Below, piece by piece: positions 1 to 64,000 of a stretch of DNA of 64,000 bases. This stretch comes from Cellvibrio mixtus subsp. mixtus J3-8. GTDB taxonomy: Bacteria; Pseudomonadota; Gammaproteobacteria; Pseudomonadales; Cellvibrionaceae. Every line of letters starts with the position of its first letter. Positions within the stretch are counted from its first letter, which is position 1. Location of the stretch: the NCBI RefSeq assembly GCF_000766945.1, contig NZ_ALBT01000058.1, positions 1-64,000 on the forward strand. The letters run 5' to 3'. Below the pieces are notes generated by a model. That model saw nothing but the letters and a program-made list of their open reading frames with translations, did not search any database and was not told where the DNA came from. The position numbers and the translations under genes are program-made.

Positions 1-78
1 GAAGAAGGTTTGCGCTTCGCTATTCGTGAAGGTGGTCGTACTGTTGGTGCTGGCGTTGTTGCCAAAATCATCCAGTAA
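1..78 (+). CDS. tuf: Elongation factor Tu, C-terminal end (partial)
   Basis: Only the last 25 codons are present; the frame is open from the first base and ends at TAA 76-78. The tail ends GAGVVAKII plus Gln, typical of the C-terminus of EF-Tu domain 3, the GTPase that delivers aminoacyl-tRNA to the ribosome. Its position directly upstream of rpsJ matches the usual str-S10 order (rpsL-rpsG-fusA-tuf then rpsJ). Everything upstream lies outside the window. Confidence 0.93.
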   Translation, partial: EEGLRFAIREGGRTVGAGVVAKIIQ

Positions 79-94
79 TTAATCCGGATGATAG

Positions 95-121
95 AAAGGC
101 GGGCAATATGCCCGCCTTTTA
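95..121 (+). terminator. Intrinsic terminator after tuf
   Basis: A perfect 10-bp stem (95-104 with 110-119) with a 5-nt loop sits 16 bp after the tuf stop and runs into a short T-rich tract. It separates the str operon from the S10 operon promoter downstream. Confidence 0.85.
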
Positions 122-181
122 TTTTATAAAGCGAGCGCTTTTTGATTTGATCAAAATAATTGCAGTTCTTCTGTTTATTTG

Positions 182-210
182 TTGACAGGTCAATAAACCG
201 CCCTTAGAAT
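182..210 (+). promoter_or_regulatory. Sigma-70 promoter of the S10 operon
   Basis: TTGACA (182-187), a 17-bp spacer and TAGAAT (205-210) form a near-consensus sigma-70 promoter. Transcription would start near 217, giving a leader of about 70 nt before rpsJ. That is far shorter than the enterobacterial S10 leader that mediates L4 autoregulation, so that mechanism is not supported here. Confidence 0.8.
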
Positions 211-263
211 TGCGCCTCCTTTCGCCGGGGTGGTTTTACTCTGGCTTACTGGAAGTTCTTTAA

Positions 264-599
<336 letters not shown>

Positions 600-702
600 G
601 TAAATGTTTAAGGTTCGGACGCATGTGTGTTCCGGACTGTGTAACGCTCTGAAATGGGCGGCCATAGCGGGTAAAAGCCCCGTACACTAAGAGGTTAGTA
701 AA

Positions 703-1347
703 ATGACGATTGGTATTGTCGGCCGCAAAAGCGGTATGACTCGTGTATTTACCGATGATGGTGTTTCCATCCCTGTTTCTGTGATTGAGGTTGAACCTAA
801 TCGCATTACTCAGGTTAAGAGCGTCGAAAATGATGGTTATGCTGCTGTGCAAGTAACCATTGGTTCTCGTCGTGCCTCCCGTGTTGCCAAGTCCGAAGCC
901 GGTCACTTCGCTAAAGCTAATGTTGAAGCAGGTCGCGGTGTTTGGGAATTGCGCAACGATGCTCAAGAAGCATTCGAAGTTGGTGCATCAATTACTGTAG
1001 AAGCATTCGCTGCAGGTCAAATCATTGATGTTACTGGCACTTCAAAGGGTAAAGGTTTCGCTGGTACTGTTAAGCGTTGGAACTTCAATATGCAAGATGC
1101 CACTCACGGCAACTCGCGTTCACATCGTGTTCCCGGTTCTAACGGTCAGTGTCAATCTCCTGGTCGCGTATTCAAAAACAAGAAAATGTCTGGTCACTTG
1201 GGTGCTGAGCGCGTAACCGTTCAGAATCTTGAGATCGTTCGCATTGATGTTGAGCGTAACCTGATTCTTGTTAAGGGTGCTATTCCTGGTGCTCCTGGTG
1301 GTGACGTTATTGTGCGTCCTGCTGTTAAAGCGCGCTCTAACGCTTAA
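703..1347 (+). CDS. rplC: 50S ribosomal protein L3
   Basis: 214 residues, close to the family length of about 209. It starts [16 protein letters not shown] and holds the conserved extension around [12 protein letters not shown] that reaches towards the peptidyl transferase centre. The Gln in the following [10 protein letters not shown] stretch lies where the methylated Gln of enterobacterial L3 is found (family knowledge). GAGG at 691-694 serves as ribosome-binding site. The 103-bp gap after rpsJ holds no other feature I can support. Confidence 0.97.
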
Positions 1348-1367
1348 GTGTCCGAGGGGAAATGACC

Positions 1368-1982
1368 ATGGAATTAAAAATTGTTAATCCCGGTGGCACA
1401 CAGGGTACTGTTACGGTATCTGAAGTGGCCTTCGGTAGAGAGTTCAACCAAGATTTGGTTCATCAGACAGTTGTTGCCTATTTGGCAGGTGCTCGTCAAG
1501 GTACTAAAGCGCAAAAAACTCGTGCAGAAGTATCTGGTGGTGGTAAAAAGCCTTGGCGTCAAAAAGGTACTGGCCGTGCTCGTGCTGGTACTATTCGTAG
1601 TCCAATCTGGCGTGGCGGCGGTGCTACTTTTGCTGCCAAGCCTCGCAACTTCGAGCAAAAGCTTAACAAGAAAATGTATCGTGCTGCTCTGCAGTGCATC
1701 TTGTCCGAACTTAATCGTCAGGACCGTTTGATTGTTGTTGAAAGCTTTGATGTTGATGCGCCAAAAACTAAAGCTCTGGTACAAAAATTAGCTCAGTTCA
1801 ATCTAACTGAAGCCTTGATTGTTACCGAAGAATTGAGCGAAAACCTGTTCCTGGCTTCACGCAACTTGTACAAGGTTGGCGTGATTGATGTTCAGGGTGT
1901 TGATCCGGTGAGTTTGATCGGTTTCGACAAGGTTATCGTTACCGTTCCTGCGCTGAAGAAAATCGAGGAGATCCTGGGATGA
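1368..1982 (+). CDS. rplD: 50S ribosomal protein L4
   Basis: 204 residues starting [10 protein letters not shown]. Two in-frame ATGs exist at 1362 and 1368. The GAGGGG at 1354-1359 is optimally spaced only for 1368, and MEL matches the family start. The conserved loop [17 protein letters not shown] lines the exit tunnel. In E. coli L4 is also the autogenous regulator of this operon, but no matching leader is visible here. The stop TGA overlaps the rplW start (ATGA), suggesting translational coupling. Confidence 0.96.
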
Positions 1983-2275
1983 ACCAAGAACGCATTTATA
2001 AAGTGTTGTTAGGTCCAGTGGTGTCTGAGAAGACTGCAGCAGCTGGCGAAACTAGTAACCAAGTGGTTTTCAAAGTGTTGGGTGATGCCAATAAATTGGA
2101 AATTAAAGCCGCAGTTCAGGCACTGTTCAACGCTAAAGTTGAGTCTGTGCGTGTATTGAACGTTAAAGGCAAAACCAAGCGTACTCGCCATGGAATCGGA
2201 AAAAGATCCGATTGGAAAAAAGCGTATGTACGTCTTGAGCAAGGTCAAGAAATCGACTTTGCGGTAGCTGAGTAA
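1979..2275 (+). CDS. rplW: 50S ribosomal protein L23
   Basis: 98 residues with typical L23 features: N-terminal [18 protein letters not shown] and the internal [20 protein letters not shown]23 sits at the tunnel exit and is the docking site for trigger factor and SRP. Its ATG overlaps the rplD stop by four bases; rplB follows 13 bp later. Confidence 0.97.
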
Positions 2276-2288
2276 GGGGAACGTTGAT

Positions 2289-3116
2289 ATGCCACTTGTA
2301 AAAACTAAGCCAACCTCTCCTGGTCGTCGCTTTGTAGTAAAAGTTGTTAATCCGGATTTGCATAAGGGTGAACCCTACGCACCTTTGTTGGATAAAAAAT
2401 CCAAGTCAGGTGGTCGCAACAATACCGGTCGTATTACTACTCGCCATGTTGGCGGCGGTCATAAGCAACATTACCGTGTAGTCGATTTCCGTCGTAACAA
2501 AGACGGTATCCCTGCAACTGTAGAGCGTATTGAATACGATCCAAATCGTACCGCTTATATTGCTCTTGTTTGTTATGCAGATGGAGAGCGTCGCTACATT
2601 ATTGCGCCCAAAGGTTTGAGCGCTGGTGACAAAATTGAGTCGGGCAATGCTGCTGCTATTAAGGTAGGCAATACCCTGCCAATCCGTAACATCCCGTTGG
2701 GTAGTGTCATTCACTGTGTTGAGTTAAAGCCTGGTAAAGGTGCTCAAGTTGCTCGTTCTGCTGGTGCTTCTGTCCAGTTGGTAGCGCGCGATGGTGCTTA
2801 CGCAACTTTGCGTTTGCGCAGCGGTGAAATGCGCAAGGTCTTGAGTGATTGTCGTGCAACGCTTGGTGAGGTTTCAAACAATGAACACAATTTGCGTTCA
2901 TTGGGTAAAGCTGGTGCCAAGCGCTGGTTAGGCATTCGTCCTACTGTTCGCGGTGTTGCAATGAACCCGGTCGATCACCCTATGGGTGGTGGTGAGGGTC
3001 GTACTTCTGGTGGTCGTCACCCGGTATCACCGTGGGGTGTTCCAACCAAGGGTTACAAAACGCGCAGTAACAAGCGCACCGATAACATGATTGTTCGTCG
3101 TCGCGACAAGAAATAA
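2289..3116 (+). CDS. rplB: 50S ribosomal protein L2
   Basis: 275 residues, the family length. The C-terminal block [18 protein letters not shown] carries the conserved His close to the peptidyl transferase centre. The N-terminal RNA-binding part includes [17 protein letters not shown]. An AAGGGGAA Shine-Dalgarno stretch lies just upstream. Position between rplW and rpsS is canonical. Confidence 0.98.
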
Positions 3117-3150
3117 GCGCCGACTTAACAGCTGAATAGAGGAAGAGACA

Positions 3151-3429
3151 GTGCCACGTTCACTGAAAAAAGGTCCTTTCATCGACCTTCACCTGATTAA
3201 GAAGGTCGAGGCCGCGATCGCGAGCAATGATCGTCGTCCAATCAAAACTTGGTCTCGCCGTTCCATGATTATGCCGGAAATGGTGGGTTTGACATTGGCT
3301 GTGCACAACGGTCGTCAACATGTTCCGGTTTTGGTTAACGAAGAAATGGTTGGCCATAAGCTTGGCGAATTTGCCGCAACCCGCACTTATCGTGGCCATG
3401 CCGCTGATAAGAAAGCGAAAAAACGCTAA
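3151..3429 (+). CDS. rpsS: 30S ribosomal protein S19
   Basis: 92 residues, identical in length to E. coli S19, starting [11 protein letters not shown] after the initiator. The start codon is GTG at 3151, supported by AGAGGAAGAG upstream and by the conserved N-terminus. S19 lies in the 30S head next to S13. It ends in a basic tail ([10 protein letters not shown]). Confidence 0.97.
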
Positions 3430-3441
3430 TCGAGGTATACG

Positions 3442-3774
3442 ATGGAAGTAGCAGCAAAATTAAGCGGTGCTCGTCTGTCGGCGCAAAAAGCGCGTTTGGT
3501 TGCTGATCAAATTCGCGGTAAAGGCGTTGAAGACGCGCTTGATATCCTTGCATTCAGTACCAAAAAGGGTGCAGCGATTATCAAGAAAGTGCTCGAATCT
3601 GCAATTGCAAATGCTGAGCATAACGAAGGCGCTGATGTTGATGAGTTGAAAGTAAAAACGATTTTTGTGGATGAGGGTGTAAGCCTGAAGCGCATTAAGC
3701 CACGTGCCAAAGGCCGTGCTGATCGTATTACCAAGCGTACTTGTCACATCACCGTTAAAGTAGCCGATAAGTAA
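3442..3774 (+). CDS. rplV: 50S ribosomal protein L22
   Basis: 110 residues, the same length as E. coli L22. It starts [20 protein letters not shown] and contains the long beta-hairpin region ([14 protein letters not shown]) that lines the exit tunnel and is the site of macrolide-resistance changes in other bacteria. GAGGTA upstream serves as RBS. Confidence 0.97.
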
Positions 3775-3785
3775 GAGAGCGCGTT

Positions 3786-4466
3786 ATGGGTCAGAAAGTA
3801 CATCCAAACGGTATTCGTCTTGGGATCATCAAAAAACATACTTCTGTATGGTATGCCGATGGCACCGAGTACGCAGACAAACTCAACATCGACTTGAAAG
3901 TACGTGCGTACATTCAGGACAAACTTGCTAGTGCGTCAGTTAGCCGCGTTGATATTGAACGCCCCGCTAATACTGCGCGCATTACCATCCACACCGCCCG
4001 TCCAGGTATTGTGATTGGTAAAAAAGGTGAAGATGTTGATAAGTTGCGCGCTGAAGTTAGCAAGCAAATGGGCGTGCCTGTTCATATTAATATTGAAGAG
4101 ATTCGCAAGCCCGATTTGGATGCAGCTTTAGTGGCACAAGGCGTGGCTCAGCAACTTGAGCGTCGTGTAATGTTCCGCCGTGCGATGAAGCGCGCGGTAC
4201 AAAACGCAATGCGTCAAGGCGCTGAAGGCATCAAGATTCAAGTGGGTGGCCGCTTGGGTGGTGCCGAGATCGCTCGTAGTGAATGGTATCGCGAAGGTCG
4301 TGTGCCTCTGCACACTCTGCGTGCAGACATCGATTATGCAACTGCAGAAGCGAGCACCACCTACGGTATCATTGGTGTGAAAGTGTGGATTTTCAAAGGC
4401 GAAGTGATCGGTGATGTTGTTGAAACCGAAGCTGCGTCCAAGAAAAAAGCCGCTAAGTCCAAGTAA
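3786..4466 (+). CDS. rpsC: 30S ribosomal protein S3
   Basis: 226 residues. It starts [14 protein letters not shown] and contains a type II KH domain with the GKKG loop in [17 protein letters not shown], followed by the S3 C-terminal domain ([18 protein letters not shown]). S3 lines the mRNA entry channel and contributes to helicase activity. The basic C-terminus SKKKAAKSK is species-specific. Confidence 0.97.
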
Positions 4467-4478
4467 GGGGTACGCATC

Positions 4479-4892
4479 ATGTTACAACCTAAGCGTACAA
4501 AGTTTCGCAAGCAGATGAAAGGCCGCAACCGCGGTCTGGCCCAGCGTGGCTCCAAAGTTAGCTTTGGTGATTTTGGCTTGAAAGCAACTGGTCGCGGTCG
4601 CATTACTGCGCGTCAAATCGAAGCAGCACGTCGTGCGATGACTCGTCACGTTAAGCGTGGCGGTAAAATCTGGATCCGTGTGTTCCCCGATAAGCCGATT
4701 ACAGCTAAACCACTCGAAGTTCGTATGGGTAGCGGTAAAGGTGGCGTTGAATACTGGGTAGCGCAAATTCGTCCTGGCAAAGTTCTTTATGAAATGGATG
4801 GTGTAAGCGAGGAATTAGCTCGTGAAGCCTTCGCTCTTGCCGCGGCTAAATTGCCAATTACAACAACATTTGTTAAACGTTCGGTGATGTGA
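4479..4892 (+). CDS. rplP: 50S ribosomal protein L16
   Basis: 137 residues (136 in E. coli), starting [19 protein letters not shown]. The [18 protein letters not shown] segment contains the conserved Arg hydroxylated in E. coli L16. The stop TGA at 4890-4892 overlaps the ATG of rpmC by one base (TGATG), implying translational coupling. Confidence 0.97.
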
Positions 4893-5083
4893 TGAAAGCT
4901 TCAGAACTCCGCGAAAAATCCGTCGAAGAGCTGAATGGCGTCTTGTTGGAACAATTGAAAGAGCAGTTCAAATTGCGTATGCAAGCTTCTACTGGCCAAT
5001 TGAACCAATCGCACTTGCTGTCGCAAGTTCGTAAAGACATCGCTCGCATCAAAACGGCGCTTAGTCAAAAGGCAGGTAAGTAA
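4892..5083 (+). CDS. rpmC: 50S ribosomal protein L29
   Basis: 63 residues, as in E. coli, starting [19 protein letters not shown] lies one codon upstream at 4889, but the ATG at 4892 overlapping the rplP stop gives the conserved length. L29 is a two-helix protein near the exit tunnel next to L23. Confidence 0.95.
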
Positions 5084-5085
5084 CG

Positions 5086-5352
5086 ATGACTCAAGAAACT
5101 AAAGTGGCACGTACACTGACTGGCAAAGTTGTCAGCGACAAGATGGATAAAACCATCACCGTGTTGATTGAGCGTCGTGTCAAGCACGAGCTTTATGGCA
5201 AATACACTACTAAATCATCCAAGCTTCACGCTCATGATGAAAATAATGAGTGCAAGATAGGTGATCTTGTGACTGTTTCTGAGTCGCGTCCCCTATCCAA
5301 AACCAAGACCTGGTCTTTAGTGAAAATTGAAGAGCGCGCTTCAGAAGTCTAA
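5086..5352 (+). CDS. rpsQ: 30S ribosomal protein S17
   Basis: 88 residues, OB-fold. The conserved core [18 protein letters not shown] and the basic strand around [17 protein letters not shown] identify S17, an early-assembly protein binding the 5' domain of 16S rRNA. It begins two bases after the rpmC stop and is the last gene of the classical S10 operon set. Confidence 0.97.
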
Positions 5353-5391
5353 GACTTCCGCGCTTTTGTAAGTCAGTTTCGGAGACGGACG

Positions 5392-5760
5392 ATGATTCAA
5401 ACAGAAAGCTACTTAGATGTTGCTGACAACAGCGGTGCTCGCCGTGTCATGTGCATCAAGGTTCTTGGCGGCTCCCACCGTCGCTATGCAGCCGTGGGTG
5501 ACATCATCAAAGTAACCGTTAAGGAAGCAATTCCTCGCGGTAAGGTGAAGAAGGGCCAAGTAATGAAGGCAGTTGTTGTACGCACCAAAAAAGGCGTGCG
5601 TCGTCAAGACGGTTCATTAATCAAGTTTGACGATAATGCTGCCGTACTGCTGAACAACCAAGATGCTCCGATTGGTACCCGTATTTTCGGACCGGTAACT
5701 CGTGAGTTGCGCGGCGAGAAATTTATGAAAATCATTTCTTTGGCTCCAGAAGTGCTGTAA
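5392..5760 (+). CDS. rplN: 50S ribosomal protein L14
   Basis: 122 residues (123 in E. coli), starting [20 protein letters not shown], which is the conserved L14 opening. First gene of the spc set. GGAGACGG at 5381-5388 is the RBS. There is no terminator in the 39-bp gap after rpsQ, so S10 and spc genes are probably read through as one transcript. Confidence 0.97.
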
Positions 5761-5796
5761 GGCACTCAGTCAAGTCAAAGAGTCGAGGGCAGATAA

Positions 5797-6114
5797 ATGC
5801 GTAAAATTAAACGTGATGACGAAGTGATTGTTATCGCCGGACGTGACAAAGGCAAGCGCGGTAAAGTGGTACGCGTGTTGGCTGAAGATCGTTTGATTGT
5901 TAGCGGCGTTAATATCATTAAGAAACACCAAAAACCAAACCCACAATTGGGTGTTGCTGGTGGAATCGTTGAAAAAGAAGCTGCGATTCACGCTTCCAAT
6001 GTTGCTATTTATAATCCGGCAACCAAGAAAGCTGACCGCGTTGGTTTCAAAGTGCTTGAGAATGGCGACAAAGTTCGTGTTTTCAAATCCAATGGCGAAA
6101 CCCTGGGAGCGTAA
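5797..6114 (+). CDS. rplX: 50S ribosomal protein L24
   Basis: 105 residues with a KOW motif near the N-terminus ([16 protein letters not shown]) and the conserved [14 protein letters not shown] loop. L24 is an assembly initiator of the 50S subunit at the tunnel exit. Confidence 0.97.
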
Positions 6115-6120
6115 TGAAAC

Positions 6121-6660
6121 ATGGCTAGGTTAAAACAACTTTACGTGAAAGAACTCGCTCCAAAACTCAAAGAAGAATTGGGTTTGGCGAACGTAATGGA
6201 AGTGCCAAAGATCACCAAAATCACTATTAATATGGGTGTTGGTGAGGCTGTTGGCGACAAGAAAATCCTGGAAAACGCCGTAAATGATCTGACAAAAATT
6301 GCTGGTCAGAAAGTGGTTGTTACCAATGCGCGTAAATCAATTGCGGGCTTCAAGATCCGTGATGGTTGGCCGATTGGTTGCAAAGTAACTCTGCGCTCGG
6401 ATCGTATGTACGAATTCCTGGATCGTTTGATCACTATTGCTATTCCTCGTATTCGCGATTTCCGCGGTATTAGTCCAAAGCAATTTGATGGTCGTGGTAA
6501 CTTTTCAATGGGTGTGACTGAACAAATTATTTTCCCGGAAATCGACTACGACAAAGTAGATCGTTTGCGTGGTCTTGATATTTGTATCACCACAACAGCT
6601 CGCACTGACGAAGAAGGTCGTGCGTTGTTGAAAGCGTTTAACTTCCCTTTCAAAGGCTAA
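6121..6660 (+). CDS. rplE: 50S ribosomal protein L5
   Basis: 179 residues, the E. coli length. Conserved [16 protein letters not shown] and [20 protein letters not shown] identify L5, which binds 5S rRNA and contacts P-site tRNA. It starts six bases after the rplX stop. Confidence 0.97.
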
Positions 6661-6669
6661 GGTAGCGTC

Positions 6670-6975
6670 ATGGCTAAAAAATCTATGATTGCACGCGAAG
6701 CTAAACGTGCAGAAACCGTTAAAAAATTTGCTGCCAAGCGTGCAGAATTGAAAGCACTTATCCAAAGCCCTGCGTCTTCTGAAGAGCAGGTTTGGGAAGC
6801 GCAAATCAAACTGCAAAAAATGCCTCGTGATGCCAGTGCTTCACGCCAGCGTAATCGCTGCCGTGTAACTGGTCGTCCGCACGGTGTTTATCGCAAATTC
6901 GGCCTGTGCCGTCACAAGTTGCGTGAAGCCGCTATGCGTGGCGATGTCCCCGGCTTGGTTAAGGCCAGCTGGTAA
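6670..6975 (+). CDS. rpsN: 30S ribosomal protein S14, long zinc-free form
   Basis: 101 residues, the long type-I S14. The end [19 protein letters not shown] is diagnostic. It lacks the CxxC pairs of the short zinc-binding form, so it should not respond to zinc supply. Confidence 0.96.
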
Positions 6976-7005
6976 GCCTCGGCTTAATTTTAGGAGCAGA
7001 ATCTG

Positions 7006-7398
7006 ATGAGCATGCAAGATCCTATGGCAGATATGCTGACCCGCATTCGCAACGCGCAAAGTGTAGGTAAAGCATCTGTAACCATGCCTTCTTCCAAATT
7101 GAAAGTAAGCGTGGCAAAAGTACTCTCTGATGAGGGTTATGTAACTGGTTTTTCAGTGAGCGAAGGCCCCAAGCAAGAGCTGACTGTTGAATTAAAATAT
7201 TTTGAAGGCAAGCCAGTAATTGTTGAGCTTGACCGCGTAAGCCGTCCAGGTTTGCGTAATTATGCTGGTAAAACAGCGCTGCCTACCGTTCGCGGTGGTT
7301 TGGGTATCGCTATTGTTTCTACCAGTAAAGGTGTTATGACTGATCGTGCTGCTCGCGCCGCTGGCGTAGGTGGCGAAGTCCTCTGCACAGTATTCTAA
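7006..7398 (+). CDS. rpsH: 30S ribosomal protein S8
   Basis: 130 residues, the E. coli length. The opening [18 protein letters not shown] and the C-terminal [20 protein letters not shown] are characteristic. In E. coli S8 is the translational repressor of the spc operon. TTAGGAGCAG upstream is a strong Shine-Dalgarno. Confidence 0.97.
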
Positions 7399-7411
7399 TT
7401 GGGAAATCGTC

Positions 7412-7945
7412 ATGTCACGAGTTGCAAAAAGTCCGGTTGAAGTACCTGCTGCAGTGACTGTCACTCTTAACGGACAGTCTCTGTCCGTTAAAGGCAGCAA
7501 AGGTACATTGGCGCTGCAAATTCACGCGAACGTAGAAGTTAAACACGAAAACAACGTGCTGACTTTTGCTCCACGTGATGGTGCCAAGCAGTCAGATGCG
7601 CTAGCAGGCACTACCCGTGCGCTAGTCAATAACATGGTTAAAGGTGTGAGCCAGGGTTTCGAAAGAAAATTGACTCTGGTTGGCGTTGGTTACCGTGTTA
7701 AAGCAGAAGGCAATACTGTAAACCTGTCTGTGGGTCTTTCTCATCCAGTTGTTTACACCCTGCCACAGGGTGTAACTGTAGAGACCCCAAGTCAGACCGA
7801 GATAGTACTGAAAGGCAGTGACAAGCAATTGCTTGGTCAAGTTGCTGCTGAACTTCGTTCATTCCGCGAGCCAGAGCCTTACAAAGGTAAAGGTGTTCGT
7901 TATTCGGACGAAAATGTACTGCGTAAAGAAGCTAAGAAGAAGTAG
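7412..7945 (+). CDS. rplF: 50S ribosomal protein L6
   Basis: 177 residues, the E. coli length, starting [17 protein letters not shown]. The frame is open further upstream into rpsH (from 7370), but the ATG at 7412 with GGGAAA upstream gives the conserved start. The C-terminal [15 protein letters not shown] block is diagnostic. L6 lies near the factor-binding centre. Confidence 0.96.
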
Positions 7946-7954
7946 GGCTAAGAT

Positions 7955-8305
7955 ATGAGCGATAAGAAGCAAACTCGTCTTCGCCGTGCACGCCGTGCTC
8001 GCGCAAAGATTCGTGAATTGGGCGCAACCCGCCTGACTATTCACCGTTCTCCACGCCATATCTATGCTCAACTGATTTCAGGTGATGGTGCTTGCGTACT
8101 CGCGAGTGCTTCAACCCTGGATAAAGATTTGCGCAGTGGTAAAACTGGTAACGCTGAAGCTGCAAAAGCTGTTGGTGCTCTGATAGCAGAGCGTGCAAAA
8201 GCGGCAGGCATCACCCAGGTAGCTTTCGACCGCAGTGGTTTCAAATACCACGGCCGTGTTAAGGCTCTTGCTGATGCAGCGCGTGAAGGCGGATTGGAAT
8301 TCTAA
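7955..8305 (+). CDS. rplR: 50S ribosomal protein L18
   Basis: 116 residues (117 in E. coli). An arginine-rich N-terminus ([19 protein letters not shown]) binds 5S rRNA with L5; the conserved C-terminus is [20 protein letters not shown]. Ten bases separate it from rplF and rpsE. Confidence 0.97.
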
Positions 8306-8314
8306 AGGTGAGAT

Positions 8315-8824
8315 ATGGCATACGCTAAGAAAGAAGAAGACAACAACGAAGGCTTGCAGGAAAAATTAGTTCAAGTTAATCGTGTTGCTAAAACTGTAAA
8401 GGGTGGTCGTATCTTCCAATTTACCGCATTGACTGTTGTTGGTGATGGTAACGGAAAAGTAGGTTTTGGCCGCGGTAAGGCTCGTGAAGTTCCTATTGCT
8501 ATTCAAAAGGCAATGGAAGCTGCACGTCGCAACATGATTACTGTTGACCTGAATGGCGATACCATTCAGTACCCAACCAAAGGTGTTCATGGCGCGTCAA
8601 AAGTTTACATGCAACCAGCGTCACAAGGTACTGGCGTAATCGCTGGCGGTGCTATGCGTGCCGTACTCGAAATCGCAGGTATCCAGAACGTTCTTTCCAA
8701 GTGCTACGGTTCAACCAATCCGGTAAACGTAGTTCGTGCAACGTTTAATGCGCTGAAAGAGATGACTTCACCTGAAGCAGTTGCTGCAAAACGCGGTAAG
8801 ACTGTTGAAGATATTCTGAACTAA
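8315..8824 (+). CDS. rpsE: 30S ribosomal protein S5
   Basis: 169 residues. The double-stranded-RNA-binding N-domain ([19 protein letters not shown]) is followed by the conserved [20 protein letters not shown]. The loop after VAKTVKGG is where spectinomycin-resistance changes map in other species; no unusual residue is evident to me. Confidence 0.97.
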
Positions 8825-8859
8825 TCGATTAGTTCGATTATTAGATGGCGGAATTCACC

Positions 8860-9045
8860 ATGTCTAAGAAAATGATTAAAGTGACCCAGATCAAGAGTAC
8901 TGCTCATCGTCTGGCGAACCACAAAGCTTGCGTACGCGGCTTGGGTTTACGTCGCATCGGTCACTCTGTGGAAGTTGAAGATACTCCTTCAGTTCGCGGC
9001 ATGATCAATGTTGTCAACTATCTGGTTAAGGTAGAAGGGGAATAA
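8860..9045 (+). CDS. rpmD: 50S ribosomal protein L30
   Basis: 61 residues from ATG 8860 ([13 protein letters not shown]). An in-frame ATG at 8845 would add five residues, but GGCGGA at 8847-8852 is correctly spaced only for 8860 and family members start close to KxIKVTQ. Conserved [20 protein letters not shown]. Confidence 0.93.
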
Positions 9046-9046
9046 G

Positions 9047-9481
9047 ATGCGTCTGAATACTTTGAGCCCGGCACCAGGCCGTGTACACGCTAAAAAGCGT
9101 GTTGGTCGTGGTATCGGTAGCGGCTTGGGTAAAACCGCAGGTCGTGGTCACAAAGGTTTGAAATCTCGCTCAGGCGGTTCCGTAAGACCCGGTTTCGAAG
9201 GCGGTCAAATGCCTTTGCAAATCCGTTTGCCAAAATACGGTTTTACTTCACGTATTGGTTTGGTAACTGCGGAAATTCGTTTGTCAGAGTTGAACGCTGT
9301 GGAAGGTTCGGTAGTTGATATCGAAACCCTGAAGCAAGCAGGTTTGATCAGTTCTGTTATCAAGCGTGCAAAAATTTTCGCTTCTGGTGAAGTGAAAAAA
9401 GCTGTCACTGTTAAGGGCCTGGCTGTAACTAAAGGTGCTAAAGCAGCGATTGAAGCCGCTGGCGGAACAGTAGAAGAGTAA
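9047..9481 (+). CDS. rplO: 50S ribosomal protein L15
   Basis: 144 residues, the E. coli length. The glycine- and arginine-rich N-terminus ([18 protein letters not shown]) and [15 protein letters not shown] identify L15. It starts one base after the rpmD stop. Confidence 0.97.
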
Positions 9482-9491
9482 CGAGGCGCGA

Positions 9492-10829
9492 ATGGCAACT
9501 CCAGGTAATCTGCCATTAGCAAATCAAAGAGGCTTGGGCGAGCTTTGGGCTCGCCTGCGCTTTTTGTTTCTGGCAATAGTGATTTATCGTATTGGTACTC
9601 ACATACCAGTGCCAGGTTTAGATCCAGAGCGTATTGCAAATCTGTTTAATCAAAATCAGGGAACCATTCTGGGCATGTTTAACATGTTTTCCGGTGGTGC
9701 CTTGGAGCGGATGAGTATTCTTGCTTTGGGTATCATGCCCTATATCTCTGCATCGATTATTATGCAGTTGCTTACGGCGGTTACTCCTTCTTTAGAGCAG
9801 TTAAAGAAAGAAGGTGATGCTGGGCGTCGCAAGATCAACCAGTACACTCGTTATTTCACCGTAGTTTTGGCGACCGTTCAGGCGCTAGCCATGGCAGTAA
9901 GCTTTTCTGCTTATGCGTTCGGTGGTGAGCCAACCTTTTCCTACTATTTCATTGCGGTTGTGTCGTTGGTGACCGGTGCAGTGTTTATGATGTGGTTGGG
10001 TGAGCAGGTAACTGAACGTGGTATCGGTAACGGTATATCCATGCTGATATTTGCCGGTATTGTGGCGGGAATGCCGAGTGCGATAGGTCAGGCATTTGAA
10101 AGTGCAAGGCAAGGCGATTTGCATATCCTGGCGTTGTTAGTGGTAAGTATTCTTGCCATTGCTGTTATCTGGTTTGTTGTACGGATTGAGCGTGGTCAGC
10201 GTCGCATTACAGTTAATTATGCCAAGCGTCAGCAAGGCCGCCAGGGATACGCTGCACAGAGCAGCCATTTACCGCTGAAAATTAATATGGCCGGTGTAAT
10301 CCCAGCTATTTTTGCCAGCAGTATTTTGTTATTCCCTGCATCGATCGCGCAGTGGTTTGGCCAGGGTGGTGATGGTGTTGTAAATGAAGTGTTGCAAGAA
10401 CTGGCTTTGGCAATCGGCCCTGGTCAGCCTTTGTATATCATTCTTTTTGCTGCCCTCATTACTTTCTTCTGCTTCTTCTATACGGCTTTGATGTTCAACC
10501 CGAAAGAAGTGGCAGATAACCTGAAGAAGTCTGGAGCATATATTCCTGGAATTCGCCCGGGTGAGCATTCAGCAAAATATATTGATAGTGTTTTGACTCG
10601 TTTGACTGTTGTTGGCGCTATCTATATGTCGGCTGTTTGTTTGCTGCCAGAGTTTCTTGTAGTGGCTACTGGTGTACCTTTTTATCTGGGTGGAACCTCA
10701 TTACTTATCGTAGTGGTAGTAGTTATGGATTTTATGTCCCAGGTACAAGCGCACTTGATGTCCCATCAGTATGAGTCACTGATGAAGAAATCAAATTTAA
10801 AAGGATATGGCAGCGGAAACGCACGCTAA
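9492..10829 (+). CDS. secY: Protein translocase subunit SecY
   Basis: 445 residues (443 in E. coli) with ten predicted membrane helices. Typical motifs are [20 protein letters not shown] at the start, VPGLDPERI, the plug region after [13 protein letters not shown], and the cytosolic SecA/ribosome-binding loops around [14 protein letters not shown] and [20 protein letters not shown]. SecY forms the inner-membrane channel with SecE and SecG. Location after rplO and before rpmJ is canonical. Confidence 0.98.
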
Positions 10830-10851
10830 TCCAAGTTATAGAGGTTGAATC

Positions 10852-10968
10852 ATGAAAGTTCGTGCTTCCGTAAAAAAGATTTGTCGCAATTGTAAAATGG
10901 TTCGTCGCAACGGTGTTTTGCGTGTGATTTGCAACGTTGAGCCGCGCCACAAGCAGCGTCAAGGCTAA
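10852..10968 (+). CDS. rpmJ: 50S ribosomal protein L36, zinc-ribbon form
   Basis: A 38-codon gene, [19 protein letters not shown] at the start and RHKQRQG at the end. Cys11, Cys14, Cys27 and His33 form the zinc-binding set of the C+ form. GAGGTT upstream is the RBS. This is the end of the spc transcript, since a strong terminator follows. Confidence 0.96.
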
Positions 10969-10990
10969 TAGCTGTTCAATTGTTTCAGCA

Positions 10991-11033
10991 AATTCAGGCA
11001 GGTCAGCTAATCAGCGACCTGCCTGAATTTTTA
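10991..11033 (+). terminator. Intrinsic terminator after rpmJ
   Basis: A perfect 14-bp stem (10991-11004 with 11016-11029), an 11-nt loop and a T-rich tail. It ends the spc operon and implies the alpha operon has its own promoter. Confidence 0.88.
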
Positions 11034-11100
11034 TGATTCATATTAGCAGTATTGCCGCAAGGGGGCGTTGACTGTCGTTGGGTGAGAAATTGCCCAGCTA

Positions 11101-11129
11101 TTGATTTAAGGTGTATTTGAAGTTATCCT
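11101..11129 (+). promoter_or_regulatory. Candidate promoter of the alpha operon
   Basis: TTGATT (11101-11106), a 17-bp spacer and TATCCT (11124-11129) lie in the 236-bp gap between the rpmJ terminator and rpsM. The -10 is imperfect, so this is a by-eye candidate only; the position would give a leader of about 70 nt. Confidence 0.4.
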
Positions 11130-11204
11130 GCGCGCCTTTTGTTCGGGGCGGGGTGGCTCATATGCTGTCAACGCTACAATTCAGGTGTTATTGGAGTAAA
11201 TTGA

Positions 11205-11561
11205 ATGGCTCGTATAGCTGGTGTAAACATACCAGATAACAAACATGCCGTTATCTCGTTGACTTATGTCTATGGTATTGGCCGTACCACTGCCAAGCAG
11301 ATCTGTGCTGCTACCGGTATTGCTGAAGAGACCAAGATTGGCACTCTGTCTGAAGAGCAGATGGATGCAATCCGTGCTGAAGTAGGCAAACACACCGTAG
11401 AAGGTGATTTGCGTCGTGAAATTAACATGAACATCAAGCGCTTGATGGACTTGGGTTGCTACCGCGGCCTGCGTCATCGTCGTGGTTTGCCATTGCGTGG
11501 CCAGCGTACAAAAACTAACGCTCGTACTCGTAAAGGCCCGCGTAAACCAATCAAGAAATAA
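11205..11561 (+). CDS. rpsM: 30S ribosomal protein S13
   Basis: 118 residues, the E. coli length, starting [20 protein letters not shown]. The C-terminal tail [16 protein letters not shown] matches the family: [20 protein letters not shown] reaches the tRNA sites. First gene of the alpha set. GGAG upstream of 11205. Confidence 0.97.
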
Positions 11562-11615
11562 GCCTTGATCGCGAATCTCATTCACATACGGTAAAAATTA
11601 GTAGGAAGAATTGCT

Positions 11616-12011
11616 ATGGCTAAGCCAGGTAATAAAACCACAGCCAAGAAAAAAGTTAAAAAGACGGTAATTGATGGCGTTGCGCACATCCATGCTTCTT
11701 TTAACAACACCATCGTTACCATTACTGATCGCCAGGGCAATGCATTGGCGTGGGCAACTTCTGGTGGTTCGGGTTTCCGTGGTTCACGTAAGAGTACTCC
11801 TTTTGCTGCTCAGGTCGCTGCAGAGCGCGCTGGTGAAGCGGCAAAAGAATATGGTTTGAAAAACCTTGACGTAGAAGTTAAAGGCCCAGGCCCAGGCCGC
11901 GAATCAGCGGTTCGTGCACTGAACAATGTTGGCTATAAAATTACCAACATCACTGACGTTACGCCGATTCCTCACAACGGCTGCCGTCCGCCGAAAAAAC
12001 GTCGCGTATAA
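11616..12011 (+). CDS. rpsK: 30S ribosomal protein S11
   Basis: 131 residues. Conserved [33 protein letters not shown] and the C-terminal [14 protein letters not shown]11 forms the 30S platform near the E site. Confidence 0.97.
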
Positions 12012-12026
12012 GGGGGAGCATAGAAA

Positions 12027-12647
12027 ATGGCTCGTTATATTGGACCAACTTGTAAACTGTCTCGCCGCGAAGGAACTGACCTGTTCCTGAAAAGTGGTGC
12101 GCGTGCACTGGATTCAAAGTGCAAAATTGAAACTGCTCCTGGCCAGCATGGCCAACGTCGTGGTCGTTTATCTGACTACGGTGTGCAATTGCGTGAAAAG
12201 CAAAAAGTCCGTCGTATTTACGGCATCCTTGAAAAGCAATTCCGCGGCTATTACAAAGAAGCTGCCCGCCGTAAAGGTGCTACTGGTGAGAACTTGTTGA
12301 AGTTGCTCGAAGCTCGTCTGGATAACGTAGTTTATCGCATGGGTTTTGGTTCTACTCGCGCAGAATCTCGTCAATTGGTATCTCATAAAGCTATCAGTGT
12401 TAACGGTAAAACCGTAAACGTTGCGTCTTTTCAAGTTGGTGCTGGTGATGTAGTTGCTGTACGTGAAAAAGCTAAAAAGCAATTGCGTGTACAAAATGCA
12501 TTGAACTTGGCTGGTCAGCGCAGCAACGTCGAGTGGGTTGATGTAAACAGCGAGAAGAAAGAAGGCGTATTCAAGCGCGTTCCTGATCGCATTGATTTAC
12601 CTGCTGACATCAACGAGAACCTCATCGTCGAGCTTTACTCCAAGTAA
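12027..12647 (+). CDS. rpsD: 30S ribosomal protein S4, zinc-free form
   Basis: 206 residues, the E. coli length. It starts [20 protein letters not shown] and carries an S4 RNA-binding domain ([20 protein letters not shown]). It lacks the N-terminal CxxC pairs of zinc-type S4. S4 is a primary assembly protein and, in E. coli, the translational repressor of the alpha operon. Confidence 0.97.
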
Positions 12648-12673
12648 GGGACGATCCGCTAACAGGTGTGGCT

Positions 12674-13660
12674 ATGCAGACTGCAGTAAACGAATTTTTA
12701 ACTCCGCGTCATATCGATGTAACAGAAAATGGTCCAACTCGCGCACGCGTTGTATTGGAGCCATTGGAGCGTGGTTTCGGACATACTTTAGGCAATGCAT
12801 TGCGTCGTATTCTGCTTTCTTCAATGGCCGGTTGTGCCATTGTTGAAGCGGAAATCGAAGGCGTGCTGCATGAGTACAGTGCAATCGAAGGTGTTCGTGA
12901 GGATGTTATTGAGATCCTGCTGAACCTAAAAGGTGTTGCTGTGATTATGCACGGTAAGGATCATGCGGTTCTTACTCTGAGCAAGAAAGGTCCTGGTGTT
13001 GTAACTGCTGCCGATATTCAGGTTGATCATGATGTGGAGATTAAAAATCCGGATCATGTGATTGCCAATATCACTAGTAACACCGAATTGAAAATGCGTT
13101 TAACTATCGCTCGTGGCCGTGGTTATCAGCCTGCTGACAGCCGTCGTCGCGATGATGATGAGAGCCGCGCAATCGGTCGCTTGCAATTGGATGCTTCTTT
13201 CAGCCCTGTCAAGCGCTTGGCTTACAGTGTTGAAAGTGCACGTGTTGAGCAGCGTACTGATTTGGATAAATTGATTCTGGATTTGGAAACCAACGGTACC
13301 ATTGATCCTGAGGAAGCTATCCGTCGCGCTGCTACCATTCTGCAACAACAATTAGCAGTGTTTGTTGACCTTGAAGGTGAGAAGCAATCTGCACCAGAGC
13401 AAAAAGAAGAGGCTATTGACCCGATTCTGTTGCGTCCGGTTGATGATCTGGAGCTTACTGTTCGTTCAGCAAACTGTTTGAAAGCAGAAAATATTTATTA
13501 CATCGGTGATTTGATCCAGCGCACTGAAGTTGAGCTGTTGAAAACTCCGAACCTGGGTAAAAAATCGCTGACCGAGATTAAAGATGTTCTCGCTTCGCGT
13601 GGTTTGTCTCTGGGTATGCGTTTGGAAAATTGGCCTCCAGCCAGTTTGAGAAACGACTAA
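12674..13660 (+). CDS. rpoA: RNA polymerase alpha subunit
   Basis: 328 residues from ATG 12674 ([16 protein letters not shown]); an in-frame GTG at 12668 is less likely because family members begin at this Met. The N-terminal assembly domain includes [18 protein letters not shown]. The C-terminal domain (about 250-320) includes [12 protein letters not shown], with the Arg that contacts UP elements and activators, and [13 protein letters not shown]. Confidence 0.98.
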
Positions 13661-13670
13661 AAAGCAACGA

Positions 13671-13716
13671 AACCCTGAATGACTATTAATTTTTCAATAG
13701 TCATTCAGGGTTTTAT
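13671..13716 (+). terminator. Strong hairpin between rpoA and rplQ
   Basis: A perfect 17-bp stem (13671-13687 with 13696-13712), an 8-nt loop and TTTT at the end form an intrinsic-terminator-like structure 10 bp after rpoA. It lies inside what is normally one operon; no convincing promoter is seen in the 83 bp before rplQ. Confidence 0.75.
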
Positions 13717-13795
13717 TATTAGTTCGCCCGTAACTCACTTCGGTGCGGGTGATTAACGAGATTGTGTAAACAATCCATTTTGAAGGAATTTGAAT

Positions 13796-14188
13796 ATGCG
13801 TCATCGTCTTACTGGTCGCCAATTAGGCCGTAATGCTTCTCACCGTAAAGCTATGTTTCGTAACATGGTAATTTCTCTGGTTGAGCATGAATTAATTAAA
13901 ACTACTTTGCCAAAAGCAAAAGAGCTGCGTCGTTTTGCAGAGCCTTTGATTACTTTGGCAAAAGTGGATAGCGTTGCGAATCGTCGTTTGGCGTTTGCTC
14001 GTTTGAACAGCAAAGAAGCTGTAGGTAAATTGTTCAGCCAGCTTGGTCCGCGTTATAACACTCGTCCAGGTGGTTATGTTCGAATTTTGAAATGCGGTTT
14101 CCGTGCTGGCGATAAAGCACCAATGGCTTATGTTGAATTGGTTGATCGTCCGGCAAAAGCTCTTGAGGCTGCTGTAGACGCTGAATAA
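13796..14188 (+). CDS. rplQ: 50S ribosomal protein L17
   Basis: 130 residues from ATG 13796 ([19 protein letters not shown]). The frame is open from a TTG at 13790, but GAAGGA at 13782-13787 is best spaced for 13796 and the family starts MRHR. Last gene of the alpha operon. The 135-bp gap from rpoA and the hairpin in it are noteworthy. Confidence 0.97.
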
Positions 14189-14206
14189 TTTTAAAATATT
14201 CAGTTT

Positions 14207-14240
14207 TAAAAAGGCCAGGCAGAAATGCCTGGCCTTTTTC
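14207..14240 (+). terminator. Intrinsic terminator after rplQ
   Basis: A stem of about 14 bp around GGCCAGGCA and TGCCTGGCC closed by a GAAA tetraloop (14222-14225) is followed by five Ts. It ends the ribosomal gene cluster. Confidence 0.9.
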
Positions 14241-14303
14241 TTTGCGGTACTAAATAGTTTTATTGTTGCTTACGGTATCGCATCACGCTTTATTTGAGAT
14301 GAT

Positions 14304-14321
14304 TGTAGTCAATGTCTCACA
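14304..14321 (+). promoter_or_regulatory. Candidate GacA upstream activating site
   Basis: TGTAGT-N6-CTCACA matches 9 of 12 positions of the palindromic site TGTAAG-N6-CTTACA described for GacA in pseudomonads, with exact 6-bp spacing. Its centre is about 64 bp upstream of the predicted start of the GGA-rich RNA, in the range reported for Rsm RNA promoters. A -10 (TAGAAT, 14365-14370) is present but no good -35, as expected for an activator-dependent promoter. Confidence 0.6.
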
Positions 14322-14375
14322 CATAATTCGGATTTTGTCTGCTATCCGTTGATTATGAAATTGATAGAATGGTCA

Positions 14376-14540
14376 GCACAGGACGTTGATCGATACAGGA
14401 AGTATTGATGAATGGATAAGGACTTACGGATGTAGTCACAAATGGAAAATGGGATTTAGGCTGGATGCCGATGCGGTCAAGATGATCGTTGACCCGCCGC
14501 AGGATGCAACGGGGCTTGCGGATGCAATGCCCCTTTTTTA
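14376..14540 (+). ncRNA. Candidate RsmY/RsmZ-type CsrA-sequestering sRNA
   Basis: About 165 nt between a -10 element and an intrinsic terminator. It holds ten GGA trinucleotides (14381, 14398, 14413, 14420, 14428, 14444, 14452, 14463, 14502, 14520), roughly four times chance. Several sit in hairpin loops: 14391-14407 (stem CGATAC/GTATTG, loop AGGAA), 14421-14437 (loop GGAT), 14459-14469 (loop TGGAT), and the terminator loop. The first, ACAGGAC, resembles the CsrA/RsmA consensus. The RNA would titrate CsrA/RsmA and so release translation of its targets. No primary-sequence match is claimed; the call rests on motif density, loop placement, terminator and the upstream GacA-like site. Confidence 0.75.
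14511..14540 (+). terminator. Intrinsic terminator of the GGA-rich RNA
   Basis: GGGGC plus TTGC pairs with GCAA and GCCCC (one bulged T at 14528), closing a GGAT tetraloop at 14520-14523, then six Ts (14534-14539). The loop itself is a possible CsrA/RsmA site. The structure points to + strand termination, away from uvrA. Confidence 0.85.
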
Positions 14541-14582
14541 TTTTAATCGTGATTTAATTTGCCGGATGATTGGCGAGTTAAA

Positions 14583-17456
14583 TTACGATTTTGCTTTTGC
14601 AGTTTTTGTTGCAGGTTTCTTTTTGGTATTGGTAATTTTCAGCATTGGTTTAAGGAATCTTCCGGTGTGCGAGTGCTCAAGTTGAGCGATTTCCTCCGGT
14701 GTTCCGGTTGCAATAATCTGCCCTCCGCCGCTGCCTCCTTCCGGTCCCAGGTCTACAATCCAGTCCGCAGTTTTAATTACATCAAGATTGTGCTCAATGA
14801 CAACTACAGTGTTTCCATGATCGCGTAACCTGTGCAGTACATTTAGCAATTGCTGGATGTCGTAAAAGTGCAAACCGGTGGTGGGTTCATCGAGAATATA
14901 AAGTGTTTTACCAGTGTCGCGTTTGGATAATTCTTTCGCAAGTTTCACCCTCTGCGCTTCACCGCCAGATAGTGTTGTTGCTGATTGCCCCAGTCGAATA
15001 TAGGACAAGCCTACGTCCATCAATGTTTGCAATTTATTGGCGATGGATGTAACCGGATCAAAAAATTCGCGTGCGTCTTCCACTGTCATATCCAACACCT
15101 CATTGATGTTTTTATTTTTATATTTCACATCCAGTGTTTCGCGATTGTAACGTTTGCCTTTGCACACGTCGCACGGAACATAAACATCGGGCAAGAAGTG
15201 CATTTCTACTTTTGTGACGCCATCACCCTGGCAGGCTTCACAGCGTCCGCCTTTTACGTTGAAGCTGAAGCGGCCAGGTTGATAGCCGCGTGAGCGGGAT
15301 TCCTGCGTGGCTGCAAATAATTCCCGGATTGGTGTGAATATACCGGTGTACGTTGCCGGGTTTGAGCGCGGCGTGCGACCGATCGGGCTTTGGTCGATAT
15401 CCACACATTTATCAAATAAATCCAGTCCCTGAATTTCTTCATATTCAGCTGGATCAAGTGTGGTTGCGCCATTGAGCTCAGTGGCTGCCAATGGATGCAG
15501 GGTCGCATTGATAAGCGTGGATTTCCCCGAGCCAGACACACCGGTTACGCAGGTCATCAATCCAACAGGAATTTCCAGCGTAACGTTTTGCAAGTTATTG
15601 CCTTTGGCTCCGATCAATCGCAACATTTGTTTCGGGTCTACCGGGTTGCGTTTGGCTGGTACTGCGATTTCTTTGGTACCACTGAGGTATTGGCCTGTGA
15701 TCGAATTCTTGTTGGCCATAATTGCTTTTACATTTCCTTGTGCGATTACCTGGCCGCCGTGCACGCCAGCACCCGGACCAATATCGATTACATGGTCGGC
15801 AAGGCGGATAGCATCCTCATCGTGTTCGACCACAATCACCGTATTGCCGATATCGCGCAAATGGGTGAGTGTCTTCAGTAATCGTTCATTATCGCGTTGA
15901 TGCAAGCCGATAGAGGGCTCATCAAGGATATACATAACACCAACAAGGCCAGCACCAATTTGGCTGGCAAGACGAATTCGCTGCGCTTCACCACCAGATA
16001 AAGTTTCAGCACTACGATTCAATGTCAGGTAATTCAGGCCAACATCGACCAAAAAGCGAAAGCGATCCCGCAGTTCTTTAAGAATCTTATCGGCAATACC
16101 TGCCTTGCGACCAGTGAAACTGAGTTTCATGTAGTAAGCATACGCATCCGCTACGGGCATTTCAGTGATCTTGGGTAGCGGGCGTTCATCGATAAACACA
16201 TTGCGTGCTTCAATGCGCAAACGAGTGCCATCACATTCCGGGCAAGGTTGGGTCGATAGGAATTTAATCAGGTCTTCGCGCACTGAATTGGATTCTGTAT
16301 CGCGATAACGTCGCTCCATGTTCGGCAAAACGCCTTCGAATGTATGGCTGCGTTTGTACACATCACCGCGATCATTGATGTAATTAAATTCAATCGTTTC
16401 ATCGCCTGAACCATAAAGTACGGCCTCACGCTGTTTTGCTTTTAGTTTCGACCAGGCGGTATCGACATTGAAGCCATAATGCTTGGCAAGCGATGCCAGC
16501 ATGTGGAAGTAATAAACATTGCGTTTATCCCAGCCTCGGATAGCCCCGTCGGACAGGCTAAGCGTCGGGTCCTGGATAACTTTATCTTCATCAAAAAATT
16601 GATGTACGCCCAAACCATCGCAAGTAGGACAGGCGCCGGCAGGGTTGTTAAACGAGAAGAGACGTGGCTCCAATTCGCTCAGGCTATAATCGCAAATCGG
16701 GCAGGCGTGTTTGGAAGAAAAAAGGCGATCTGGTCCTTCGCCATCCATGTAATTAATGCATGCGATACCTTCGGATAAGTTCAGTGCTGTTTCAAATGAT
16801 TCTGCCAGGCGCAGTTTTAAATCCTCGCGCACTTTAAAGCGGTCGATAACCACTTCAACGGTGTGTTTCTTTTTCTTATCGAGCTTTGGTGTATCGTCCA
16901 GGTCGCAAAGGATGCCGTCGATACGTGCGCGGATAAAACCATCGCGCTTCAGTTGCTCAAATACATGCAAATGTTCGCCTTTGCGGTCGCGAATGATCGG
17001 CGCGAGCAACATCAGCTTGGTGCCTTCCGGCATCGCTAATACCGTATCTACCATCTCGCTAATAGTCTGCGCAGTGAGTGGTGCCCCATGCTCGGGGCAG
17101 CGTGGCTCGCCTACACGGGCGTAAAGCAAACGCAAGTAATCGTAAATTTCGGTGATGGTGCCGACTGTGGAGCGAGGGTTATGCGAGGTAGATTTCTGCT
17201 CAATCGAAATCGCGGGGCTCAAGCCTTCCACGTGATCGACATCCGGCTTTTCCATCATTGATAAAAACTGGCGCGCGTAGGTGGATAATGATTCCACATA
17301 GCGACGCTGGCCTTCAGCGTATAGGGTGTCGAACGCGAGTGAGGATTTGCCCGAACCGGAAGGGCCGGTAATTACCACAAGTTTGTCGCGCGGAATATCC
17401 AGGTCAATATTTTTGAGGTTGTGGGTGCGTGCACCCCTGACAATAATTTTGTCCAT
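14583..17456 (-). CDS. uvrA: Excinuclease ABC subunit A
   Basis: 957 residues (940 in E. coli). UvrA is the damage-recognition ATPase of nucleotide excision repair. Two ABC modules are visible: Walker [14 protein letters not shown] near the start and [10 protein letters not shown] in the second half, each with an LSGGEAQR signature. Zinc-binding cysteine pairs are CPICD/CPTCD and CEACQ/CDVCK. The C-terminal extension is Lys-rich ([14 protein letters not shown]). It starts [20 protein letters not shown]. The order rplQ, sRNA, uvrA(-), YajR-like(+), ssb(+) resembles Pseudomonas. Confidence 0.98.
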
Positions 17457-17496
17457 CTACTGCGTTCCACCAAGGCTGTTTGGTCAAAGAGGGGCG

Positions 17497-17502
17497 ATTA
17501 TA
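17497..17502 (-). promoter_or_regulatory. Candidate -10 element for uvrA
   Basis: TATAAT on the minus strand lies 41 bp upstream of the uvrA ATG. No good -35 and no clear LexA box were found, so SOS control of uvrA is not supported from sequence alone. Confidence 0.35.
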
Positions 17503-17667
17503 CGTGAATGCATTTGCCAGCAGATGTCAGTAGTCCAGATTCTTATGCCTGCTGATAAAAACAATTGCCGCAATTTTCGCAATCTTCTTCGGGATTTCTG
17601 GTGAGGTGATAGCCCCTATTGGTACACTGTCCGCCCTTTTGATAATAAGTTCCCAAGATTCCCGGCC

Positions 17668-19044
17668 ATGCAACAACCTGATTCCGTTTCTGCTCCTCTG
17701 CCATTTGAGCGCAAAGTCGTTTATTCCCTCGCTGCGCTTTACACCTTTCGCATGCTTGGCCTCTTTATGCTGTTGCCGGTATTGGCGGTTTACGGCACTG
17801 AATATGCCCATCACAGCCCGTTTTTACTGGGAGTTGCGTTAGGTGCTTATGGATTTAGCCAGGCCCTGTTACAAATCCCTTTTGGCGTCTTGTCGGATCG
17901 CATCGGGCGTAAGCCATTAATTTTGATCGGGCTAATTATATTTACGCTCGGTAGTGTGGTAGCCGCGCTTGCGGATTCCGTTTATGGGTTGATCATTGGT
18001 CGCTTCTTGCAAGGTGGCGGTGCGATTTCTGCGGTAGTGATGGCATTGCTGACCGACCTAACCTCTGACGAAAACCGCACTAAAGCCATGGCAACCATTG
18101 GTGCGTCTATTGGTGTTTCTTTTTCGGTGGCGATGACGGTTGGTCCGCTGTTGGCGAGCTGGGGTGGGGTGGGTGCGATTTTCTGGTTAACCGCCATATT
18201 GGGATTGGTCGGGGTTTATATTTTGCTGAAGCTGGTTCCCGACGTGGCTAAAACATCCGTTCCCAAGCGGGAGGCCGTCGCCGTTCCCAATCTGCTGTGG
18301 GGCACGCTTAAGCATCCACAATTATTGCGTTTGAATGTGGGGATTTTCGTCCTGCATTTTGTGCTCATGTCCAGCTTTGTTGTGCTGCCATTAGTATTGC
18401 AAGATCAACTGAAAATCGCGCGTGAATACCACGGTTTGATTTATTTCCCGCTGCTCGCGTTCGCATTTATGTTGATGCTGCCGTTTGTCATCATCGCCGA
18501 AAAACGCCGCAAAATTAAAAGCGTATTTTTGTTGGCTGTTGGTTTGTTATTGATTTCCGAATTGGCGCTGATGCTGGTATCCACGCATTTGATATTGGCA
18601 CTGCTGGTGTTGTTTGTATTCTTTATCGCCTTCAATGTGCTGGAAGCTACCCAGCCTTCCATGGTCAGCAAAATCGCACCGGCAGGTGCCAAAGGCACTG
18701 CAACAGGAATCTATTCAACCTGCCAGGTGCTGGGAGTGTTTGGCGGTGGGGCTTTGGGTGGTTGGCTGTTACAGCATCATGGCATTAACGCCGTGTTCTT
18801 GCTCAACAGTGTATTGGTAGTGATCTGGCTGGCAGTGGCCTGGTCGATGAAACCACCGCACTTCCTGGCCAGCGTATTGATTCCATTGCGCGGGCGCGAT
18901 CACCAGCAAATCGCCGCAAAATTGCGCGCGGTAGACGGCGTAGCCGAAGTGGTTATCGTAACCTCGGAAGACACTGCTTACCTGAAGGTGGACCAGCGGC
19001 GGGTGGATCGCAAAACGCTGGCGGCGATAGTCGACCAGGTGTAA
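17668..19044 (+). CDS. MFS transporter, YajR-like with C-terminal domain
   Basis: 458 residues, close to E. coli YajR. It has twelve predicted membrane helices and the MFS motif A ([12 protein letters not shown]) between helices 2 and 3. A cytosolic C-terminal segment from about residue 405 ([20 protein letters not shown] onward) resembles the ferredoxin-like YAM domain of YajR. The role is proton-coupled export of an unknown substrate. It lies divergent from uvrA and immediately upstream of ssb, the same order as in Pseudomonas. The ATG at 17668 is preceded by only a weak RBS. Confidence 0.85.
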
Positions 19045-19141
19045 AGTGCAAGCCCCTGCAAGGGGATCATCGATTAATCTGAATGCCGCCGGCATGCAAA
19101 AAACAGACGGCGGATACACGGTAACTCAAGAGGAATTTATT

Positions 19142-19759
19142 ATGGCTCGCGGTATTAACAAAGTAATTTTGATCGGCAATATCGGGCAGGACCCTGAAGT
19201 GAAATATATGCCCTCTGGTGGCGCAGTGACCAATGTTAGCGTCGCAACCTCGGAGACATGGAAGGACAAAAATACCGGCCAGCCACAAGAGCGCACTGAA
19301 TGGCACCGCGTGGTGTTCTTCAATCGCCTGGGCGAAATCGCCGGCGAGTATTTGCGTAAGGGTAGCAAGGTTTATATCGAAGGTTCATTGCGCACGCGCA
19401 AGTGGCAAGCACAAGATGGTTCGGATCGTTACACCACCGAGATTGTCGCCAGCGAAATGCAAATGCTTGATGGTCGTGGAGATAACACCGGTGCAGGCCA
19501 GGGTATGGGGGCTGCTGCTGCGATGGGTGCTTTTGACCAAACTCCGCAATACAACAATGGCCCTGACAACGGCGGTTACGGCCAGGGGGGGGGTGGATAT
19601 AATCAGCCTGCCCAGGGTGGTTACGCACAACAACCGGCACAAGCGAACCGCAATTTCAACCAGGCGCCAAAACCGCAATATAACCAACCACCGGCACAAC
19701 AACACAATGCGCCCCCGGCAGGTGGTTTTGATTCATTTGATGACGATATTCCGTTCTGA
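19142..19759 (+). CDS. ssb: Single-stranded DNA-binding protein
   Basis: 205 residues from ATG 19142 ([19 protein letters not shown]), chosen because AAGAGGA at 19128-19134 is well placed and the OB-fold begins there; the frame is open upstream from 19046. The OB-fold (about 1-115) includes [21 protein letters not shown] Gly/Gln/Asn/Pro-rich linker follows, then the acidic tip DSFDDDIPF that recruits repair and replication partners. The linker contains a run of nine Gs at 19585-19593. Confidence 0.97.
19585..19593 (+). repeat. Homopolymer G9 tract inside ssb
   Basis: Nine consecutive Gs encode Gly codons in the disordered linker. Slippage here would frameshift away from the conserved C-terminal tip. 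Confidence 0.95.
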
Positions 19760-19783
19760 TTTTTGCAACAGAAAAATTATTTA

Positions 19784-19807
19784 AAGCCACGCATTGCGTG
19801 GTTTTTT
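19784..19807 (+). terminator. Intrinsic terminator after ssb
   Basis: CCACGC (19787-19792) pairs with GCGTGG (19796-19801) over a 3-nt loop, with additional A-T pairs and TTTTTT after. The A-rich 5' side is weak as a terminator for the opposing gene. Confidence 0.8.
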
Positions 19808-19884
19808 CATTTTTGGGGTAGGAATTTTGCGCATGATAAATGGTTTCGAACACTGGTTGGTTAATACATTCACCAACCATCACG

Positions 19885-20895
19885 CTAATCCAATAATGTT
19901 GCGCGAATCGCTATTATTTTAGGCAGTGCTTCACTAAATGCTTTTACCAGGGCGGGGTCAAAATGTTTGCCGGCTTCCTGCTCGATATAACGCGTTGCCT
20001 CTTCAATCGTCCACGCCGTTTTATAGGGGCGAACACTGGTGAGTGCATCAAATACATCGGCGATGGCGACTATGCGTGCTTCGATGGGAATTGTTTCACC
20101 AACAAGGCCTTTGGGGTAACCGGAACCATCCCATTTTTCGTGATGGTTAAGCGCGATAATGCGCGCGATTTTTAAGAGATTGGAATTGTCGTCACCAATA
20201 ATAGTTGCGCCAATTTCCGTATGACTTTTCATGATTTCCCATTCGTCCGGTGTGAGCTTGCCGGGCTTTTGCAAAATGGCATCGGGGATTCCAATTTTTC
20301 CGATGTCGTGCATCGGCGCTGCATTTAATAATTCTTCCGCATCGACGGCGTTCATTCCGGCAGCGAGTGCTATTTCCTTTGAGTAATGGCTCATGCGAAT
20401 AACATGCAAGCCAGTTTCGTTATCTTTGTATTCGGCGGCGCGGCCAAGACGATGGATAACTTGCAAACGCGTCTCACGCAGTGTGTCGATGCTCACCAGC
20501 GAAAGTTGTGTTTTAACGCGGGCCAACACAATAGGTGGACTTACGGGTTTGGTAATGTAATCCACACAGCCCGCATGAAAACCTTCGGCTTCATCACGTG
20601 TTTCTGCGAGGGCGGTAACAAATATCACTGGAATATGCTGGGTAGTTGAATTGCTTTTAAGTTGCTTGCAGGTTTCCAACCCGGTAATGCCCGGCATCAT
20701 AATATCCAGCAAAATCAAATCCGGTTTTTCATTGATGGCGAGGCTTAATGCTTTTTCGCCATCGCGCGCAAAGAGTAAACGATAATCCTGCTGCAAGATT
20801 TGTTTCAATACTTGCAGGTTAACGGGTTCATCATCCACGAGCAGTAATTTCGGGCGGATATCTTGCTGCGCAAAAATAGAATTTGTTTCAGTCAT
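19885..20895 (-). CDS. Response regulator with HD-GYP phosphodiesterase domain
   Basis: 336 residues, RpfG-like. The receiver domain (about 14-130) has the acidic pair Asp21-Asp22, the phospho-acceptor Asp64 in LILLDIMMPG and the conserved Lys in DYITKP. The HD-GYP domain (about 145-330) has His196-Asp197 in APMHDIGK and HHEKWDGSGYP at 251-261, the full motif expected of a cyclic-di-GMP phosphodiesterase. It begins two bases after the stop of the hybrid kinase, so the two are almost surely co-transcribed and form a signalling pair that would lower cyclic-di-GMP. Confidence 0.9.
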   Translation of the reverse strand: MTETNSIFAQQDIRPKLLLVDDEPVNLQVLKQILQQDYRLLFARDGEKALSLAINEKPDLILLDIMMPGITGLETCKQLKSNSTTQHIPVIFVTALAETRDEAEGFHAGCVDYITKPVSPPIVLARVKTQLSLVSIDTLRETRLQVIHRLGRAAEYKDNETGLHVIRMSHYSKEIALAAGMNAVDAEELLNAAPMHDIGKIGIPDAILQKPGKLTPDEWEIMKSHTEIGATIIGDDNSNLLKIARIIALNHHEKWDGSGYPKGLVGETIPIEARIVAIADVFDALTSVRPYKTAWTIEEATRYIEQEAGKHFDPALVKAFSEALPKIIAIRATLLD

Positions 20896-20897
20896 AG

Positions 20898-23800
20898 TTA
20901 CCTCGCAACCCAGTTTGCAGTTTCAATCCACTTGCGTAGCACGGCGGCAGCCGCGTCAAAATCAAATTGCTCCAGAGCTTCATCCAGTGGCGCTAACATC
21001 GCGCGTGGAATTATTTTTGCGAGTTGGCGATAACTGTCATCGTCAAAGGTGCCGTGTTGGTAAGCCTGCGCTAATTGTTCCAGTAATTTCACTTCTACGT
21101 TGCCAATCAACTGCGCGGCAGAATGTTGTGTGTTGTTTGGATGCGCATTAATTTCAGTGTCAATTTGTGAGAATGCTGTTGCGATATCGCTAAATGCATT
21201 CGGTGACATGGGCTCTTCTATTTCAATACGGTTTGCAACACTGGCGAGAAATAATAAGCCGAGGTTTGCTGCGGCGCCTTTGATCCGATGGGCTTCCTGT
21301 TTTACATTCTGGTGGTCTGCATTATTGGCAAGCGATAGAAAATATTTGTTATCCGTGCAGAATTGTTTGATGGCTTTCACTAATACAACATGGTCACCCC
21401 AGCGCTGCAGGGCATTGTCCCAATCAATAATGATCGGGATATTGGTCGATGTTGACGGGTGCGTTTCAATAGCGGCGCCCAAGCCGAGGCAACGCCCGAT
21501 TTCATTATGCAGCTCGATTAAATTAATTGGCTTGGAAGCAAAGCCGTTCATACCTGCGGCTTTAGCATCTTTGCGGTCCTGCTCAAGTACACTGGCTGTG
21601 AGTGCAATAATGGGTGTTGGTAGTTTGGCGTGTGCAAGTTCCCACTGGCGGATCATTTTGCAGGCTTGCAGTCCGTCTACTTCAGGCATCTGGATATCCA
21701 TCAAAACAATATCAAATGCTTGTTGCTGGAATCGTTGGCACGCTTCCAGTCCGTTGCTGGCTGTCACCGTGCGATGGCCTTCGCGCGTGAGCATTAATTG
21801 CAGCACTTCAATATTTTGCGGCACATCGTCGGCGATCAATATATTTAAAATCGGTAATGAAATTTTTTGTGTGGGTGCGACTTTTTTTTCTGCGTTTGCA
21901 GCGGGTAGTGGTAGTGAGACTTCAAAGCAACTGCCTTTGCCGGGCACGCTGGTCGCGTTGATGGTGCCGCCCATCAGTTCCGTGAGTTGCCTTGCGATGG
22001 TGGTGCCCAAGCCGGTTCCTCCAAAGCGACGCGCCATAGAGGCATCTGCCTGGGTGAAGGGTGTAAAGATATGCTGGATGCGATCTTCTGCAATTCCGAT
22101 GCCGGTATCAATGACTTTGAAAACAACATTCGGCCCATCTTCCGCAACGCGCAAGGTGACATCACCTTGTTCGGTAAATTTAACAGCATTGCCTACTAAA
22201 TTAATTAACACCTGGCGCAGGCGTAATGGATCACCAAGTACATGATCGCGGGTGCCCGGTAAAAAATCGAAAATTAATGCGAGCGATTTTTTATCTGCCT
22301 GAATATGCAATTCCTGTAAAATTTGATTGCACAATTCTTTCAGCGAGAACACTTCAAGGTCTAATTCCAGCGCGCCGCGTTCTAGTTTTGCGGTATCCAG
22401 AATGTCGTTTAGTAAACTCAATAATGAGCCCGCCGAACGACGCACTGTTTGCAAATGTTTTAGTTGTTCCGGTTGCAGTGGCGAATTAATAAGTACTTCA
22501 GTAAAACCAATAATTGCATTCATGGGGGTGCGAATTTCGTGGCTCATATTGGCGAGGAACATGCCTTTTGCCGACGACGCTTTTTCAGCGCGATCCTTGG
22601 CGATCATTAAATCGGTTTCCATGGTTTTGCGCTCGGATAAATCCGTAACTAGCTTAACCACCTTCCACGGCTTGCCATCCGCATCGAAAATGGGGTTGTA
22701 GGCCGCTTGAATCCAGATTCTTTTGCCATTTTTCCCCAACCGCAAAAATTCGCCGCTTTGAAAATTTCCCTCGCGCAAGCTATCCCAAAAGCTGCCGTCT
22801 TCGGCGCTGTCAAGTTCTTCGGGCAAACACAACATGCTGTGATGCTGGCCAAACAATTCTTTTAATTCATAACCGGTGAGCGCCAGGAAATTTTCATTGG
22901 CATTGATGATGTTGCCATCCATATCAAATTCGGCCACAGCCATCGCGTGGCTAATAGCATGCACCACGCCTTCAAATTCGGCCGTGCGCAATTTGGATTC
23001 GGTGATGTCGATAATTACTCCATCAATCCAGTTCAGATTGCCGTGCTCATCGTAAACACCACTGGCGCTTTCTGAAACCCAGCGTTCAGTTTTATCACGG
23101 CAGATAACCCGGTATTCAACAACATAGGATTTTTTATTTTCGAGGGCGGGTTCAAGCTCGCGGGCAACCCTGTCTACATCGTCCGGATGGACAATATCGC
23201 CCAGGTTAATTTCACCGGAAAAAAATTTTTCGGTTTCCCAACCGCTGAGCGCGCTTATAGCATCGCTGATAAAAATCACGGCCCAGGGCGGATTGGCCTG
23301 CGAGCGAAATGCAACGCCGGGAATGTTGTCAATCAACGTTCGGTATTGCTGTTCGCGTGATGACAATTCGCGTTCCATCGCAATGCGTTCGGTCAAGTCG
23401 CTTACAAAGCCGACAAATAATTTTTGCCCGGGAATTTCTGCTTTGCCCACCGCCAGGCGTACGGGAACATGTTTGCCGTCTTTACGCAGCGCTGTGACTT
23501 CACGGCCCACGCCAATAATTTTTGCCTGGTGGGTGGTGTGATAATTTGTTAAATATTGATCATGTTCGGAGTGGTAAGGCTCAGGCATTAACTGGTTAAT
23601 GTTTTTGCCTTTCAGTTCACCGATGGTCCAACCGAATAATTTTTCTGCCGCATGGTTCATGGCGATGATGCTGCCATTACCATCGATAGTGATGATGCCA
23701 TCTACTGCGGTATCCACAATCGCGCGCAATCGCGATTCGCTTTCCTGCATCTGCGCATATAGCTGGCGATAGCGCAGGATGAGATTGCCGGCGAGCACCA

Positions 23801-24530
23801 GCAAACTAATCGCAACAGTGGTTACACCGATGGTAATCGCGAGAAAGTTGCGGTTGCTGTCAGTGGTGAAATCATTGTCCGGTGTGCCGATAAAGCGTGC
23901 GGCGGCCATACCGGTGTAGTGCATACCCGCAATCGCCAGGCCCATGATGACACCGGCGAGCAGCGTGGCTTGTGTCGAACTGAAGCGGGCGCGATTGCGC
24001 AAACCAAAACGAATCCAGAGCGCGAGCATCGCCAGCACAACGGCAACGACAATGGAGGTAATAAACCAGGCGAGGTCGTAGCGCAAAATCGCGTCCATAT
24101 GCATAGCGGCCATGCCGCTGTAATGCATGGTGCCGATGCCCGATCCCACCAGCACACCACCAATAACCAATTGGCGGCGGGTGATATGTTCATTAGACAG
24201 CATCTGCAATGTGACCCAGGATGCAAACACCGAGGGTGCCATGGATAGTACGGTAATTGTGGGGTTGTAGTGCACATGGGTGCCCAGTTCAAACGCCAGC
24301 ATGCCGATAAAATGCATCGACCAGATGCCGCCACCCAGTGCGAGTGAGCCGGAAACCAGCGCTACCTGATGCAACAGGCGACCTTTGGCCGAGCCGGCCA
24401 TACCGGCAATTTGCAGTCCCATCATCGAGGAAATAATAGCGACGGCAATGGAAACAAACACCAGCCACGGATTGTGGCTGCCATGGAGTAATAGCGCGGG
24501 AGTATCGTTGTCGATAAAGATATTTAGCAT
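20898..24530 (-). CDS. MHYT-PAS hybrid sensor histidine kinase
   Basis: 1210 residues from ATG 24530 (MLNIFIDNDTPALLLHGSHN); the frame is open 36 codons further, but that extension is not hydrophobic and homologues begin here. Domain order: MHYT membrane sensor with three repeats (MHFIGMLAFE, MHYSGMAAMH, MHYTGMAAAR); three PAS domains (about 260-640); HisKA with His664 in MSHEIRTPMN; HATPase with GTGLGT; receiver with Asp945 in VLMDIQMP; and a C-terminal HPt with His1081 in AHRIKGAAANLG. The MHYT motifs are proposed in the family to bind metal and sense gases. The phosphorelay output is likely the HD-GYP regulator next door. A periplasmic binding protein is divergently transcribed. Confidence 0.9.
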   Translation of the reverse strand: MLNIFIDNDTPALLLHGSHNPWLVFVSIAVAIISSMMGLQIAGMAGSAKGRLLHQVALVSGSLALGGGIWSMHFIGMLAFELGTHVHYNPTITVLSMAPSVFASWVTLQMLSNEHITRRQLVIGGVLVGSGIGTMHYSGMAAMHMDAILRYDLAWFITSIVVAVVLAMLALWIRFGLRNRARFSSTQATLLAGVIMGLAIAGMHYTGMAAARFIGTPDNDFTTDSNRNFLAITIGVTTVAISLLVLAGNLILRYRQLYAQMQESESRLRAIVDTAVDGIITIDGNGSIIAMNHAAEKLFGWTIGELKGKNINQLMPEPYHSEHDQYLTNYHTTHQAKIIGVGREVTALRKDGKHVPVRLAVGKAEIPGQKLFVGFVSDLTERIAMERELSSREQQYRTLIDNIPGVAFRSQANPPWAVIFISDAISALSGWETEKFFSGEINLGDIVHPDDVDRVARELEPALENKKSYVVEYRVICRDKTERWVSESASGVYDEHGNLNWIDGVIIDITESKLRTAEFEGVVHAISHAMAVAEFDMDGNIINANENFLALTGYELKELFGQHHSMLCLPEELDSAEDGSFWDSLREGNFQSGEFLRLGKNGKRIWIQAAYNPIFDADGKPWKVVKLVTDLSERKTMETDLMIAKDRAEKASSAKGMFLANMSHEIRTPMNAIIGFTEVLINSPLQPEQLKHLQTVRRSAGSLLSLLNDILDTAKLERGALELDLEVFSLKELCNQILQELHIQADKKSLALIFDFLPGTRDHVLGDPLRLRQVLINLVGNAVKFTEQGDVTLRVAEDGPNVVFKVIDTGIGIAEDRIQHIFTPFTQADASMARRFGGTGLGTTIARQLTELMGGTINATSVPGKGSCFEVSLPLPAANAEKKVAPTQKISLPILNILIADDVPQNIEVLQLMLTREGHRTVTASNGLEACQRFQQQAFDIVLMDIQMPEVDGLQACKMIRQWELAHAKLPTPIIALTASVLEQDRKDAKAAGMNGFASKPINLIELHNEIGRCLGLGAAIETHPSTSTNIPIIIDWDNALQRWGDHVVLVKAIKQFCTDNKYFLSLANNADHQNVKQEAHRIKGAAANLGLLFLASVANRIEIEEPMSPNAFSDIATAFSQIDTEINAHPNNTQHSAAQLIGNVEVKLLEQLAQAYQHGTFDDDSYRQLAKIIPRAMLAPLDEALEQFDFDAAAAVLRKWIETANWVAR

Positions 24531-24802
24531 GGATCGAGTCGTGTGGTGTCTGCGGTATCCGTACCGTTCAGGCAGGCGAATGCACATCGCGGTAAGTAGG
24601 GATTTATAGTATAGAGCCGATTTTTTGCAGTATTGCATTTGTTAACGGCTAAACTTCGTAAAGCGTTTGCTGTTGTTGACGGGCGTGATTAATTGTGACC
24701 GTGGGTGTAAGGCTGGGGATGATTGATTATGATGCGCTGCCGGCAGCGGGCAATGCGTTAAATAACGACAATAAAATTACAATTACTATGAGAGGTCCGT
24801 TC

Positions 24803-25735
24803 ATGTCATCGACAGTTTTTTTTCATTCGTGCAGAAAAGTTATACAGCAGGCATTGTTCCTCGCTAGCTGTTGTGCTGCATCGATAACCTTTACCGCAAT
24901 GTCCTTCGCTGCGGATAAACCTGCCTCTACCGAATTAAAACCGGCAACAACAATTAAATTCTGGAATGGCAATAAAACCGCGTCGCGCCAGCAATACGAG
25001 CGAGAAATCCTCGATGCGACGCTGGGCGCAACCGAAGCCACAAAAGGCCCATACACCATCGTGGAGAGCCGCGAGGATTATCCGCTCGCCGAAGATGAGG
25101 CCAGTGTATTTCGCAGCAAGGGCTTCGATATTTTTGGCACTGTAGCGGGCAATCAAAAATTAGCCCGCGAACAAAAAATCCTGATTCCCCTGCCGTTGAT
25201 GAAAGGTATTTTGGGCTACCGGATTTTGATTATCCGCAACGCTGACGCCGCAAAGTTTGCCGCGATTAAATCGGCTGCTGATTTGAAAAAGTTGCGCATG
25301 GGAATTCCCGATACCTGGGCCGATGCCGGATTGTTTCGTCACAACGGTTATCCGGTAGTTGAAAAGGGTAGCTTTGATGATTTATTCCAGCGTTTGGAAG
25401 CTAACGAATTTGATTATGTAACCTTTGGCGCAAATGAAGTGACCAGCGTATTTACCGGGCGTGCGGCGAAATCCGGCAAGTTGATCATCGAACCCTCGCT
25501 GCTGGTGTATTACCCGTTTCCATTGGTGTTTTATGTGAATCCGCAGCAACCGGCGTTGGCGGATCGTATAACCCATGGCCTGCAAACCATTGGTGCGAAC
25601 GGTGAGTTGGATAAAATATTTAACCGTTTCTACGGCGATCTGCTCGGCCAATTGCATCTGGCCGAGCGTACACGTATCACCCTTGAAAATCCCATACTGC
25701 CAAAAGAAATGGCGGGCTTTAAACCGGCCATCTAG
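24803..25735 (+). CDS. Periplasmic substrate-binding protein, orphan
   Basis: 310 residues from ATG 24803; an upstream ATG at 24788 is possible, but AGAGG at 24791-24795 suits 24803. The N-terminus is a signal peptide with likely cleavage after TAMSFA. The mature part has the look of a type-2 periplasmic binding protein, with MGIPDTWADAGLFRHNGYPV and a late VFYVNPQQPALADRI segment. No transporter permease or ATPase for import is adjacent. Divergence from the MHYT kinase suggests it may present a ligand to that sensor, which is an inference. Substrate unknown. Confidence 0.65.
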   Translation: MSSTVFFHSCRKVIQQALFLASCCAASITFTAMSFAADKPASTELKPATTIKFWNGNKTASRQQYEREILDATLGATEATKGPYTIVESREDYPLAEDEASVFRSKGFDIFGTVAGNQKLAREQKILIPLPLMKGILGYRILIIRNADAAKFAAIKSAADLKKLRMGIPDTWADAGLFRHNGYPVVEKGSFDDLFQRLEANEFDYVTFGANEVTSVFTGRAAKSGKLIIEPSLLVYYPFPLVFYVNPQQPALADRITHGLQTIGANGELDKIFNRFYGDLLGQLHLAERTRITLENPILPKEMAGFKPAI

Positions 25736-25803
25736 TAAACCTTCCTGATAATTGTCATGCGAACCGAATGACAATCGTGGTTTTACCTGGTGCCTATAGG
25801 TCT

Positions 25804-25831
25804 TTATCCTGTCTTTCGTTGCAGGATAAGG
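25804..25831. repeat. Inverted repeat in the 253-bp gap before the exporter operon
   Basis: TTATCCTG and CAGGATAA form an 8-bp stem around a 10-nt loop. There is no T-run, so it is not a clear terminator. The rest of the 25736-25988 gap holds the presumed exporter promoter, but I cannot pick it with confidence. Confidence 0.5.
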
Positions 25832-25988
25832 ATCAATAGGCCGGGACGATACCGCAGCAGCAAAATGCCCTTAAATTAGTGTCTCTCCCGCTGTGAAACT
25901 GCTAGGCTCGCGCTCCGGACTTGCGTGATAATGCGCACGCCTGGACCAAAGTTCCAGATAAAAACCACAAGACAAGGGCAAGTGCACT

Positions 25989-27209
25989 GTGACTAATAAA
26001 GACGAACTTTTATCGCAACTCCGTATTGATCGCGACCAGCCTTATGCGGGCGAAAGCAAAACGCACCTCTGGATCGGTGGTGGTATTGCGATTCTGGCGA
26101 TAGCCTTCGGCATCAGTTTTCTGTACGAGCCGGACCCGGTAAAGGTCCAGATTGAAATGGCGCGCATGGCCGTGCCGGATTCATCATCCGCCACTGTGCT
26201 GGATGCCACTGGTTATGTCGTGGCGCGTCGCATTTCCACGGTATCGTCCAAGGTGACGGGCCGTGTGGCCGAAATTTTCGTTGAAGAAGGCCAGCGCGTT
26301 GAAAAAGACCAGGTTGTTGCGCGCCTGGATGATTCCAATACCGCGAAATCGGTGGCGCTAAGTCGGGCTGAACTTCGCTCTGCCAAAACCCTGGTGACAG
26401 AAACCCAGGCGCGTTTAACCGAAGCGAAATTAACCCTGGAGCGCAATACTGAATTGGCGCGCCAGCAGTTGGTGAGTGCGGCTGCGCTGGATAAAGCGCG
26501 TGCGGATTTCGAATCCCTGCGCGCGCAATTGGAATCGCGTAATGCGGATGTCGAGGTCAGCCAAAAACGTCTCGCATTACAGCAACAAAACCTGGATGAC
26601 CTGACCTTGCGCGCGCCCTTCACTGGTGTGGTTATCAGCAAGGATTCCCAGCCGGGTGAAATGATTTCCCCGATTTCTGCAGGCGGCGGCTTTACCCGCA
26701 CCGGTATTTGTACGCTGGTGGATATGTCATCGCTGGAAATTGAAGTGGATGTGAATGAATCCTACATCCAGCGCGTACGCGACGAGCAATTTGTACAGGC
26801 GGTGTTGGAAGCTTATCCGGATTGGAAAATCCCCGCGAAAGTAATAGCCATTATTCCCGCGGCAGATCGCCAGAAGGCTACAGTAAAAGTGCGCATTGGC
26901 TTCCAGGTTAGCGATCCACGCATCTTGCCGGACATGGGGGTGAAAGTTGCTTTCCTGAATGCTGAGCCGGTTGCGGAAGAAAAACCCAAAGAGCCCTTAG
27001 GTGTGCGCGTGCCGATCAGCGCAGTGCGCAATGAAGGCGAAGATAAATTTATTTTTGTAGTAAAAGACGGTGTAGCGGAATTGCGCAAAGTCACCATCAA
27101 AGCCAGTTATGGCAATGATATTTATATCGGTAGCGGTTTGCGTCCAGGTGAAGATTTTGTGGTGGAAATTACGCCGGAATTAAAAGACGGCGCCAGAATT
27201 GAGCAGTAA
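25989..27209 (+). CDS. HlyD-family membrane fusion (adaptor) protein
   Basis: 406 residues from a GTG start at 25989. One N-terminal membrane helix (about 28-45, IGGGIAILAIAFGISFLY) is followed by a biotinyl-lipoyl-like domain (VLDATGYVVARRISTVSSKV and RAPFTGVVISKDSQPGEM) split by a coiled-coil hairpin of about 100 residues rich in Gln/Glu/Arg/Leu, and a C-terminal beta-barrel. It is the periplasmic adaptor of the ABC exporter encoded next. A 272-bp gap with a hairpin separates it from the ATPase gene. Confidence 0.88.
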   Translation: MTNKDELLSQLRIDRDQPYAGESKTHLWIGGGIAILAIAFGISFLYEPDPVKVQIEMARMAVPDSSSATVLDATGYVVARRISTVSSKVTGRVAEIFVEEGQRVEKDQVVARLDDSNTAKSVALSRAELRSAKTLVTETQARLTEAKLTLERNTELARQQLVSAAALDKARADFESLRAQLESRNADVEVSQKRLALQQQNLDDLTLRAPFTGVVISKDSQPGEMISPISAGGGFTRTGICTLVDMSSLEIEVDVNESYIQRVRDEQFVQAVLEAYPDWKIPAKVIAIIPAADRQKATVKVRIGFQVSDPRILPDMGVKVAFLNAEPVAEEKPKEPLGVRVPISAVRNEGEDKFIFVVKDGVAELRKVTIKASYGNDIYIGSGLRPGEDFVVEITPELKDGARIEQ

Positions 27210-27313
27210 GTTATTGCAAAAAAAATCGTGCCTTAATTGTTTGAAGTGTAAAAATTAGCAGCGCGTTGCTGAAAAAGTTAACGCATTAGAAATTGTATCG
27301 CAGTCAATATTGA

Positions 27314-27342
27314 AACCCCCAGCCACCCGTTGGCAGGGGGTT
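27314..27342 (+). repeat. Hairpin between adaptor and ATPase genes
   Basis: AACCCCC (27314-27320) pairs with GGGGGTT (27336-27342), and GCCA with TGGC inside it. It is GC-rich and stable but followed by GGATAAGAATAAAAAA rather than a T-run. It may be a processing or attenuation structure that sets the ratio of adaptor to transporter. The remaining gap is AT-rich and could hold a second promoter. Confidence 0.6.
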
Positions 27343-27481
27343 GGATAAGAATAAAAAATCTTTCGTCTTACAGTTTGATGTTTCTGTTTGTTGAATAAAA
27401 ACGTTTCTTTTTTTCAATGTTTTATGTTTTCAATTCCGTACGTTCCCAATGTCCATGCTGGTCTAACTTCCTGGAGGATCT

Positions 27482-28207
27482 ATGACTGCGCTCGAATCCC
27501 AAGTCGTCAACGACGAATTACTCGTACAACTCAAAGGTGTCAGCAAAGCCTATAAAAAGGGTAAAGAGCAAGTCAAAGTGCTTTCTGAGCTGGATCTGGA
27601 TATCCATCGCGGTGATTTCCTCGCGCTGATGGGGCCTTCGGGTTCGGGAAAAACGACCTTATTAAATTTATTGGGTGGATTGGATTCACCTACTTCCGGT
27701 GAATTGATTATTGGTGGCCAGCGCCTGGATAAAATGTCCTCATCACAACTTACCAAATGGCGCGCCCGCCATGTCGGTTTTATTTTTCAATTTTATAATT
27801 TGATGCCGGTGCTTACCGCTGAAAAAAATGTGGAGTTGCCGCTGTTACTGACAAACCTCAGTAGCAAGCAGCGCAAACATCATGTTGCCGCTGCATTGGA
27901 ATTGGTGGGGCTTTCCAATCGCGCCAAACATTATCCAAGCGAATTATCTGGTGGTCAGGAACAGCGTGTAGCGATTGCGCGGGCGTTAGTGAGTGACCCG
28001 GATTTGCTGCTGTGTGACGAACCCACGGGTGACCTGGACCGCGCCACCGCCGATGAAATTTTGTCGCTGCTGCAAACGTTAAACCAGCAGCAGAAAAAAA
28101 CCATCATCATGGTAACCCATGACCCGCGTGCGGCAGACCATGCACGCCATATATTGCATATGGACAAAGGCTCGTTAGTGACTAATGGCAATGCCGGAGG
28201 TCACTAA
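27482..28207 (+). CDS. ABC transporter ATPase, MacB/LolD/DevA type
   Basis: 241 residues. Walker A GPSGSGKTTLLNLLGG, Q-loop FQFYNLMP, signature LSGGQEQRVAIARAL and Walker B LLLCDEPTGDLD are all intact, and the H-loop is MVTHDPRA. The family powers FtsX-like permeases in export or extraction of lipids, lipoproteins or small molecules from the inner membrane. GGAGGATCT just before the ATG is a strong RBS. It is coupled to the first permease by a 2-bp gap. Confidence 0.93.
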   Translation: MTALESQVVNDELLVQLKGVSKAYKKGKEQVKVLSELDLDIHRGDFLALMGPSGSGKTTLLNLLGGLDSPTSGELIIGGQRLDKMSSSQLTKWRARHVGFIFQFYNLMPVLTAEKNVELPLLLTNLSSKQRKHHVAAALELVGLSNRAKHYPSELSGGQEQRVAIARALVSDPDLLLCDEPTGDLDRATADEILSLLQTLNQQQKKTIIMVTHDPRAADHARHILHMDKGSLVTNGNAGGH

Positions 28208-28209
28208 TC

Positions 28210-29367
28210 ATGTATTACCTGCAATTTTTATTAAGCAATCTGGGGCGTAAAAAAGCGCGCACAATTTTGACGTTGCTGTCGATCATGATTGCGTTTTTGT
28301 TATTTGGATTGTTGCGCAGTTTAGCGGCAGCGTTTGATCAGGGCGCAGAAATCGCGGGCGAAGATCGCCTTATCAGCATCAATAAAATTTCATTGATCCA
28401 GCCGCTACCGGAGGCATATCTCGGCAAAGTGCAAGGCATTGAGGGTGTAGATAAAGCCACTTCGGCGAATTGGTTTGGCGGTTATTATCAGGATGCAAAA
28501 AACCAGTTCCCGCAATTCCCGGTCATCGCCGATGAGTATTTTGAAATCTATAAGGACATGATCAGCTTGCCGGAAGAACAGCTGCAAGCCTGGAAAAAAA
28601 ATCGCGTTGGTGTTGTTGTGGGTAAAGGATTGATTGATCGCTTCAAATGGAAAATTGGTGATCGCATTCCATTGATTGGATTGTTCCCGCAAGAAAATGG
28701 CAGCACAACCTGGGAATTTGTAATCGAAGGTGTTTACGAAACCAAAAGCAAAAGTGCCGACGTAAATACCATGTTGATCCATTACGATTATTTTGATGAG
28801 GCGCGCCAATATGCCAAAGGGACGTTGGGCTGGTTAATTATTCGCGTTAAAGATCCCAAGCAAGCGGCACAGGTTGCTGCCGCCGTTGACGCGATGTTTG
28901 CCAATTCTCCGGCAGAAACAAAAACCAGCAGTGAAAAAGAGTTTGCCAAATCGTTTGCCAAACAATTTGGCGATATAGGATTGATCACCACATTAATTTT
29001 AGGCGCTGTATTTTTCACCATGTTATTGGTTGCGGGTAATACCATGGCGCAATCCTTTCGCGAACGTATTCCTGAATTGGCGATTCTCAAAACCCTCGGA
29101 TTTTCTGATGTGGCGGTGATGTTACTGGTATTGGTTGAAGCCATTGTTATTTCGCTGATCGGTGGGCTTGCCGGTTTGTTCCTCGCCAAAATAATTCTGG
29201 GCGGCGCGGCGGCATCCATGGCGTCTACATTACCGGGACTGCATTTATCCACCACCATGATGCTGTTTGGTGTGGGGCTGATGTTTTTATTCGGTGTGCT
29301 CACCGGCATTATTCCAGCGCTGCAAGGGTTGCAGTTAAACATTGTCGCTGCATTACGGAGACGCTAA
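28210..29367 (+). CDS. ABC transporter permease, FtsX-like (first)
   Basis: 385 residues. It has the MacB-type layout: one N-terminal helix (TILTLLSIMIAFLLFGLLRS), a large periplasmic domain of about 220 residues, and three C-terminal helices with the FtsX core around RERIPELAILKTLGFSD. It ends LQGLQLNIVAALRRR. It forms a heterodimer, by inference, with the next gene, as two different permeases follow one ATPase. Confidence 0.9.
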   Translation: MYYLQFLLSNLGRKKARTILTLLSIMIAFLLFGLLRSLAAAFDQGAEIAGEDRLISINKISLIQPLPEAYLGKVQGIEGVDKATSANWFGGYYQDAKNQFPQFPVIADEYFEIYKDMISLPEEQLQAWKKNRVGVVVGKGLIDRFKWKIGDRIPLIGLFPQENGSTTWEFVIEGVYETKSKSADVNTMLIHYDYFDEARQYAKGTLGWLIIRVKDPKQAAQVAAAVDAMFANSPAETKTSSEKEFAKSFAKQFGDIGLITTLILGAVFFTMLLVAGNTMAQSFRERIPELAILKTLGFSDVAVMLLVLVEAIVISLIGGLAGLFLAKIILGGAAASMASTLPGLHLSTTMMLFGVGLMFLFGVLTGIIPALQGLQLNIVAALRRR

Positions 29368-29369
29368 TT

Positions 29370-30560
29370 ATGTTTAATGGAATTACTCAAATCGTCATCA
29401 TTACTGTTATGAATTTGCGCAATTTGCCGCAGCGTGTGGGAACATCTTCCGTCGCGGTATTTGGTGTGGCGTGCGTGGTGGGCGTATTTATTGGTGTGCT
29501 CTCTATGGCGAGCGGTTTCCAGCGCACTATGGTGAATGCCGGTTCCGATGATGTGTTGATGTTGATGCGTGCCGGTGCCACTACTGAAATGAATAGCGGC
29601 CTCGGTTATGATCAAACCCAGCTCATTGCAAATCTGCCGGGCATTGCAAAAAAAGATGGCGTACCACAGAGCTCGCCGGAATTATTTGTGATTGTCGATA
29701 TCCCCATGCGCAACAAAGACGCCAGCGCGAATGCGCCCTTGCGGGGTGTTGAGCCGTTGGCATTTTCGGTGCGCAAACAATTCAACATAATCGAAGGCAG
29801 AAATTTTGAGCCGGGAAAAAATGAATTGATTGTTGGCCGTGGAGCGAAAACCCAGTTTGCGAATTTGAATGTGGGCTCCACCATAAAACTCGGTCAAACA
29901 GAATGGAATGTTGTGGGGGTGTTTGAAGCGGGTGGTGGTTTGGCAGAATCAGAAATCTGGTGCGATGCAAAAATTTTGCAAAATGCCTATCGCCGTGGCA
30001 ACAGTTATCAAATTACGCGCGTGAAACTCGATGATAAAAACGGCCTGGACGCATTTAAAGCGGCTGTTGCGGCAGATCCAAAATTAAATCTGGATGTGAA
30101 GCGCGAAACGGATTATCTCTCTCAGCAATCCGAGCCTCTGAGCAAATTTATTAAAGTCATTGGTTATCCATTAGCGATATTGATGGCGCTCGGCGCAATT
30201 TTTGGTGCGGTTAATACCATGTACACGTCGGTAGCCAATCGCACCCGTGAAATTGCAACCTTGCGTGCATTGGGTTTTGGTGCAACCCCGGTTGCTATTT
30301 CTACGCTGGTGGAGTCGTTGGTGTTAGCTATTATTGGCGGAATAATTGGCTCGGTTATTGTGTATTTCATTTTTAATGGTTACACCGTATCGACACTGAA
30401 CTTTGCCAGTTTTAGCCAGGTCGTTTTTGATTTCGCAGTGACACCGGATTTATTAGTGCAAGGTGTCATTTTTGCGACTGTGATCGGTTTTATTGGCGGA
30501 TTTTTTCCTGCTATCCGTGCAGCACGCTTGCCGGTGGCGACAGCGCTACGTGAAGTCTGA
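29370..30560 (+). CDS. ABC transporter permease, FtsX-like (second)
   Basis: 396 residues, same architecture: an N-terminal helix (VAVFGVACVVGVFIGVLSMA), a periplasmic MacB-PCD-like domain and three C-terminal helices with the core VANRTREIATLRALGFG. It ends FFPAIRAARLPVATALREV, the usual FtsX family tail. It starts two bases after the first permease and is followed by a strong terminator. The substrate cannot be told from sequence. Confidence 0.9.
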   Translation: MFNGITQIVIITVMNLRNLPQRVGTSSVAVFGVACVVGVFIGVLSMASGFQRTMVNAGSDDVLMLMRAGATTEMNSGLGYDQTQLIANLPGIAKKDGVPQSSPELFVIVDIPMRNKDASANAPLRGVEPLAFSVRKQFNIIEGRNFEPGKNELIVGRGAKTQFANLNVGSTIKLGQTEWNVVGVFEAGGGLAESEIWCDAKILQNAYRRGNSYQITRVKLDDKNGLDAFKAAVAADPKLNLDVKRETDYLSQQSEPLSKFIKVIGYPLAILMALGAIFGAVNTMYTSVANRTREIATLRALGFGATPVAISTLVESLVLAIIGGIIGSVIVYFIFNGYTVSTLNFASFSQVVFDFAVTPDLLVQGVIFATVIGFIGGFFPAIRAARLPVATALREV

Positions 30561-30580
30561 CTGATCGATTTTCTGTTATA

Positions 30581-30613
30581 AAAAAACCGCTGCAATGCAG
30601 CGGTTTTTTATTT
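30581..30613 (+). terminator. Bidirectional intrinsic terminator after the exporter operon
   Basis: A near-perfect palindrome (30581-30594 with 30596-30609) of CCGCTGCA type with A6 before and T6 after. Confidence 0.9.
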
Positions 30614-30796
30614 TTTGGCACCCAAAGTTTTTAATCGGTAGATGACTGTTTAATGGCCATAAAAAATAATGCGATGAGCAGAATGTTTCTATCCAGGCGA
30701 AAATAGCTTGGTTATATTTCTCAGGTAGGATGATTCGACGCACTCATGGAAGAATCAGGATCTACGGATAATCAATTCAGTAATAAGGAGTATGTT

Positions 30797-31705
30797 ATGA
30801 AATTTATGTCAGGGTTTTTAATCGCTGCATTGGCTTTACCGGCATCGGCAGGTTTGATTCGCCACGATACACCAGACTCCTGGTATACCGGGTTCGGCAA
30901 TGAAGCAGCATTTAGCGGTGTAGGTTTAATCGCATTTGATACCGCAGAGGCCTCTTACACCTGCAGCGGTACGGTAATCCATAAAAATTGGGTATTAACC
31001 GCTGGCCACTGCGTGGATGATGCTACGGCGATGTCATTTTATTTGCCCGATGGCGACAGCTGGCGCTTTTATGAAGCCAAATCCTGGGTTGCACATGAAA
31101 ATTTTTCGGAGACTGGATTAGTTGCCGGTTGGGATATTGGCTTGATGCGTTTTGAATCCGATTTCGATGTGGCTCCGGCACAATTGTATCGCGGCGGCAG
31201 TGAGTGGTTTAGCGCAATTGCCAGCGTTGGCTTTGGCCGAACCGGTGATGGTCTTACAGGACCGCTGACGTCGGATTATGAACGTCGTGGCGGCACCAAT
31301 ATCGTTGATGACCTCTGGTCCCTTGAGGGCAATGGCGACCAAATAATCTGGGCTGATTTCGATCATCCAACCGACCCATCCTTTAACTTGTTTGATTATC
31401 CTGAATTCAGTTTTGATGACCTCGCGACGGTCCTGGAAATAATGGCGGCGCCGGGTGATTCCGGGGGCGGTGTTTTTATTGAAGAGGACGGGCAAGTCTA
31501 TTTAGCGGGTGTCCACTCATTTGGTGGGGATTTTAATGAGGATGGTATATGGGGTTATGGAGATGCCTATGGTTCTACCCGGGTTAGCAGTTTTATTGAC
31601 TGGATTGATTCCAAAATGAAAGCCAATATTCCCGAACCCTCGACCCTGGTGTTGATGCTTGCAGGGTTACTGGGGTTGGCTGCTCGTCGCCATTTGAAGG
31701 CATAA
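30797..31705 (+). CDS. Trypsin-like serine protease with PEP-CTERM sorting signal
   Basis: 302 residues from ATG 30797 (AAGGAG at 30785-30790). Signal peptide MKFMSGFLIAALALPASAG. S1-family catalytic triad: His71 in LTAGHC, Asp113 in GWDIGL, Ser222 in GDSGGG. The C-terminus (about 277-302) is a PEP-CTERM signal: PEPST, a hydrophobic helix and the basic RRHLKA tail. Such proteins are processed by an exosortase, which must be encoded elsewhere. Monocistronic between two terminators or gaps; substrate unknown. Confidence 0.85.
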   Translation: MKFMSGFLIAALALPASAGLIRHDTPDSWYTGFGNEAAFSGVGLIAFDTAEASYTCSGTVIHKNWVLTAGHCVDDATAMSFYLPDGDSWRFYEAKSWVAHENFSETGLVAGWDIGLMRFESDFDVAPAQLYRGGSEWFSAIASVGFGRTGDGLTGPLTSDYERRGGTNIVDDLWSLEGNGDQIIWADFDHPTDPSFNLFDYPEFSFDDLATVLEIMAAPGDSGGGVFIEEDGQVYLAGVHSFGGDFNEDGIWGYGDAYGSTRVSSFIDWIDSKMKANIPEPSTLVLMLAGLLGLAARRHLKA

Positions 31706-31812
31706 CGCTGTTTATTTCCTCGCTGTACCTGACAAAGGGGGTCATGTAGTATCACATCCTATTACAAAACAACAATTACAACAAAAAATACTGTTACAGC
31801 GAGGGTCAGCAA

Positions 31813-32847
31813 GTGAAAGACGATAAACCCACATCCTTTGATATTGCCTATCGCGCCGGCGTGTCCCAATCCACCGTATCGCGCGCGCTGCGCAATAGCC
31901 CGTTAGTGAATGAAGAAACCCGCCTTAAAGTGCAGCAAATCGCCCGCGAATTGAATTACAAGGTGGATAAAAACGCGAGCAGCCTGCGCTCCCAGCAAAC
32001 CAAAACTATTGCGCTGTTATTGTGCGAGGATCAAGGCACAGGCAATTCCCTGATCAACCCGTTTTTTCTCTCGATGCTTGGCAGCATTACGCGTGCAACC
32101 GCCAATCGCGGGTTTGATTTATTAATTTCCTTCCAGCAATTCAGCGAAGACTGGCATGCGGATTATGAAGATGCCAATCGCGCTGACGGCATTATTTTTT
32201 TGGGATATGGCGATTACGAAAGCTTCGTAAAAAAACTCACCTATCTCACTGAAGTCGGTGCGCACTTTATTACCTGGGGCCCGGTACTTGAAGGCCAGCC
32301 AGGCGTTTCCATCGGTTGCGATAATTTCAATAGCGCCTACATGGCCGCAAAACATTTATTGGCGCTGGGCCGAAAAAATATTGCATTTCTCGGCGATGTT
32401 TCCGAGCACAGTCCCGAATTTGCGGATCGCTATCACGGCTTCTGTAAAGCGTTGCAAGAAGCAGGGATAGAACCCAATCTGTTGCTACAAGTTGCTGCCG
32501 AAACGTCCGAAGAAGAAGGTTACAAAGCGACGCTGAAATTGTTGCAGCGACGCACTCCCTTTGATGCAATTTTTGGCGCGAGTGATTTAATTGCTATCGG
32601 CGCTATGAAAGCGCTGGAAGAAGCAGAATTGCGCGTACCACAAGAAGTCGCGGTGATGGGCTTTGATGATATTCCAATGGCCTCCTACACCCATCCACCG
32701 CTTTCCACTGTGCAGCAGGATACGTTGCTTGCCGGCGAATTACTGGTAGAGAATTTATTAAAACTGGTTGCAGGTGAAAAACCGGAATCGATGTTGCTGC
32801 CGGCGAAATTAATGGTACGGGGGTCTTGTGGGGCGGTGAAGCGGTAA
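31813..32847 (+). CDS. LacI-family transcriptional regulator of the starch locus
   Basis: 344 residues from a GTG start. The N-terminal helix-turn-helix (about 8-30, IAYRAGVSQSTVSRALRNSP) and hinge helix (NASSLRSQQTKTIALLL) precede a periplasmic-binding-protein-like effector domain ending with VMGFDDIPMASYTHPPLSTV. It is the only transcription factor in the locus, so it is the natural candidate to bind the nine ATACGTAT palindromes found between 37073 and 54597. No such site lies before its own gene. It is convergent with the sugar transporter. Confidence 0.88.
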   Translation: MKDDKPTSFDIAYRAGVSQSTVSRALRNSPLVNEETRLKVQQIARELNYKVDKNASSLRSQQTKTIALLLCEDQGTGNSLINPFFLSMLGSITRATANRGFDLLISFQQFSEDWHADYEDANRADGIIFLGYGDYESFVKKLTYLTEVGAHFITWGPVLEGQPGVSIGCDNFNSAYMAAKHLLALGRKNIAFLGDVSEHSPEFADRYHGFCKALQEAGIEPNLLLQVAAETSEEEGYKATLKLLQRRTPFDAIFGASDLIAIGAMKALEEAELRVPQEVAVMGFDDIPMASYTHPPLSTVQQDTLLAGELLVENLLKLVAGEKPESMLLPAKLMVRGSCGAVKR

Positions 32848-32899
32848 TCCCCTCCCGGCCTCCCCTTTGAAACGGGGAGCGTAGCCAAGGGAGGGATTA
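32845..32899. repeat. Palindromic element joining two convergent genes
   Basis: TAATCCCCTCCC (32845-32856) pairs with GGGAGGGATTA (32889-32899) with one extra C, and an inner stem CTCCCC/GGGGAG (32860-32865 with 32874-32879) forms the tip. The outer ends are the stop codons of both flanking genes. It may be a bidirectional terminator or a dispersed palindromic repeat unit. Confidence 0.7.
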
Positions 32900-34333
32900 A
32901 TCTTCCGAATCCCTCACAAACATCACCGAAATAGCCCCAAGTATCATACAAACACCTGCCAGCACGATGATGTAAATCGCTTCGTTATTGAAAGCATATT
33001 TTAAAATTTGACCGGCAACCAAACCGGAAATAATTTGTGGGGCGGCGATAGTGAAATTAAAAATGCCCATGTACACGCCAGTTTTATCCGCTGGTAACGT
33101 GCTTGAGAGAATTGCATAGGGCATCGCGAGAATAGCGGCCCAGGCAATGCCAACACCAATCATCGGGATAATTAAATCGAGCGCACCTTGCGGGATATCC
33201 ACTTCGGTAATCAATAAATATACATGCACAATTTCGGTGTTTTGAAAAAATAAAAAGCTGATATAGCCGAGACCGCCTGCCAACAGTGAGAGCGAATAAG
33301 TCAGTTTGCGCCCGAGCTTATTGGCGATGCGTGTTAGCACAATGGAAAATAATGCGGCGAATAATGAATAGGCAGCAAAAATAATTCCTACCCAATCGCC
33401 CGCGGCGCCTTTGGCCGCTGCAATTTCCGGCGGAATTACCGCGAGTGAATGCAAATAATCGGCATCAAACCATTTGGCTTCTATGCCCCAGATATATTGC
33501 GTAATTGCCGGGGTGGTGTAGACCCACATAATAAAGAGCGAAAACCATGAAAAGAATTGCACTACCGCCAGCTGGCGCATGGTCTTGGGCATATTAATAA
33601 ATAATTGCCAGAAATTTCCCAAACGAACAGCGAGCGATTTTTTTTCAACGGGTGCTGTAGCGGTTAAACCTTTGTAGCGATTGTATTCTTCCGGTGGATA
33701 TTCTTTGGTACGAATCACGGTCCAGAGCACTGCGCCGAGCAATGCGCTTGCGCCAATATAAAACGCCCAGGTGACGGTGGGTGCAACTTCACCTTTTGCA
33801 GCGGTATTATCCAGGCCAATAACGTTGGTGAGCAGGAATGGCAATATAGAGCCAATCACTGCGCCGATATTAATTAGCAGCGCCTGGATTGAATAACCGA
33901 GGGTGCGTTGCTCATTCGGTACCATATCGGCCACCAATGCGCGAAACGGTTGCATGGTGACGTTGAACGCACCGTCCATTAACGCCAGCATCAAACCACC
34001 GAATAACATTGGTGCCATTAGCGATACAAAGAGCGGCGCATTGGGCATTAATAACATTCCCAATGCGGCAGCAATTGCGCCACCTAAAATAAATGGCCGG
34101 CGCCGGCCAACGCGATTCCAGGTGCGATCAGATGCTGCTCCCACAATCGGTTGTACCAATAAACCCATAATGGGTGCGGCGAGCCAGAATAATGAAAGTG
34201 AATGCAGGTCGGCGCCGAGATCGGAGAGCACACGGCTAACGTTTGCATTCTGCAATGCAAATCCGAGTTGGACTCCCAGGAAACCGAAACTGACATTCCA
34301 GACTTGCCAGAAGGGGAGTGATGGTTGTTTCAT
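32897..34333 (-). CDS. MFS sugar transporter
   Basis: 478 residues with about twelve membrane helices. The start [20 protein letters not shown] and the motif [17 protein letters not shown] after helix 2 resemble proteobacterial maltose/sucrose MFS permeases. Placement behind the glucoamylase and inside the starch locus makes maltose or glucose uptake across the inner membrane the likely role. A terminator lies between it and the glucoamylase, so it probably has its own promoter in the 163-bp gap, where no clear ATACGTAT site is present. Confidence 0.82.
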
Positions 34334-34425
34334 CGTGTATCGCCTTTGTTGTTATTAATACGTTGTTGTTGATAAATTGTTATGCGTTGATTGATATAAA
34401 TTGCGATTTAATTTTACGCATTCTT

Positions 34426-34466
34426 TAAAAACCAAAACCCGTTTTCAATCAACGTTTGAAAACGGG
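34426..34466 (-). terminator. Intrinsic terminator after the glucoamylase gene
   Basis: On the minus strand an 11-bp perfect stem (34466-34456 with 34448-34438, CCCGTTTTCAA type) closes a 7-nt loop and is followed by TTTTGGTTTTT. Confidence 0.8.
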
Positions 34467-34496
34467 GTCGGTGATAATGTTAGTGCGTTGACGTAC

Positions 34497-36926
34497 TTAT
34501 TTTACGTAGCGCGCTTCTGTACTTGCGTTTCTATCCCACACTTTTTCATCGCTCAGGCTGCGTAATAATTTCACATATTCCGCATGGGTCCACGCCAGTG
34601 GTGTTGCCGAGTTAGTGCCTTCGCCAAGGGTAAAGTTATAGACGGAATTATTGCCCACGCCATCCCACACTTGTTCCGGTAACATCATGCCCTCGTTGGC
34701 AAAGAGTTCCATTGCTTTCACATAAGTGTTGCGCAATTTTTCAGTGTCCAGATTTTTATTCGCTTTAGCCAATTGCAATTCATAATGGCCGCGTTCGCCT
34801 GTAAAGAATGGCCATACACGACCGCGTTGCTCTTTGGTGCTGGTGTCATTTACCGCAGCGTAACCGGCACCGGTGACGGTATCTTCACCATAACCGTCAA
34901 TACCGTAACGGCGCCAGCCAGGGAAAGTCCCGTCAACACCGGGGAAGGTAAATTCATATTTAACGCGCAACAAATCCGGTAATTTTTGATTGTCGTATTC
35001 AGGCAGTGTTTCCTGGATATTGTTATCCGTTGCCGCGCGCACACCGTAACGCACCAATTCCAGAAAACCACCATCAATCACTTGCGATTGATCCGGAATT
35101 ACCTGGCCGTTACGCTCTTCCAGCGGTGCAATCTCATTGGGATTTTGTTGAGTGTTCATGCGTAAAAAATATTTACCGTTGCCCAATTCACCTGTAAGTG
35201 AACCTTTGGTGGTAAACAACAATGCGTCGAGATTTTTTGAATAGCTATCCGCTGCGGCAAGATAACGCTTTGCATTTTCTGCATCACCCGCTTGCGTGGC
35301 TATATCGGCTGCTGAAACCAATCCTGCAATTACTGCGGCGGTTGTCGATGGCGAATAACCCGGTTGCTCTTCCCAGCGTTCTTGCTGGGTATAGGGTGGT
35401 TTGATCGTGGTGTCATTCCATAAAATTTTTACCGGTCCGCCATCTACTAAAAAGTTTGCGGCGGGTTTGAGCATTTTGTTGTACCAGTTGCCGATATCCG
35501 CATCGCTCAATACGCCTTCCTTCCACAAGCGCCAGCCGAGCATAATCGGCATCGCAGTTTGATCCAGTTGCACACCAACCCATTCCACTTCGCCATCGAC
35601 GTGGGTTTTTTGTAAAAACCAACCGGGTGTTCCGGTATAGCCTTTTACATTCGGACCCGCTTGTACTTTTTCCAGATATTCAAAGGCGACGCGTGGTGAT
35701 TCTGTATCGCCAAGGGCAAGCATTGCCATGGCAACTTGATAAAAATCGCGCGGCCATACCGCTTTGTAACCTGTTGCGGATTTTTCTGCCGGTTTGATAT
35801 CGCCCCAGGGATTTGAAAGCGATGCGATAAATGCACCGGCATGGGTTTTATCTTCCTGCGCTTTTAAAACCATGGCGCTGGTGTAAAGTAATTTGCCGCC
35901 ATCTGTTGCTGTTGCAGACAATTTTTCCAGTGCGGGTAAACTTGCGAGAAAATCCTGCCAGCCAATGGCATCACCGTCACCGTTATAATGCGCGAGTACT
36001 TTGTCGTAACCTTTTGCCAGGGTTTGCTCGGCGGCAGCCTGGCTTTCTGCGGGCGATTTGCCAAAGCCCAACACTAAATCCCATTGTGCATTTTCATCTT
36101 TCTTCAATGAATTTAATTGCAAGGTAAATGCGACATTGCCTTTATCGTTGCCAGTAGATGCGTAGGTTTTTGTCAGCGAACCTGTTTGTTTTATTTCCGT
36201 AATACCATCGGAAACGCCTTCAAAACCAACCGTGCTTTGTGCAACGGGCGCATTGGTTTTTAAACTCATGCTGACGTTGCCTTCACTGGCGGTCCAGGTG
36301 TTATTGGCGTAGGTCGCACTGTCGTTGCTGCCGGTATTGGCAATGGAGGGATTTACGAAAATATAAGGAGTAATACCGTCTTCCAGTGCACGGAATTTCA
36401 CCCGCATCATTAATGCTTGCGAATCAGGATCGGTAAAAATATGTTTTTCAATTTCATATTTTCCTTCTTTATCCTTATTCACAATTTTGTAGGCAAGCGA
36501 TGTCGGGCGGCCTTGTGGATCAGTATTCAGGTATTCAATCGTTGAAACTGTATCTTTCTTTTCCTCATCAAGCCATTTTTCGCCGAGCGAGTCATTTCCC
36601 TTAATAAAAAATTGCAGCTCTTGCAATTGTGCTTCATGAATCAAGCCGTACATGGTTTCTGTCAATATGCCTTGTGCAATTGAAAACCATACTTTGGAAA
36701 CTGTGCCGGTTGCGCCTGCATCGCTATAGGTACCATTGGAATATTGTTCGAAAGAAGTGCCGATACCGGTTTTGCCAGAATAAGACCAGAGTGATCTTTT
36801 GCCGGGTGCGCCTGGTGCTGTTGCTGGTTGTTGGGGGCTGGTTGATTTGTCGGAGCATGCCACTAATAAACAGGCGCCGGATAAAACCGCGCTGCCCAGC
36901 GTTAATGCCAGAAGATTTTTTTTCAT
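34497..36926 (-). CDS. GH15 glucoamylase, lipoprotein
   Basis: 809 residues from ATG 36926 (MKKNLLALTLGSA); the frame is open 20 codons further, but AGGT precedes this ATG and the lipoprotein signal starts here, with lipobox LLVAC. The N-terminal beta-sandwich (about 40-300, GIGTSFEQYSNGTYSDAGAT) is the domain found in bacterial glucoamylase/glucodextranase. The (alpha/alpha)6 barrel follows with WPRDFYQVAMAM, VGVQLDQTAMPIMLGWRLW and a C-terminal PLAWTHAEYV whose Glu783 fits the general base. It would release glucose from non-reducing ends of maltodextrin at the cell envelope. Divergent from the alpha-glucosidase gene across four operator palindromes. Confidence 0.88.
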   Translation of the reverse strand: MKKNLLALTLGSAVLSGACLLVACSDKSTSPQQPATAPGAPGKRSLWSYSGKTGIGTSFEQYSNGTYSDAGATGTVSKVWFSIAQGILTETMYGLIHEAQLQELQFFIKGNDSLGEKWLDEEKKDTVSTIEYLNTDPQGRPTSLAYKIVNKDKEGKYEIEKHIFTDPDSQALMMRVKFRALEDGITPYIFVNPSIANTGSNDSATYANNTWTASEGNVSMSLKTNAPVAQSTVGFEGVSDGITEIKQTGSLTKTYASTGNDKGNVAFTLQLNSLKKDENAQWDLVLGFGKSPAESQAAAEQTLAKGYDKVLAHYNGDGDAIGWQDFLASLPALEKLSATATDGGKLLYTSAMVLKAQEDKTHAGAFIASLSNPWGDIKPAEKSATGYKAVWPRDFYQVAMAMLALGDTESPRVAFEYLEKVQAGPNVKGYTGTPGWFLQKTHVDGEVEWVGVQLDQTAMPIMLGWRLWKEGVLSDADIGNWYNKMLKPAANFLVDGGPVKILWNDTTIKPPYTQQERWEEQPGYSPSTTAAVIAGLVSAADIATQAGDAENAKRYLAAADSYSKNLDALLFTTKGSLTGELGNGKYFLRMNTQQNPNEIAPLEERNGQVIPDQSQVIDGGFLELVRYGVRAATDNNIQETLPEYDNQKLPDLLRVKYEFTFPGVDGTFPGWRRYGIDGYGEDTVTGAGYAAVNDTSTKEQRGRVWPFFTGERGHYELQLAKANKNLDTEKLRNTYVKAMELFANEGMMLPEQVWDGVGNNSVYNFTLGEGTNSATPLAWTHAEYVKLLRSLSDEKVWDRNASTEARYVK

Positions 36927-37038
36927 ACCAGACCTCATGTAAAAACTGTTATTTGATTTTTTTGTCCGGGTATTCACTTTTAGCATTTTTCGTTTGGCTA
37001 TAAGCTCGTCCCGTCATAGCAGAAATGACTATTTCGCC

Positions 37039-37067
37039 ACCATAGGCCTTGGCTAGACTCAACTCAA
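37039..37067 (-). promoter_or_regulatory. Predicted glucoamylase promoter
   Basis: On the minus strand TTGAGT (37067-37062), a 17-bp spacer and TATGGT (37044-37039). The nearest ATACGTAT palindrome ends 5 bp upstream of the -35. Leader of about 105 nt. Confidence 0.55.
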
Positions 37068-37072
37068 GTGCG

Positions 37073-37086
37073 TGCATACGTATTCA
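37073..37086. promoter_or_regulatory. ATACGTAT operator 1 (glucoamylase proximal)
   Basis: TGCATACGTATTCA, the copy nearest the glucoamylase promoter, 5 bp from its -35. Shares the symmetric core ATACGTAT with eight other copies in this locus. Confidence 0.75.
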
Positions 37087-37089
37087 CAT

Positions 37090-37103
37090 TGCATACGTAT
37101 GCA
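37090..37103. promoter_or_regulatory. ATACGTAT operator 2
   Basis: TGCATACGTATGCA, a perfect 14-bp palindrome, centred 17 bp from operator 1. Confidence 0.78.
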
Positions 37104-37152
37104 AACAAGCCTAGTTCAAAAAATTTGCACGCGGTGAAAAGTGCGTGGCTTA

Positions 37153-37166
37153 TGAATACGTATTCT
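37153..37166. promoter_or_regulatory. ATACGTAT operator 3
   Basis: TGAATACGTATTCT; the 12-bp inner part GAATACGTATTC is a perfect palindrome. It lies mid-way in the divergent region, 50 bp upstream of operator 4. Confidence 0.72.
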
Positions 37167-37202
37167 ATGGGAAATTTTGCGTTAAAAATCGGTCGGGCGA
37201 TT

Positions 37203-37216
37203 TGCATACGTATGTA
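37203..37216. promoter_or_regulatory. ATACGTAT operator 4 (alpha-glucosidase proximal)
   Basis: TGCATACGTATGTA, ending 5 bp upstream of the predicted -35 of the alpha-glucosidase gene. Confidence 0.75.
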
Positions 37217-37221
37217 GTCAC

Positions 37222-37250
37222 TTGGCGAAAAAAAAGGGCTCGCGTATGGT
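37222..37250 (+). promoter_or_regulatory. Predicted alpha-glucosidase promoter
   Basis: TTGGCG (37222-37227), a 17-bp spacer and TATGGT (37245-37250). The -10 is the same hexamer as in the divergent glucoamylase promoter. Confidence 0.55.
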
Positions 37251-37326
37251 GTAAACATGAAGTTTGAATCGATCCGGATGGGCTGGTGCGATTCGTAAGA
37301 TCCATAAAAATGTAGAGATTCCCGTA

Positions 37327-38949
37327 ATGACAACGACTCCCTGGTGGCGCGGCGCGGTGGTATATCAGGTATATCCACGCAGCATGATGGACGCCAACAA
37401 TGACGGCATAGGTGATATTCCAGGCATCATTAGCAAACTCGATTACATCGCCAGCCTTGGGGTGGATGCGATTTGGGTATCCCCGTTTTTTAAATCGCCG
37501 ATGAAAGATTTTGGTTACGATATCAGTGACTATCGCGATATAGATCCTATCTTCGGAACCCTTGCTGATTTTGATGAGCTGATTGCCAAAGCCCATGCGC
37601 GCGGCATCAAAATAATTATCGACCAGGTGCTGAGTCACACTTCAGATATGCACGCATGGTTTCAGGAAAGTCGCGAGTCGCGCGACAATCCAAAAGCCGA
37701 TTGGTATGTGTGGGCTGATCCTTTACCTGACGGTAACCCGCCGAATAACTGGCTCGCGATTTTTGGTGGTTCTGCCTGGGAATGGGAACCTCGTCGCTGC
37801 CAATATTTTTTACATAATTTTTTAAAAACCCAACCGGATTTAAATTACCACTGCGACGCAGTGCGCCAGCAAATTCTGGATGAAGTTGAATTCTGGTTAA
37901 AACGCGGTGTGGATGGGTTGCGCCTGGACGCGATTAATTTTTGCTACCACGATAAAGAATTGCGCTCCAATCCGGTTAAGCCGGAAGCAGAGCGCAAAGG
38001 CCGCGGTTTTTCAGTCGATAATCCCTATGCATTCCAGAAGCATATTTACGACAACACGCGCCCGGAAAATCTTGCGTTCCTGGAATCGTTACGCGCATTA
38101 ATGGATCGTTATCCCGGCACCGTCACACTCGGTGAAATTTCTGCTGATGATTCATTGAAAACCATGGCGGAATACACTACCGGTAATTCACGCTTGCATA
38201 TGGCGTACAGTTTTGAATTATTGGTAGAAAAATTATCCGGCAGTTACATCCGTGAAACCGTAGAAACACTGGAAAGTAAATTAACCGAAGGGTGGCCATG
38301 CTGGGCAATTGGCAACCACGATGTGCGTCGCTTTATGTCGCGCTGGGGTGGCGCAGACCAATCGCCGCAGTTAGCAAAAACATTGAATGCGATGTTGTTA
38401 TCGTTGCGTGGCAGCGTGTGTTCTTATCAAGGTGAAGAGTTAGGGTTAACCGAAGCGGAAATTGCACAACACGAATTGCAAGATCCTTACGGTATTACCT
38501 TTTGGCCACGCTTTAAAGGCCGCGATGGTTGCCGTACGCCAATGCCGTGGAATCACTGCGATGAACACGCCGGTTTTTCCAGTAACAAAACCTGGTTGCC
38601 GGTTCCTGCGGAACATAAAAAAATGGCGATCAGTTTACAGGATGACAACAGTGACTCCATTTTAAACGCCTATCGCACATTTATGCGCTGGCGCAAAGCG
38701 CAACCGGCGATACGCTTGGGCGATATTAAATTTATTGCGGATGCAGACGACTATTTGGTTTTTGTTCGCCAGTATGAAGGTGAGCGTTTGTTGTGCGCAT
38801 TTAATTTCGCTGCGGTTGCAACGACGATTGAATTGGATAATACCTACTCGCTCCAATCAGTGGAAGGTCACGGTTGCTATTCAGCAAGCACTACGGCAAA
38901 TCACCTTGAAATCCCGGCGTACTCTGCATTGATTGCGCGTGTGGGTTAA
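37327..38949 (+). CDS. GH13 alpha-glucosidase (cytoplasmic)
   Basis: 540 residues from ATG 37327 (MTTTPWWRGAVVYQVYPRSM), chosen because homologues start just before WWRGA; the frame is open from a TTG at 37264. There is no signal peptide, so it is probably cytoplasmic. The four GH13 regions are intact: IIIDQVLSHTS, GLRLDAINF (nucleophile Asp201), TLGEISAD (acid Glu270) and IGNHDV (Asp332). It resembles oligo-alpha-1,4/1,6-glucosidases of proteobacteria and would finish imported maltose and short maltodextrins. Terminator 42 bp downstream. Confidence 0.9.
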   Translation: MTTTPWWRGAVVYQVYPRSMMDANNDGIGDIPGIISKLDYIASLGVDAIWVSPFFKSPMKDFGYDISDYRDIDPIFGTLADFDELIAKAHARGIKIIIDQVLSHTSDMHAWFQESRESRDNPKADWYVWADPLPDGNPPNNWLAIFGGSAWEWEPRRCQYFLHNFLKTQPDLNYHCDAVRQQILDEVEFWLKRGVDGLRLDAINFCYHDKELRSNPVKPEAERKGRGFSVDNPYAFQKHIYDNTRPENLAFLESLRALMDRYPGTVTLGEISADDSLKTMAEYTTGNSRLHMAYSFELLVEKLSGSYIRETVETLESKLTEGWPCWAIGNHDVRRFMSRWGGADQSPQLAKTLNAMLLSLRGSVCSYQGEELGLTEAEIAQHELQDPYGITFWPRFKGRDGCRTPMPWNHCDEHAGFSSNKTWLPVPAEHKKMAISLQDDNSDSILNAYRTFMRWRKAQPAIRLGDIKFIADADDYLVFVRQYEGERLLCAFNFAAVATTIELDNTYSLQSVEGHGCYSASTTANHLEIPAYSALIARVG

Positions 38950-38990
38950 TGCCCCGCCACTATTTAGTGTGTCCCTGTCGTTTGTTTTAC

Positions 38991-39019
38991 TTTTTGAGGG
39001 CGATTTCGCCCTCTTTTTT
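38991..39019 (+). terminator. Intrinsic terminator after the alpha-glucosidase gene
   Basis: GAGGGCGA (38996-39003) pairs with TCGCCCTC (39006-39013), flanked by T5 before and T6 after. Confidence 0.85.
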
Positions 39020-39146
39020 ATTTTCGACACAGTGTAAAAATTATTTATTAATCGTTAATTTTTTTAATTTCCGGATTGAAAAAATTAATCGACTAGGCTT
39101 TTTAATTAAATGCAAGAGCGCTAATTGTTCCGTAATGACAGGTGAT

Positions 39147-39160
39147 TGCATACGTATGCG
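39147..39160. promoter_or_regulatory. ATACGTAT operator 5
   Basis: TGCATACGTATGCG, centred 20 bp upstream of operator 6, i.e. about two helical turns, in the 384-bp gap before the first TonB receptor gene. Confidence 0.75.
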
Positions 39161-39166
39161 CTCTTT

Positions 39167-39180
39167 TGAATACGTATGCA
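39167..39180. promoter_or_regulatory. ATACGTAT operator 6 (receptor proximal)
   Basis: TGAATACGTATGCA, ending 5 bp before the predicted -35 of the first receptor gene. Confidence 0.75.
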
Positions 39181-39185
39181 TTCTA

Positions 39186-39215
39186 TTGTGATCATCAGGT
39201 GCTAGGGCCTACCAT
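39186..39215 (+). promoter_or_regulatory. Predicted promoter of the first TonB receptor gene
   Basis: TTGTGA (39186-39191), an 18-bp spacer and TACCAT (39210-39215). Imperfect, as expected of a regulated promoter. Confidence 0.45.
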
Positions 39216-39333
39216 CGTTTTAACGACAAAGCCGTTCTGGGTTGCGCATATTGCGTACGAGGGAGTGTCGTTCAAGCATTAGGCTAACCATACAGGCTAA
39301 CAATAAAAGCTATACTCCGCGGAGAGAAAAACC

Positions 39334-42129
39334 ATGAGAAAACCCACGTTCAACCACATGCTCGCTCTGGCTACCACTATGGCAATGGTCGCTGGTTCAC
39401 AAGGTGTTTACGCGCAAGGTGCCGACGAACAAGTTGAAGAAGTCACAGTGACCGGCTTTCGTGCCAGTTTGCAAAATTCTATTGCAACCAAGCAGGCATC
39501 GCCTTCTGTTGTTGAAGCATTGACCGCTGAAGACATCGGTAAATTACCCGATACCAGTATTGCCGAATCTCTGGCCCGTTTGCCCGGCTTGACCGGTGAA
39601 CGTCGCGATGGACGCACCAGTGGCATTTCAGTGCGCGGCTTTAATGAAAACTATGTAGCGACTACATTAAACGGCCGTGAAATTTTAGGCATCGGCGATA
39701 ACCGCGGTGTTGAATACGATTTGTATCCTTCTGAAATTTTATCGGGCGCTGTTGTTTATAAAACGCCGGACGCCAGCAAAGTGCACCAGGGCCTCGGTGG
39801 TATTGTTGATTTGCAAACCATTCGCCCGCTCGAACGTGATCGCATCGTAACCCTGAATGCGAACTACGAATTTAACGAATTATCGTCAGCGAACCCGGAT
39901 TATGATGACACCGGTCATCGCCTGGCATTTATTTATTCCGACAAATTTGCGGATGACACCGTAGGCGTTGCGTTATCTATCGCCACCATGGAATCACCCA
40001 GCCAGGAAGAACAATTCCGTGGATGGGGTTATGCCGATCTCGATAACGAAGGTCCCGGTGAGGTGGTTGCATTGGGTGGGCATGATTCGTTTGTACGCTC
40101 AGCATTAATGGAGCGCGATACATACGCCGGTGTTGTGCAATTTGCACCCAATGATCAATGGACTTTTGCACTGGATGCGCTCTATATCGATTTCACTGAC
40201 TCCAAAGTATTTCGCGGTATGGAAGAGGGAACCGTGTGGGGCGGCGGTGTAACCAACGTGCATTCTGTCATTGAAAATAATTTGGTTACTGCTGGTGAGT
40301 GGAGCGGTTTCCATAGCGTTATTCGCAACGACGGTGAAGTGAAAGAAGGTGAACTCACCACATTCGGTTTCAATGCAGAATATTTAATTAACGATGACTG
40401 GTCGTTAACACTGGATGTATCCAGCGGTGAATCATCAAAAGATTTATTAAATATCGAAAGCTATTCCGGTGTTGGTCGTGCTGGCACTGCAACTCAAGGT
40501 GCACCGGCAGCGCGCTCTTACGTATTAACATCCAAGGGCGCAATATTTGGCCCGCATTCAACATTAACAACGCCGGATTATTCTAATCCTGCAAATATTC
40601 GCCTGGCTGGCCCACAAGCATGGGGCGGTGCAATTGCGCCGTTGGTTGGCGGACAAAATAATGCGCAAGATGGTTTTGTAAATAACCCGTATTTCGAAGA
40701 GAAACTGGATGCTGTGCGTTTGCAAGCAGAAGGTGATGTTGAATTTTCGATAATTAACGGCGTTGAATTCGGTATTAATTATTCTGATCGCACCAAATCC
40801 AAAGTTAACTACGGTGCATTCCTCACCGCTCCCGGTTTTTATGCGGCTGATGGTGTGACCATTGCCAATGGCGATGTCGCAGTACCGGACGAATATATTG
40901 TCGGAACTGCTGATTTAAGTTTCCTTGGCCTTGGCAGCATTCTGGCGTATGACGGCATTGGTATTTATAAAGATGGTTTGTATCGTTCCATTGATGCAAC
41001 TACTACCGAGCCGAATCGCAAAGGCGATACTTACGAAGTAACTGAAAAAGTAACTACTGCATACGGTTTGGCAAAATTTGAAACCGGCATCCTTACCGGT
41101 AATATCGGTTTGCAAGTGGTTTCTTCTGATCAATCGGGAACAGGTTTTGATGCATACACCGGCGCGGATACTTTCGTAGCGGCAATTCCGGTGTCCGATA
41201 GCGACAAATACACAAAGTTGTTGCCATCCTTGAATATGAATTTCCAATTGACGGATGAACAAATCCTGCGCTTTGCCGCATCAAAAACCGCATCGCGTGC
41301 ACGCATGGATGCAATGCGTCCTAACAGCGTAATTGGTTTCAGTTTTGATACCGCTCGTCGCAGCAGTTCCGATCCGCAATTCAGTGCATGGGATGCATCG
41401 GAAGGTAATACGCATTTAAAACCTATCGAAGCAATTCAGTCAGACCTTTCTTACGAATATTATTTTGCTGATGATGGTTTTGTGTCATTGACTTATTTCT
41501 ATAAAGACCTGCAAAACTGGCATTTGTCTGAAAGTGTTGTTACGGATTTCACATCCTGGATTATTCCCGGTTATCACGATGCGGGAATTCCCGAACTGGT
41601 TTCCACCAGCGGTTTAACCACCAGAACGTTTGAAGCGGGCAGTGGTTATGTTGCCGGTAATGAAGTGCAAGTCAGTTTGCCGTTCCATGTATTTAGCGAT
41701 GCGCTGGATGGTTTCGGTATTCTCACCAGCGCCACCTTCCTGGATGGTGAAATTGATTATGACGGTGAAAAACAGCGTATTCCCGGTCTTTCAAAAGAAT
41801 CCTACCAATTGACGGTGTATTTTGAAAAAGGTGGTTTTGAATTCCGTGTTAGCGGTCGCAAGCGTGATGCTTACCTGAGTGAAGAGCGCGGCGTTAGCTT
41901 AAGCCTGGTGCCGGCAGTGGATCAGGGTGGTGAGTTGTGGGATGCACAAATCGGTTACGATTTCAGTGAGTCAGGTATTAAGTCACTGGATGGTTTGACG
42001 TTGACATTGCAAGCGCAAAACCTGACCGATGAAGAAACCATTACTACCCAGGAAACTGATTCACGTCAAATTAATCGTTACCAGCATTTCGGTGCTAACT
42101 ATTTGTTGGGCGTGAATTACAAGTTCTAA
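39334..42129 (+). CDS. TonB-dependent receptor (starch locus, first)
   Basis: 931 residues. The signal peptide ends near GVYA. A TonB box (EEVTVTG) follows, then a plug domain with AEDIGKLPDTSIAESLARLP and ISVRGFNENYVATTLNGRE, and a 22-strand barrel ending in an aromatic residue (LLGVNYKF). This is the TonB-receptor subfamily common in Xanthomonas, Caulobacter and Cellvibrio for plant glycans. Context points to maltodextrin import across the outer membrane. Followed by a strong terminator. Confidence 0.9.
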   Translation: MRKPTFNHMLALATTMAMVAGSQGVYAQGADEQVEEVTVTGFRASLQNSIATKQASPSVVEALTAEDIGKLPDTSIAESLARLPGLTGERRDGRTSGISVRGFNENYVATTLNGREILGIGDNRGVEYDLYPSEILSGAVVYKTPDASKVHQGLGGIVDLQTIRPLERDRIVTLNANYEFNELSSANPDYDDTGHRLAFIYSDKFADDTVGVALSIATMESPSQEEQFRGWGYADLDNEGPGEVVALGGHDSFVRSALMERDTYAGVVQFAPNDQWTFALDALYIDFTDSKVFRGMEEGTVWGGGVTNVHSVIENNLVTAGEWSGFHSVIRNDGEVKEGELTTFGFNAEYLINDDWSLTLDVSSGESSKDLLNIESYSGVGRAGTATQGAPAARSYVLTSKGAIFGPHSTLTTPDYSNPANIRLAGPQAWGGAIAPLVGGQNNAQDGFVNNPYFEEKLDAVRLQAEGDVEFSIINGVEFGINYSDRTKSKVNYGAFLTAPGFYAADGVTIANGDVAVPDEYIVGTADLSFLGLGSILAYDGIGIYKDGLYRSIDATTTEPNRKGDTYEVTEKVTTAYGLAKFETGILTGNIGLQVVSSDQSGTGFDAYTGADTFVAAIPVSDSDKYTKLLPSLNMNFQLTDEQILRFAASKTASRARMDAMRPNSVIGFSFDTARRSSSDPQFSAWDASEGNTHLKPIEAIQSDLSYEYYFADDGFVSLTYFYKDLQNWHLSESVVTDFTSWIIPGYHDAGIPELVSTSGLTTRTFEAGSGYVAGNEVQVSLPFHVFSDALDGFGILTSATFLDGEIDYDGEKQRIPGLSKESYQLTVYFEKGGFEFRVSGRKRDAYLSEERGVSLSLVPAVDQGGELWDAQIGYDFSESGIKSLDGLTLTLQAQNLTDEETITTQETDSRQINRYQHFGANYLLGVNYKF

Positions 42130-42170
42130 TTAAATGCCAAGCCTGAGTCAGGCCATGGTGTAGATGCATC

Positions 42171-42206
42171 AAAACCTGCCAGTGAATGCTGGCAGGTTTT
42201 TTTTTT
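42171..42206 (+). terminator. Strong intrinsic terminator after the first receptor gene
   Basis: A perfect 12-bp stem (42171-42182 with 42189-42200), a 6-nt loop and a T-run that extends through 42206. Confidence 0.92.
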
Positions 42207-42285
42207 AAGATTTATCTCGCTGTTGATTGGCTACAATAAATCCACCTTAAATTTTTTATTGCACAACGATAACAACAGGTTTCCT

Positions 42286-44151
42286 ATGAAAAAAATTATC
42301 CTCCTGCGATGGTTGCTGGTATTCAATTTTGCCGCATTATTGCCGCTGTGTGCGAACGCCGAACCCTACAAAATCCAGCATCTGGAACCTGCTAACTGGT
42401 GGGTGGGAATGAAGTACGATCAAGTTGAATTGATGGTACATGGAGAGAATATTGGATCAACGCTGCCAGCAATTGATTATCCGGGCGTAACTATTGTCCA
42501 CAGTGAAAAAGCAGATAACCCTAATTACTTATTTGTCACTATTGATATTGCAGGAACAGCGAGGCCGGGAAAATTTCCAATTCGTTTTTTGCTGGATGGA
42601 CAAGAAAAAAGTAGCGCAACTTATACGTTGTTCGCACGTGAAAAAAAATCTGCCGAACGCATTGGTTTTAGTTCACGTGATGCTATTTATTTGATTACAC
42701 CGGATCGCTTTGCCGATGGCAATTCGGCTAACGATGCCTTGCCGGGTTTTACGGAACAACCTGATCGTAAATTTAAAGGCGGTCGCCACGGCGGTGATAT
42801 TGCGGGTATGACGCAACATCTGGATTACATCGCGACAATGGGGTTCACGCAAATCTGGCCAAATCCATTAACGGAAAATAACCAGCCTGAATATTCCTAT
42901 CATGGATACGCCGCGACCAATTTATATTTAATCGATGCGCGCTATGGCACTAATGACGATTTTAAAAAATTTGTGCGCAAGGCAAAACAAAAAGGCATGG
43001 GGGTTATCCAGGATATAGTGCTCAATCATATCGGTTCCAAACATTGGTGGATGGCGGACATGCCGGAAAAAGACTGGTTGAATTTTCCGGATAAATATAC
43101 GGAAACCTCACATCGTCGCACTACTATTCAAGACCCTTATGCCGCGCCGGATGATAAAGCATTATTTACCGGCGGCTGGTTTGTCACCACCATGCCAGAT
43201 TTAAATCAAAACAATCCGCACCTGGCGACTTATCTTATTCAAAACACATTGTGGTGGATTGAATACGCCGGCTTAAGTGGTGTGCGCGAAGACACTTACG
43301 GTTATGCGGATGCTGAGTTCTTGTCACGTTGGGCAAAAATAGTGATGGAGGAATATCCAAATTTTAATATGGTCGGCGAAGAGTGGAGTAGTAATCCGGC
43401 GATTATTGCCCACTGGCAAAAAGGCAAGCAAAATCCGAGCGGCCATGTTCCGCATATACCCAGCATGATGGATTTTCCAATTCACGATGCATTGCGCCTG
43501 GCGTTAAGCGAAGAAGAAAGTTGGGGCATGGGTGTGATTCGTTTGTATGAAACCCTGGCCAATGATTTTATTTATCCCGATCCGTTTAATCTGGTGATAT
43601 TTCCTGAGAATCACGATACTGCGCGTATTTATTCAATCCTGGATGAAGATCTGGATCTGTTCAAAATGGCAATGGTTTATTTAGCAACCATGCGTGGGAT
43701 CCCGCAATTTTATTACGGCTCGGAAGTGTTACTAACGAGCCCTAAAGAGCGCGATGACGGTGCCGTGCGCGCCGATATGCCCGGTGGTTGGAAGGGGGAT
43801 AGTAAAAATGCATTCACTGGAAAAGGCCTGACTGCAAAAGAAAAAGACGCGCAGCAATTTATAAAACAATTATTTAACTGGCGCAAAGAATCCACGGTGA
43901 TCCACTCAGGAAAATTACAACACTTTGCTCCGGTTGATGGAGTCTACGTTTATTTCCGTTATCTCGATAATAAAACCGTGATGGTCGTGCTCAACAAAAA
44001 CACGCAGGAAAAAACCTTGGCGTTATCGCGCTTTAATTCTTTTTTGAAAGATAAAACCGGCGCGCAAAACGTATTGGCCAATAAGAAAATTGTGTTGGGT
44101 GAATCACTGGTGTTGCCAGCCAAATCATCATTGGTGCTTGAACTGGAATAG
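42286..44151 (+). CDS. GH13 cyclomaltodextrinase/neopullulanase-like, periplasmic
   Basis: 621 residues from ATG 42286. A signal peptide ends near LCANA. The N-terminal immunoglobulin-like domain (HLEPANWWVGMKYDQVELMV) is typical of cyclomaltodextrinase/SusA-type enzymes. The GH13 barrel has QDIVLNHIG, Asp336 in GVREDTYGY, acid Glu365 in MVGEEW and Asp444 in PENHDT. The residue before the nucleophile is Glu335, where SusA-like enzymes generally have Val. It would act on maltodextrins or pullulan in the periplasm. No ATACGTAT site precedes it, and a strong terminator lies upstream, so it needs its own promoter or read-through. Confidence 0.85.
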   Translation: MKKIILLRWLLVFNFAALLPLCANAEPYKIQHLEPANWWVGMKYDQVELMVHGENIGSTLPAIDYPGVTIVHSEKADNPNYLFVTIDIAGTARPGKFPIRFLLDGQEKSSATYTLFAREKKSAERIGFSSRDAIYLITPDRFADGNSANDALPGFTEQPDRKFKGGRHGGDIAGMTQHLDYIATMGFTQIWPNPLTENNQPEYSYHGYAATNLYLIDARYGTNDDFKKFVRKAKQKGMGVIQDIVLNHIGSKHWWMADMPEKDWLNFPDKYTETSHRRTTIQDPYAAPDDKALFTGGWFVTTMPDLNQNNPHLATYLIQNTLWWIEYAGLSGVREDTYGYADAEFLSRWAKIVMEEYPNFNMVGEEWSSNPAIIAHWQKGKQNPSGHVPHIPSMMDFPIHDALRLALSEEESWGMGVIRLYETLANDFIYPDPFNLVIFPENHDTARIYSILDEDLDLFKMAMVYLATMRGIPQFYYGSEVLLTSPKERDDGAVRADMPGGWKGDSKNAFTGKGLTAKEKDAQQFIKQLFNWRKESTVIHSGKLQHFAPVDGVYVYFRYLDNKTVMVVLNKNTQEKTLALSRFNSFLKDKTGAQNVLANKKIVLGESLVLPAKSSLVLELE

Positions 44152-44299
44152 CGGGTGATATTTTTTGTTATTCTCGCTTCCCTGCTCTTTAAGGGAGTGT
44201 GGCGAAAAATGAATTCAATTGCTACTTAATTGTCCAACATCATTGCCGTAGCTGTTCGCTGATATACATCATGACAGCTATGGTGGTCTGGAAAAATAT

Positions 44300-46207
44300 A
44301 TGAAAACAAAAATACTTATTAGCGCTATGGTGTTGGCATTGTCCGCTTGCTCCTCGACTACAGATCAAACAGCACCATCAGCCCAGGCAACATCGGCCCA
44401 TAATCCATCAATCAATAAGGAGGCGGTGATGCAGGGTAAACCTGTCGTGTACCAGATTTTCACGCGTCTTTATGGCAATAAAAACACCACCAATAAACCC
44501 TGGGGCACTATTGAGGAAAATGGTGTCGGGAAATTTAATGATATTGATGAGGCTGCACTCAAATCGATTAAAGAATTAGGCACAACCCATGTGTGGTATA
44601 CCGGTGTGCCGCATCACGCGGTGATTCGCGATTACACGGCTTACGGTATTACCAATGACGACCCCGATGTCGTGAAGGGCCGCGCCGGTTCGCCGTATGC
44701 GGTTAAAGATTATTACAATGTGAATCCTGATTTAGCGGTTGATCCCGCACAGCGCCTGCAAGAATTTGAAGCATTAATTGCACGCACCCATGCACAGGGC
44801 ATGAAGGTAATTATCGATATAGTTCCCAACCATGTTGCGCGTTCTTATCATTCACTCAGCAAACCGGCCGGTGTCGATGATTTTGGTGCGCGCGATAATA
44901 CCCATGTTGAATATGCGCGCGATAATAATTTTTATTATGTGGTGAACCAGCCTTTCAAGGTGCCAGAGCCGCAGCATCATTATCGCCCGTTGGGTGGTGA
45001 GCCGCATTTTCTAAGTGACGGACAATTTTATGAAGTTCCTGCCAAATGGACTGGGAATGGTTCCCGGTTGGCGCAACCGAAATTTGATGATTGGTATGAG
45101 ACCGTAAAAATTAATTACGGTGTCAGTGCCGATGGCTATAAAGATTTTCCACTGCTGCCGGCAGAGTATGCATACAAAGATGTGCGTGAGCATGCAGAGT
45201 TCTGGCGAGGGAAATCGGTACCGGATTCATGGATTAAATTCCGCCAGATTGTCGAATATTGGTTGGATAAACATGTCGATGGTTTCCGTTTTGATATGGC
45301 AGAAATGGTCCCGGTTGAATTCTGGAGTTACTTGAATTCTGCAATCAAACAAAAAAATCCTGATGCATTTTTATTGGCGGAAGTTTATAACCCGGCGGAG
45401 TATCGTAATTATTTGCGCTTGGGAAAAATGGATTATCTCTACGATAAAGTAGAAATGTACGATAGTTTGAAAGCGATCATCCAGAATCGCGCACCAACGG
45501 ATGTGATTGCGCAAGTGCAAAGCGGTATGGCAGATATTGAATCCCATATGCTGCATTTCCTGGAGAATCACGATGAGCAACGTATTGTCAGCCCTGAATT
45601 TGCAGGCGATGCACAAAAAGCCAAGCCGGCAATGGTGGTGTCTGCATTAATCAGTCGTTCGCCAACCATGCTGTATTTTGGACAGGAGGTGGGTGAAGCA
45701 GGTGCTTTAGCATCTGGTTTTGGTAGTCCGTCGCGCACGACAATTTTCGATTACGCCGGTGTACCTGCACACCAACGTTTTATGAACGGTGGAAAATTTG
45801 ATGGTGGGCAATCAACCGCTGCTGAAAAAGACTTGCGGGAATTTTATCGCCAGTTGCTAAACCTTTCTGCTCGTGAGTCGGGTTTTAGTGGCGAATATCG
45901 CGAATTACACAGTCTGAATCGCTACGCGGGCGGCGGCTATGATGGAAAAGTTTTTGCCTTTGCGCGGTGGAATTCCCATCAACAATGGTTGGTGGTCAGT
46001 AATTTCAGTGCGACTGAGGTGCGCGAATTCAATTTGCAATTGACGCCTGATCTGGTGGAGCAATGGCAGCTTACAAAGCCTGAATACGAATTGCAGTCGA
46101 GGCTCGGCGAAAACAGAACATTGCTACTGCACGTTCACGATAAAAGTGCCAGCGTTACTATCAAGCTGGCGCCGTTGGAATCGTTGGTTTTGCAGTTAAA
46201 AAATTAA
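44300..46207 (+). CDS. GH13 alpha-amylase-like lipoprotein
   Basis: 635 residues. The lipoprotein signal is MKTKILISAMVLALSAC with lipobox LSAC. The GH13 barrel starts at about residue 47 (KPVVYQIFTRLYGNK). Catalytic regions: IDIVPNHVAR, GFRFDMAEM (Asp332), LLAEVYN (Glu361) and LENHDEQR (Asp425). The C-terminal beta domain runs to ESLVLQLKN. A 148-bp gap without obvious promoter separates it from the preceding GH13 gene. It probably hydrolyses maltooligosaccharides at the envelope; exact specificity cannot be read from sequence. Confidence 0.85.
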   Translation: MKTKILISAMVLALSACSSTTDQTAPSAQATSAHNPSINKEAVMQGKPVVYQIFTRLYGNKNTTNKPWGTIEENGVGKFNDIDEAALKSIKELGTTHVWYTGVPHHAVIRDYTAYGITNDDPDVVKGRAGSPYAVKDYYNVNPDLAVDPAQRLQEFEALIARTHAQGMKVIIDIVPNHVARSYHSLSKPAGVDDFGARDNTHVEYARDNNFYYVVNQPFKVPEPQHHYRPLGGEPHFLSDGQFYEVPAKWTGNGSRLAQPKFDDWYETVKINYGVSADGYKDFPLLPAEYAYKDVREHAEFWRGKSVPDSWIKFRQIVEYWLDKHVDGFRFDMAEMVPVEFWSYLNSAIKQKNPDAFLLAEVYNPAEYRNYLRLGKMDYLYDKVEMYDSLKAIIQNRAPTDVIAQVQSGMADIESHMLHFLENHDEQRIVSPEFAGDAQKAKPAMVVSALISRSPTMLYFGQEVGEAGALASGFGSPSRTTIFDYAGVPAHQRFMNGGKFDGGQSTAAEKDLREFYRQLLNLSARESGFSGEYRELHSLNRYAGGGYDGKVFAFARWNSHQQWLVVSNFSATEVREFNLQLTPDLVEQWQLTKPEYELQSRLGENRTLLLHVHDKSASVTIKLAPLESLVLQLKN

Positions 46208-46253
46208 TAATTTTAAAGTATGTAGTTGATTACTATGTAGTGAGTTGGTAACA

Positions 46254-46306
46254 AAATCCGGCTGGTATTCTGCGTGAATAAAATGGTAGCTGTACCGGGA
46301 TTTTTT
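46254..46306 (+). terminator. Weak candidate terminator after the amylase lipoprotein gene
   Basis: AATCCGG pairs imperfectly with CCGGGATT (bulged G), with an inner TATTC/GAATA hairpin, and TTTTTT follows. The remaining 46307-46570 is AT-rich intergenic sequence in which I see nothing further. Confidence 0.4.
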
Positions 46307-46573
46307 ATGTCATCAACTTACTATATTGATTTGCTAACACCGTATCGTTTTGCCACATCATTGATAAAAGGCATCCGCTCAGGATTAATCCGCTTAAAAA
46401 TATTTGTATAGATTTAGCCTAAGTCCCCTTAATGCCGGCCGGTAATCATTGAATATTAATTTCTTTGCCAATATTTTTTTATTAGCAATTAATCAAAGCA
46501 GAATAGTGGTTCTCTGCTAGCGCAGGGTTTATCTGCATTTATTTCTGCTGGTGTTACTTTTATTCTCCTTTTG

Positions 46574-46599
46574 CGCCTTTGCATACGTATGCAAAGGCG
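46574..46599. promoter_or_regulatory. ATACGTAT operator 7 in a 26-bp perfect palindrome
   Basis: The 14-bp TGCATACGTATGCA (46580-46593) is extended on both sides (CGCCTT and AAGGCG) so that 26 bases are perfectly self-complementary. Centre 41 bp upstream of operator 8. Confidence 0.75.
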
Positions 46600-46620
46600 T
46601 TGTTTTATCTGCCGGTTTTT

Positions 46621-46634
46621 TGCATACGTATGTA
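46621..46634. promoter_or_regulatory. ATACGTAT operator 8 (pullulanase proximal)
   Basis: TGCATACGTATGTA, ending 2 bp before the predicted -35 of the pullulanase gene. Confidence 0.75.
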
Positions 46635-46636
46635 GT

Positions 46637-46665
46637 TTGCGAATGGAAATTTGCAAACTTAGACT
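46637..46665 (+). promoter_or_regulatory. Predicted pullulanase promoter
   Basis: TTGCGA (46637-46642), a 17-bp spacer and TAGACT (46660-46665). It implies an unusually long leader of about 230 nt before the ATG at 46903. Confidence 0.45.
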
Positions 46666-46724
46666 AAGCTTTGAGCATTAATTTATTAATTCAATTGATT
46701 GATTTTGTAAAAAATCCTGTCTGC

Positions 46725-46754
46725 CATGCAGCATTTTTTAATGCATGTTTTTTT
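46725..46754 (+). terminator. Weak terminator-like hairpin in the pullulanase leader
   Basis: CATGCA (46725-46730) pairs with TGCATG (46742-46747); an alternative GCATT/AATGC pairing exists inside. T7 follows. AT-rich and weak, but correctly ordered for an attenuator. Confidence 0.35.
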
Positions 46755-46902
46755 GTGGCCCGGATGCAAATATTTGCGAGCGATAACTAAAAAAATGCTC
46801 ATTAAGATCAGAAATATATGAGCGCAACTTGTTAATGCAATGTTGCCGGCTACCTGTTCGTGTTTGATACCAATGTAAAAATAATATTGTGGGAGATAGC
46901 AA

Positions 46903-49900
46903 ATGAACCTTAACGCTCGAAATAAAATCAGGCGGCTAATGCAGGGAGTTCTCCCCCTGTTATTAGTCGTTTTTACGTTGACCGGTTGTGGCGGCGGTAG
47001 TGGTACTGATAATAAAAAAGTTGATTTGCCGACCTGTCGTGATCCGCAAGTGGTGCTGGATAACGGCACTTGTGGTGATCCTCGTCCTCCTTATGAATTA
47101 CCTGCTTGTCCTGAAGGGCAAGTGCGCGATGGTGAAAATTGTATCGTGCCGGATTTCCCGGCACCGGAAAGAAAACCGGGACCCAATGAAGTTGTGATTT
47201 ATGTAAATGTGGAAGGCACAGATGATGAGCGCTTCAGTGCGTTTGCCGGTTACAACCTGCATTTGTGGCAGGATTGCGGCGGTGGCTGGGGAAGTTCCGC
47301 AACGGACAGTACCGGCAAGTCCTACACCATTCCTACTACCTGGCCAGTTGGCCCGGGTATCAGCAGCAAAAATACCGGTGCAGCCGGCGAACGCCATGAC
47401 CCTTACTACGGTGCGTTCTTTGTAATTCCTGCCAGCGAATTAGGCACTTGCGGTAATTTCATTATCAAAACTCCCGGCGGCGCTGCGCAAACTGAAAACA
47501 TGCAAATCAGTATTAAACGCGGCGGTGGCGATTTTGATCGCATGGCCTGGGTGGTGATAAATACCAGCAACATGCGCAATAGCCGGTTGAGTGATATTCC
47601 GGTTTGCCTTACTGAAAAATGTACGCTTGAACGTCCGTTGGTAAATATTAGCGATGTGGAGGCGCATTGGATTAGCCCGCGTACTATTTTGTGGAATCGC
47701 GAATTTGCGGCGAATAAAAAAGTTGAACTTTATCGTTCAACTACCGGTGGTATCAGTGCAGCGCAAGATGGCAGTGTGCAAGGCGGCCAATTATTGGCAA
47801 CGCTAAATCCTGGTCGTCCGATGACTGAAGAAGAGCAGGCGCTGGTGCCGCACCTGGAGAGTTACCTCGCTTACGACTTACCGTCCAGTATTTCTATTGA
47901 CACGATTAAATCCGCGTTGAAAGACGAACTGATTATTCTCGGGCGTTACGATTCTGTTGAAAAAAATGATAAGGATGAAACGGTCACTATCGAACGCGGC
48001 CGCGCTACGCGAATCCAATTGCCCCATGTGTTGGATGCGCTCTACACCGCAGGTGCAAATGCCGATGCGGATGAAGCAAAACTCGGTGTGAATTACAGCG
48101 ATGGTGTAGGCGTTTCTGTGTGGGCTCCCACCGCACAAAATGTTGAACTGCGTATTTATTCCGGTGAACCTTTGCGTGTTGCCGATACAAAAACCATGCA
48201 GTGGGATGCGCATACCGGTATCTGGAGTTACAAAGGTTCGGCCGCGGAACTGGACCGCAAGTATTACCGTTTCCGCGTGACTGCTTATAATCCATTGGCG
48301 AAAAAAGTGCAGCGCCTGGAGGTGACTGATCCTTATTCGGTCTCGCTGTCGACTAACAGTCGCCATTCACAATTTGTGAACTTGAATGATGCGGATTTGA
48401 AACCGGCAGGCTGGGATAATCACGCCGTGCCTACGGTTGTTTCACCGGAAGCGGCAACAATTTATGAAGGCCATGTGCGCGATTTCAGTGTTAGTGATCA
48501 AAGCACGCCGGCGGCGTTCCGCGGTAAATATCTTGCATTTGCCCAAACCAATACGGCACCGGTTGAGCACTTGCGCAAACTGGTTGCATCAGGCCTTACT
48601 CATATTCATTTGCTACCGAGTAATGATATTTCTTCCGTCAACGAAGATGTCACGGCGCAAATAAACCTCGACAGTTATATTTTTGAGTTGTGTCAAAAAG
48701 TCGCGGACAAGGCCTCCGTGGAGGTATGCGATGGTTCTGTGAGTAACGGCGCCACTATTCGCAGTGTGTTGCAAGGGTTTGATCCACAATCCGCCAAAGC
48801 GCGTTCGCTGGCTGCGGCTATGGCGGATCTTGATGGTTTCAACTGGGGTTATGACCCGCAACATTTCAATGCGCCGGAAGGTAGCTACGCCACCAATCCG
48901 CAGGGCGCGGTGCGTGTAAAAGAAATGCGTGAAATGAACATGGCGTTGCATCAACTGGGTTTGCGTGTGGTGATGGATGTGGTGTATCCGCACACCGTTT
49001 CATCCGGTTTTGAGGCGGCTAATTCCGTGTTCGATAAAGTGGTTCCCGGGTATTACTATCGCACCAATCCCGCCACCGCCGAGCCGGAAAGAGGTACGGC
49101 TGCCGGACCGGATACCGCAACGGAACATCGCATGATGGGCAAATTCGTTGCTGACTCTGTGGTGCAGTGGGCGCAGCAATATAAAGTGGATGGCTTCCGT
49201 TTTGACCAATCCGGCTTTATGCCCAAATCCGTTTTGGTCGATGCTTATGAAGCCGTGCAAGCGGTGGATGCCGATAATTACTTCTACGCCGAAGCCTGGA
49301 CACCGGCGGGCGGCACCTCGGGGGATCGTATCGTCGAGCGCGCCGTGCAGGATGCGTTGGCAGGTACCGGTATTGGTACGTTCAATGATCGTATCCGCAA
49401 TCCCTTGCAACGTTTGGCGTTGATCCGTGGTGAAAATGTAGATGCGGTGCGCGCCGGCCTTGCGGGTAACCTCAGAAACTTCAAGCTCAAAACCCGATCC
49501 GGTGCGGTTGTTAATGCGGAAACTGTAGGTGCCTATAACCTCGATCCGCAAGAGGCCGTTAACTATGTGGATAAGCACGATAACGAAACCCTGTGGGACT
49601 GGATCCATCGCCCCGATGCGGTACCAGCGTCATTGGGAATTGCTGACCGTGTACGTATTAGTAGCCTGACCAGTTCTATTCCCTTGCTGAGCCAGGGCGT
49701 GCCGTTTATCCATATGGGCAACGACTTGCTGCGCTCCAAATCCATGTCGCCTAACAGCTACAACGCGGGCGATTGGTTTAATGCGGTGGATTTCACCAAA
49801 CAAACCAATAACTGGGCAGTCGGTTTGCCACCGGAATTGCGCGATGGTGTGACGGATCCTTATGTGCAAACCCTGTTTGCCAATCCGAATACCAAGCCAA

Positions 49901-51390
49901 TGGCTAACCATATCGCGCAAGCTTCCTCCGTGTTTGACGAGTTCCTGTCTATCGCATCTGGCAGCCCGTTATTCAGCCTGCAGACCGCCGATGAGGTGTT
50001 GGATCGTGTCGGTTTCCACGATGGAGGCAAGAGCCAGGTAGCGGGGCTGATTGTGTACAGCATCGATGATGGTGTCGGCACTGTTGGCGATAGTGGTATT
50101 GCCCGTGCAGATCTCGACCCGGCTGTCGATGCCATCGTTGTCGTGATTAACGGTACTGCGTCCACGCAAACGCCAACGGTAAAAACCGCGAGCGGTTTTA
50201 CGCTGCATAGCATCCAGAAAAACTCGGCCGATTCCGTAGTGCGTACTGCCAGCTTTACAGCGGCAGACGGTGGCGGCACTTTCAGTGTTCCCGCTTATAC
50301 CACTGCTGTTTTTGTGAAAGCGCAGATGGGAGCGCAGGGGGAAGGCTTATCGGCAACTGCCAGCATCGGCTCCAGCACCGTAGTGCCTTATGGCGATACG
50401 GCGGTTTATGTGCGTGGTGATGTATCGGCTGCCGGTTGGGATGCAACCGCAGCAAATCGCATGACCTATGACGGCGATGGTATTTATTCGGTGTTGCTGA
50501 ACGTGAGTGCCGGAACCCATAACTTCAAAGTTGCAGAAGCTAACTGGAGCAGCCCGAACCTTGGCTCGAACCAACCAATCAGCATTGGTGGCTCGATCAC
50601 GCTGACACAAGGCAGCAATGACAATATCGCCATTACCGTGGCTACTGCCGGTCAGTATCGCTTCGAACTGGATGCTTCCAGCAGCACTACTGCACCAACC
50701 CTGCGGGTAATCGATCCGGAAACCTGGAAAGGTACGCCTGTTTATCTACCGGGTCAGATAACGGCTAATGGATGGAATTTCAGTGCCAGTAACCAATTGG
50801 CTTACGAGGGCAATAGTATTTATGCCTCCAGTTTGCATCTGGCGCCCGGTTCCTACGAGTTCAAAGTTGCTTCCAGCGATTGGTCCACCATTAACCTTGG
50901 TTCTGCCAGCGCGGTGGTATTGGGTGAGAGCCTGGTACTGGCGCAAGGCGGCGATAACCTCAGGCTCAATGTCGACGCAGAGGCCAATTATCGCTTTGTA
51001 GTGGATGCACGCAATCCGGATGCGCCGGTGATCAAGGTGTATCGCGAGGATGTATTTGCCGCAACGCCGATTTACCTGCGCGGACAGGTGTCTTCCTCCG
51101 GTTGGGATGAAACTAATGCCACTAACAAGCTTGTGTACCAAACGAAGGGGCTCTATTCCCTGATATTACCACTGGCGGCTGGCACATATGAATTCAAAGT
51201 GGCCGAAGCCACTTGGACCAATCCTAATCTTGGTGGCGGCGCAATTTTACTGGGTGAGCCGGCTGAATTAATTCAGGGTTCCAATAGTAATTTGGCGATC
51301 ACTATTCCCAGTACTGGGGACTATCGCTTCACGGTGGATACCTCTAGCCCCAATGCACCTACCATCACTGTAGTGGCGACAGGCAACTAA
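46903..51390 (+). CDS. pulA: Pullulanase (GH13, PulA-like) lipoprotein with C-terminal repeats
   Basis: 1495 residues; GGGAG at 46891-46895. Lipoprotein signal with lipobox LTGC, then a Cys-rich linker. A CBM41-like module (about 93-200, YNLHLWQDCGGGW), a CBM48-like module (about 390-490, GVSVWAPTAQNVELRIYSG) and the GH13 pullulanase core (about 515-1130) follow. The core has the NWGYDP hallmark at 647-652, nucleophile Asp768 in GFRFDQSG, acid Glu797 in YAEAW and Asp893 in DKHDNETLWD. Region I reads DVVYPHT (Pro696), where pullulanases such as Klebsiella PulA have Asn. Three tandem modules of about 110 residues end the protein. It debranches alpha-1,6 links outside or at the cell surface. Confidence 0.9.
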   Translation: MNLNARNKIRRLMQGVLPLLLVVFTLTGCGGGSGTDNKKVDLPTCRDPQVVLDNGTCGDPRPPYELPACPEGQVRDGENCIVPDFPAPERKPGPNEVVIYVNVEGTDDERFSAFAGYNLHLWQDCGGGWGSSATDSTGKSYTIPTTWPVGPGISSKNTGAAGERHDPYYGAFFVIPASELGTCGNFIIKTPGGAAQTENMQISIKRGGGDFDRMAWVVINTSNMRNSRLSDIPVCLTEKCTLERPLVNISDVEAHWISPRTILWNREFAANKKVELYRSTTGGISAAQDGSVQGGQLLATLNPGRPMTEEEQALVPHLESYLAYDLPSSISIDTIKSALKDELIILGRYDSVEKNDKDETVTIERGRATRIQLPHVLDALYTAGANADADEAKLGVNYSDGVGVSVWAPTAQNVELRIYSGEPLRVADTKTMQWDAHTGIWSYKGSAAELDRKYYRFRVTAYNPLAKKVQRLEVTDPYSVSLSTNSRHSQFVNLNDADLKPAGWDNHAVPTVVSPEAATIYEGHVRDFSVSDQSTPAAFRGKYLAFAQTNTAPVEHLRKLVASGLTHIHLLPSNDISSVNEDVTAQINLDSYIFELCQKVADKASVEVCDGSVSNGATIRSVLQGFDPQSAKARSLAAAMADLDGFNWGYDPQHFNAPEGSYATNPQGAVRVKEMREMNMALHQLGLRVVMDVVYPHTVSSGFEAANSVFDKVVPGYYYRTNPATAEPERGTAAGPDTATEHRMMGKFVADSVVQWAQQYKVDGFRFDQSGFMPKSVLVDAYEAVQAVDADNYFYAEAWTPAGGTSGDRIVERAVQDALAGTGIGTFNDRIRNPLQRLALIRGENVDAVRAGLAGNLRNFKLKTRSGAVVNAETVGAYNLDPQEAVNYVDKHDNETLWDWIHRPDAVPASLGIADRVRISSLTSSIPLLSQGVPFIHMGNDLLRSKSMSPNSYNAGDWFNAVDFTKQTNNWAVGLPPELRDGVTDPYVQTLFANPNTKPMANHIAQASSVFDEFLSIASGSPLFSLQTADEVLDRVGFHDGGKSQVAGLIVYSIDDGVGTVGDSGIARADLDPAVDAIVVVINGTASTQTPTVKTASGFTLHSIQKNSADSVVRTASFTAADGGGTFSVPAYTTAVFVKAQMGAQGEGLSATASIGSSTVVPYGDTAVYVRGDVSAAGWDATAANRMTYDGDGIYSVLLNVSAGTHNFKVAEANWSSPNLGSNQPISIGGSITLTQGSNDNIAITVATAGQYRFELDASSSTTAPTLRVIDPETWKGTPVYLPGQITANGWNFSASNQLAYEGNSIYASSLHLAPGSYEFKVASSDWSTINLGSASAVVLGESLVLAQGGDNLRLNVDAEANYRFVVDARNPDAPVIKVYREDVFAATPIYLRGQVSSSGWDETNATNKLVYQTKGLYSLILPLAAGTYEFKVAEATWTNPNLGGGAILLGEPAELIQGSNSNLAITIPSTGDYRFTVDTSSPNAPTITVVATGN
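50395..51387 (+). repeat. Three tandem ~110-residue modules at the pullulanase C-terminus
   Basis: Protein-level repeats starting near residues 1165, 1275 and 1385. Each has the pattern xVYxRGxxxxxGW, then Y-x-G-x-x-x-Y, then AGxYxFKVAxxxW, then NLG, and ends YRFxxDxxxxxAP. The aromatic spacing and position fit starch-binding beta-sandwich modules, but I cannot assign a CBM family. Confidence 0.8.
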
Positions 51391-51398
51391 AACCGGCT

Positions 51399-51424
51399 GG
51401 CTCCCCCGTCAATGGTGGGGAGCC
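51399..51424 (+). repeat. Hairpin between pullulanase and second receptor genes
   Basis: GGCTCCCC (51399-51406) pairs with GGGGAGCC (51417-51424), loop 10 nt. No T-run follows, so co-transcription of the two genes is likely, with the hairpin perhaps protecting or dividing the transcript. Confidence 0.65.
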
Positions 51425-51459
51425 GATGCGATAGCTAACGGAAAAAGAGAATACGAAAA

Positions 51460-54459
51460 ATGAAAAAATTCCCCGTAAAACCACTGGCCCTGATGGTTGC
51501 TGCCCTGGCGGTAGCGCCCTGGTCAAACAGTGTGTTGGCCCAGGCGTCAGACGACGACAAGAAAGAAGGCGTGGAAGAAGTTGTGGTCACCGGCTACGCC
51601 TTATCGATCCAGAACAGCATTGATATCAAGCGCAACGCAGACACCGTTGTACAGGCAATTTCTGCCGATGACCTGGGCGCATTGCCCGACGCCTCCATCG
51701 CCGATGCGCTCGGCCGCGTTCCCGGCATCACCATTACCCGCTCCGGCGGTCAGGCGGGAACCATCCAGGTGCGCGGCATGGGTGAAGGCTTTGTGTTCTC
51801 CACCCTGAATGGCCGCGAGCAGGTATCACCTAACGGTACCCGTGCGATGGAGTTCAGCCAGTTTCCATCCGAACTGATCCAATCGGTAGAAGTGTATATG
51901 TCGCCCAAGGCATCGCTGATTGAAGGTGGTGTGGCGGGCACCGTGGAATTGAAAACTGCCAACCCGCTGGAAATGGAAGATGACCAAAAAGTTGTACTCG
52001 GCGTGCGCGGCAGTTTTAACGATCAAGCCGATGATATTTACGGTGCAGATCCCTACGGCAAACGCTTCTCTGTTTCCTTCCAGAAAAAATTATTCGATGA
52101 CAAACTCGGCCTTGCGTTGGGATATGCACGGTTAGTACAACCGCGTTCTGCCACGCGTTTTGAACAATATAATTACGAAACCACGCCTTATTCGCTGGTT
52201 AAACCGGACGAGCGTTTATCGACGGCGATTGTCGATAGGGACTTCAATGCCGTGTCCACCGCAAATCGCCCTGCATCAGTATTTATGGCGGAGGGTTTCG
52301 AAGTATTCCAGACCGGCGGTGAAGAAACCCGCGATGGTTATGTGGCGGCGGTCCAATTTGAACCGACGGAAAACCTGTCCATCCAGTCCGATGTTTTTTA
52401 TTCCAAATTTGAATCCGATAGTTACTCGCGCGGCTTCCGTGTGCAGCCATTGCGCAATGCTGAAATTGCCAGCATGGTGTTGTGGAATAACACAGCCGTT
52501 GTCGGAGGCGAATTCAAAAGCAATGACAAAACACCTACTGCACTTAATTTGCAAATTAATAGCAACGATGTCACCCAGACCAATGAATTGTTATCGGGCG
52601 GTTTGAATTTGCAATGGCAACAGGATGCACTGACGGCATCGCTGGATTTATCGCACTCCGATGCGTCCGGTGAACAAGCGGATGGTGTTGTACGTGCGTA
52701 TTTGTATCGTCCCAAATCAGCGGCAACTCCAAATGCTGATCCGTTTGAGCGCGATCCGGATCAATCCGTTACATATTTACTGGACGGCATTAATGTACCC
52801 AGCGTGAGTATGAGTCGCGATTACACCAGTTACGATAGCAACGGTGTCAGCAATGTTCGCCTCGCCAATTACGAACGCTATCCGCGCATTAACGACGATG
52901 TGATTAGCGCAGCGCGATTCGATGTGAAATATGAATTGGAAGTGCCGCTGATCAGTTCTGTTGAAGCCGGTGTGCGCTACTCGGAGCGCAACCACAAAGA
53001 TCGTCGCCAGGTGTTTGTGTATGGCGATGGTGCTGCAACAACGATTTTTACGGATTGGTCGTTGCCGATCACTACCGAAAATTCTGATGTGGTGAATTGG
53101 AAAGGCGAGTTCTCGCATTTCCCTTCATTTATCGCCATTGATGGTGATGCGATTATGAAAGAGGCTTACGACAAAGGTTTAGTGTTGGGGCCAGTACCTG
53201 AGCCAACGGCTGCTAACCCTAAACCGGTTGCCAGCGCACGTTCAATTGAACCGGCTGCGCGTTGGGGCGAAGGCCGCGATTGGTCGATGAAACAGCGTTC
53301 AGACATCGATGAAAATATCACGTCGTTTTATTTGCAAGCGAATCTGGCGACCACATTATTTGATCGCGATTTAATAGGTAATATCGGTTTACGCCATGTA
53401 CGTACCGACCAATCAAGTGTCTCCATTGTGAATGTCAATGGTGATGAATCCAAAGGTGCGATCGAAATTTGCGACGAAGTAGGTGAATGCAAAGCTGATT
53501 TTGCGTATCAAACATTGGGTGCTAAATACGATCACAACTTACCGTCGCTCAACCTCAATTATGCGTTGTCGGAAGATAACAGTTTGCGTCTCGCATTAGC
53601 ACGGGTGTTATCGCGACCACCAATCAATCGTCTCGCGGCACCCGATTCGGAAGGTACGATTTCTATTGAAGGAACCACCCCTTATTTCAATTATGGTAGC
53701 AATACTTCGCCCTTCCTTACCCCGTTTATTGCTGACCAGGTTGATATTTCTTTCGAGCACTACATGCCGGATACCAACGGTGCATTTGTTGTGGCTGTTT
53801 ATCATCGTGAAATCAAATCGTTTATCCAGGATATTACGTACGAAAATTTCGATTTTCGTGCAGCAGGGTTTGATGTGCCGGATACATGGGAAGTCGTAAA
53901 CAACAATACTGGTGGAGTGATTGTTGAGGAAGATGTTCAAAACGGAGACTATTCAACATCGATTAACAACAGCGAAGGTGGATACATTCGCGGCCTGGAA
54001 ATTTCCTACACCCAAACCTTTAACTTCCTGCCTGATCCCTGGGCCGGCTTGGGGGTAAGTACCAGTTACTCACTGACTGACAGTAAAATCAGTGTTGTGA
54101 ATCCGGTGGAAAGCGTTCAGGGCAGCAACAATTTGCCGTTCCCTGGTCTGGTAGAAAAATCGGCGAACTTCACGTTGTTCTATAGCTACGGCGCGTTTGA
54201 AACACGGCTCTCAACGACCTATCAGGATTCGTTTGTGGGTGAAACGCGCAACGTGAATTTACAACCCATTGTTTATGCGCCTGAAACATTGTTGGATTAT
54301 CAGGCGTCCTACAAATTTGATAACGGTATTGATGTTATTTTCTCTGTTACCAACCTGACCAATGAACCAAATAGAAGTTATATGTTTGATGAAGAACTGA
54401 CACGGACATTGCAGTGGTTTGGTCGCACTTTCTACGTAGGTGCGAATTACACTTTCTAA
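51460..54459 (+). CDS. TonB-dependent receptor (starch locus, second)
   Basis: 999 residues. Signal peptide ends near NSVLA; TonB box EEVVVTG; plug with ADDLGALPDASIADALGRVP and IQVRGMGEGFVFSTLNGRE; barrel ending in Phe (FYVGANYTF). Same subfamily as the first receptor but divergent enough to suggest a different ligand size or branch pattern, e.g. the products of the pullulanase encoded 69 bp upstream. Probably in one operon with pulA. Confidence 0.9.
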   Translation: MKKFPVKPLALMVAALAVAPWSNSVLAQASDDDKKEGVEEVVVTGYALSIQNSIDIKRNADTVVQAISADDLGALPDASIADALGRVPGITITRSGGQAGTIQVRGMGEGFVFSTLNGREQVSPNGTRAMEFSQFPSELIQSVEVYMSPKASLIEGGVAGTVELKTANPLEMEDDQKVVLGVRGSFNDQADDIYGADPYGKRFSVSFQKKLFDDKLGLALGYARLVQPRSATRFEQYNYETTPYSLVKPDERLSTAIVDRDFNAVSTANRPASVFMAEGFEVFQTGGEETRDGYVAAVQFEPTENLSIQSDVFYSKFESDSYSRGFRVQPLRNAEIASMVLWNNTAVVGGEFKSNDKTPTALNLQINSNDVTQTNELLSGGLNLQWQQDALTASLDLSHSDASGEQADGVVRAYLYRPKSAATPNADPFERDPDQSVTYLLDGINVPSVSMSRDYTSYDSNGVSNVRLANYERYPRINDDVISAARFDVKYELEVPLISSVEAGVRYSERNHKDRRQVFVYGDGAATTIFTDWSLPITTENSDVVNWKGEFSHFPSFIAIDGDAIMKEAYDKGLVLGPVPEPTAANPKPVASARSIEPAARWGEGRDWSMKQRSDIDENITSFYLQANLATTLFDRDLIGNIGLRHVRTDQSSVSIVNVNGDESKGAIEICDEVGECKADFAYQTLGAKYDHNLPSLNLNYALSEDNSLRLALARVLSRPPINRLAAPDSEGTISIEGTTPYFNYGSNTSPFLTPFIADQVDISFEHYMPDTNGAFVVAVYHREIKSFIQDITYENFDFRAAGFDVPDTWEVVNNNTGGVIVEEDVQNGDYSTSINNSEGGYIRGLEISYTQTFNFLPDPWAGLGVSTSYSLTDSKISVVNPVESVQGSNNLPFPGLVEKSANFTLFYSYGAFETRLSTTYQDSFVGETRNVNLQPIVYAPETLLDYQASYKFDNGIDVIFSVTNLTNEPNRSYMFDEELTRTLQWFGRTFYVGANYTF

Positions 54460-54537
54460 CTGTGTCATTGATGCGTCCAAAATCATAGATTGAATAAATT
54501 ATTATTTTGGACGAATGCCATTTTTTAATGCCCACTT

Positions 54538-54568
54538 ACCGCACAAAAAATCGTGCGGTTTTTTTTGC
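54538..54568 (+). terminator. Intrinsic terminator after the second receptor gene
   Basis: ACCGCAC (54538-54544) pairs with GTGCGGT (54553-54559) over an A-rich 8-nt loop, then a T-run. Confidence 0.88.
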
Positions 54569-54583
54569 AAAAAAAATCGCAAA

Positions 54584-54597
54584 TGAATACGTATGTA
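54584..54597. promoter_or_regulatory. ATACGTAT operator 9 (orphan)
   Basis: TGAATACGTATGTA, immediately downstream of the terminator of the second receptor gene. No starch gene follows; it ends 5 bp before a promoter-like sequence. Confidence 0.72.
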
Positions 54598-54602
54598 GTT
54601 GC

Positions 54603-54632
54603 TTGTTGCTGTTCGATCAAAACACCTAATAT
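54603..54632 (+). promoter_or_regulatory. Predicted promoter downstream of the orphan operator
   Basis: TTGTTG (54603-54608), an 18-bp spacer and TAATAT (54627-54632), the best -10 in the locus. Same 5-bp distance from the palindrome as at three other promoters. Confidence 0.5.
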
Positions 54633-54638
54633 GCACCC

Positions 54639-54741
54639 AGTTTACTGGGACAAATTTTTTGCTCCATGTAGCTCTCGAGCCTCTTTGTTACATTTATCGT
54701 CGCTGTTGATAAATATTGCGCAGTTTCGGCTGCGCTTTTTT
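54639..54741 (+). ncRNA. Candidate short RNA under starch-locus control
   Basis: The interval between the predicted start (about 54639) and a clear intrinsic terminator (GCGCAG/CTGCGC stem 54718-54735 with T6 to 54741) is about 100 nt. An open frame crosses it, but it starts before the promoter and has no RBS, so a non-coding RNA is more likely than a peptide. Existence is inferred only from operator, promoter and terminator order. Confidence 0.4.
54718..54741 (+). terminator. Intrinsic terminator at 54718-54741
   Basis: GCGCAG (54718-54723), loop TTTCGG, CTGCGC (54730-54735) and six Ts. Orientation is + strand; no gene lies between it and the previous terminator at 54538. Confidence 0.85.
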
Positions 54742-54887
54742 CTCCTTTTCTCTCATCCTGTATTTTCATCATCATTTGCTTGAATTGCCATCTATGCGCT
54801 AGTCTCAAAGGCTGCTAACCAAACAAAAAATTGTAACTGTTATTGTTTGGCTTCCCGACTGTTAGTGTTGCTGAAGGAAAATGAGTT

Positions 54888-55346
54888 ATGGCGATTGAAA
54901 TCGAACGCAAATTTTTAGTGCACGGCGATGCCTGGCGTGATGCCCCGGCAGTTTATTATTCACAGGGGTATTTGAGCCGCGCGAAAGAGCGCACGGTGCG
55001 TGTGCGTATTGCGGGTGAAGCAGCGTTCCTTACCATTAAGGGAATTTCTACTGGTGCTACGCGCGCGGAATTTGAATATCCCATTCCTGTGTGGGATGCA
55101 CGTGAGTTGCTAGCGATGTGCGAGCAACCATTGATTGAAAAGTATCGCCGCAAAATTCCTTATGAAGGTTTCATTTGGGAAGTGGATGAATTTTTAGGAG
55201 AGAACACAGGGTTGGTCATCGCAGAAATCGAACTGACGGCGGAAGACGCGGTATTTAACAAACCTGTGTGGGTGGGTGTAGAGGTTACCAGCGATACCCG
55301 TTATTACAACTCCAGTCTGGCTGCTCACCCTTTCTCTCGCTGGTAG
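54888..55346 (+). CDS. CYTH-domain protein (triphosphate tunnel metalloenzyme)
   Basis: 152 residues, a single CYTH domain. The N-terminal EIERKFLV motif is diagnostic. Basic residues in RTVRVRI and FLTIKG and acidic residues in WEVDEFLGENTGLVIAEIEL form the metal- and triphosphate-binding tunnel. Bacterial stand-alone members of this length mostly hydrolyse tripolyphosphate. Monocistronic; a GAAGGA RBS lies upstream. It does not appear functionally linked to the starch locus. Confidence 0.88.
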   Translation: MAIEIERKFLVHGDAWRDAPAVYYSQGYLSRAKERTVRVRIAGEAAFLTIKGISTGATRAEFEYPIPVWDARELLAMCEQPLIEKYRRKIPYEGFIWEVDEFLGENTGLVIAEIELTAEDAVFNKPVWVGVEVTSDTRYYNSSLAAHPFSRW

Positions 55347-55488
55347 TTTTTAGCGATAGGCTTTAAATAGTAATTTTCTATCAATGTTGTTATTTTAATT
55401 TTCTTTTATAATCGAATGGCCATGCCTAAGATGCATCCATGGGCTGACAAATGATCAGCCGCCCCATTGGATACAAGAGGATTTTATC

Positions 55489-55698
55489 ATGGCCAAAACA
55501 GCAACCTTTGCGGTTATCCATTTCAGTGTGGCCTTCAGTGTTGGCTATGCATTAACAGGCAGTGTGGTAGTGGGAAGCGCGTTAGCGTTGATCGAACCCG
55601 CAATCAATACTGTGGCTTTCTACTTCCATGAATTGGGCTGGAAGAAATTTGAGGCCCATAAAGGCACCTTACAGGAGGCCTTTGCTAACAGGGTTTAA
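55489..55698 (+). CDS. DUF2061-type small membrane protein
   Basis: 69 residues with two hydrophobic segments (FAVIHFSVAFSVGYALTG and VVGSALALIEPAINTVAFYF) and the conserved HELGWKKFE near the end, as in the DUF2061 family. Function unknown. AAGAGG at 55475-55480 is the RBS. A TATAAT at 55407-55412 could be its -10. Confidence 0.8.
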   Translation: MAKTATFAVIHFSVAFSVGYALTGSVVVGSALALIEPAINTVAFYFHELGWKKFEAHKGTLQEAFANRV

Positions 55699-55722
55699 CA
55701 GCGGTATCGCTGCCTGGAAATA

Positions 55723-55750
55723 ACAAAGGCCAGCAATTGCTGGCCTTTGT
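55723..55750. terminator. Bidirectional terminator between the DUF2061 gene and tatC
   Basis: A perfect 28-bp palindrome (AAAGGCCAGCAA and its complement) between two convergent genes; T-runs are short on both sides. Confidence 0.75.
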
Positions 55751-55779
55751 CTTGGATGAACAATGTTTGGATACAGTAA

Positions 55780-56553
55780 TTAATGTTCGTTTGCTTTTTC
55801 TTCTTCTGCCGTACGGCGATCTTCACCACGTTTTCTCAGTAACCGGCCAAAGAATAATCCCGCTTCAAACAGCATCCACATCGGAACGGCCAACATGGTT
55901 TGGGAGAATACATCGGGCGGGGTCAGGATCATCCCCACAATAAAACAGCCCACAATAATGTAGCGGCGCTTTTCTGCCAGGGCTTCCGGTGATACGACGC
56001 CGGACAATATCAGTAATACCGTTGCAATCGGAATCTCAAACGCCAGGCCAAAGGCGAGGAACATTTGCAACACCAGATCCAGATACTTGGTGATGTCGGT
56101 CATGGCGGCTACGCCTTCCAGCTGTATGCCCATGGTGAAGCTGAACAGCATTGGCAATACAAAGAAATACGCAAATGCCATCCCGGCAAAAAACAGCAGG
56201 ATCGTAGATAGCATCAGCGGCCCCGCCAGATCTCGTTCATGCTTATACAAACCAGGCGATACAAATGCCCATATTTGATAGAAGATAAACGGAATACAAA
56301 TGTAAACAGCGAGATAAAACGTCAGCTTCATCGGTGTGAAAAATGGTGATACCACATCGGTCGCAATCATGCTTGTGCCTTCCGGCAGCACTGCAAGGAG
56401 CGGTGCAGAGATGAATCCGTAAATCTCGTTTGCAAACGGGAACAGGCACACGAACACGCCAAACAGGAAATAAACGGTATGCAGAACCCGGTTACGCAGC
56501 TCGATTAAATGCTGCACCAAGGGTTGTTCTTTATCTTCGGATGCCTGATTCAT
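55780..56553 (-). CDS. tatC: Sec-independent translocase subunit TatC
   Basis: 257 residues with six membrane helices. It starts with the conserved amphipathic HLIELRNRVLHT, has VSPFFTPMKLTFY and the FVSPGLYKHERD loop whose Glu is part of the signal-peptide (twin-arginine) binding site. The hydrophilic C-terminus is Glu/Arg-rich. Last of tatABC, which follows hisIE here. Confidence 0.97.
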   Translation of the reverse strand: MNQASEDKEQPLVQHLIELRNRVLHTVYFLFGVFVCLFPFANEIYGFISAPLLAVLPEGTSMIATDVVSPFFTPMKLTFYLAVYICIPFIFYQIWAFVSPGLYKHERDLAGPLMLSTILLFFAGMAFAYFFVLPMLFSFTMGIQLEGVAAMTDITKYLDLVLQMFLAFGLAFEIPIATVLLILSGVVSPEALAEKRRYIIVGCFIVGMILTPPDVFSQTMLAVPMWMLFEAGLFFGRLLRKRGEDRRTAEEEKANEH

Positions 56554-56567
56554 GCAATAAATCTAAA

Positions 56568-57119
56568 TTAATGGCTGGTGCCAGTTGCGGGCGGAATCGA
56601 TGCTTTTGCTGGCTCAGTCGGGGCTGTTGGCGTCACTGCGGTTGCCTGATTGGCAGACGTCGCCGGGCTCGCTTGAGCTGGCGGCGTTGTAGCCACAGGC
56701 GCAGGGGTAGCGGCGACGGGCGTTGCCGCGGCTGGTTTTACTACCGCCTGGTGAGAATCATCGTTGCCATGGGCATGGTCCGGCAATTCTTCCGGTGGTC
56801 CGTAATCAGCTGCGACCGGCTTTGCATCGTTATTATCAGTTTGTGTGTGTTCAAGTAACCCATGCTCGCGTATGGACGCTTCAATCTGCAAGCGGGTCTC
56901 TTCGATATTGCGCAAAATCTCTTCGTTGTGGAGCTGGCGACGAATATCGTCAGCGCCGATCTGGCGCTCAATCTCACTGCGAGTTTCGGCGAGGCTACGC
57001 TTGAGGCGGCCTATCCATAACGCAACAGTGCGCACCGTGCCCGGTAGTTGTTCGGGTCCAATAACAATCAGACCCACTATCAGGCACAGGAGCAACTCGG
57101 TAAATCCGATATCGAACAC
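56568..57119 (-). CDS. tatB: Sec-independent translocase subunit TatB
   Basis: 183 residues. N-terminal membrane helix and hinge ([20 protein letters not shown], then [10 protein letters not shown]) and an amphipathic helix. The long C-terminal part is low-complexity Ala/Thr/Pro ([20 protein letters not shown]), expected to be disordered. Starts three bases after tatA. Confidence 0.95.
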
Positions 57120-57122
57120 GGC

Positions 57123-57398
57123 TTAAACCTTATTGTTCTGGTCAGCTTTTTCGGTCGCTGGCTGCGGTGCTGCAGTTTGTTGCGCCGCAATAGGTTGTGG
57201 TTGCTGGGGCGGTGGCTCCTGGGCCTTTTGTTCATCTGTTTTGGGAGGATCATCATGGCTGTTCATTGAATTTTTGAAGCCTTTGATCATGCCGCCCAGA
57301 TCGCTGCCCAACGTTTTCAGGCGCTTGGTGCCAAACAGCACTATGACGATGGCCAATATAATCAGCAGTTGCCAAATACTGATGCCGGTAAGTCCCAT
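57123..57398 (-). CDS. tatA: Sec-independent translocase subunit TatA
   Basis: 91 residues: one membrane helix ([18 protein letters not shown]), the [15 protein letters not shown] amphipathic helix, and a Gln/Pro-rich tail. TatA polymerises to form the twin-arginine translocation pore. Confidence 0.96.
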
Positions 57399-57431
57399 AA
57401 TGTTACCCTCGCAGGAGAATAGTTAAGGTGG

Positions 57432-57773
57432 TTATGTTGATGAGGGGCGCGATGCTTTTTCATCGTGTCCCGATACGTTAAAGCGCCGCGCCAGTTCATT
57501 CAATACTGCATCGGCGTTTTCGCCGAGGTGAGACAGCATTACCAGGCTGTGAAACCACAAGTCTGCTGTTTCGTAGATCAAATCGGAATTGTCGCCACTG
57601 GCCTGGGCATCCTTGGCGGCCAGTATGGTTTCGGTGCACTCCTCACCGACTTTTTCCAAAATCTTGTTCAAGCCCTTTTTATGCAGGCTGGCAACGTAGG
57701 AATTTTCTGCATCCGCATTATTTTTACGGGCTTCGAGAATTTCCGTCAGTTGCTTGAGAATATCGTTGCTCAT
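57432..57773 (-). CDS. hisE: Phosphoribosyl-ATP pyrophosphatase
   Basis: 113 residues. The motif [20 protein letters not shown], with its metal-binding acidic residues, followed by [13 protein letters not shown], identifies HisE, the second step of histidine synthesis. It is a separate gene from hisI here, unlike the fused form of enterobacteria. 15 bp after hisI. Confidence 0.95.
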
Positions 57774-57788
57774 GAAATCTGCTTATTA

Positions 57789-58169
57789 CTAATAAATGTC
57801 AGAGGGATCTTTCAGTACCGGGTCAACGGTTTCCCATTGACCATCTTTCAATACCCGGTAAAAACAGGATTCCCGTCCGGTATGACAGGCGATGCCGCCC
57901 AATTGCTCAACTTGCAGAACAATTACATCCTCATCGCAATCCAGGCGTATTTCATGGAGCTTTTGGATGTGGCCGGAGGTTTCACCCTTGTGCCAGAGTT
58001 TGTTGCGGGAGCGCGACCAGTAAACGGCTTCGCCACGCTCGGCAGACAGCTGCAGGGATTCACGATTCATCCAGGCCATCATCAGGATACGGCCGGTTTT
58101 GGCGTCCTGCGCAATTGCTGGAATCAAACCATCGCTGTTCCAGTTAACAGCATCTAACCAACTGCTCAT
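57789..58169 (-). CDS. hisI: Phosphoribosyl-AMP cyclohydrolase
   Basis: 126 residues. The metal-binding [17 protein letters not shown] and [12 protein letters not shown] motifs, with the zinc cysteines, are intact. Third step of histidine synthesis. The hisI-hisE-tatABC order is as in Pseudomonas. Confidence 0.95.
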
Positions 58170-58187
58170 AAATTACTCAATAGAATC

Positions 58188-59006
58188 TCACGCCAGCTTT
58201 TGTGCGCGCAATGCTTTTATTAGGTTAGCGCGCAAATGTTGCAAGTTAACGGTGCCGAGGATGGCGCTGGTAACACCCGGATGCGCGTAAGCAAAATCCA
58301 GGGCGGCCTGTATAGGGTCTTCAGCGGGTTGCACATCATGGCAGATATGTCCGCTGTCGAGAACCTTTTTTAATAAAATTGCCACATTTTGCCGTGCGGA
58401 TTTTTCAATTGCCGGTAGCTCATCGGTGTAATTGGCGGTGTAAACCATCATGATCGCATCGCACATATCAGCAGCAACCAGGCTGCCTTCCAGGGTTTTG
58501 GAGGAGATACCGAACGCGCGTATCCAGCCTTCCTGTTTGAGTTGTTGCAAGGTTTGGATAACCGGGGTTTGGGTCAGTATGCCCACATCGTTGCCATCGG
58601 AATGGATAAGCACCAGATCCAGGTAGTCTGTGCGCAGGCGACGCATGGAGCGCTCCACGCTCAAGCGTGTGTGTTTGGCGCTGAAGTCAAACCAGGATTT
58701 ACCCCCGGTATCAAATTTATTAGGCTCGAATTCCTCTCCAACTTTAGTGGAAATCACCCATTCCTTGCGCTCCTTTTTCAGCAGGTCGCCCAAGCGCTCT
58801 TCGCTGTAGCCATAGGCGGGTGCAGTGTCTAACAGGTTTACGCCATAGTCTCTGGCGCAGGCGAGCAGGTCGCGCAGTTGTTGATCGTCCGGTAATTCAA
58901 ACTGGTTGGGATATTTCAGGCTTTGGTTGCGGCCAAACTTCACAGTGCCAAGGCCAAAGCTACTGATCTCTATATCGGTGCGCCCCAGGCGCTTGCGTGG
59001 CATCAT
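58188..59006 (-). CDS. Aldo/keto reductase
   Basis: 272 residues. The AKR catalytic tetrad is present: Asp60 (LLDTAP), Tyr65 (AYGYSEE), Lys88 (ISTKVG), His135 (VLIHSD). NAD(P)H-dependent; substrate unknown. Two consecutive ATGs (59006 and 59003) are possible starts. The first overlaps the stop of the FAD oxidoreductase gene (ATGATGA), implying coupling. Confidence 0.88.
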   Translation of the reverse strand: MMPRKRLGRTDIEISSFGLGTVKFGRNQSLKYPNQFELPDDQQLRDLLACARDYGVNLLDTAPAYGYSEERLGDLLKKERKEWVISTKVGEEFEPNKFDTGGKSWFDFSAKHTRLSVERSMRRLRTDYLDLVLIHSDGNDVGILTQTPVIQTLQQLKQEGWIRAFGISSKTLEGSLVAADMCDAIMMVYTANYTDELPAIEKSARQNVAILLKKVLDSGHICHDVQPAEDPIQAALDFAYAHPGVTSAILGTVNLQHLRANLIKALRAQKLA

Positions 59007-60283
59007 TCGTCGTTCTCATCCGGTTCTTTAAAGCGTAACGCCATGGCTTCTTCGGCGCTGATTTTGGGAGGGAATGCCTTCTCCCACGGGGTTTTATCCG
59101 GTTCAGCGTAGGGTAAATAATCATGCAGATAGTGGAAGTTACTTGCCGGTTGTGGAGTTACCCCATCGCCCTTCAGCAGTTCCAGCGCCTGGTTGGCGAG
59201 GTTGGGTGCGAGGGTTAACTTGGTGGGCCAGCCGACTAACAGATTAGTGCCCGGTACTTTTTCCATAAAGGCGTTATCTGGCCGCGCAAAGCCTGGTTGT
59301 AATGGCTCGGCTCGCTCAATAGGCAGGGTGGCCCATTCCGCGTTGTGCAGGTTGATCCAGGGAATCAAGTCGCGTAATTCGGCTTCGGCTTTCCGGATAA
59401 GCTCGTCCGCGCTCATGTTGACGCCGTTTTCCGCCAAGCTTCCACCCAAATACCAGACATGATTGCCATCGGGTAAACGGTGGCTGGAAATGGTCAGGCG
59501 CGGGGTGGTGCCTATACCAAGGCAATGGCCGTAAAAGTCAAACGGGTGATGGTTTTTGACCATTACCTGTTGCAGCGGGCGCAATTGCATCGCTGGCTGC
59601 CGTTCGCCGATTTGTGCGAGTAATTCGGCATTGCCTTTACCCGCAGTAAAGATAAAACGTTGGGCCTGGACAACCAGCGTTTGCTGCTGCGTCTGGATGT
59701 GCAAGCTGAGCTGTCCGCTTGCATCCTTCTGTAATTGTGCCTCACTCCAGTCGATGCGGAAGCAATGCCCCTCGATATTATTGGCAAGGTTGTTAACCAG
59801 GCTGGGTGTATCAATTACCAGGTCTTCAAGTCGATAGAGGCTGCCGGTAAACAGGGGGTGGCGCAACAGCGGCGGGCGGCGATCGGGGTTGACCGGTTCG
59901 ATCCGGCCCCGGGTAATCTTGCTGGCGAAAAAGCCGGTAATCTTGCTGCCCGGATCATCGCCAGACCACATGAAAAAGTGATCACTGAGGATGCGGGTGT
60001 GCTGTAAGTCCACATCGCCTTCACCGCACAGGCAGGCGCGCCAATGTCCGGGCATCTCTGCGATAGCTTCCGAGGCGCCACTCAGGGCGCCGGCCAATGT
60101 GTACTTCATCCCGCCATGGATCATACCCTGGGACGCTAGCGTCTGGCCGCCACCAAGGCCGCCGGATTCAAAAACCGCCACCGAGTAGCCTGCGCTGGCG
60201 GCACGGTTGGCCAGCCATAAACCGGCGACGCCACCGCCAATAATGGCGAGGTCAAGGGCAATGCTGACAGGTGAGAGGGTCAT
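59003..60283 (-). CDS. FAD-dependent oxidoreductase, DAO superfamily
   Basis: 426 residues. N-terminal dinucleotide-binding motif IIGGGVAGLWLANRAASAG and a second GLGGGQTLASQG segment; the rest has the glycerol-3-phosphate dehydrogenase / D-amino-acid oxidase look. Substrate unknown. Transcribed divergently from the SDR-like gene at 60424 and coupled to the aldo/keto reductase, so the two redox enzymes may act in one pathway. Confidence 0.82.
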   Translation of the reverse strand: MTLSPVSIALDLAIIGGGVAGLWLANRAASAGYSVAVFESGGLGGGQTLASQGMIHGGMKYTLAGALSGASEAIAEMPGHWRACLCGEGDVDLQHTRILSDHFFMWSGDDPGSKITGFFASKITRGRIEPVNPDRRPPLLRHPLFTGSLYRLEDLVIDTPSLVNNLANNIEGHCFRIDWSEAQLQKDASGQLSLHIQTQQQTLVVQAQRFIFTAGKGNAELLAQIGERQPAMQLRPLQQVMVKNHHPFDFYGHCLGIGTTPRLTISSHRLPDGNHVWYLGGSLAENGVNMSADELIRKAEAELRDLIPWINLHNAEWATLPIERAEPLQPGFARPDNAFMEKVPGTNLLVGWPTKLTLAPNLANQALELLKGDGVTPQPASNFHYLHDYLPYAEPDKTPWEKAFPPKISAEEAMALRFKEPDENDE

Positions 60284-60361
60284 GGGTGATCGGGAATCCG
60301 GTAAAAAATCCAGGTCTGGCAGACGGGCGCGCAGTATAAGTGTTTCCGACGCGAAATGCCC

Positions 60362-60392
60362 TTGCCGCAGCGACGGGTTCTGCTGCTAATAT
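60362..60392 (+). promoter_or_regulatory. Candidate promoter for the SDR-like gene
   Basis: TAATAT (60387-60392) preceded by TGC, an extended -10; TTGCCG at 60362-60367 is a distant -35 (19-bp spacer). Confidence 0.42.
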
Positions 60393-60423
60393 GCAGGAAA
60401 ATTTTAAGGGTTAGTCGATCAGC

Positions 60424-61299
60424 ATGTCATTTACCTTGTTGTTAACGGATGTAATTTCTCCTTTGGGCAAATCCCTTGAGCATGAGCTTGAGCGCGAACC
60501 ATTCAAAATGCTGGTGCCGGGGGCTGACGTGGATTGGTCATCTCCTGCGAGCCTTGCCCGCTATATGGAAAATCACAAAATAGACCTGGTGCTTAACTGC
60601 CGTGGCTGGGAAGAGGCGTATCACGCTGGCGGCCAGGGGCCATTGCTACAGGCGGCGCAATTATTATCGACTTATTGTGCAGCGGCGGACATTCCGCTGA
60701 TCCATTTTTCCAGTTACAGCGTATTTGGTGCCGATCCGAAAGGGACGCACAGTGAAAAAGATACCCCGGCCCCCGTGAGTGATACCGGTAGTGCGTTTAT
60801 GGCGACCGAGCAATTGGTGGCCGAAGTACCCCGGCACATTATTTTGCGCCTCAGTTGGGTAATAGGTGCCTTTGGCGACAACCTCCTCACCCGCCTGCTC
60901 AGCGCATACCTGGCGGGGGCGTCGGTCAGTGTCAATCGCCGTATGCGCGGTGCGCCGACGGCACTGTCAGATGCTGCGCGGGTTGCTGTTGCACTGATCA
61001 AGCAAATTAGCAGTGGCGCTGAAAACTGGGGGATCATGCATTATTGCAGCGGGGATTCTTGTACCGAAGACGAATTTGCCGAGCAGTTGCTGCAATTGCT
61101 TATCCAGCAGCAATTATTGACCGCAGAGCCCAGCCTGACACTGGTGGATGAAGAACCGGAGCACGAGCCTCTGAGTGCGATTCTCGGTTGTCGCCGTGTG
61201 CGTGATTATTTCGGGGTTCAGGCGCGCTCCTGGCGCCCGAGCTTGTTACCGCTGGTAAAGCAATGGCTGCATAACCGCGAACAAACCAGGCGACCCTGA
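60424..61299 (+). CDS. RmlD-like SDR-fold protein lacking the YxxxK motif
   Basis: 291 residues with the length and order of dTDP-4-dehydrorhamnose reductase-like proteins: a Rossmann start (LLLTDVISPLGKSLEHELE), DLVLNCRG, IPLIHFSSYSVFGAD, and a C-terminal domain. The glycine-rich loop is atypical, and where RmlD-type enzymes have YGxxK the sequence reads DTGSAFMATEQLV, without the catalytic Tyr and Lys. It is likely a non-catalytic or altered family member. Convergent with fabB across a shared terminator. Confidence 0.75.
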   Translation: MSFTLLLTDVISPLGKSLEHELEREPFKMLVPGADVDWSSPASLARYMENHKIDLVLNCRGWEEAYHAGGQGPLLQAAQLLSTYCAAADIPLIHFSSYSVFGADPKGTHSEKDTPAPVSDTGSAFMATEQLVAEVPRHIILRLSWVIGAFGDNLLTRLLSAYLAGASVSVNRRMRGAPTALSDAARVAVALIKQISSGAENWGIMHYCSGDSCTEDEFAEQLLQLLIQQQLLTAEPSLTLVDEEPEHEPLSAILGCRRVRDYFGVQARSWRPSLLPLVKQWLHNREQTRRP

Positions 61300-61318
61300 C
61301 TGACGCGTTTCAAAAAAC

Positions 61319-61349
61319 AAAAAAGCTGCTGGAAACCAGCGGCTTTTTT
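61319..61349. terminator. Bidirectional intrinsic terminator between SDR-like gene and fabB
   Basis: A 14-bp stem (61319-61332 with 61336-61349, one G-U) with A-run before and T6 after, serving both convergent genes. Confidence 0.9.
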
Positions 61350-61360
61350 GTGTTGGTGAA

Positions 61361-62572
61361 TTATACCTTTTGGAACACCAGGGTCGCGTTGGTGCCGCCA
61401 AAGCCAAAGCTGTTGGACATTACCCGCGTCAGTTTCACGTTGTCCTGGCGTTGCAGGGCGATGGGCATACCTTGCGCTTCGGCATCGAGTGTTTCGATGT
61501 TGGCAGACGCGCAGATAAAATCATTTTCCATCATCAACAAGCTGTAAATCGCTTCTTGTACACCGGTTGCACCCAGGCTGTGGCCGGTGAGGGATTTGGT
61601 AGAACTGATAGCGGGAATCTTGTCGCCAAAGGTTTCTTTGATCGCCTTGAGTTCAGCCAGGTCGCCTACCGGTGTTGAGGTGCCATGGGAATTGATGTAG
61701 TCAATCTCGCCTTGCACGGTTGCCAGTGCTTGCTTCATGCAGCGTACAGCACCTTCGCCGGATGGAGCGACCATATCGTAACCATCGGAGGTCGCACCGT
61801 AGCCGATGACTTCAGCATAGATTTTTGCGCCGCGTGCTTTGGCGTGTTCGTATTCTTCCAGTATCAGGCAACCGCCGCCGCCAGCGATGACGAAACCGTC
61901 GCGGTTGGCATCATAGGCGCGTGAAGCTTGTTCCGGTGTTTCGTTATATTTGGTAGAGAGCGCGCCCATCGCATCAAACAGCGCGGTCAGGGTCCAGTGT
62001 TCTTCTTCGCCGCCGCCGGCAAAGACGATATCTTGCTTGCCGAGCTGGATCAGCTCCATCGCATTGCCAACGCAATGGGCGCTGGTAGCACAGGCGGAGG
62101 AGATTGAGTAGTTAACGCCTTTGATTTTGAACGGGGTCGCCAGGCATGCCGAGGTGGTGCTGCCCATCGTTTGTGTTACACGGTAAGGGCCAACACGTTT
62201 TAACCCTTTTTCACGCAGGATATCGGCAGCTTCAACCAGATTCTTGGATGATGCGCCCCCGGAGCCCATGATGATACCTGTGCGCTCGCTGGAAACTTGT
62301 TCTTCGCTCAGGCCTGAGTCGGCAATCGCTTGTTGCATGGAAAGATAGGCATAGGCTGCTGCATCGCCCATGAACCGCAGTACCTTGCGGTCAATCAGGT
62401 CGGATAGATTGATATCAATGGAGCCAGCCACGTGGCTGCGAAACCCCATCTCTTTATAGGCTTCCTGAAATTTGATACCGGAACGGCCAGCGCGCAATGC
62501 ATCCAACACGGCATTCTTATCATTGCCCAGGCAGGACACGATTCCCATACCGGTTACAACAACGCGTTTCAT
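61361..62572 (-). CDS. fabB: 3-oxoacyl-[acyl-carrier-protein] synthase I
   Basis: 403 residues. The condensing-enzyme triad is Cys161 (SSACATS), His296 (NSHGTSTP) and His331 (LTGHSLGA), with Lys326. It elongates acyl chains and is required for unsaturated fatty acids. Downstream of fabA on the same strand with a 144-bp gap, the fabAB arrangement of Pseudomonas. Confidence 0.97.
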
Positions 62573-62656
62573 AGGCTACCTCTTACTTTTTTGCTACAGC
62601 GCCTGAACAGCAGGTTTGAACAGAACTCTGGCGTAATTATCTGACGGGGTTATAAA

Positions 62657-62696
62657 ACGGTGAGTATTATGCCACAGGAGCGTATGCGCTCACCGT
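62657..62696 (-). repeat. Inverted repeat between fabA and fabB
   Basis: ACGGTGAG (62657-62664) and CTCACCGT (62689-62696) form an 8-bp stem with a 24-nt loop; on the minus strand it is followed by TTTTAT. It could partly terminate transcription after fabA. Confidence 0.45.
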
Positions 62697-62716
62697 CTAT
62701 CATTATTTTATAAAGC

Positions 62717-63241
62717 TTAGAAGCTGTCGGTATTCTGGAACAGGCCGACGCGCAGGTCGTGGGCAAAATAGATGTCTTTGCCATCGCAGGAAACGCGTCC
62801 GTCGGCAATACCCATGATGAGCTTGCGTTCAATGACGCGTTTTAAATTAATGTGATAGGTGATTTTCTTCGCCGTAGGCAGGATTTGGCCCGTGAATTTC
62901 ACCTCGCCACAACCTAGCGCGCGACCACGACCGGGATTGCCTTTCCAGCCGAGGAAGAAGCCTACCAGCTGCCACATGGCGTCCAATCCCAAACAACCGG
63001 GCATCACCGGGTCGCCCGGGAAATGGCATTCGAAGAACCACAAGTCCGGGCTGATATCCAGTTCAGCCACGATCTCGCCCTTACCAAATTCACCGCCGGT
63101 TTGGCTGATGTGCACTACGCGATCCAGCATCAGCATGTTGGGTTTCGGTAGTTGTGCATTGCCCGGGCCAAACAATTTGCCGTCGCCACACAGGAGCAGG
63201 TCTTCGCGGCTGTAGGAGCTTTTGGGTTCAAAATTGGTCAT
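62717..63241 (-). CDS. fabA: 3-hydroxydecanoyl-ACP dehydratase/isomerase
   Basis: 174 residues (171-172 in the family). Hot-dog fold with catalytic His73 in [14 protein letters not shown] and Asp87 in LGLDAMWQ. Introduces the cis double bond at the C10 stage. First gene of fabAB; the 137-bp gap to the ispB stop holds its promoter. Confidence 0.97.
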
Positions 63242-63305
63242 GGAATTTACTCATTCGATGTTAGCTGGGCGGGCCGGAAATTGCAGGTCCCGCGCAAAGT
63301 GCGCC

Positions 63306-63333
63306 ATTCTAACCGCTGTGGCCCAGTTGTCCA
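63306..63333 (-). promoter_or_regulatory. Candidate fabA promoter
   Basis: On the minus strand TGGACA (63333-63328), a 16-bp spacer and TAGAAT (63311-63306). No FabR- or DesT-like palindrome was recognised. Confidence 0.5.
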
Positions 63334-63378
63334 GTTAAGGCGATGCCAGCCACCGCCTGTGGAAGATGGATTTGATGG

Positions 63379-64000
63379 CTAGAAACTGCGCGCCAGCGAG
63401 AATTCAGCCAGTTGTTTCATGGCTTGGGTGAAGCGGTTATCCGGCAGTTGTGCGAGTTGTGCAAGCGCGTCTCGCACTTGTTGCCTGGCGCAATCCAGCG
63501 TGTAGGTCATGCCGCCAGTGGCCTGGACAATTTCCAGGATCGCCGGGAGTTTGCTGGCGTCGCCATTGCGAATGGCGGTTGCAATCAGGTCCGCTTGCTC
63601 GGGCGTGCCCGTGCGCATGGCATGGATCAACGGCAATGTGGGCTTGCCTTCAGCCAGGTCGTCACCCACGTTTTTCCCGAGGGTTGCGGCATCGCCGGTG
63701 TAATCCAGCGCATCGTCCACTAATTGGAATGCAACGCCCACTTTACGACCATAAATGCCAAGTGCTTTACGTTGTGCGTCAGTTGCGCCGCAAGCGACGG
63801 CTGCCACTTCACAAGCGGCAGCGAAGAGGATGGCGGTTTTCTTGTCGATCACGCGGAAGTAGTTTTCCTCGTTTACGTTGGGATCTTTGGCGTTCACCAA
63901 TTGTTGCACTTCACCTTCGGCGATCACATTGGTGGTATCGCTGAGGATTGCCATAACATCCATATTGCCGATGCCCACCATCATCTGGAAGGCGCGCGAA
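63379..64000 (-). CDS. ispB: Octaprenyl/polyprenyl diphosphate synthase, C-terminal part (truncated by window)
   Basis: About 207 codons are visible, with the reading frame open to the window edge (upstream residues SRAFQ before MMVGIGNMDVM, as in IspB). EGEVQQL and the second aspartate-rich motif DDALDYTG with GDDLAEGKPTLPL are typical of trans-isoprenyl diphosphate synthases making the ubiquinone side chain. The first Asp-rich motif lies outside the window. Confidence 0.92.
   Translation of the reverse strand, partial: SRAFQMMVGIGNMDVMAILSDTTNVIAEGEVQQLVNAKDPNVNEENYFRVIDKKTAILFAAACEVAAVACGATDAQRKALGIYGRKVGVAFQLVDDALDYTGDAATLGKNVGDDLAEGKPTLPLIHAMRTGTPEQADLIATAIRNGDASKLPAILEIVQATGGMTYTLDCARQQVRDALAQLAQLPDNRFTQAMKQLAEFSLARSF

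Follow-up and report, generated by a model that had tools for sequence, protein, structure and literature searches.

A putative GacA-activated, CsrA-sequestering small RNA gene between rplQ and uvrA in Cellvibrio

Introduction

The gap between rplQ, which ends at position 14188, and uvrA, which lies on the reverse strand and ends at position 14583, contains a GGA-rich unit, and this raises the question of whether the unit is a gene for a regulatory RNA and, if so, of which kind. The region belongs to a stretch of 64,000 nucleotides, here termed the window, from the genome of Cellvibrio mixtus subsp. mixtus J3-8 (G000; 5.18 Mb in 50 contigs), and an earlier note on this DNA had proposed that it harbors an RsmY/RsmZ-like RNA with the architecture of CsrA/RsmA-titrating RNAs. 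RNAs of this general kind are well known, and those of Cellvibrio, a genus known for plant cell-wall degradation, appear to be undescribed in the open-licence literature, searches of which revealed no report of Csr/Rsm RNAs in the genus. A prediction survey published by Kulkarni et al. in 2006 may include a prediction for a relative. The nearest report is the genome paper of the relative Teredinibacter turnerae, which in its accessible portion describes GacS, GacA and two CsrA and notes that C. japonicus has an annotated csrA; no sRNA gene is named there, with zero occurrences of CsrB, RsmZ and 'small RNA' (PMC2699552). In the accessible portion of PMC11295528, matches were confined to the name of the order and to csrA of a prophage.

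Results

Layout and promoter region of the locus

Downstream of rplQ, a terminator-like hairpin with a T run (14210-14240, read from the sequence) is followed in order by a box resembling the GacA/UvrY-binding sequence, a -10-like hexamer, the GGA-rich segment and its terminator (Table 1). The box, TGTAGTCAATGTCTCACA, agrees at 9 of 12 fixed positions, counted by eye, with the canonical TGTAAGN6CTTACA given in the available portions of PMC3171408 and PMC4950607, and is best regarded as a diverged, putative GacA site. It spans positions -72 to -55 relative to the predicted RNA start, and the available portion of PMC4950607 places the GacA upstream sequence of the rsmY promoter at about -75. The -10-like TAGAAT has no good -35 at 17 nt and would therefore suit an activator-dependent promoter; the promoter scanner listed none at the RNA locus. 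At the opposite end, the terminator stem pairs 14511-14519 with 14524-14533, with one bulged T, around a GGAT loop (14520-14523) and ahead of six T (14534-14539). This structure was absent from the output of a simple terminator scanner and was identified by direct reading, in agreement with the clean intrinsic terminator with a GGAT loop described previously. Between rpoA and rplQ, the window also contains a near-perfect inverted repeat (13669-13714) of 19-20 pairs that is terminator-like on both strands.

Table 1. Features of the putative RNA gene, and RNA classes of the genus and of the window genome
Feature	Position	Strand	Remarks
GacA/UvrY-box-like sequence TGTAGTCAATGTCTCACA	14304..14321	+	18 bp; 54 nt upstream of RNA
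-10-like TAGAAT	14365..14370	+	direct reading; TAAAAT at same place upstream in many relatives
Putative small RNA gene, class A, ~165 nt, ten GGA	14376..14540	+	predicted 5' end; 148.9 bits with model R1, one of whose 13 building copies is the window copy
Hairpin 1, GGA loop	14386..14412	+	GGA in 25/25 loops; both-sided change in 7/11 pairs
Hairpin 2, GGA loop	14421..14437	+	GGA in 22/25 loops; both-sided change in 5/6 pairs
Hairpin 3, GGC-TGGAT-GCC	14459..14469	+	GGA in 13/25 loops; pairs nearly invariant
Hairpin 4, window loop without GGA	14473..14489	+	GGA in 15/25 loops; both-sided change in 4/7 pairs
Hairpin 5, GC-AGGAT-GC, only two pairs	14499..14507	+	GGA in 25/25 loops; one loop type is GGGA
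Intrinsic terminator (hairpin 6), loop GGAT, six T	14511..14539	+	direct reading; GGA in 21/25 loops
Class A			~170-200 nt in genus-wide measure; 8 to 11 GGA
Class B			217-238 nt; 9 to 13 GGA
Class C			mostly 328-382 nt, 16 to 24 GGA; a single 280-nt member with 15
Class A of window genome	14376-14540	+	165 nt, 10 GGA; smallest of three
Class B of window genome (L137)	G000:C6 from 54212	+	~217 nt, 11 GGA to terminator
Class C of window genome (L139)	G000:C17 37561 to ~37150, box included	-	~349 nt, 22 GGA to terminator

GGA content and exposure

A count over 14376-14540 confirms the ten GGA claimed for these 165 nt or so, which start at 14381, 14398, 14414, 14420, 14428, 14444, 14452, 14463, 14502 and 14520. 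The chance expectation of about 2.6 given in the earlier note is too low for this composition, since mononucleotide shuffles contain a mean of 4.2 GGA (ten being reached in 11 of 5000) and dinucleotide shuffles a mean of 5.7 (43 of 5000); therefore, the count by itself is only moderately unusual. Within the 64-kb window, the RNA gene is the sole forward-strand cluster with at least 8 GGA per 165 nt, and at the same mark the reverse strand presents three, with 8 GGA at 20213-20380 and at 52252-52471 and 11 at 14583-14867. The last of these falls on the coding strand of the uvrA 3' end and is probably ordinary glycine-rich coding sequence.

The folding energy of the RNA is unremarkable (z -1.52). 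Its GGA motifs have a mean unpaired probability of 0.75 versus 0.46 (sd 0.07) in controls that held GGA in place and shuffled the remaining letters, a value reached by none of 300 such controls. The minimum-energy fold of the window sequence alone displays three GGA loops, and the family structure comprises six GGA-bearing hairpin positions, five of which retain GGA in the window copy, so that the several small hairpin loops postulated beforehand are found in both. The stretch forming hairpin 2 in the family pairing is paired differently in the lone minimum-energy fold. Many GGA are located in hairpin loops or single strands, and three elements of the form CAGGA(U/A/C)G are present.

Conservation and covariation across Cellvibrio

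A DNA search returned matches in 12 of 37 genomes, the window genome included, but those in G003 (32 bases over the box) and G024 (about 38 bases) were only short pieces and were therefore excluded as RNA copies. The covariance model R1, built from 13 copies, found matches in 17 of 116 genomes, again including the window genome, and 15 of these belong to the 21 genomes of the genus. The six genus genomes lacking an R1 match are to be read as soft absences, because this search used stricter filters. Two genomes (G006 and G019) present six R1 matches each, some of them partial or weak. Outside the genus, R1 produced two weak matches, of which that in G030 is a real GGA-rich locus; the one in G032 (L041) contains 2 GGA in the stretch inspected and was set aside as probably due to chance. 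Over 80 RplQ loci of named records, R1 gave three matches, two of them in named Cellvibrio and the third, truncated by the end of its contig, in a record bearing the name Gammaproteobacteria bacterium. Among named records, Cellvibrio sp. UBA7671 and Cellvibrio sp. OA-2007 provide the closest RplQ matches, at 97%.

The stems of the family covary. Against shuffles that ignore kinship among the copies, both-sided change affects 12 of 38 pairs in the 13 building copies (33 cells versus 11.4 shuffled, 0/500) and 21 of 38 when 25 copies (24 distinct) are aligned to R1 (86 cells versus 29.6 shuffled, 0/500, with 10 to 16 both-sided cells in slid controls), the latter alignment (A3) leaning to the model, to which it was fitted, and including the 13 building copies among its 25 rows. 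In the 12 copies that played no part in model building, 11 of them distinct, pairing is observed in 362 of 413 cells, as compared with 325.9 in equivalent shuffles (0/500). The conservation of GGA loops in relatives, proposed in the earlier note as a check, is apparent at hairpins 1, 2, 5 and 6 (25, 22, 25 and 21 of 25 loops), and the 12 copies outside model building contain GGA in 12, 12, 4, 10, 12 and 10 loops of hairpins 1 to 6, respectively. The family is characterized by constant loops on covarying stems, hairpins 3 and 4 less so, and hairpin 3 has no covariation support because its pairs are almost invariant.

The upstream box across genomes

Among 26 class A copies examined, 23 carry the box (0-4 mismatches) 53-55 nt upstream, as counted with a pattern derived partly from copies on which it was then counted; of the other three, two begin at a contig end and one, the weak match L040 of G005, lacks the box. 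Allowing at most one mismatch, the pattern occurs at 56 sites distributed over all 21 genus genomes, against 7 for a reversed control pattern. At 41 of these 56 sites, the 220 nt downstream contain at least 7 GGA, a threshold of our own choosing, whereas no upstream (0/56) or antisense (0/56) stretch does so, two of the upstream control stretches being shorter than 220 nt. No GGA-rich stretch lies downstream of the remaining 15. Once two mismatches are allowed, many genomes of the family contain hardly more matches to the pattern than to its control. Canonical GacA boxes (TGTAAGN6CTTACA, at most one mismatch) were found at seven places, none of which is followed, on either strand, by 220 nt with at least 7 GGA, and were discarded as a guide to a better locus (14 strand-wise matches versus 18 for the reversed control).

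Sibling RNAs and known families

The 41 GGA-rich box sites are spread over 20 of the 21 genus genomes, with none in G015, and sequence clustering divides them into three singles and eight clusters with 2 to 13 members; seven of the 41 have no terminator by a simple rule. We assigned them to classes A, B and C on the basis of size (RNAs of about 165, 220 and 350 nt), and two singles (L168 and L184) fall in no size class. The window genome has one RNA of each class (Table 1), and its class B and C siblings have GGA richness and the box in common with the class A RNA and belong to separate sequence clusters. A scan of 32 box loci, which lie mainly beyond the genus and include many chance box matches, revealed four with at least 7 GGA downstream (L187, L205, L226 and L227), in which the stretch resembles class B by eye. 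In G030, which belongs to a different family of the same order, a sponge-like locus of giant size (L048, 1376-1898) presents 29 GGA in about 451 nt and 18 predicted GGA hairpin loops and is preceded by the box TATGGTCAATGTCTCACA; Rfam at gathering score reports three tRNAs only, and no sponge family, at this locus.

Searches with Rfam at gathering score identified no family in the window, and the same holds for 20 sibling loci. The CsrB model (RF00018) gives 13.9 bits in the window and 20.2 bits in class C, well below its gathering score of 71, and neither RsmY nor RsmZ is among the 20 permissive, sub-gathering Rfam matches in the window. These permissive matches, the majority of which fall on the rplQ terminator region, were rejected as chance. 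The RNA has the sponge-type anatomy and the box expected of the RsmY/RsmZ-like RNA first proposed, but it does not match the Rfam CsrB, RsmY or RsmZ families at their cut-offs, and it would therefore work like these RNAs while standing outside their sequence families.

The Pseudomonas RsmX, RsmY and RsmZ RNAs resemble the Cellvibrio RNA in being GGA-hairpin RNAs with an 18-bp GacA upstream sequence and several siblings per genome; the Cellvibrio RNA, on the other hand, lies between rplQ and uvrA, has a box agreeing at 9 of 12 positions and has no Rfam match at gathering score. With E. coli CsrB and CsrC it shares repeated CAGGA(U/A/C)G-type loop elements, and the 22 GGA in 349 nt of class C equal the GGA count given for CsrB (both as stated in the available portion of PMC7652899). 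The window RNA differs from CsrB in its length, which is less than half of the 356 model positions, and has three CAGGA(U/A/C)G elements. The CsrB1 and CsrB2 RNAs of Shewanella oneidensis were predicted by a similar route, combining AGGA motifs with a UvrY box, and were later shown to be BarA/UvrY-dependent (PMC3171408, available portion). They are nonetheless about 420 nt long, encoded by adjacent genes separated by a transposase gene, and experimentally verified, whereas the Cellvibrio RNA is known from sequence.

Protein partners

The window genome encodes CsrA (C6:33305-33460) above model cut-offs, together with a candidate GacS/GacA pair whose members both score below theirs. The response regulator adjoining uvrC has UvrY/SirA/GacA as its best model (274.5 bits versus a cut-off of 280, 5.5 short), and the best BarA/GacS-like kinase reaches 742.8 bits versus the BarA cut-off of 890, the next kinase scoring 477.

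Discussion

The conserved and covarying stems, the GGA loops, the box at a fixed distance, the siblings and the partner genes all support the CsrA/RsmA-titrating architecture suggested in the earlier note, and we consider it very probable that positions 14376-14540 are a gene for a GacA-activated noncoding RNA of about 165 nt that sequesters CsrA. Transcription would start near 14376 and stop at the terminator (14539); it would be switched on by the binding of phosphorylated GacA to the box (14304-14321), and the GGA loops would then bind and sequester CsrA dimers, the titration of which would free CsrA-repressed mRNAs. By analogy with other gammaproteobacteria, a global role in the regulation of secretion and carbon metabolism may be postulated. 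The locus is conserved in the genus, and it is not the sole one of its type, as two larger siblings are located elsewhere in the genome.

Several other explanations deserve consideration. Chance or base composition might account for the GGA richness, the region being then no more than an ordinary terminator region flanked by convergent genes, as could be argued from the 43 dinucleotide shuffles that reach ten GGA and from the modest folding z-score, but the covariation and retained loops over 25 conserved copies, the presence of copies at other loci and the constant distance of the box make such an accident highly improbable. No more credible is an RNA that lacks its own promoter and derives from the 3'-UTR of the rplQ operon or from the uvrA 3' end: the RNA does lie directly between both genes, yet a terminator-like hairpin follows rplQ, the box and the -10-like element precede the RNA, and RplQ and UvrA are both seen at just 9 of 30 R1 loci, some of which are cut by contig ends.

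A short protein gene is the least plausible option of all and can practically be dismissed, in spite of an open frame of 99 aa with a TTG start (14386-14685), given that this frame extends past the terminator into uvrA and that the alignment combines single-base gaps with conserved GGA loops. It is also very unlikely, if less so, that the RNA is a trans-acting, base-pairing sRNA of the Hfq type, the GGA-rich segments of which pair with other RNAs. Its own promoter-like region and terminator, and some GGA lying between hairpins, would fit such an sRNA, and GGA may be seen as resembling a Shine-Dalgarno sequence; its conserved parts, however, are small hairpins with variable stems and mostly constant AGGA loops, as the available portion of PMC7652899 describes for CsrA sites, and siblings B and C have the same GGA richness and box yet cluster apart by sequence. 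A CsrA-sequestering RNA is hence the reading that we retain.

More tentatively, and with some doubt prevailing, the results might be read as evidence of a system of CsrA sponges in Cellvibrio with three tiers that are graded in capacity, in which class A copy number would tune the GacA threshold. Its tiers would be a class B form that reaches other Cellvibrionaceae genera, a class C with mostly 16-24 GGA, and a scattered, duplicating class A with up to six matches per genome. If this were true, changes in class A copies would tune the freeing of CsrA targets, such as polysaccharide-degrading enzymes. The work provides the Gac/Csr circuit of Cellvibrio with candidate regulatory RNAs, making CsrA/GacA control of polysaccharide use in this genus directly testable, and the combined search for box and GGA offers a route to fast-evolving CsrA sponges missed by Rfam models.

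Box-like sequences also occur before protein genes. The box-like TGTAGGAAATATCTCACA (L141; G000:C7:75539-75556, reverse strand) precedes a gene that we take to be xseB-like, and in three further genomes of Cellvibrio (L221, L223 and L224) the same 18-mer precedes a relative of this gene, so that a protein gene at this place may be under the control of GacA or of some other factor. A site that fits the box pattern in full (L136; G000:C1:971320-971337, reverse strand) is found, without a GGA-rich RNA, before a presumably ComEA-like gene, and boxes followed by sequence similar to this locus are present in G010 (L157) and G013 (L174). Finally, the box-like TGTAAGCAATATCTCACA (L140; G000:C2:295618-295635, forward strand), one mismatch away from the canonical GacA box, lies before a gene that we assume to be DegV-like.
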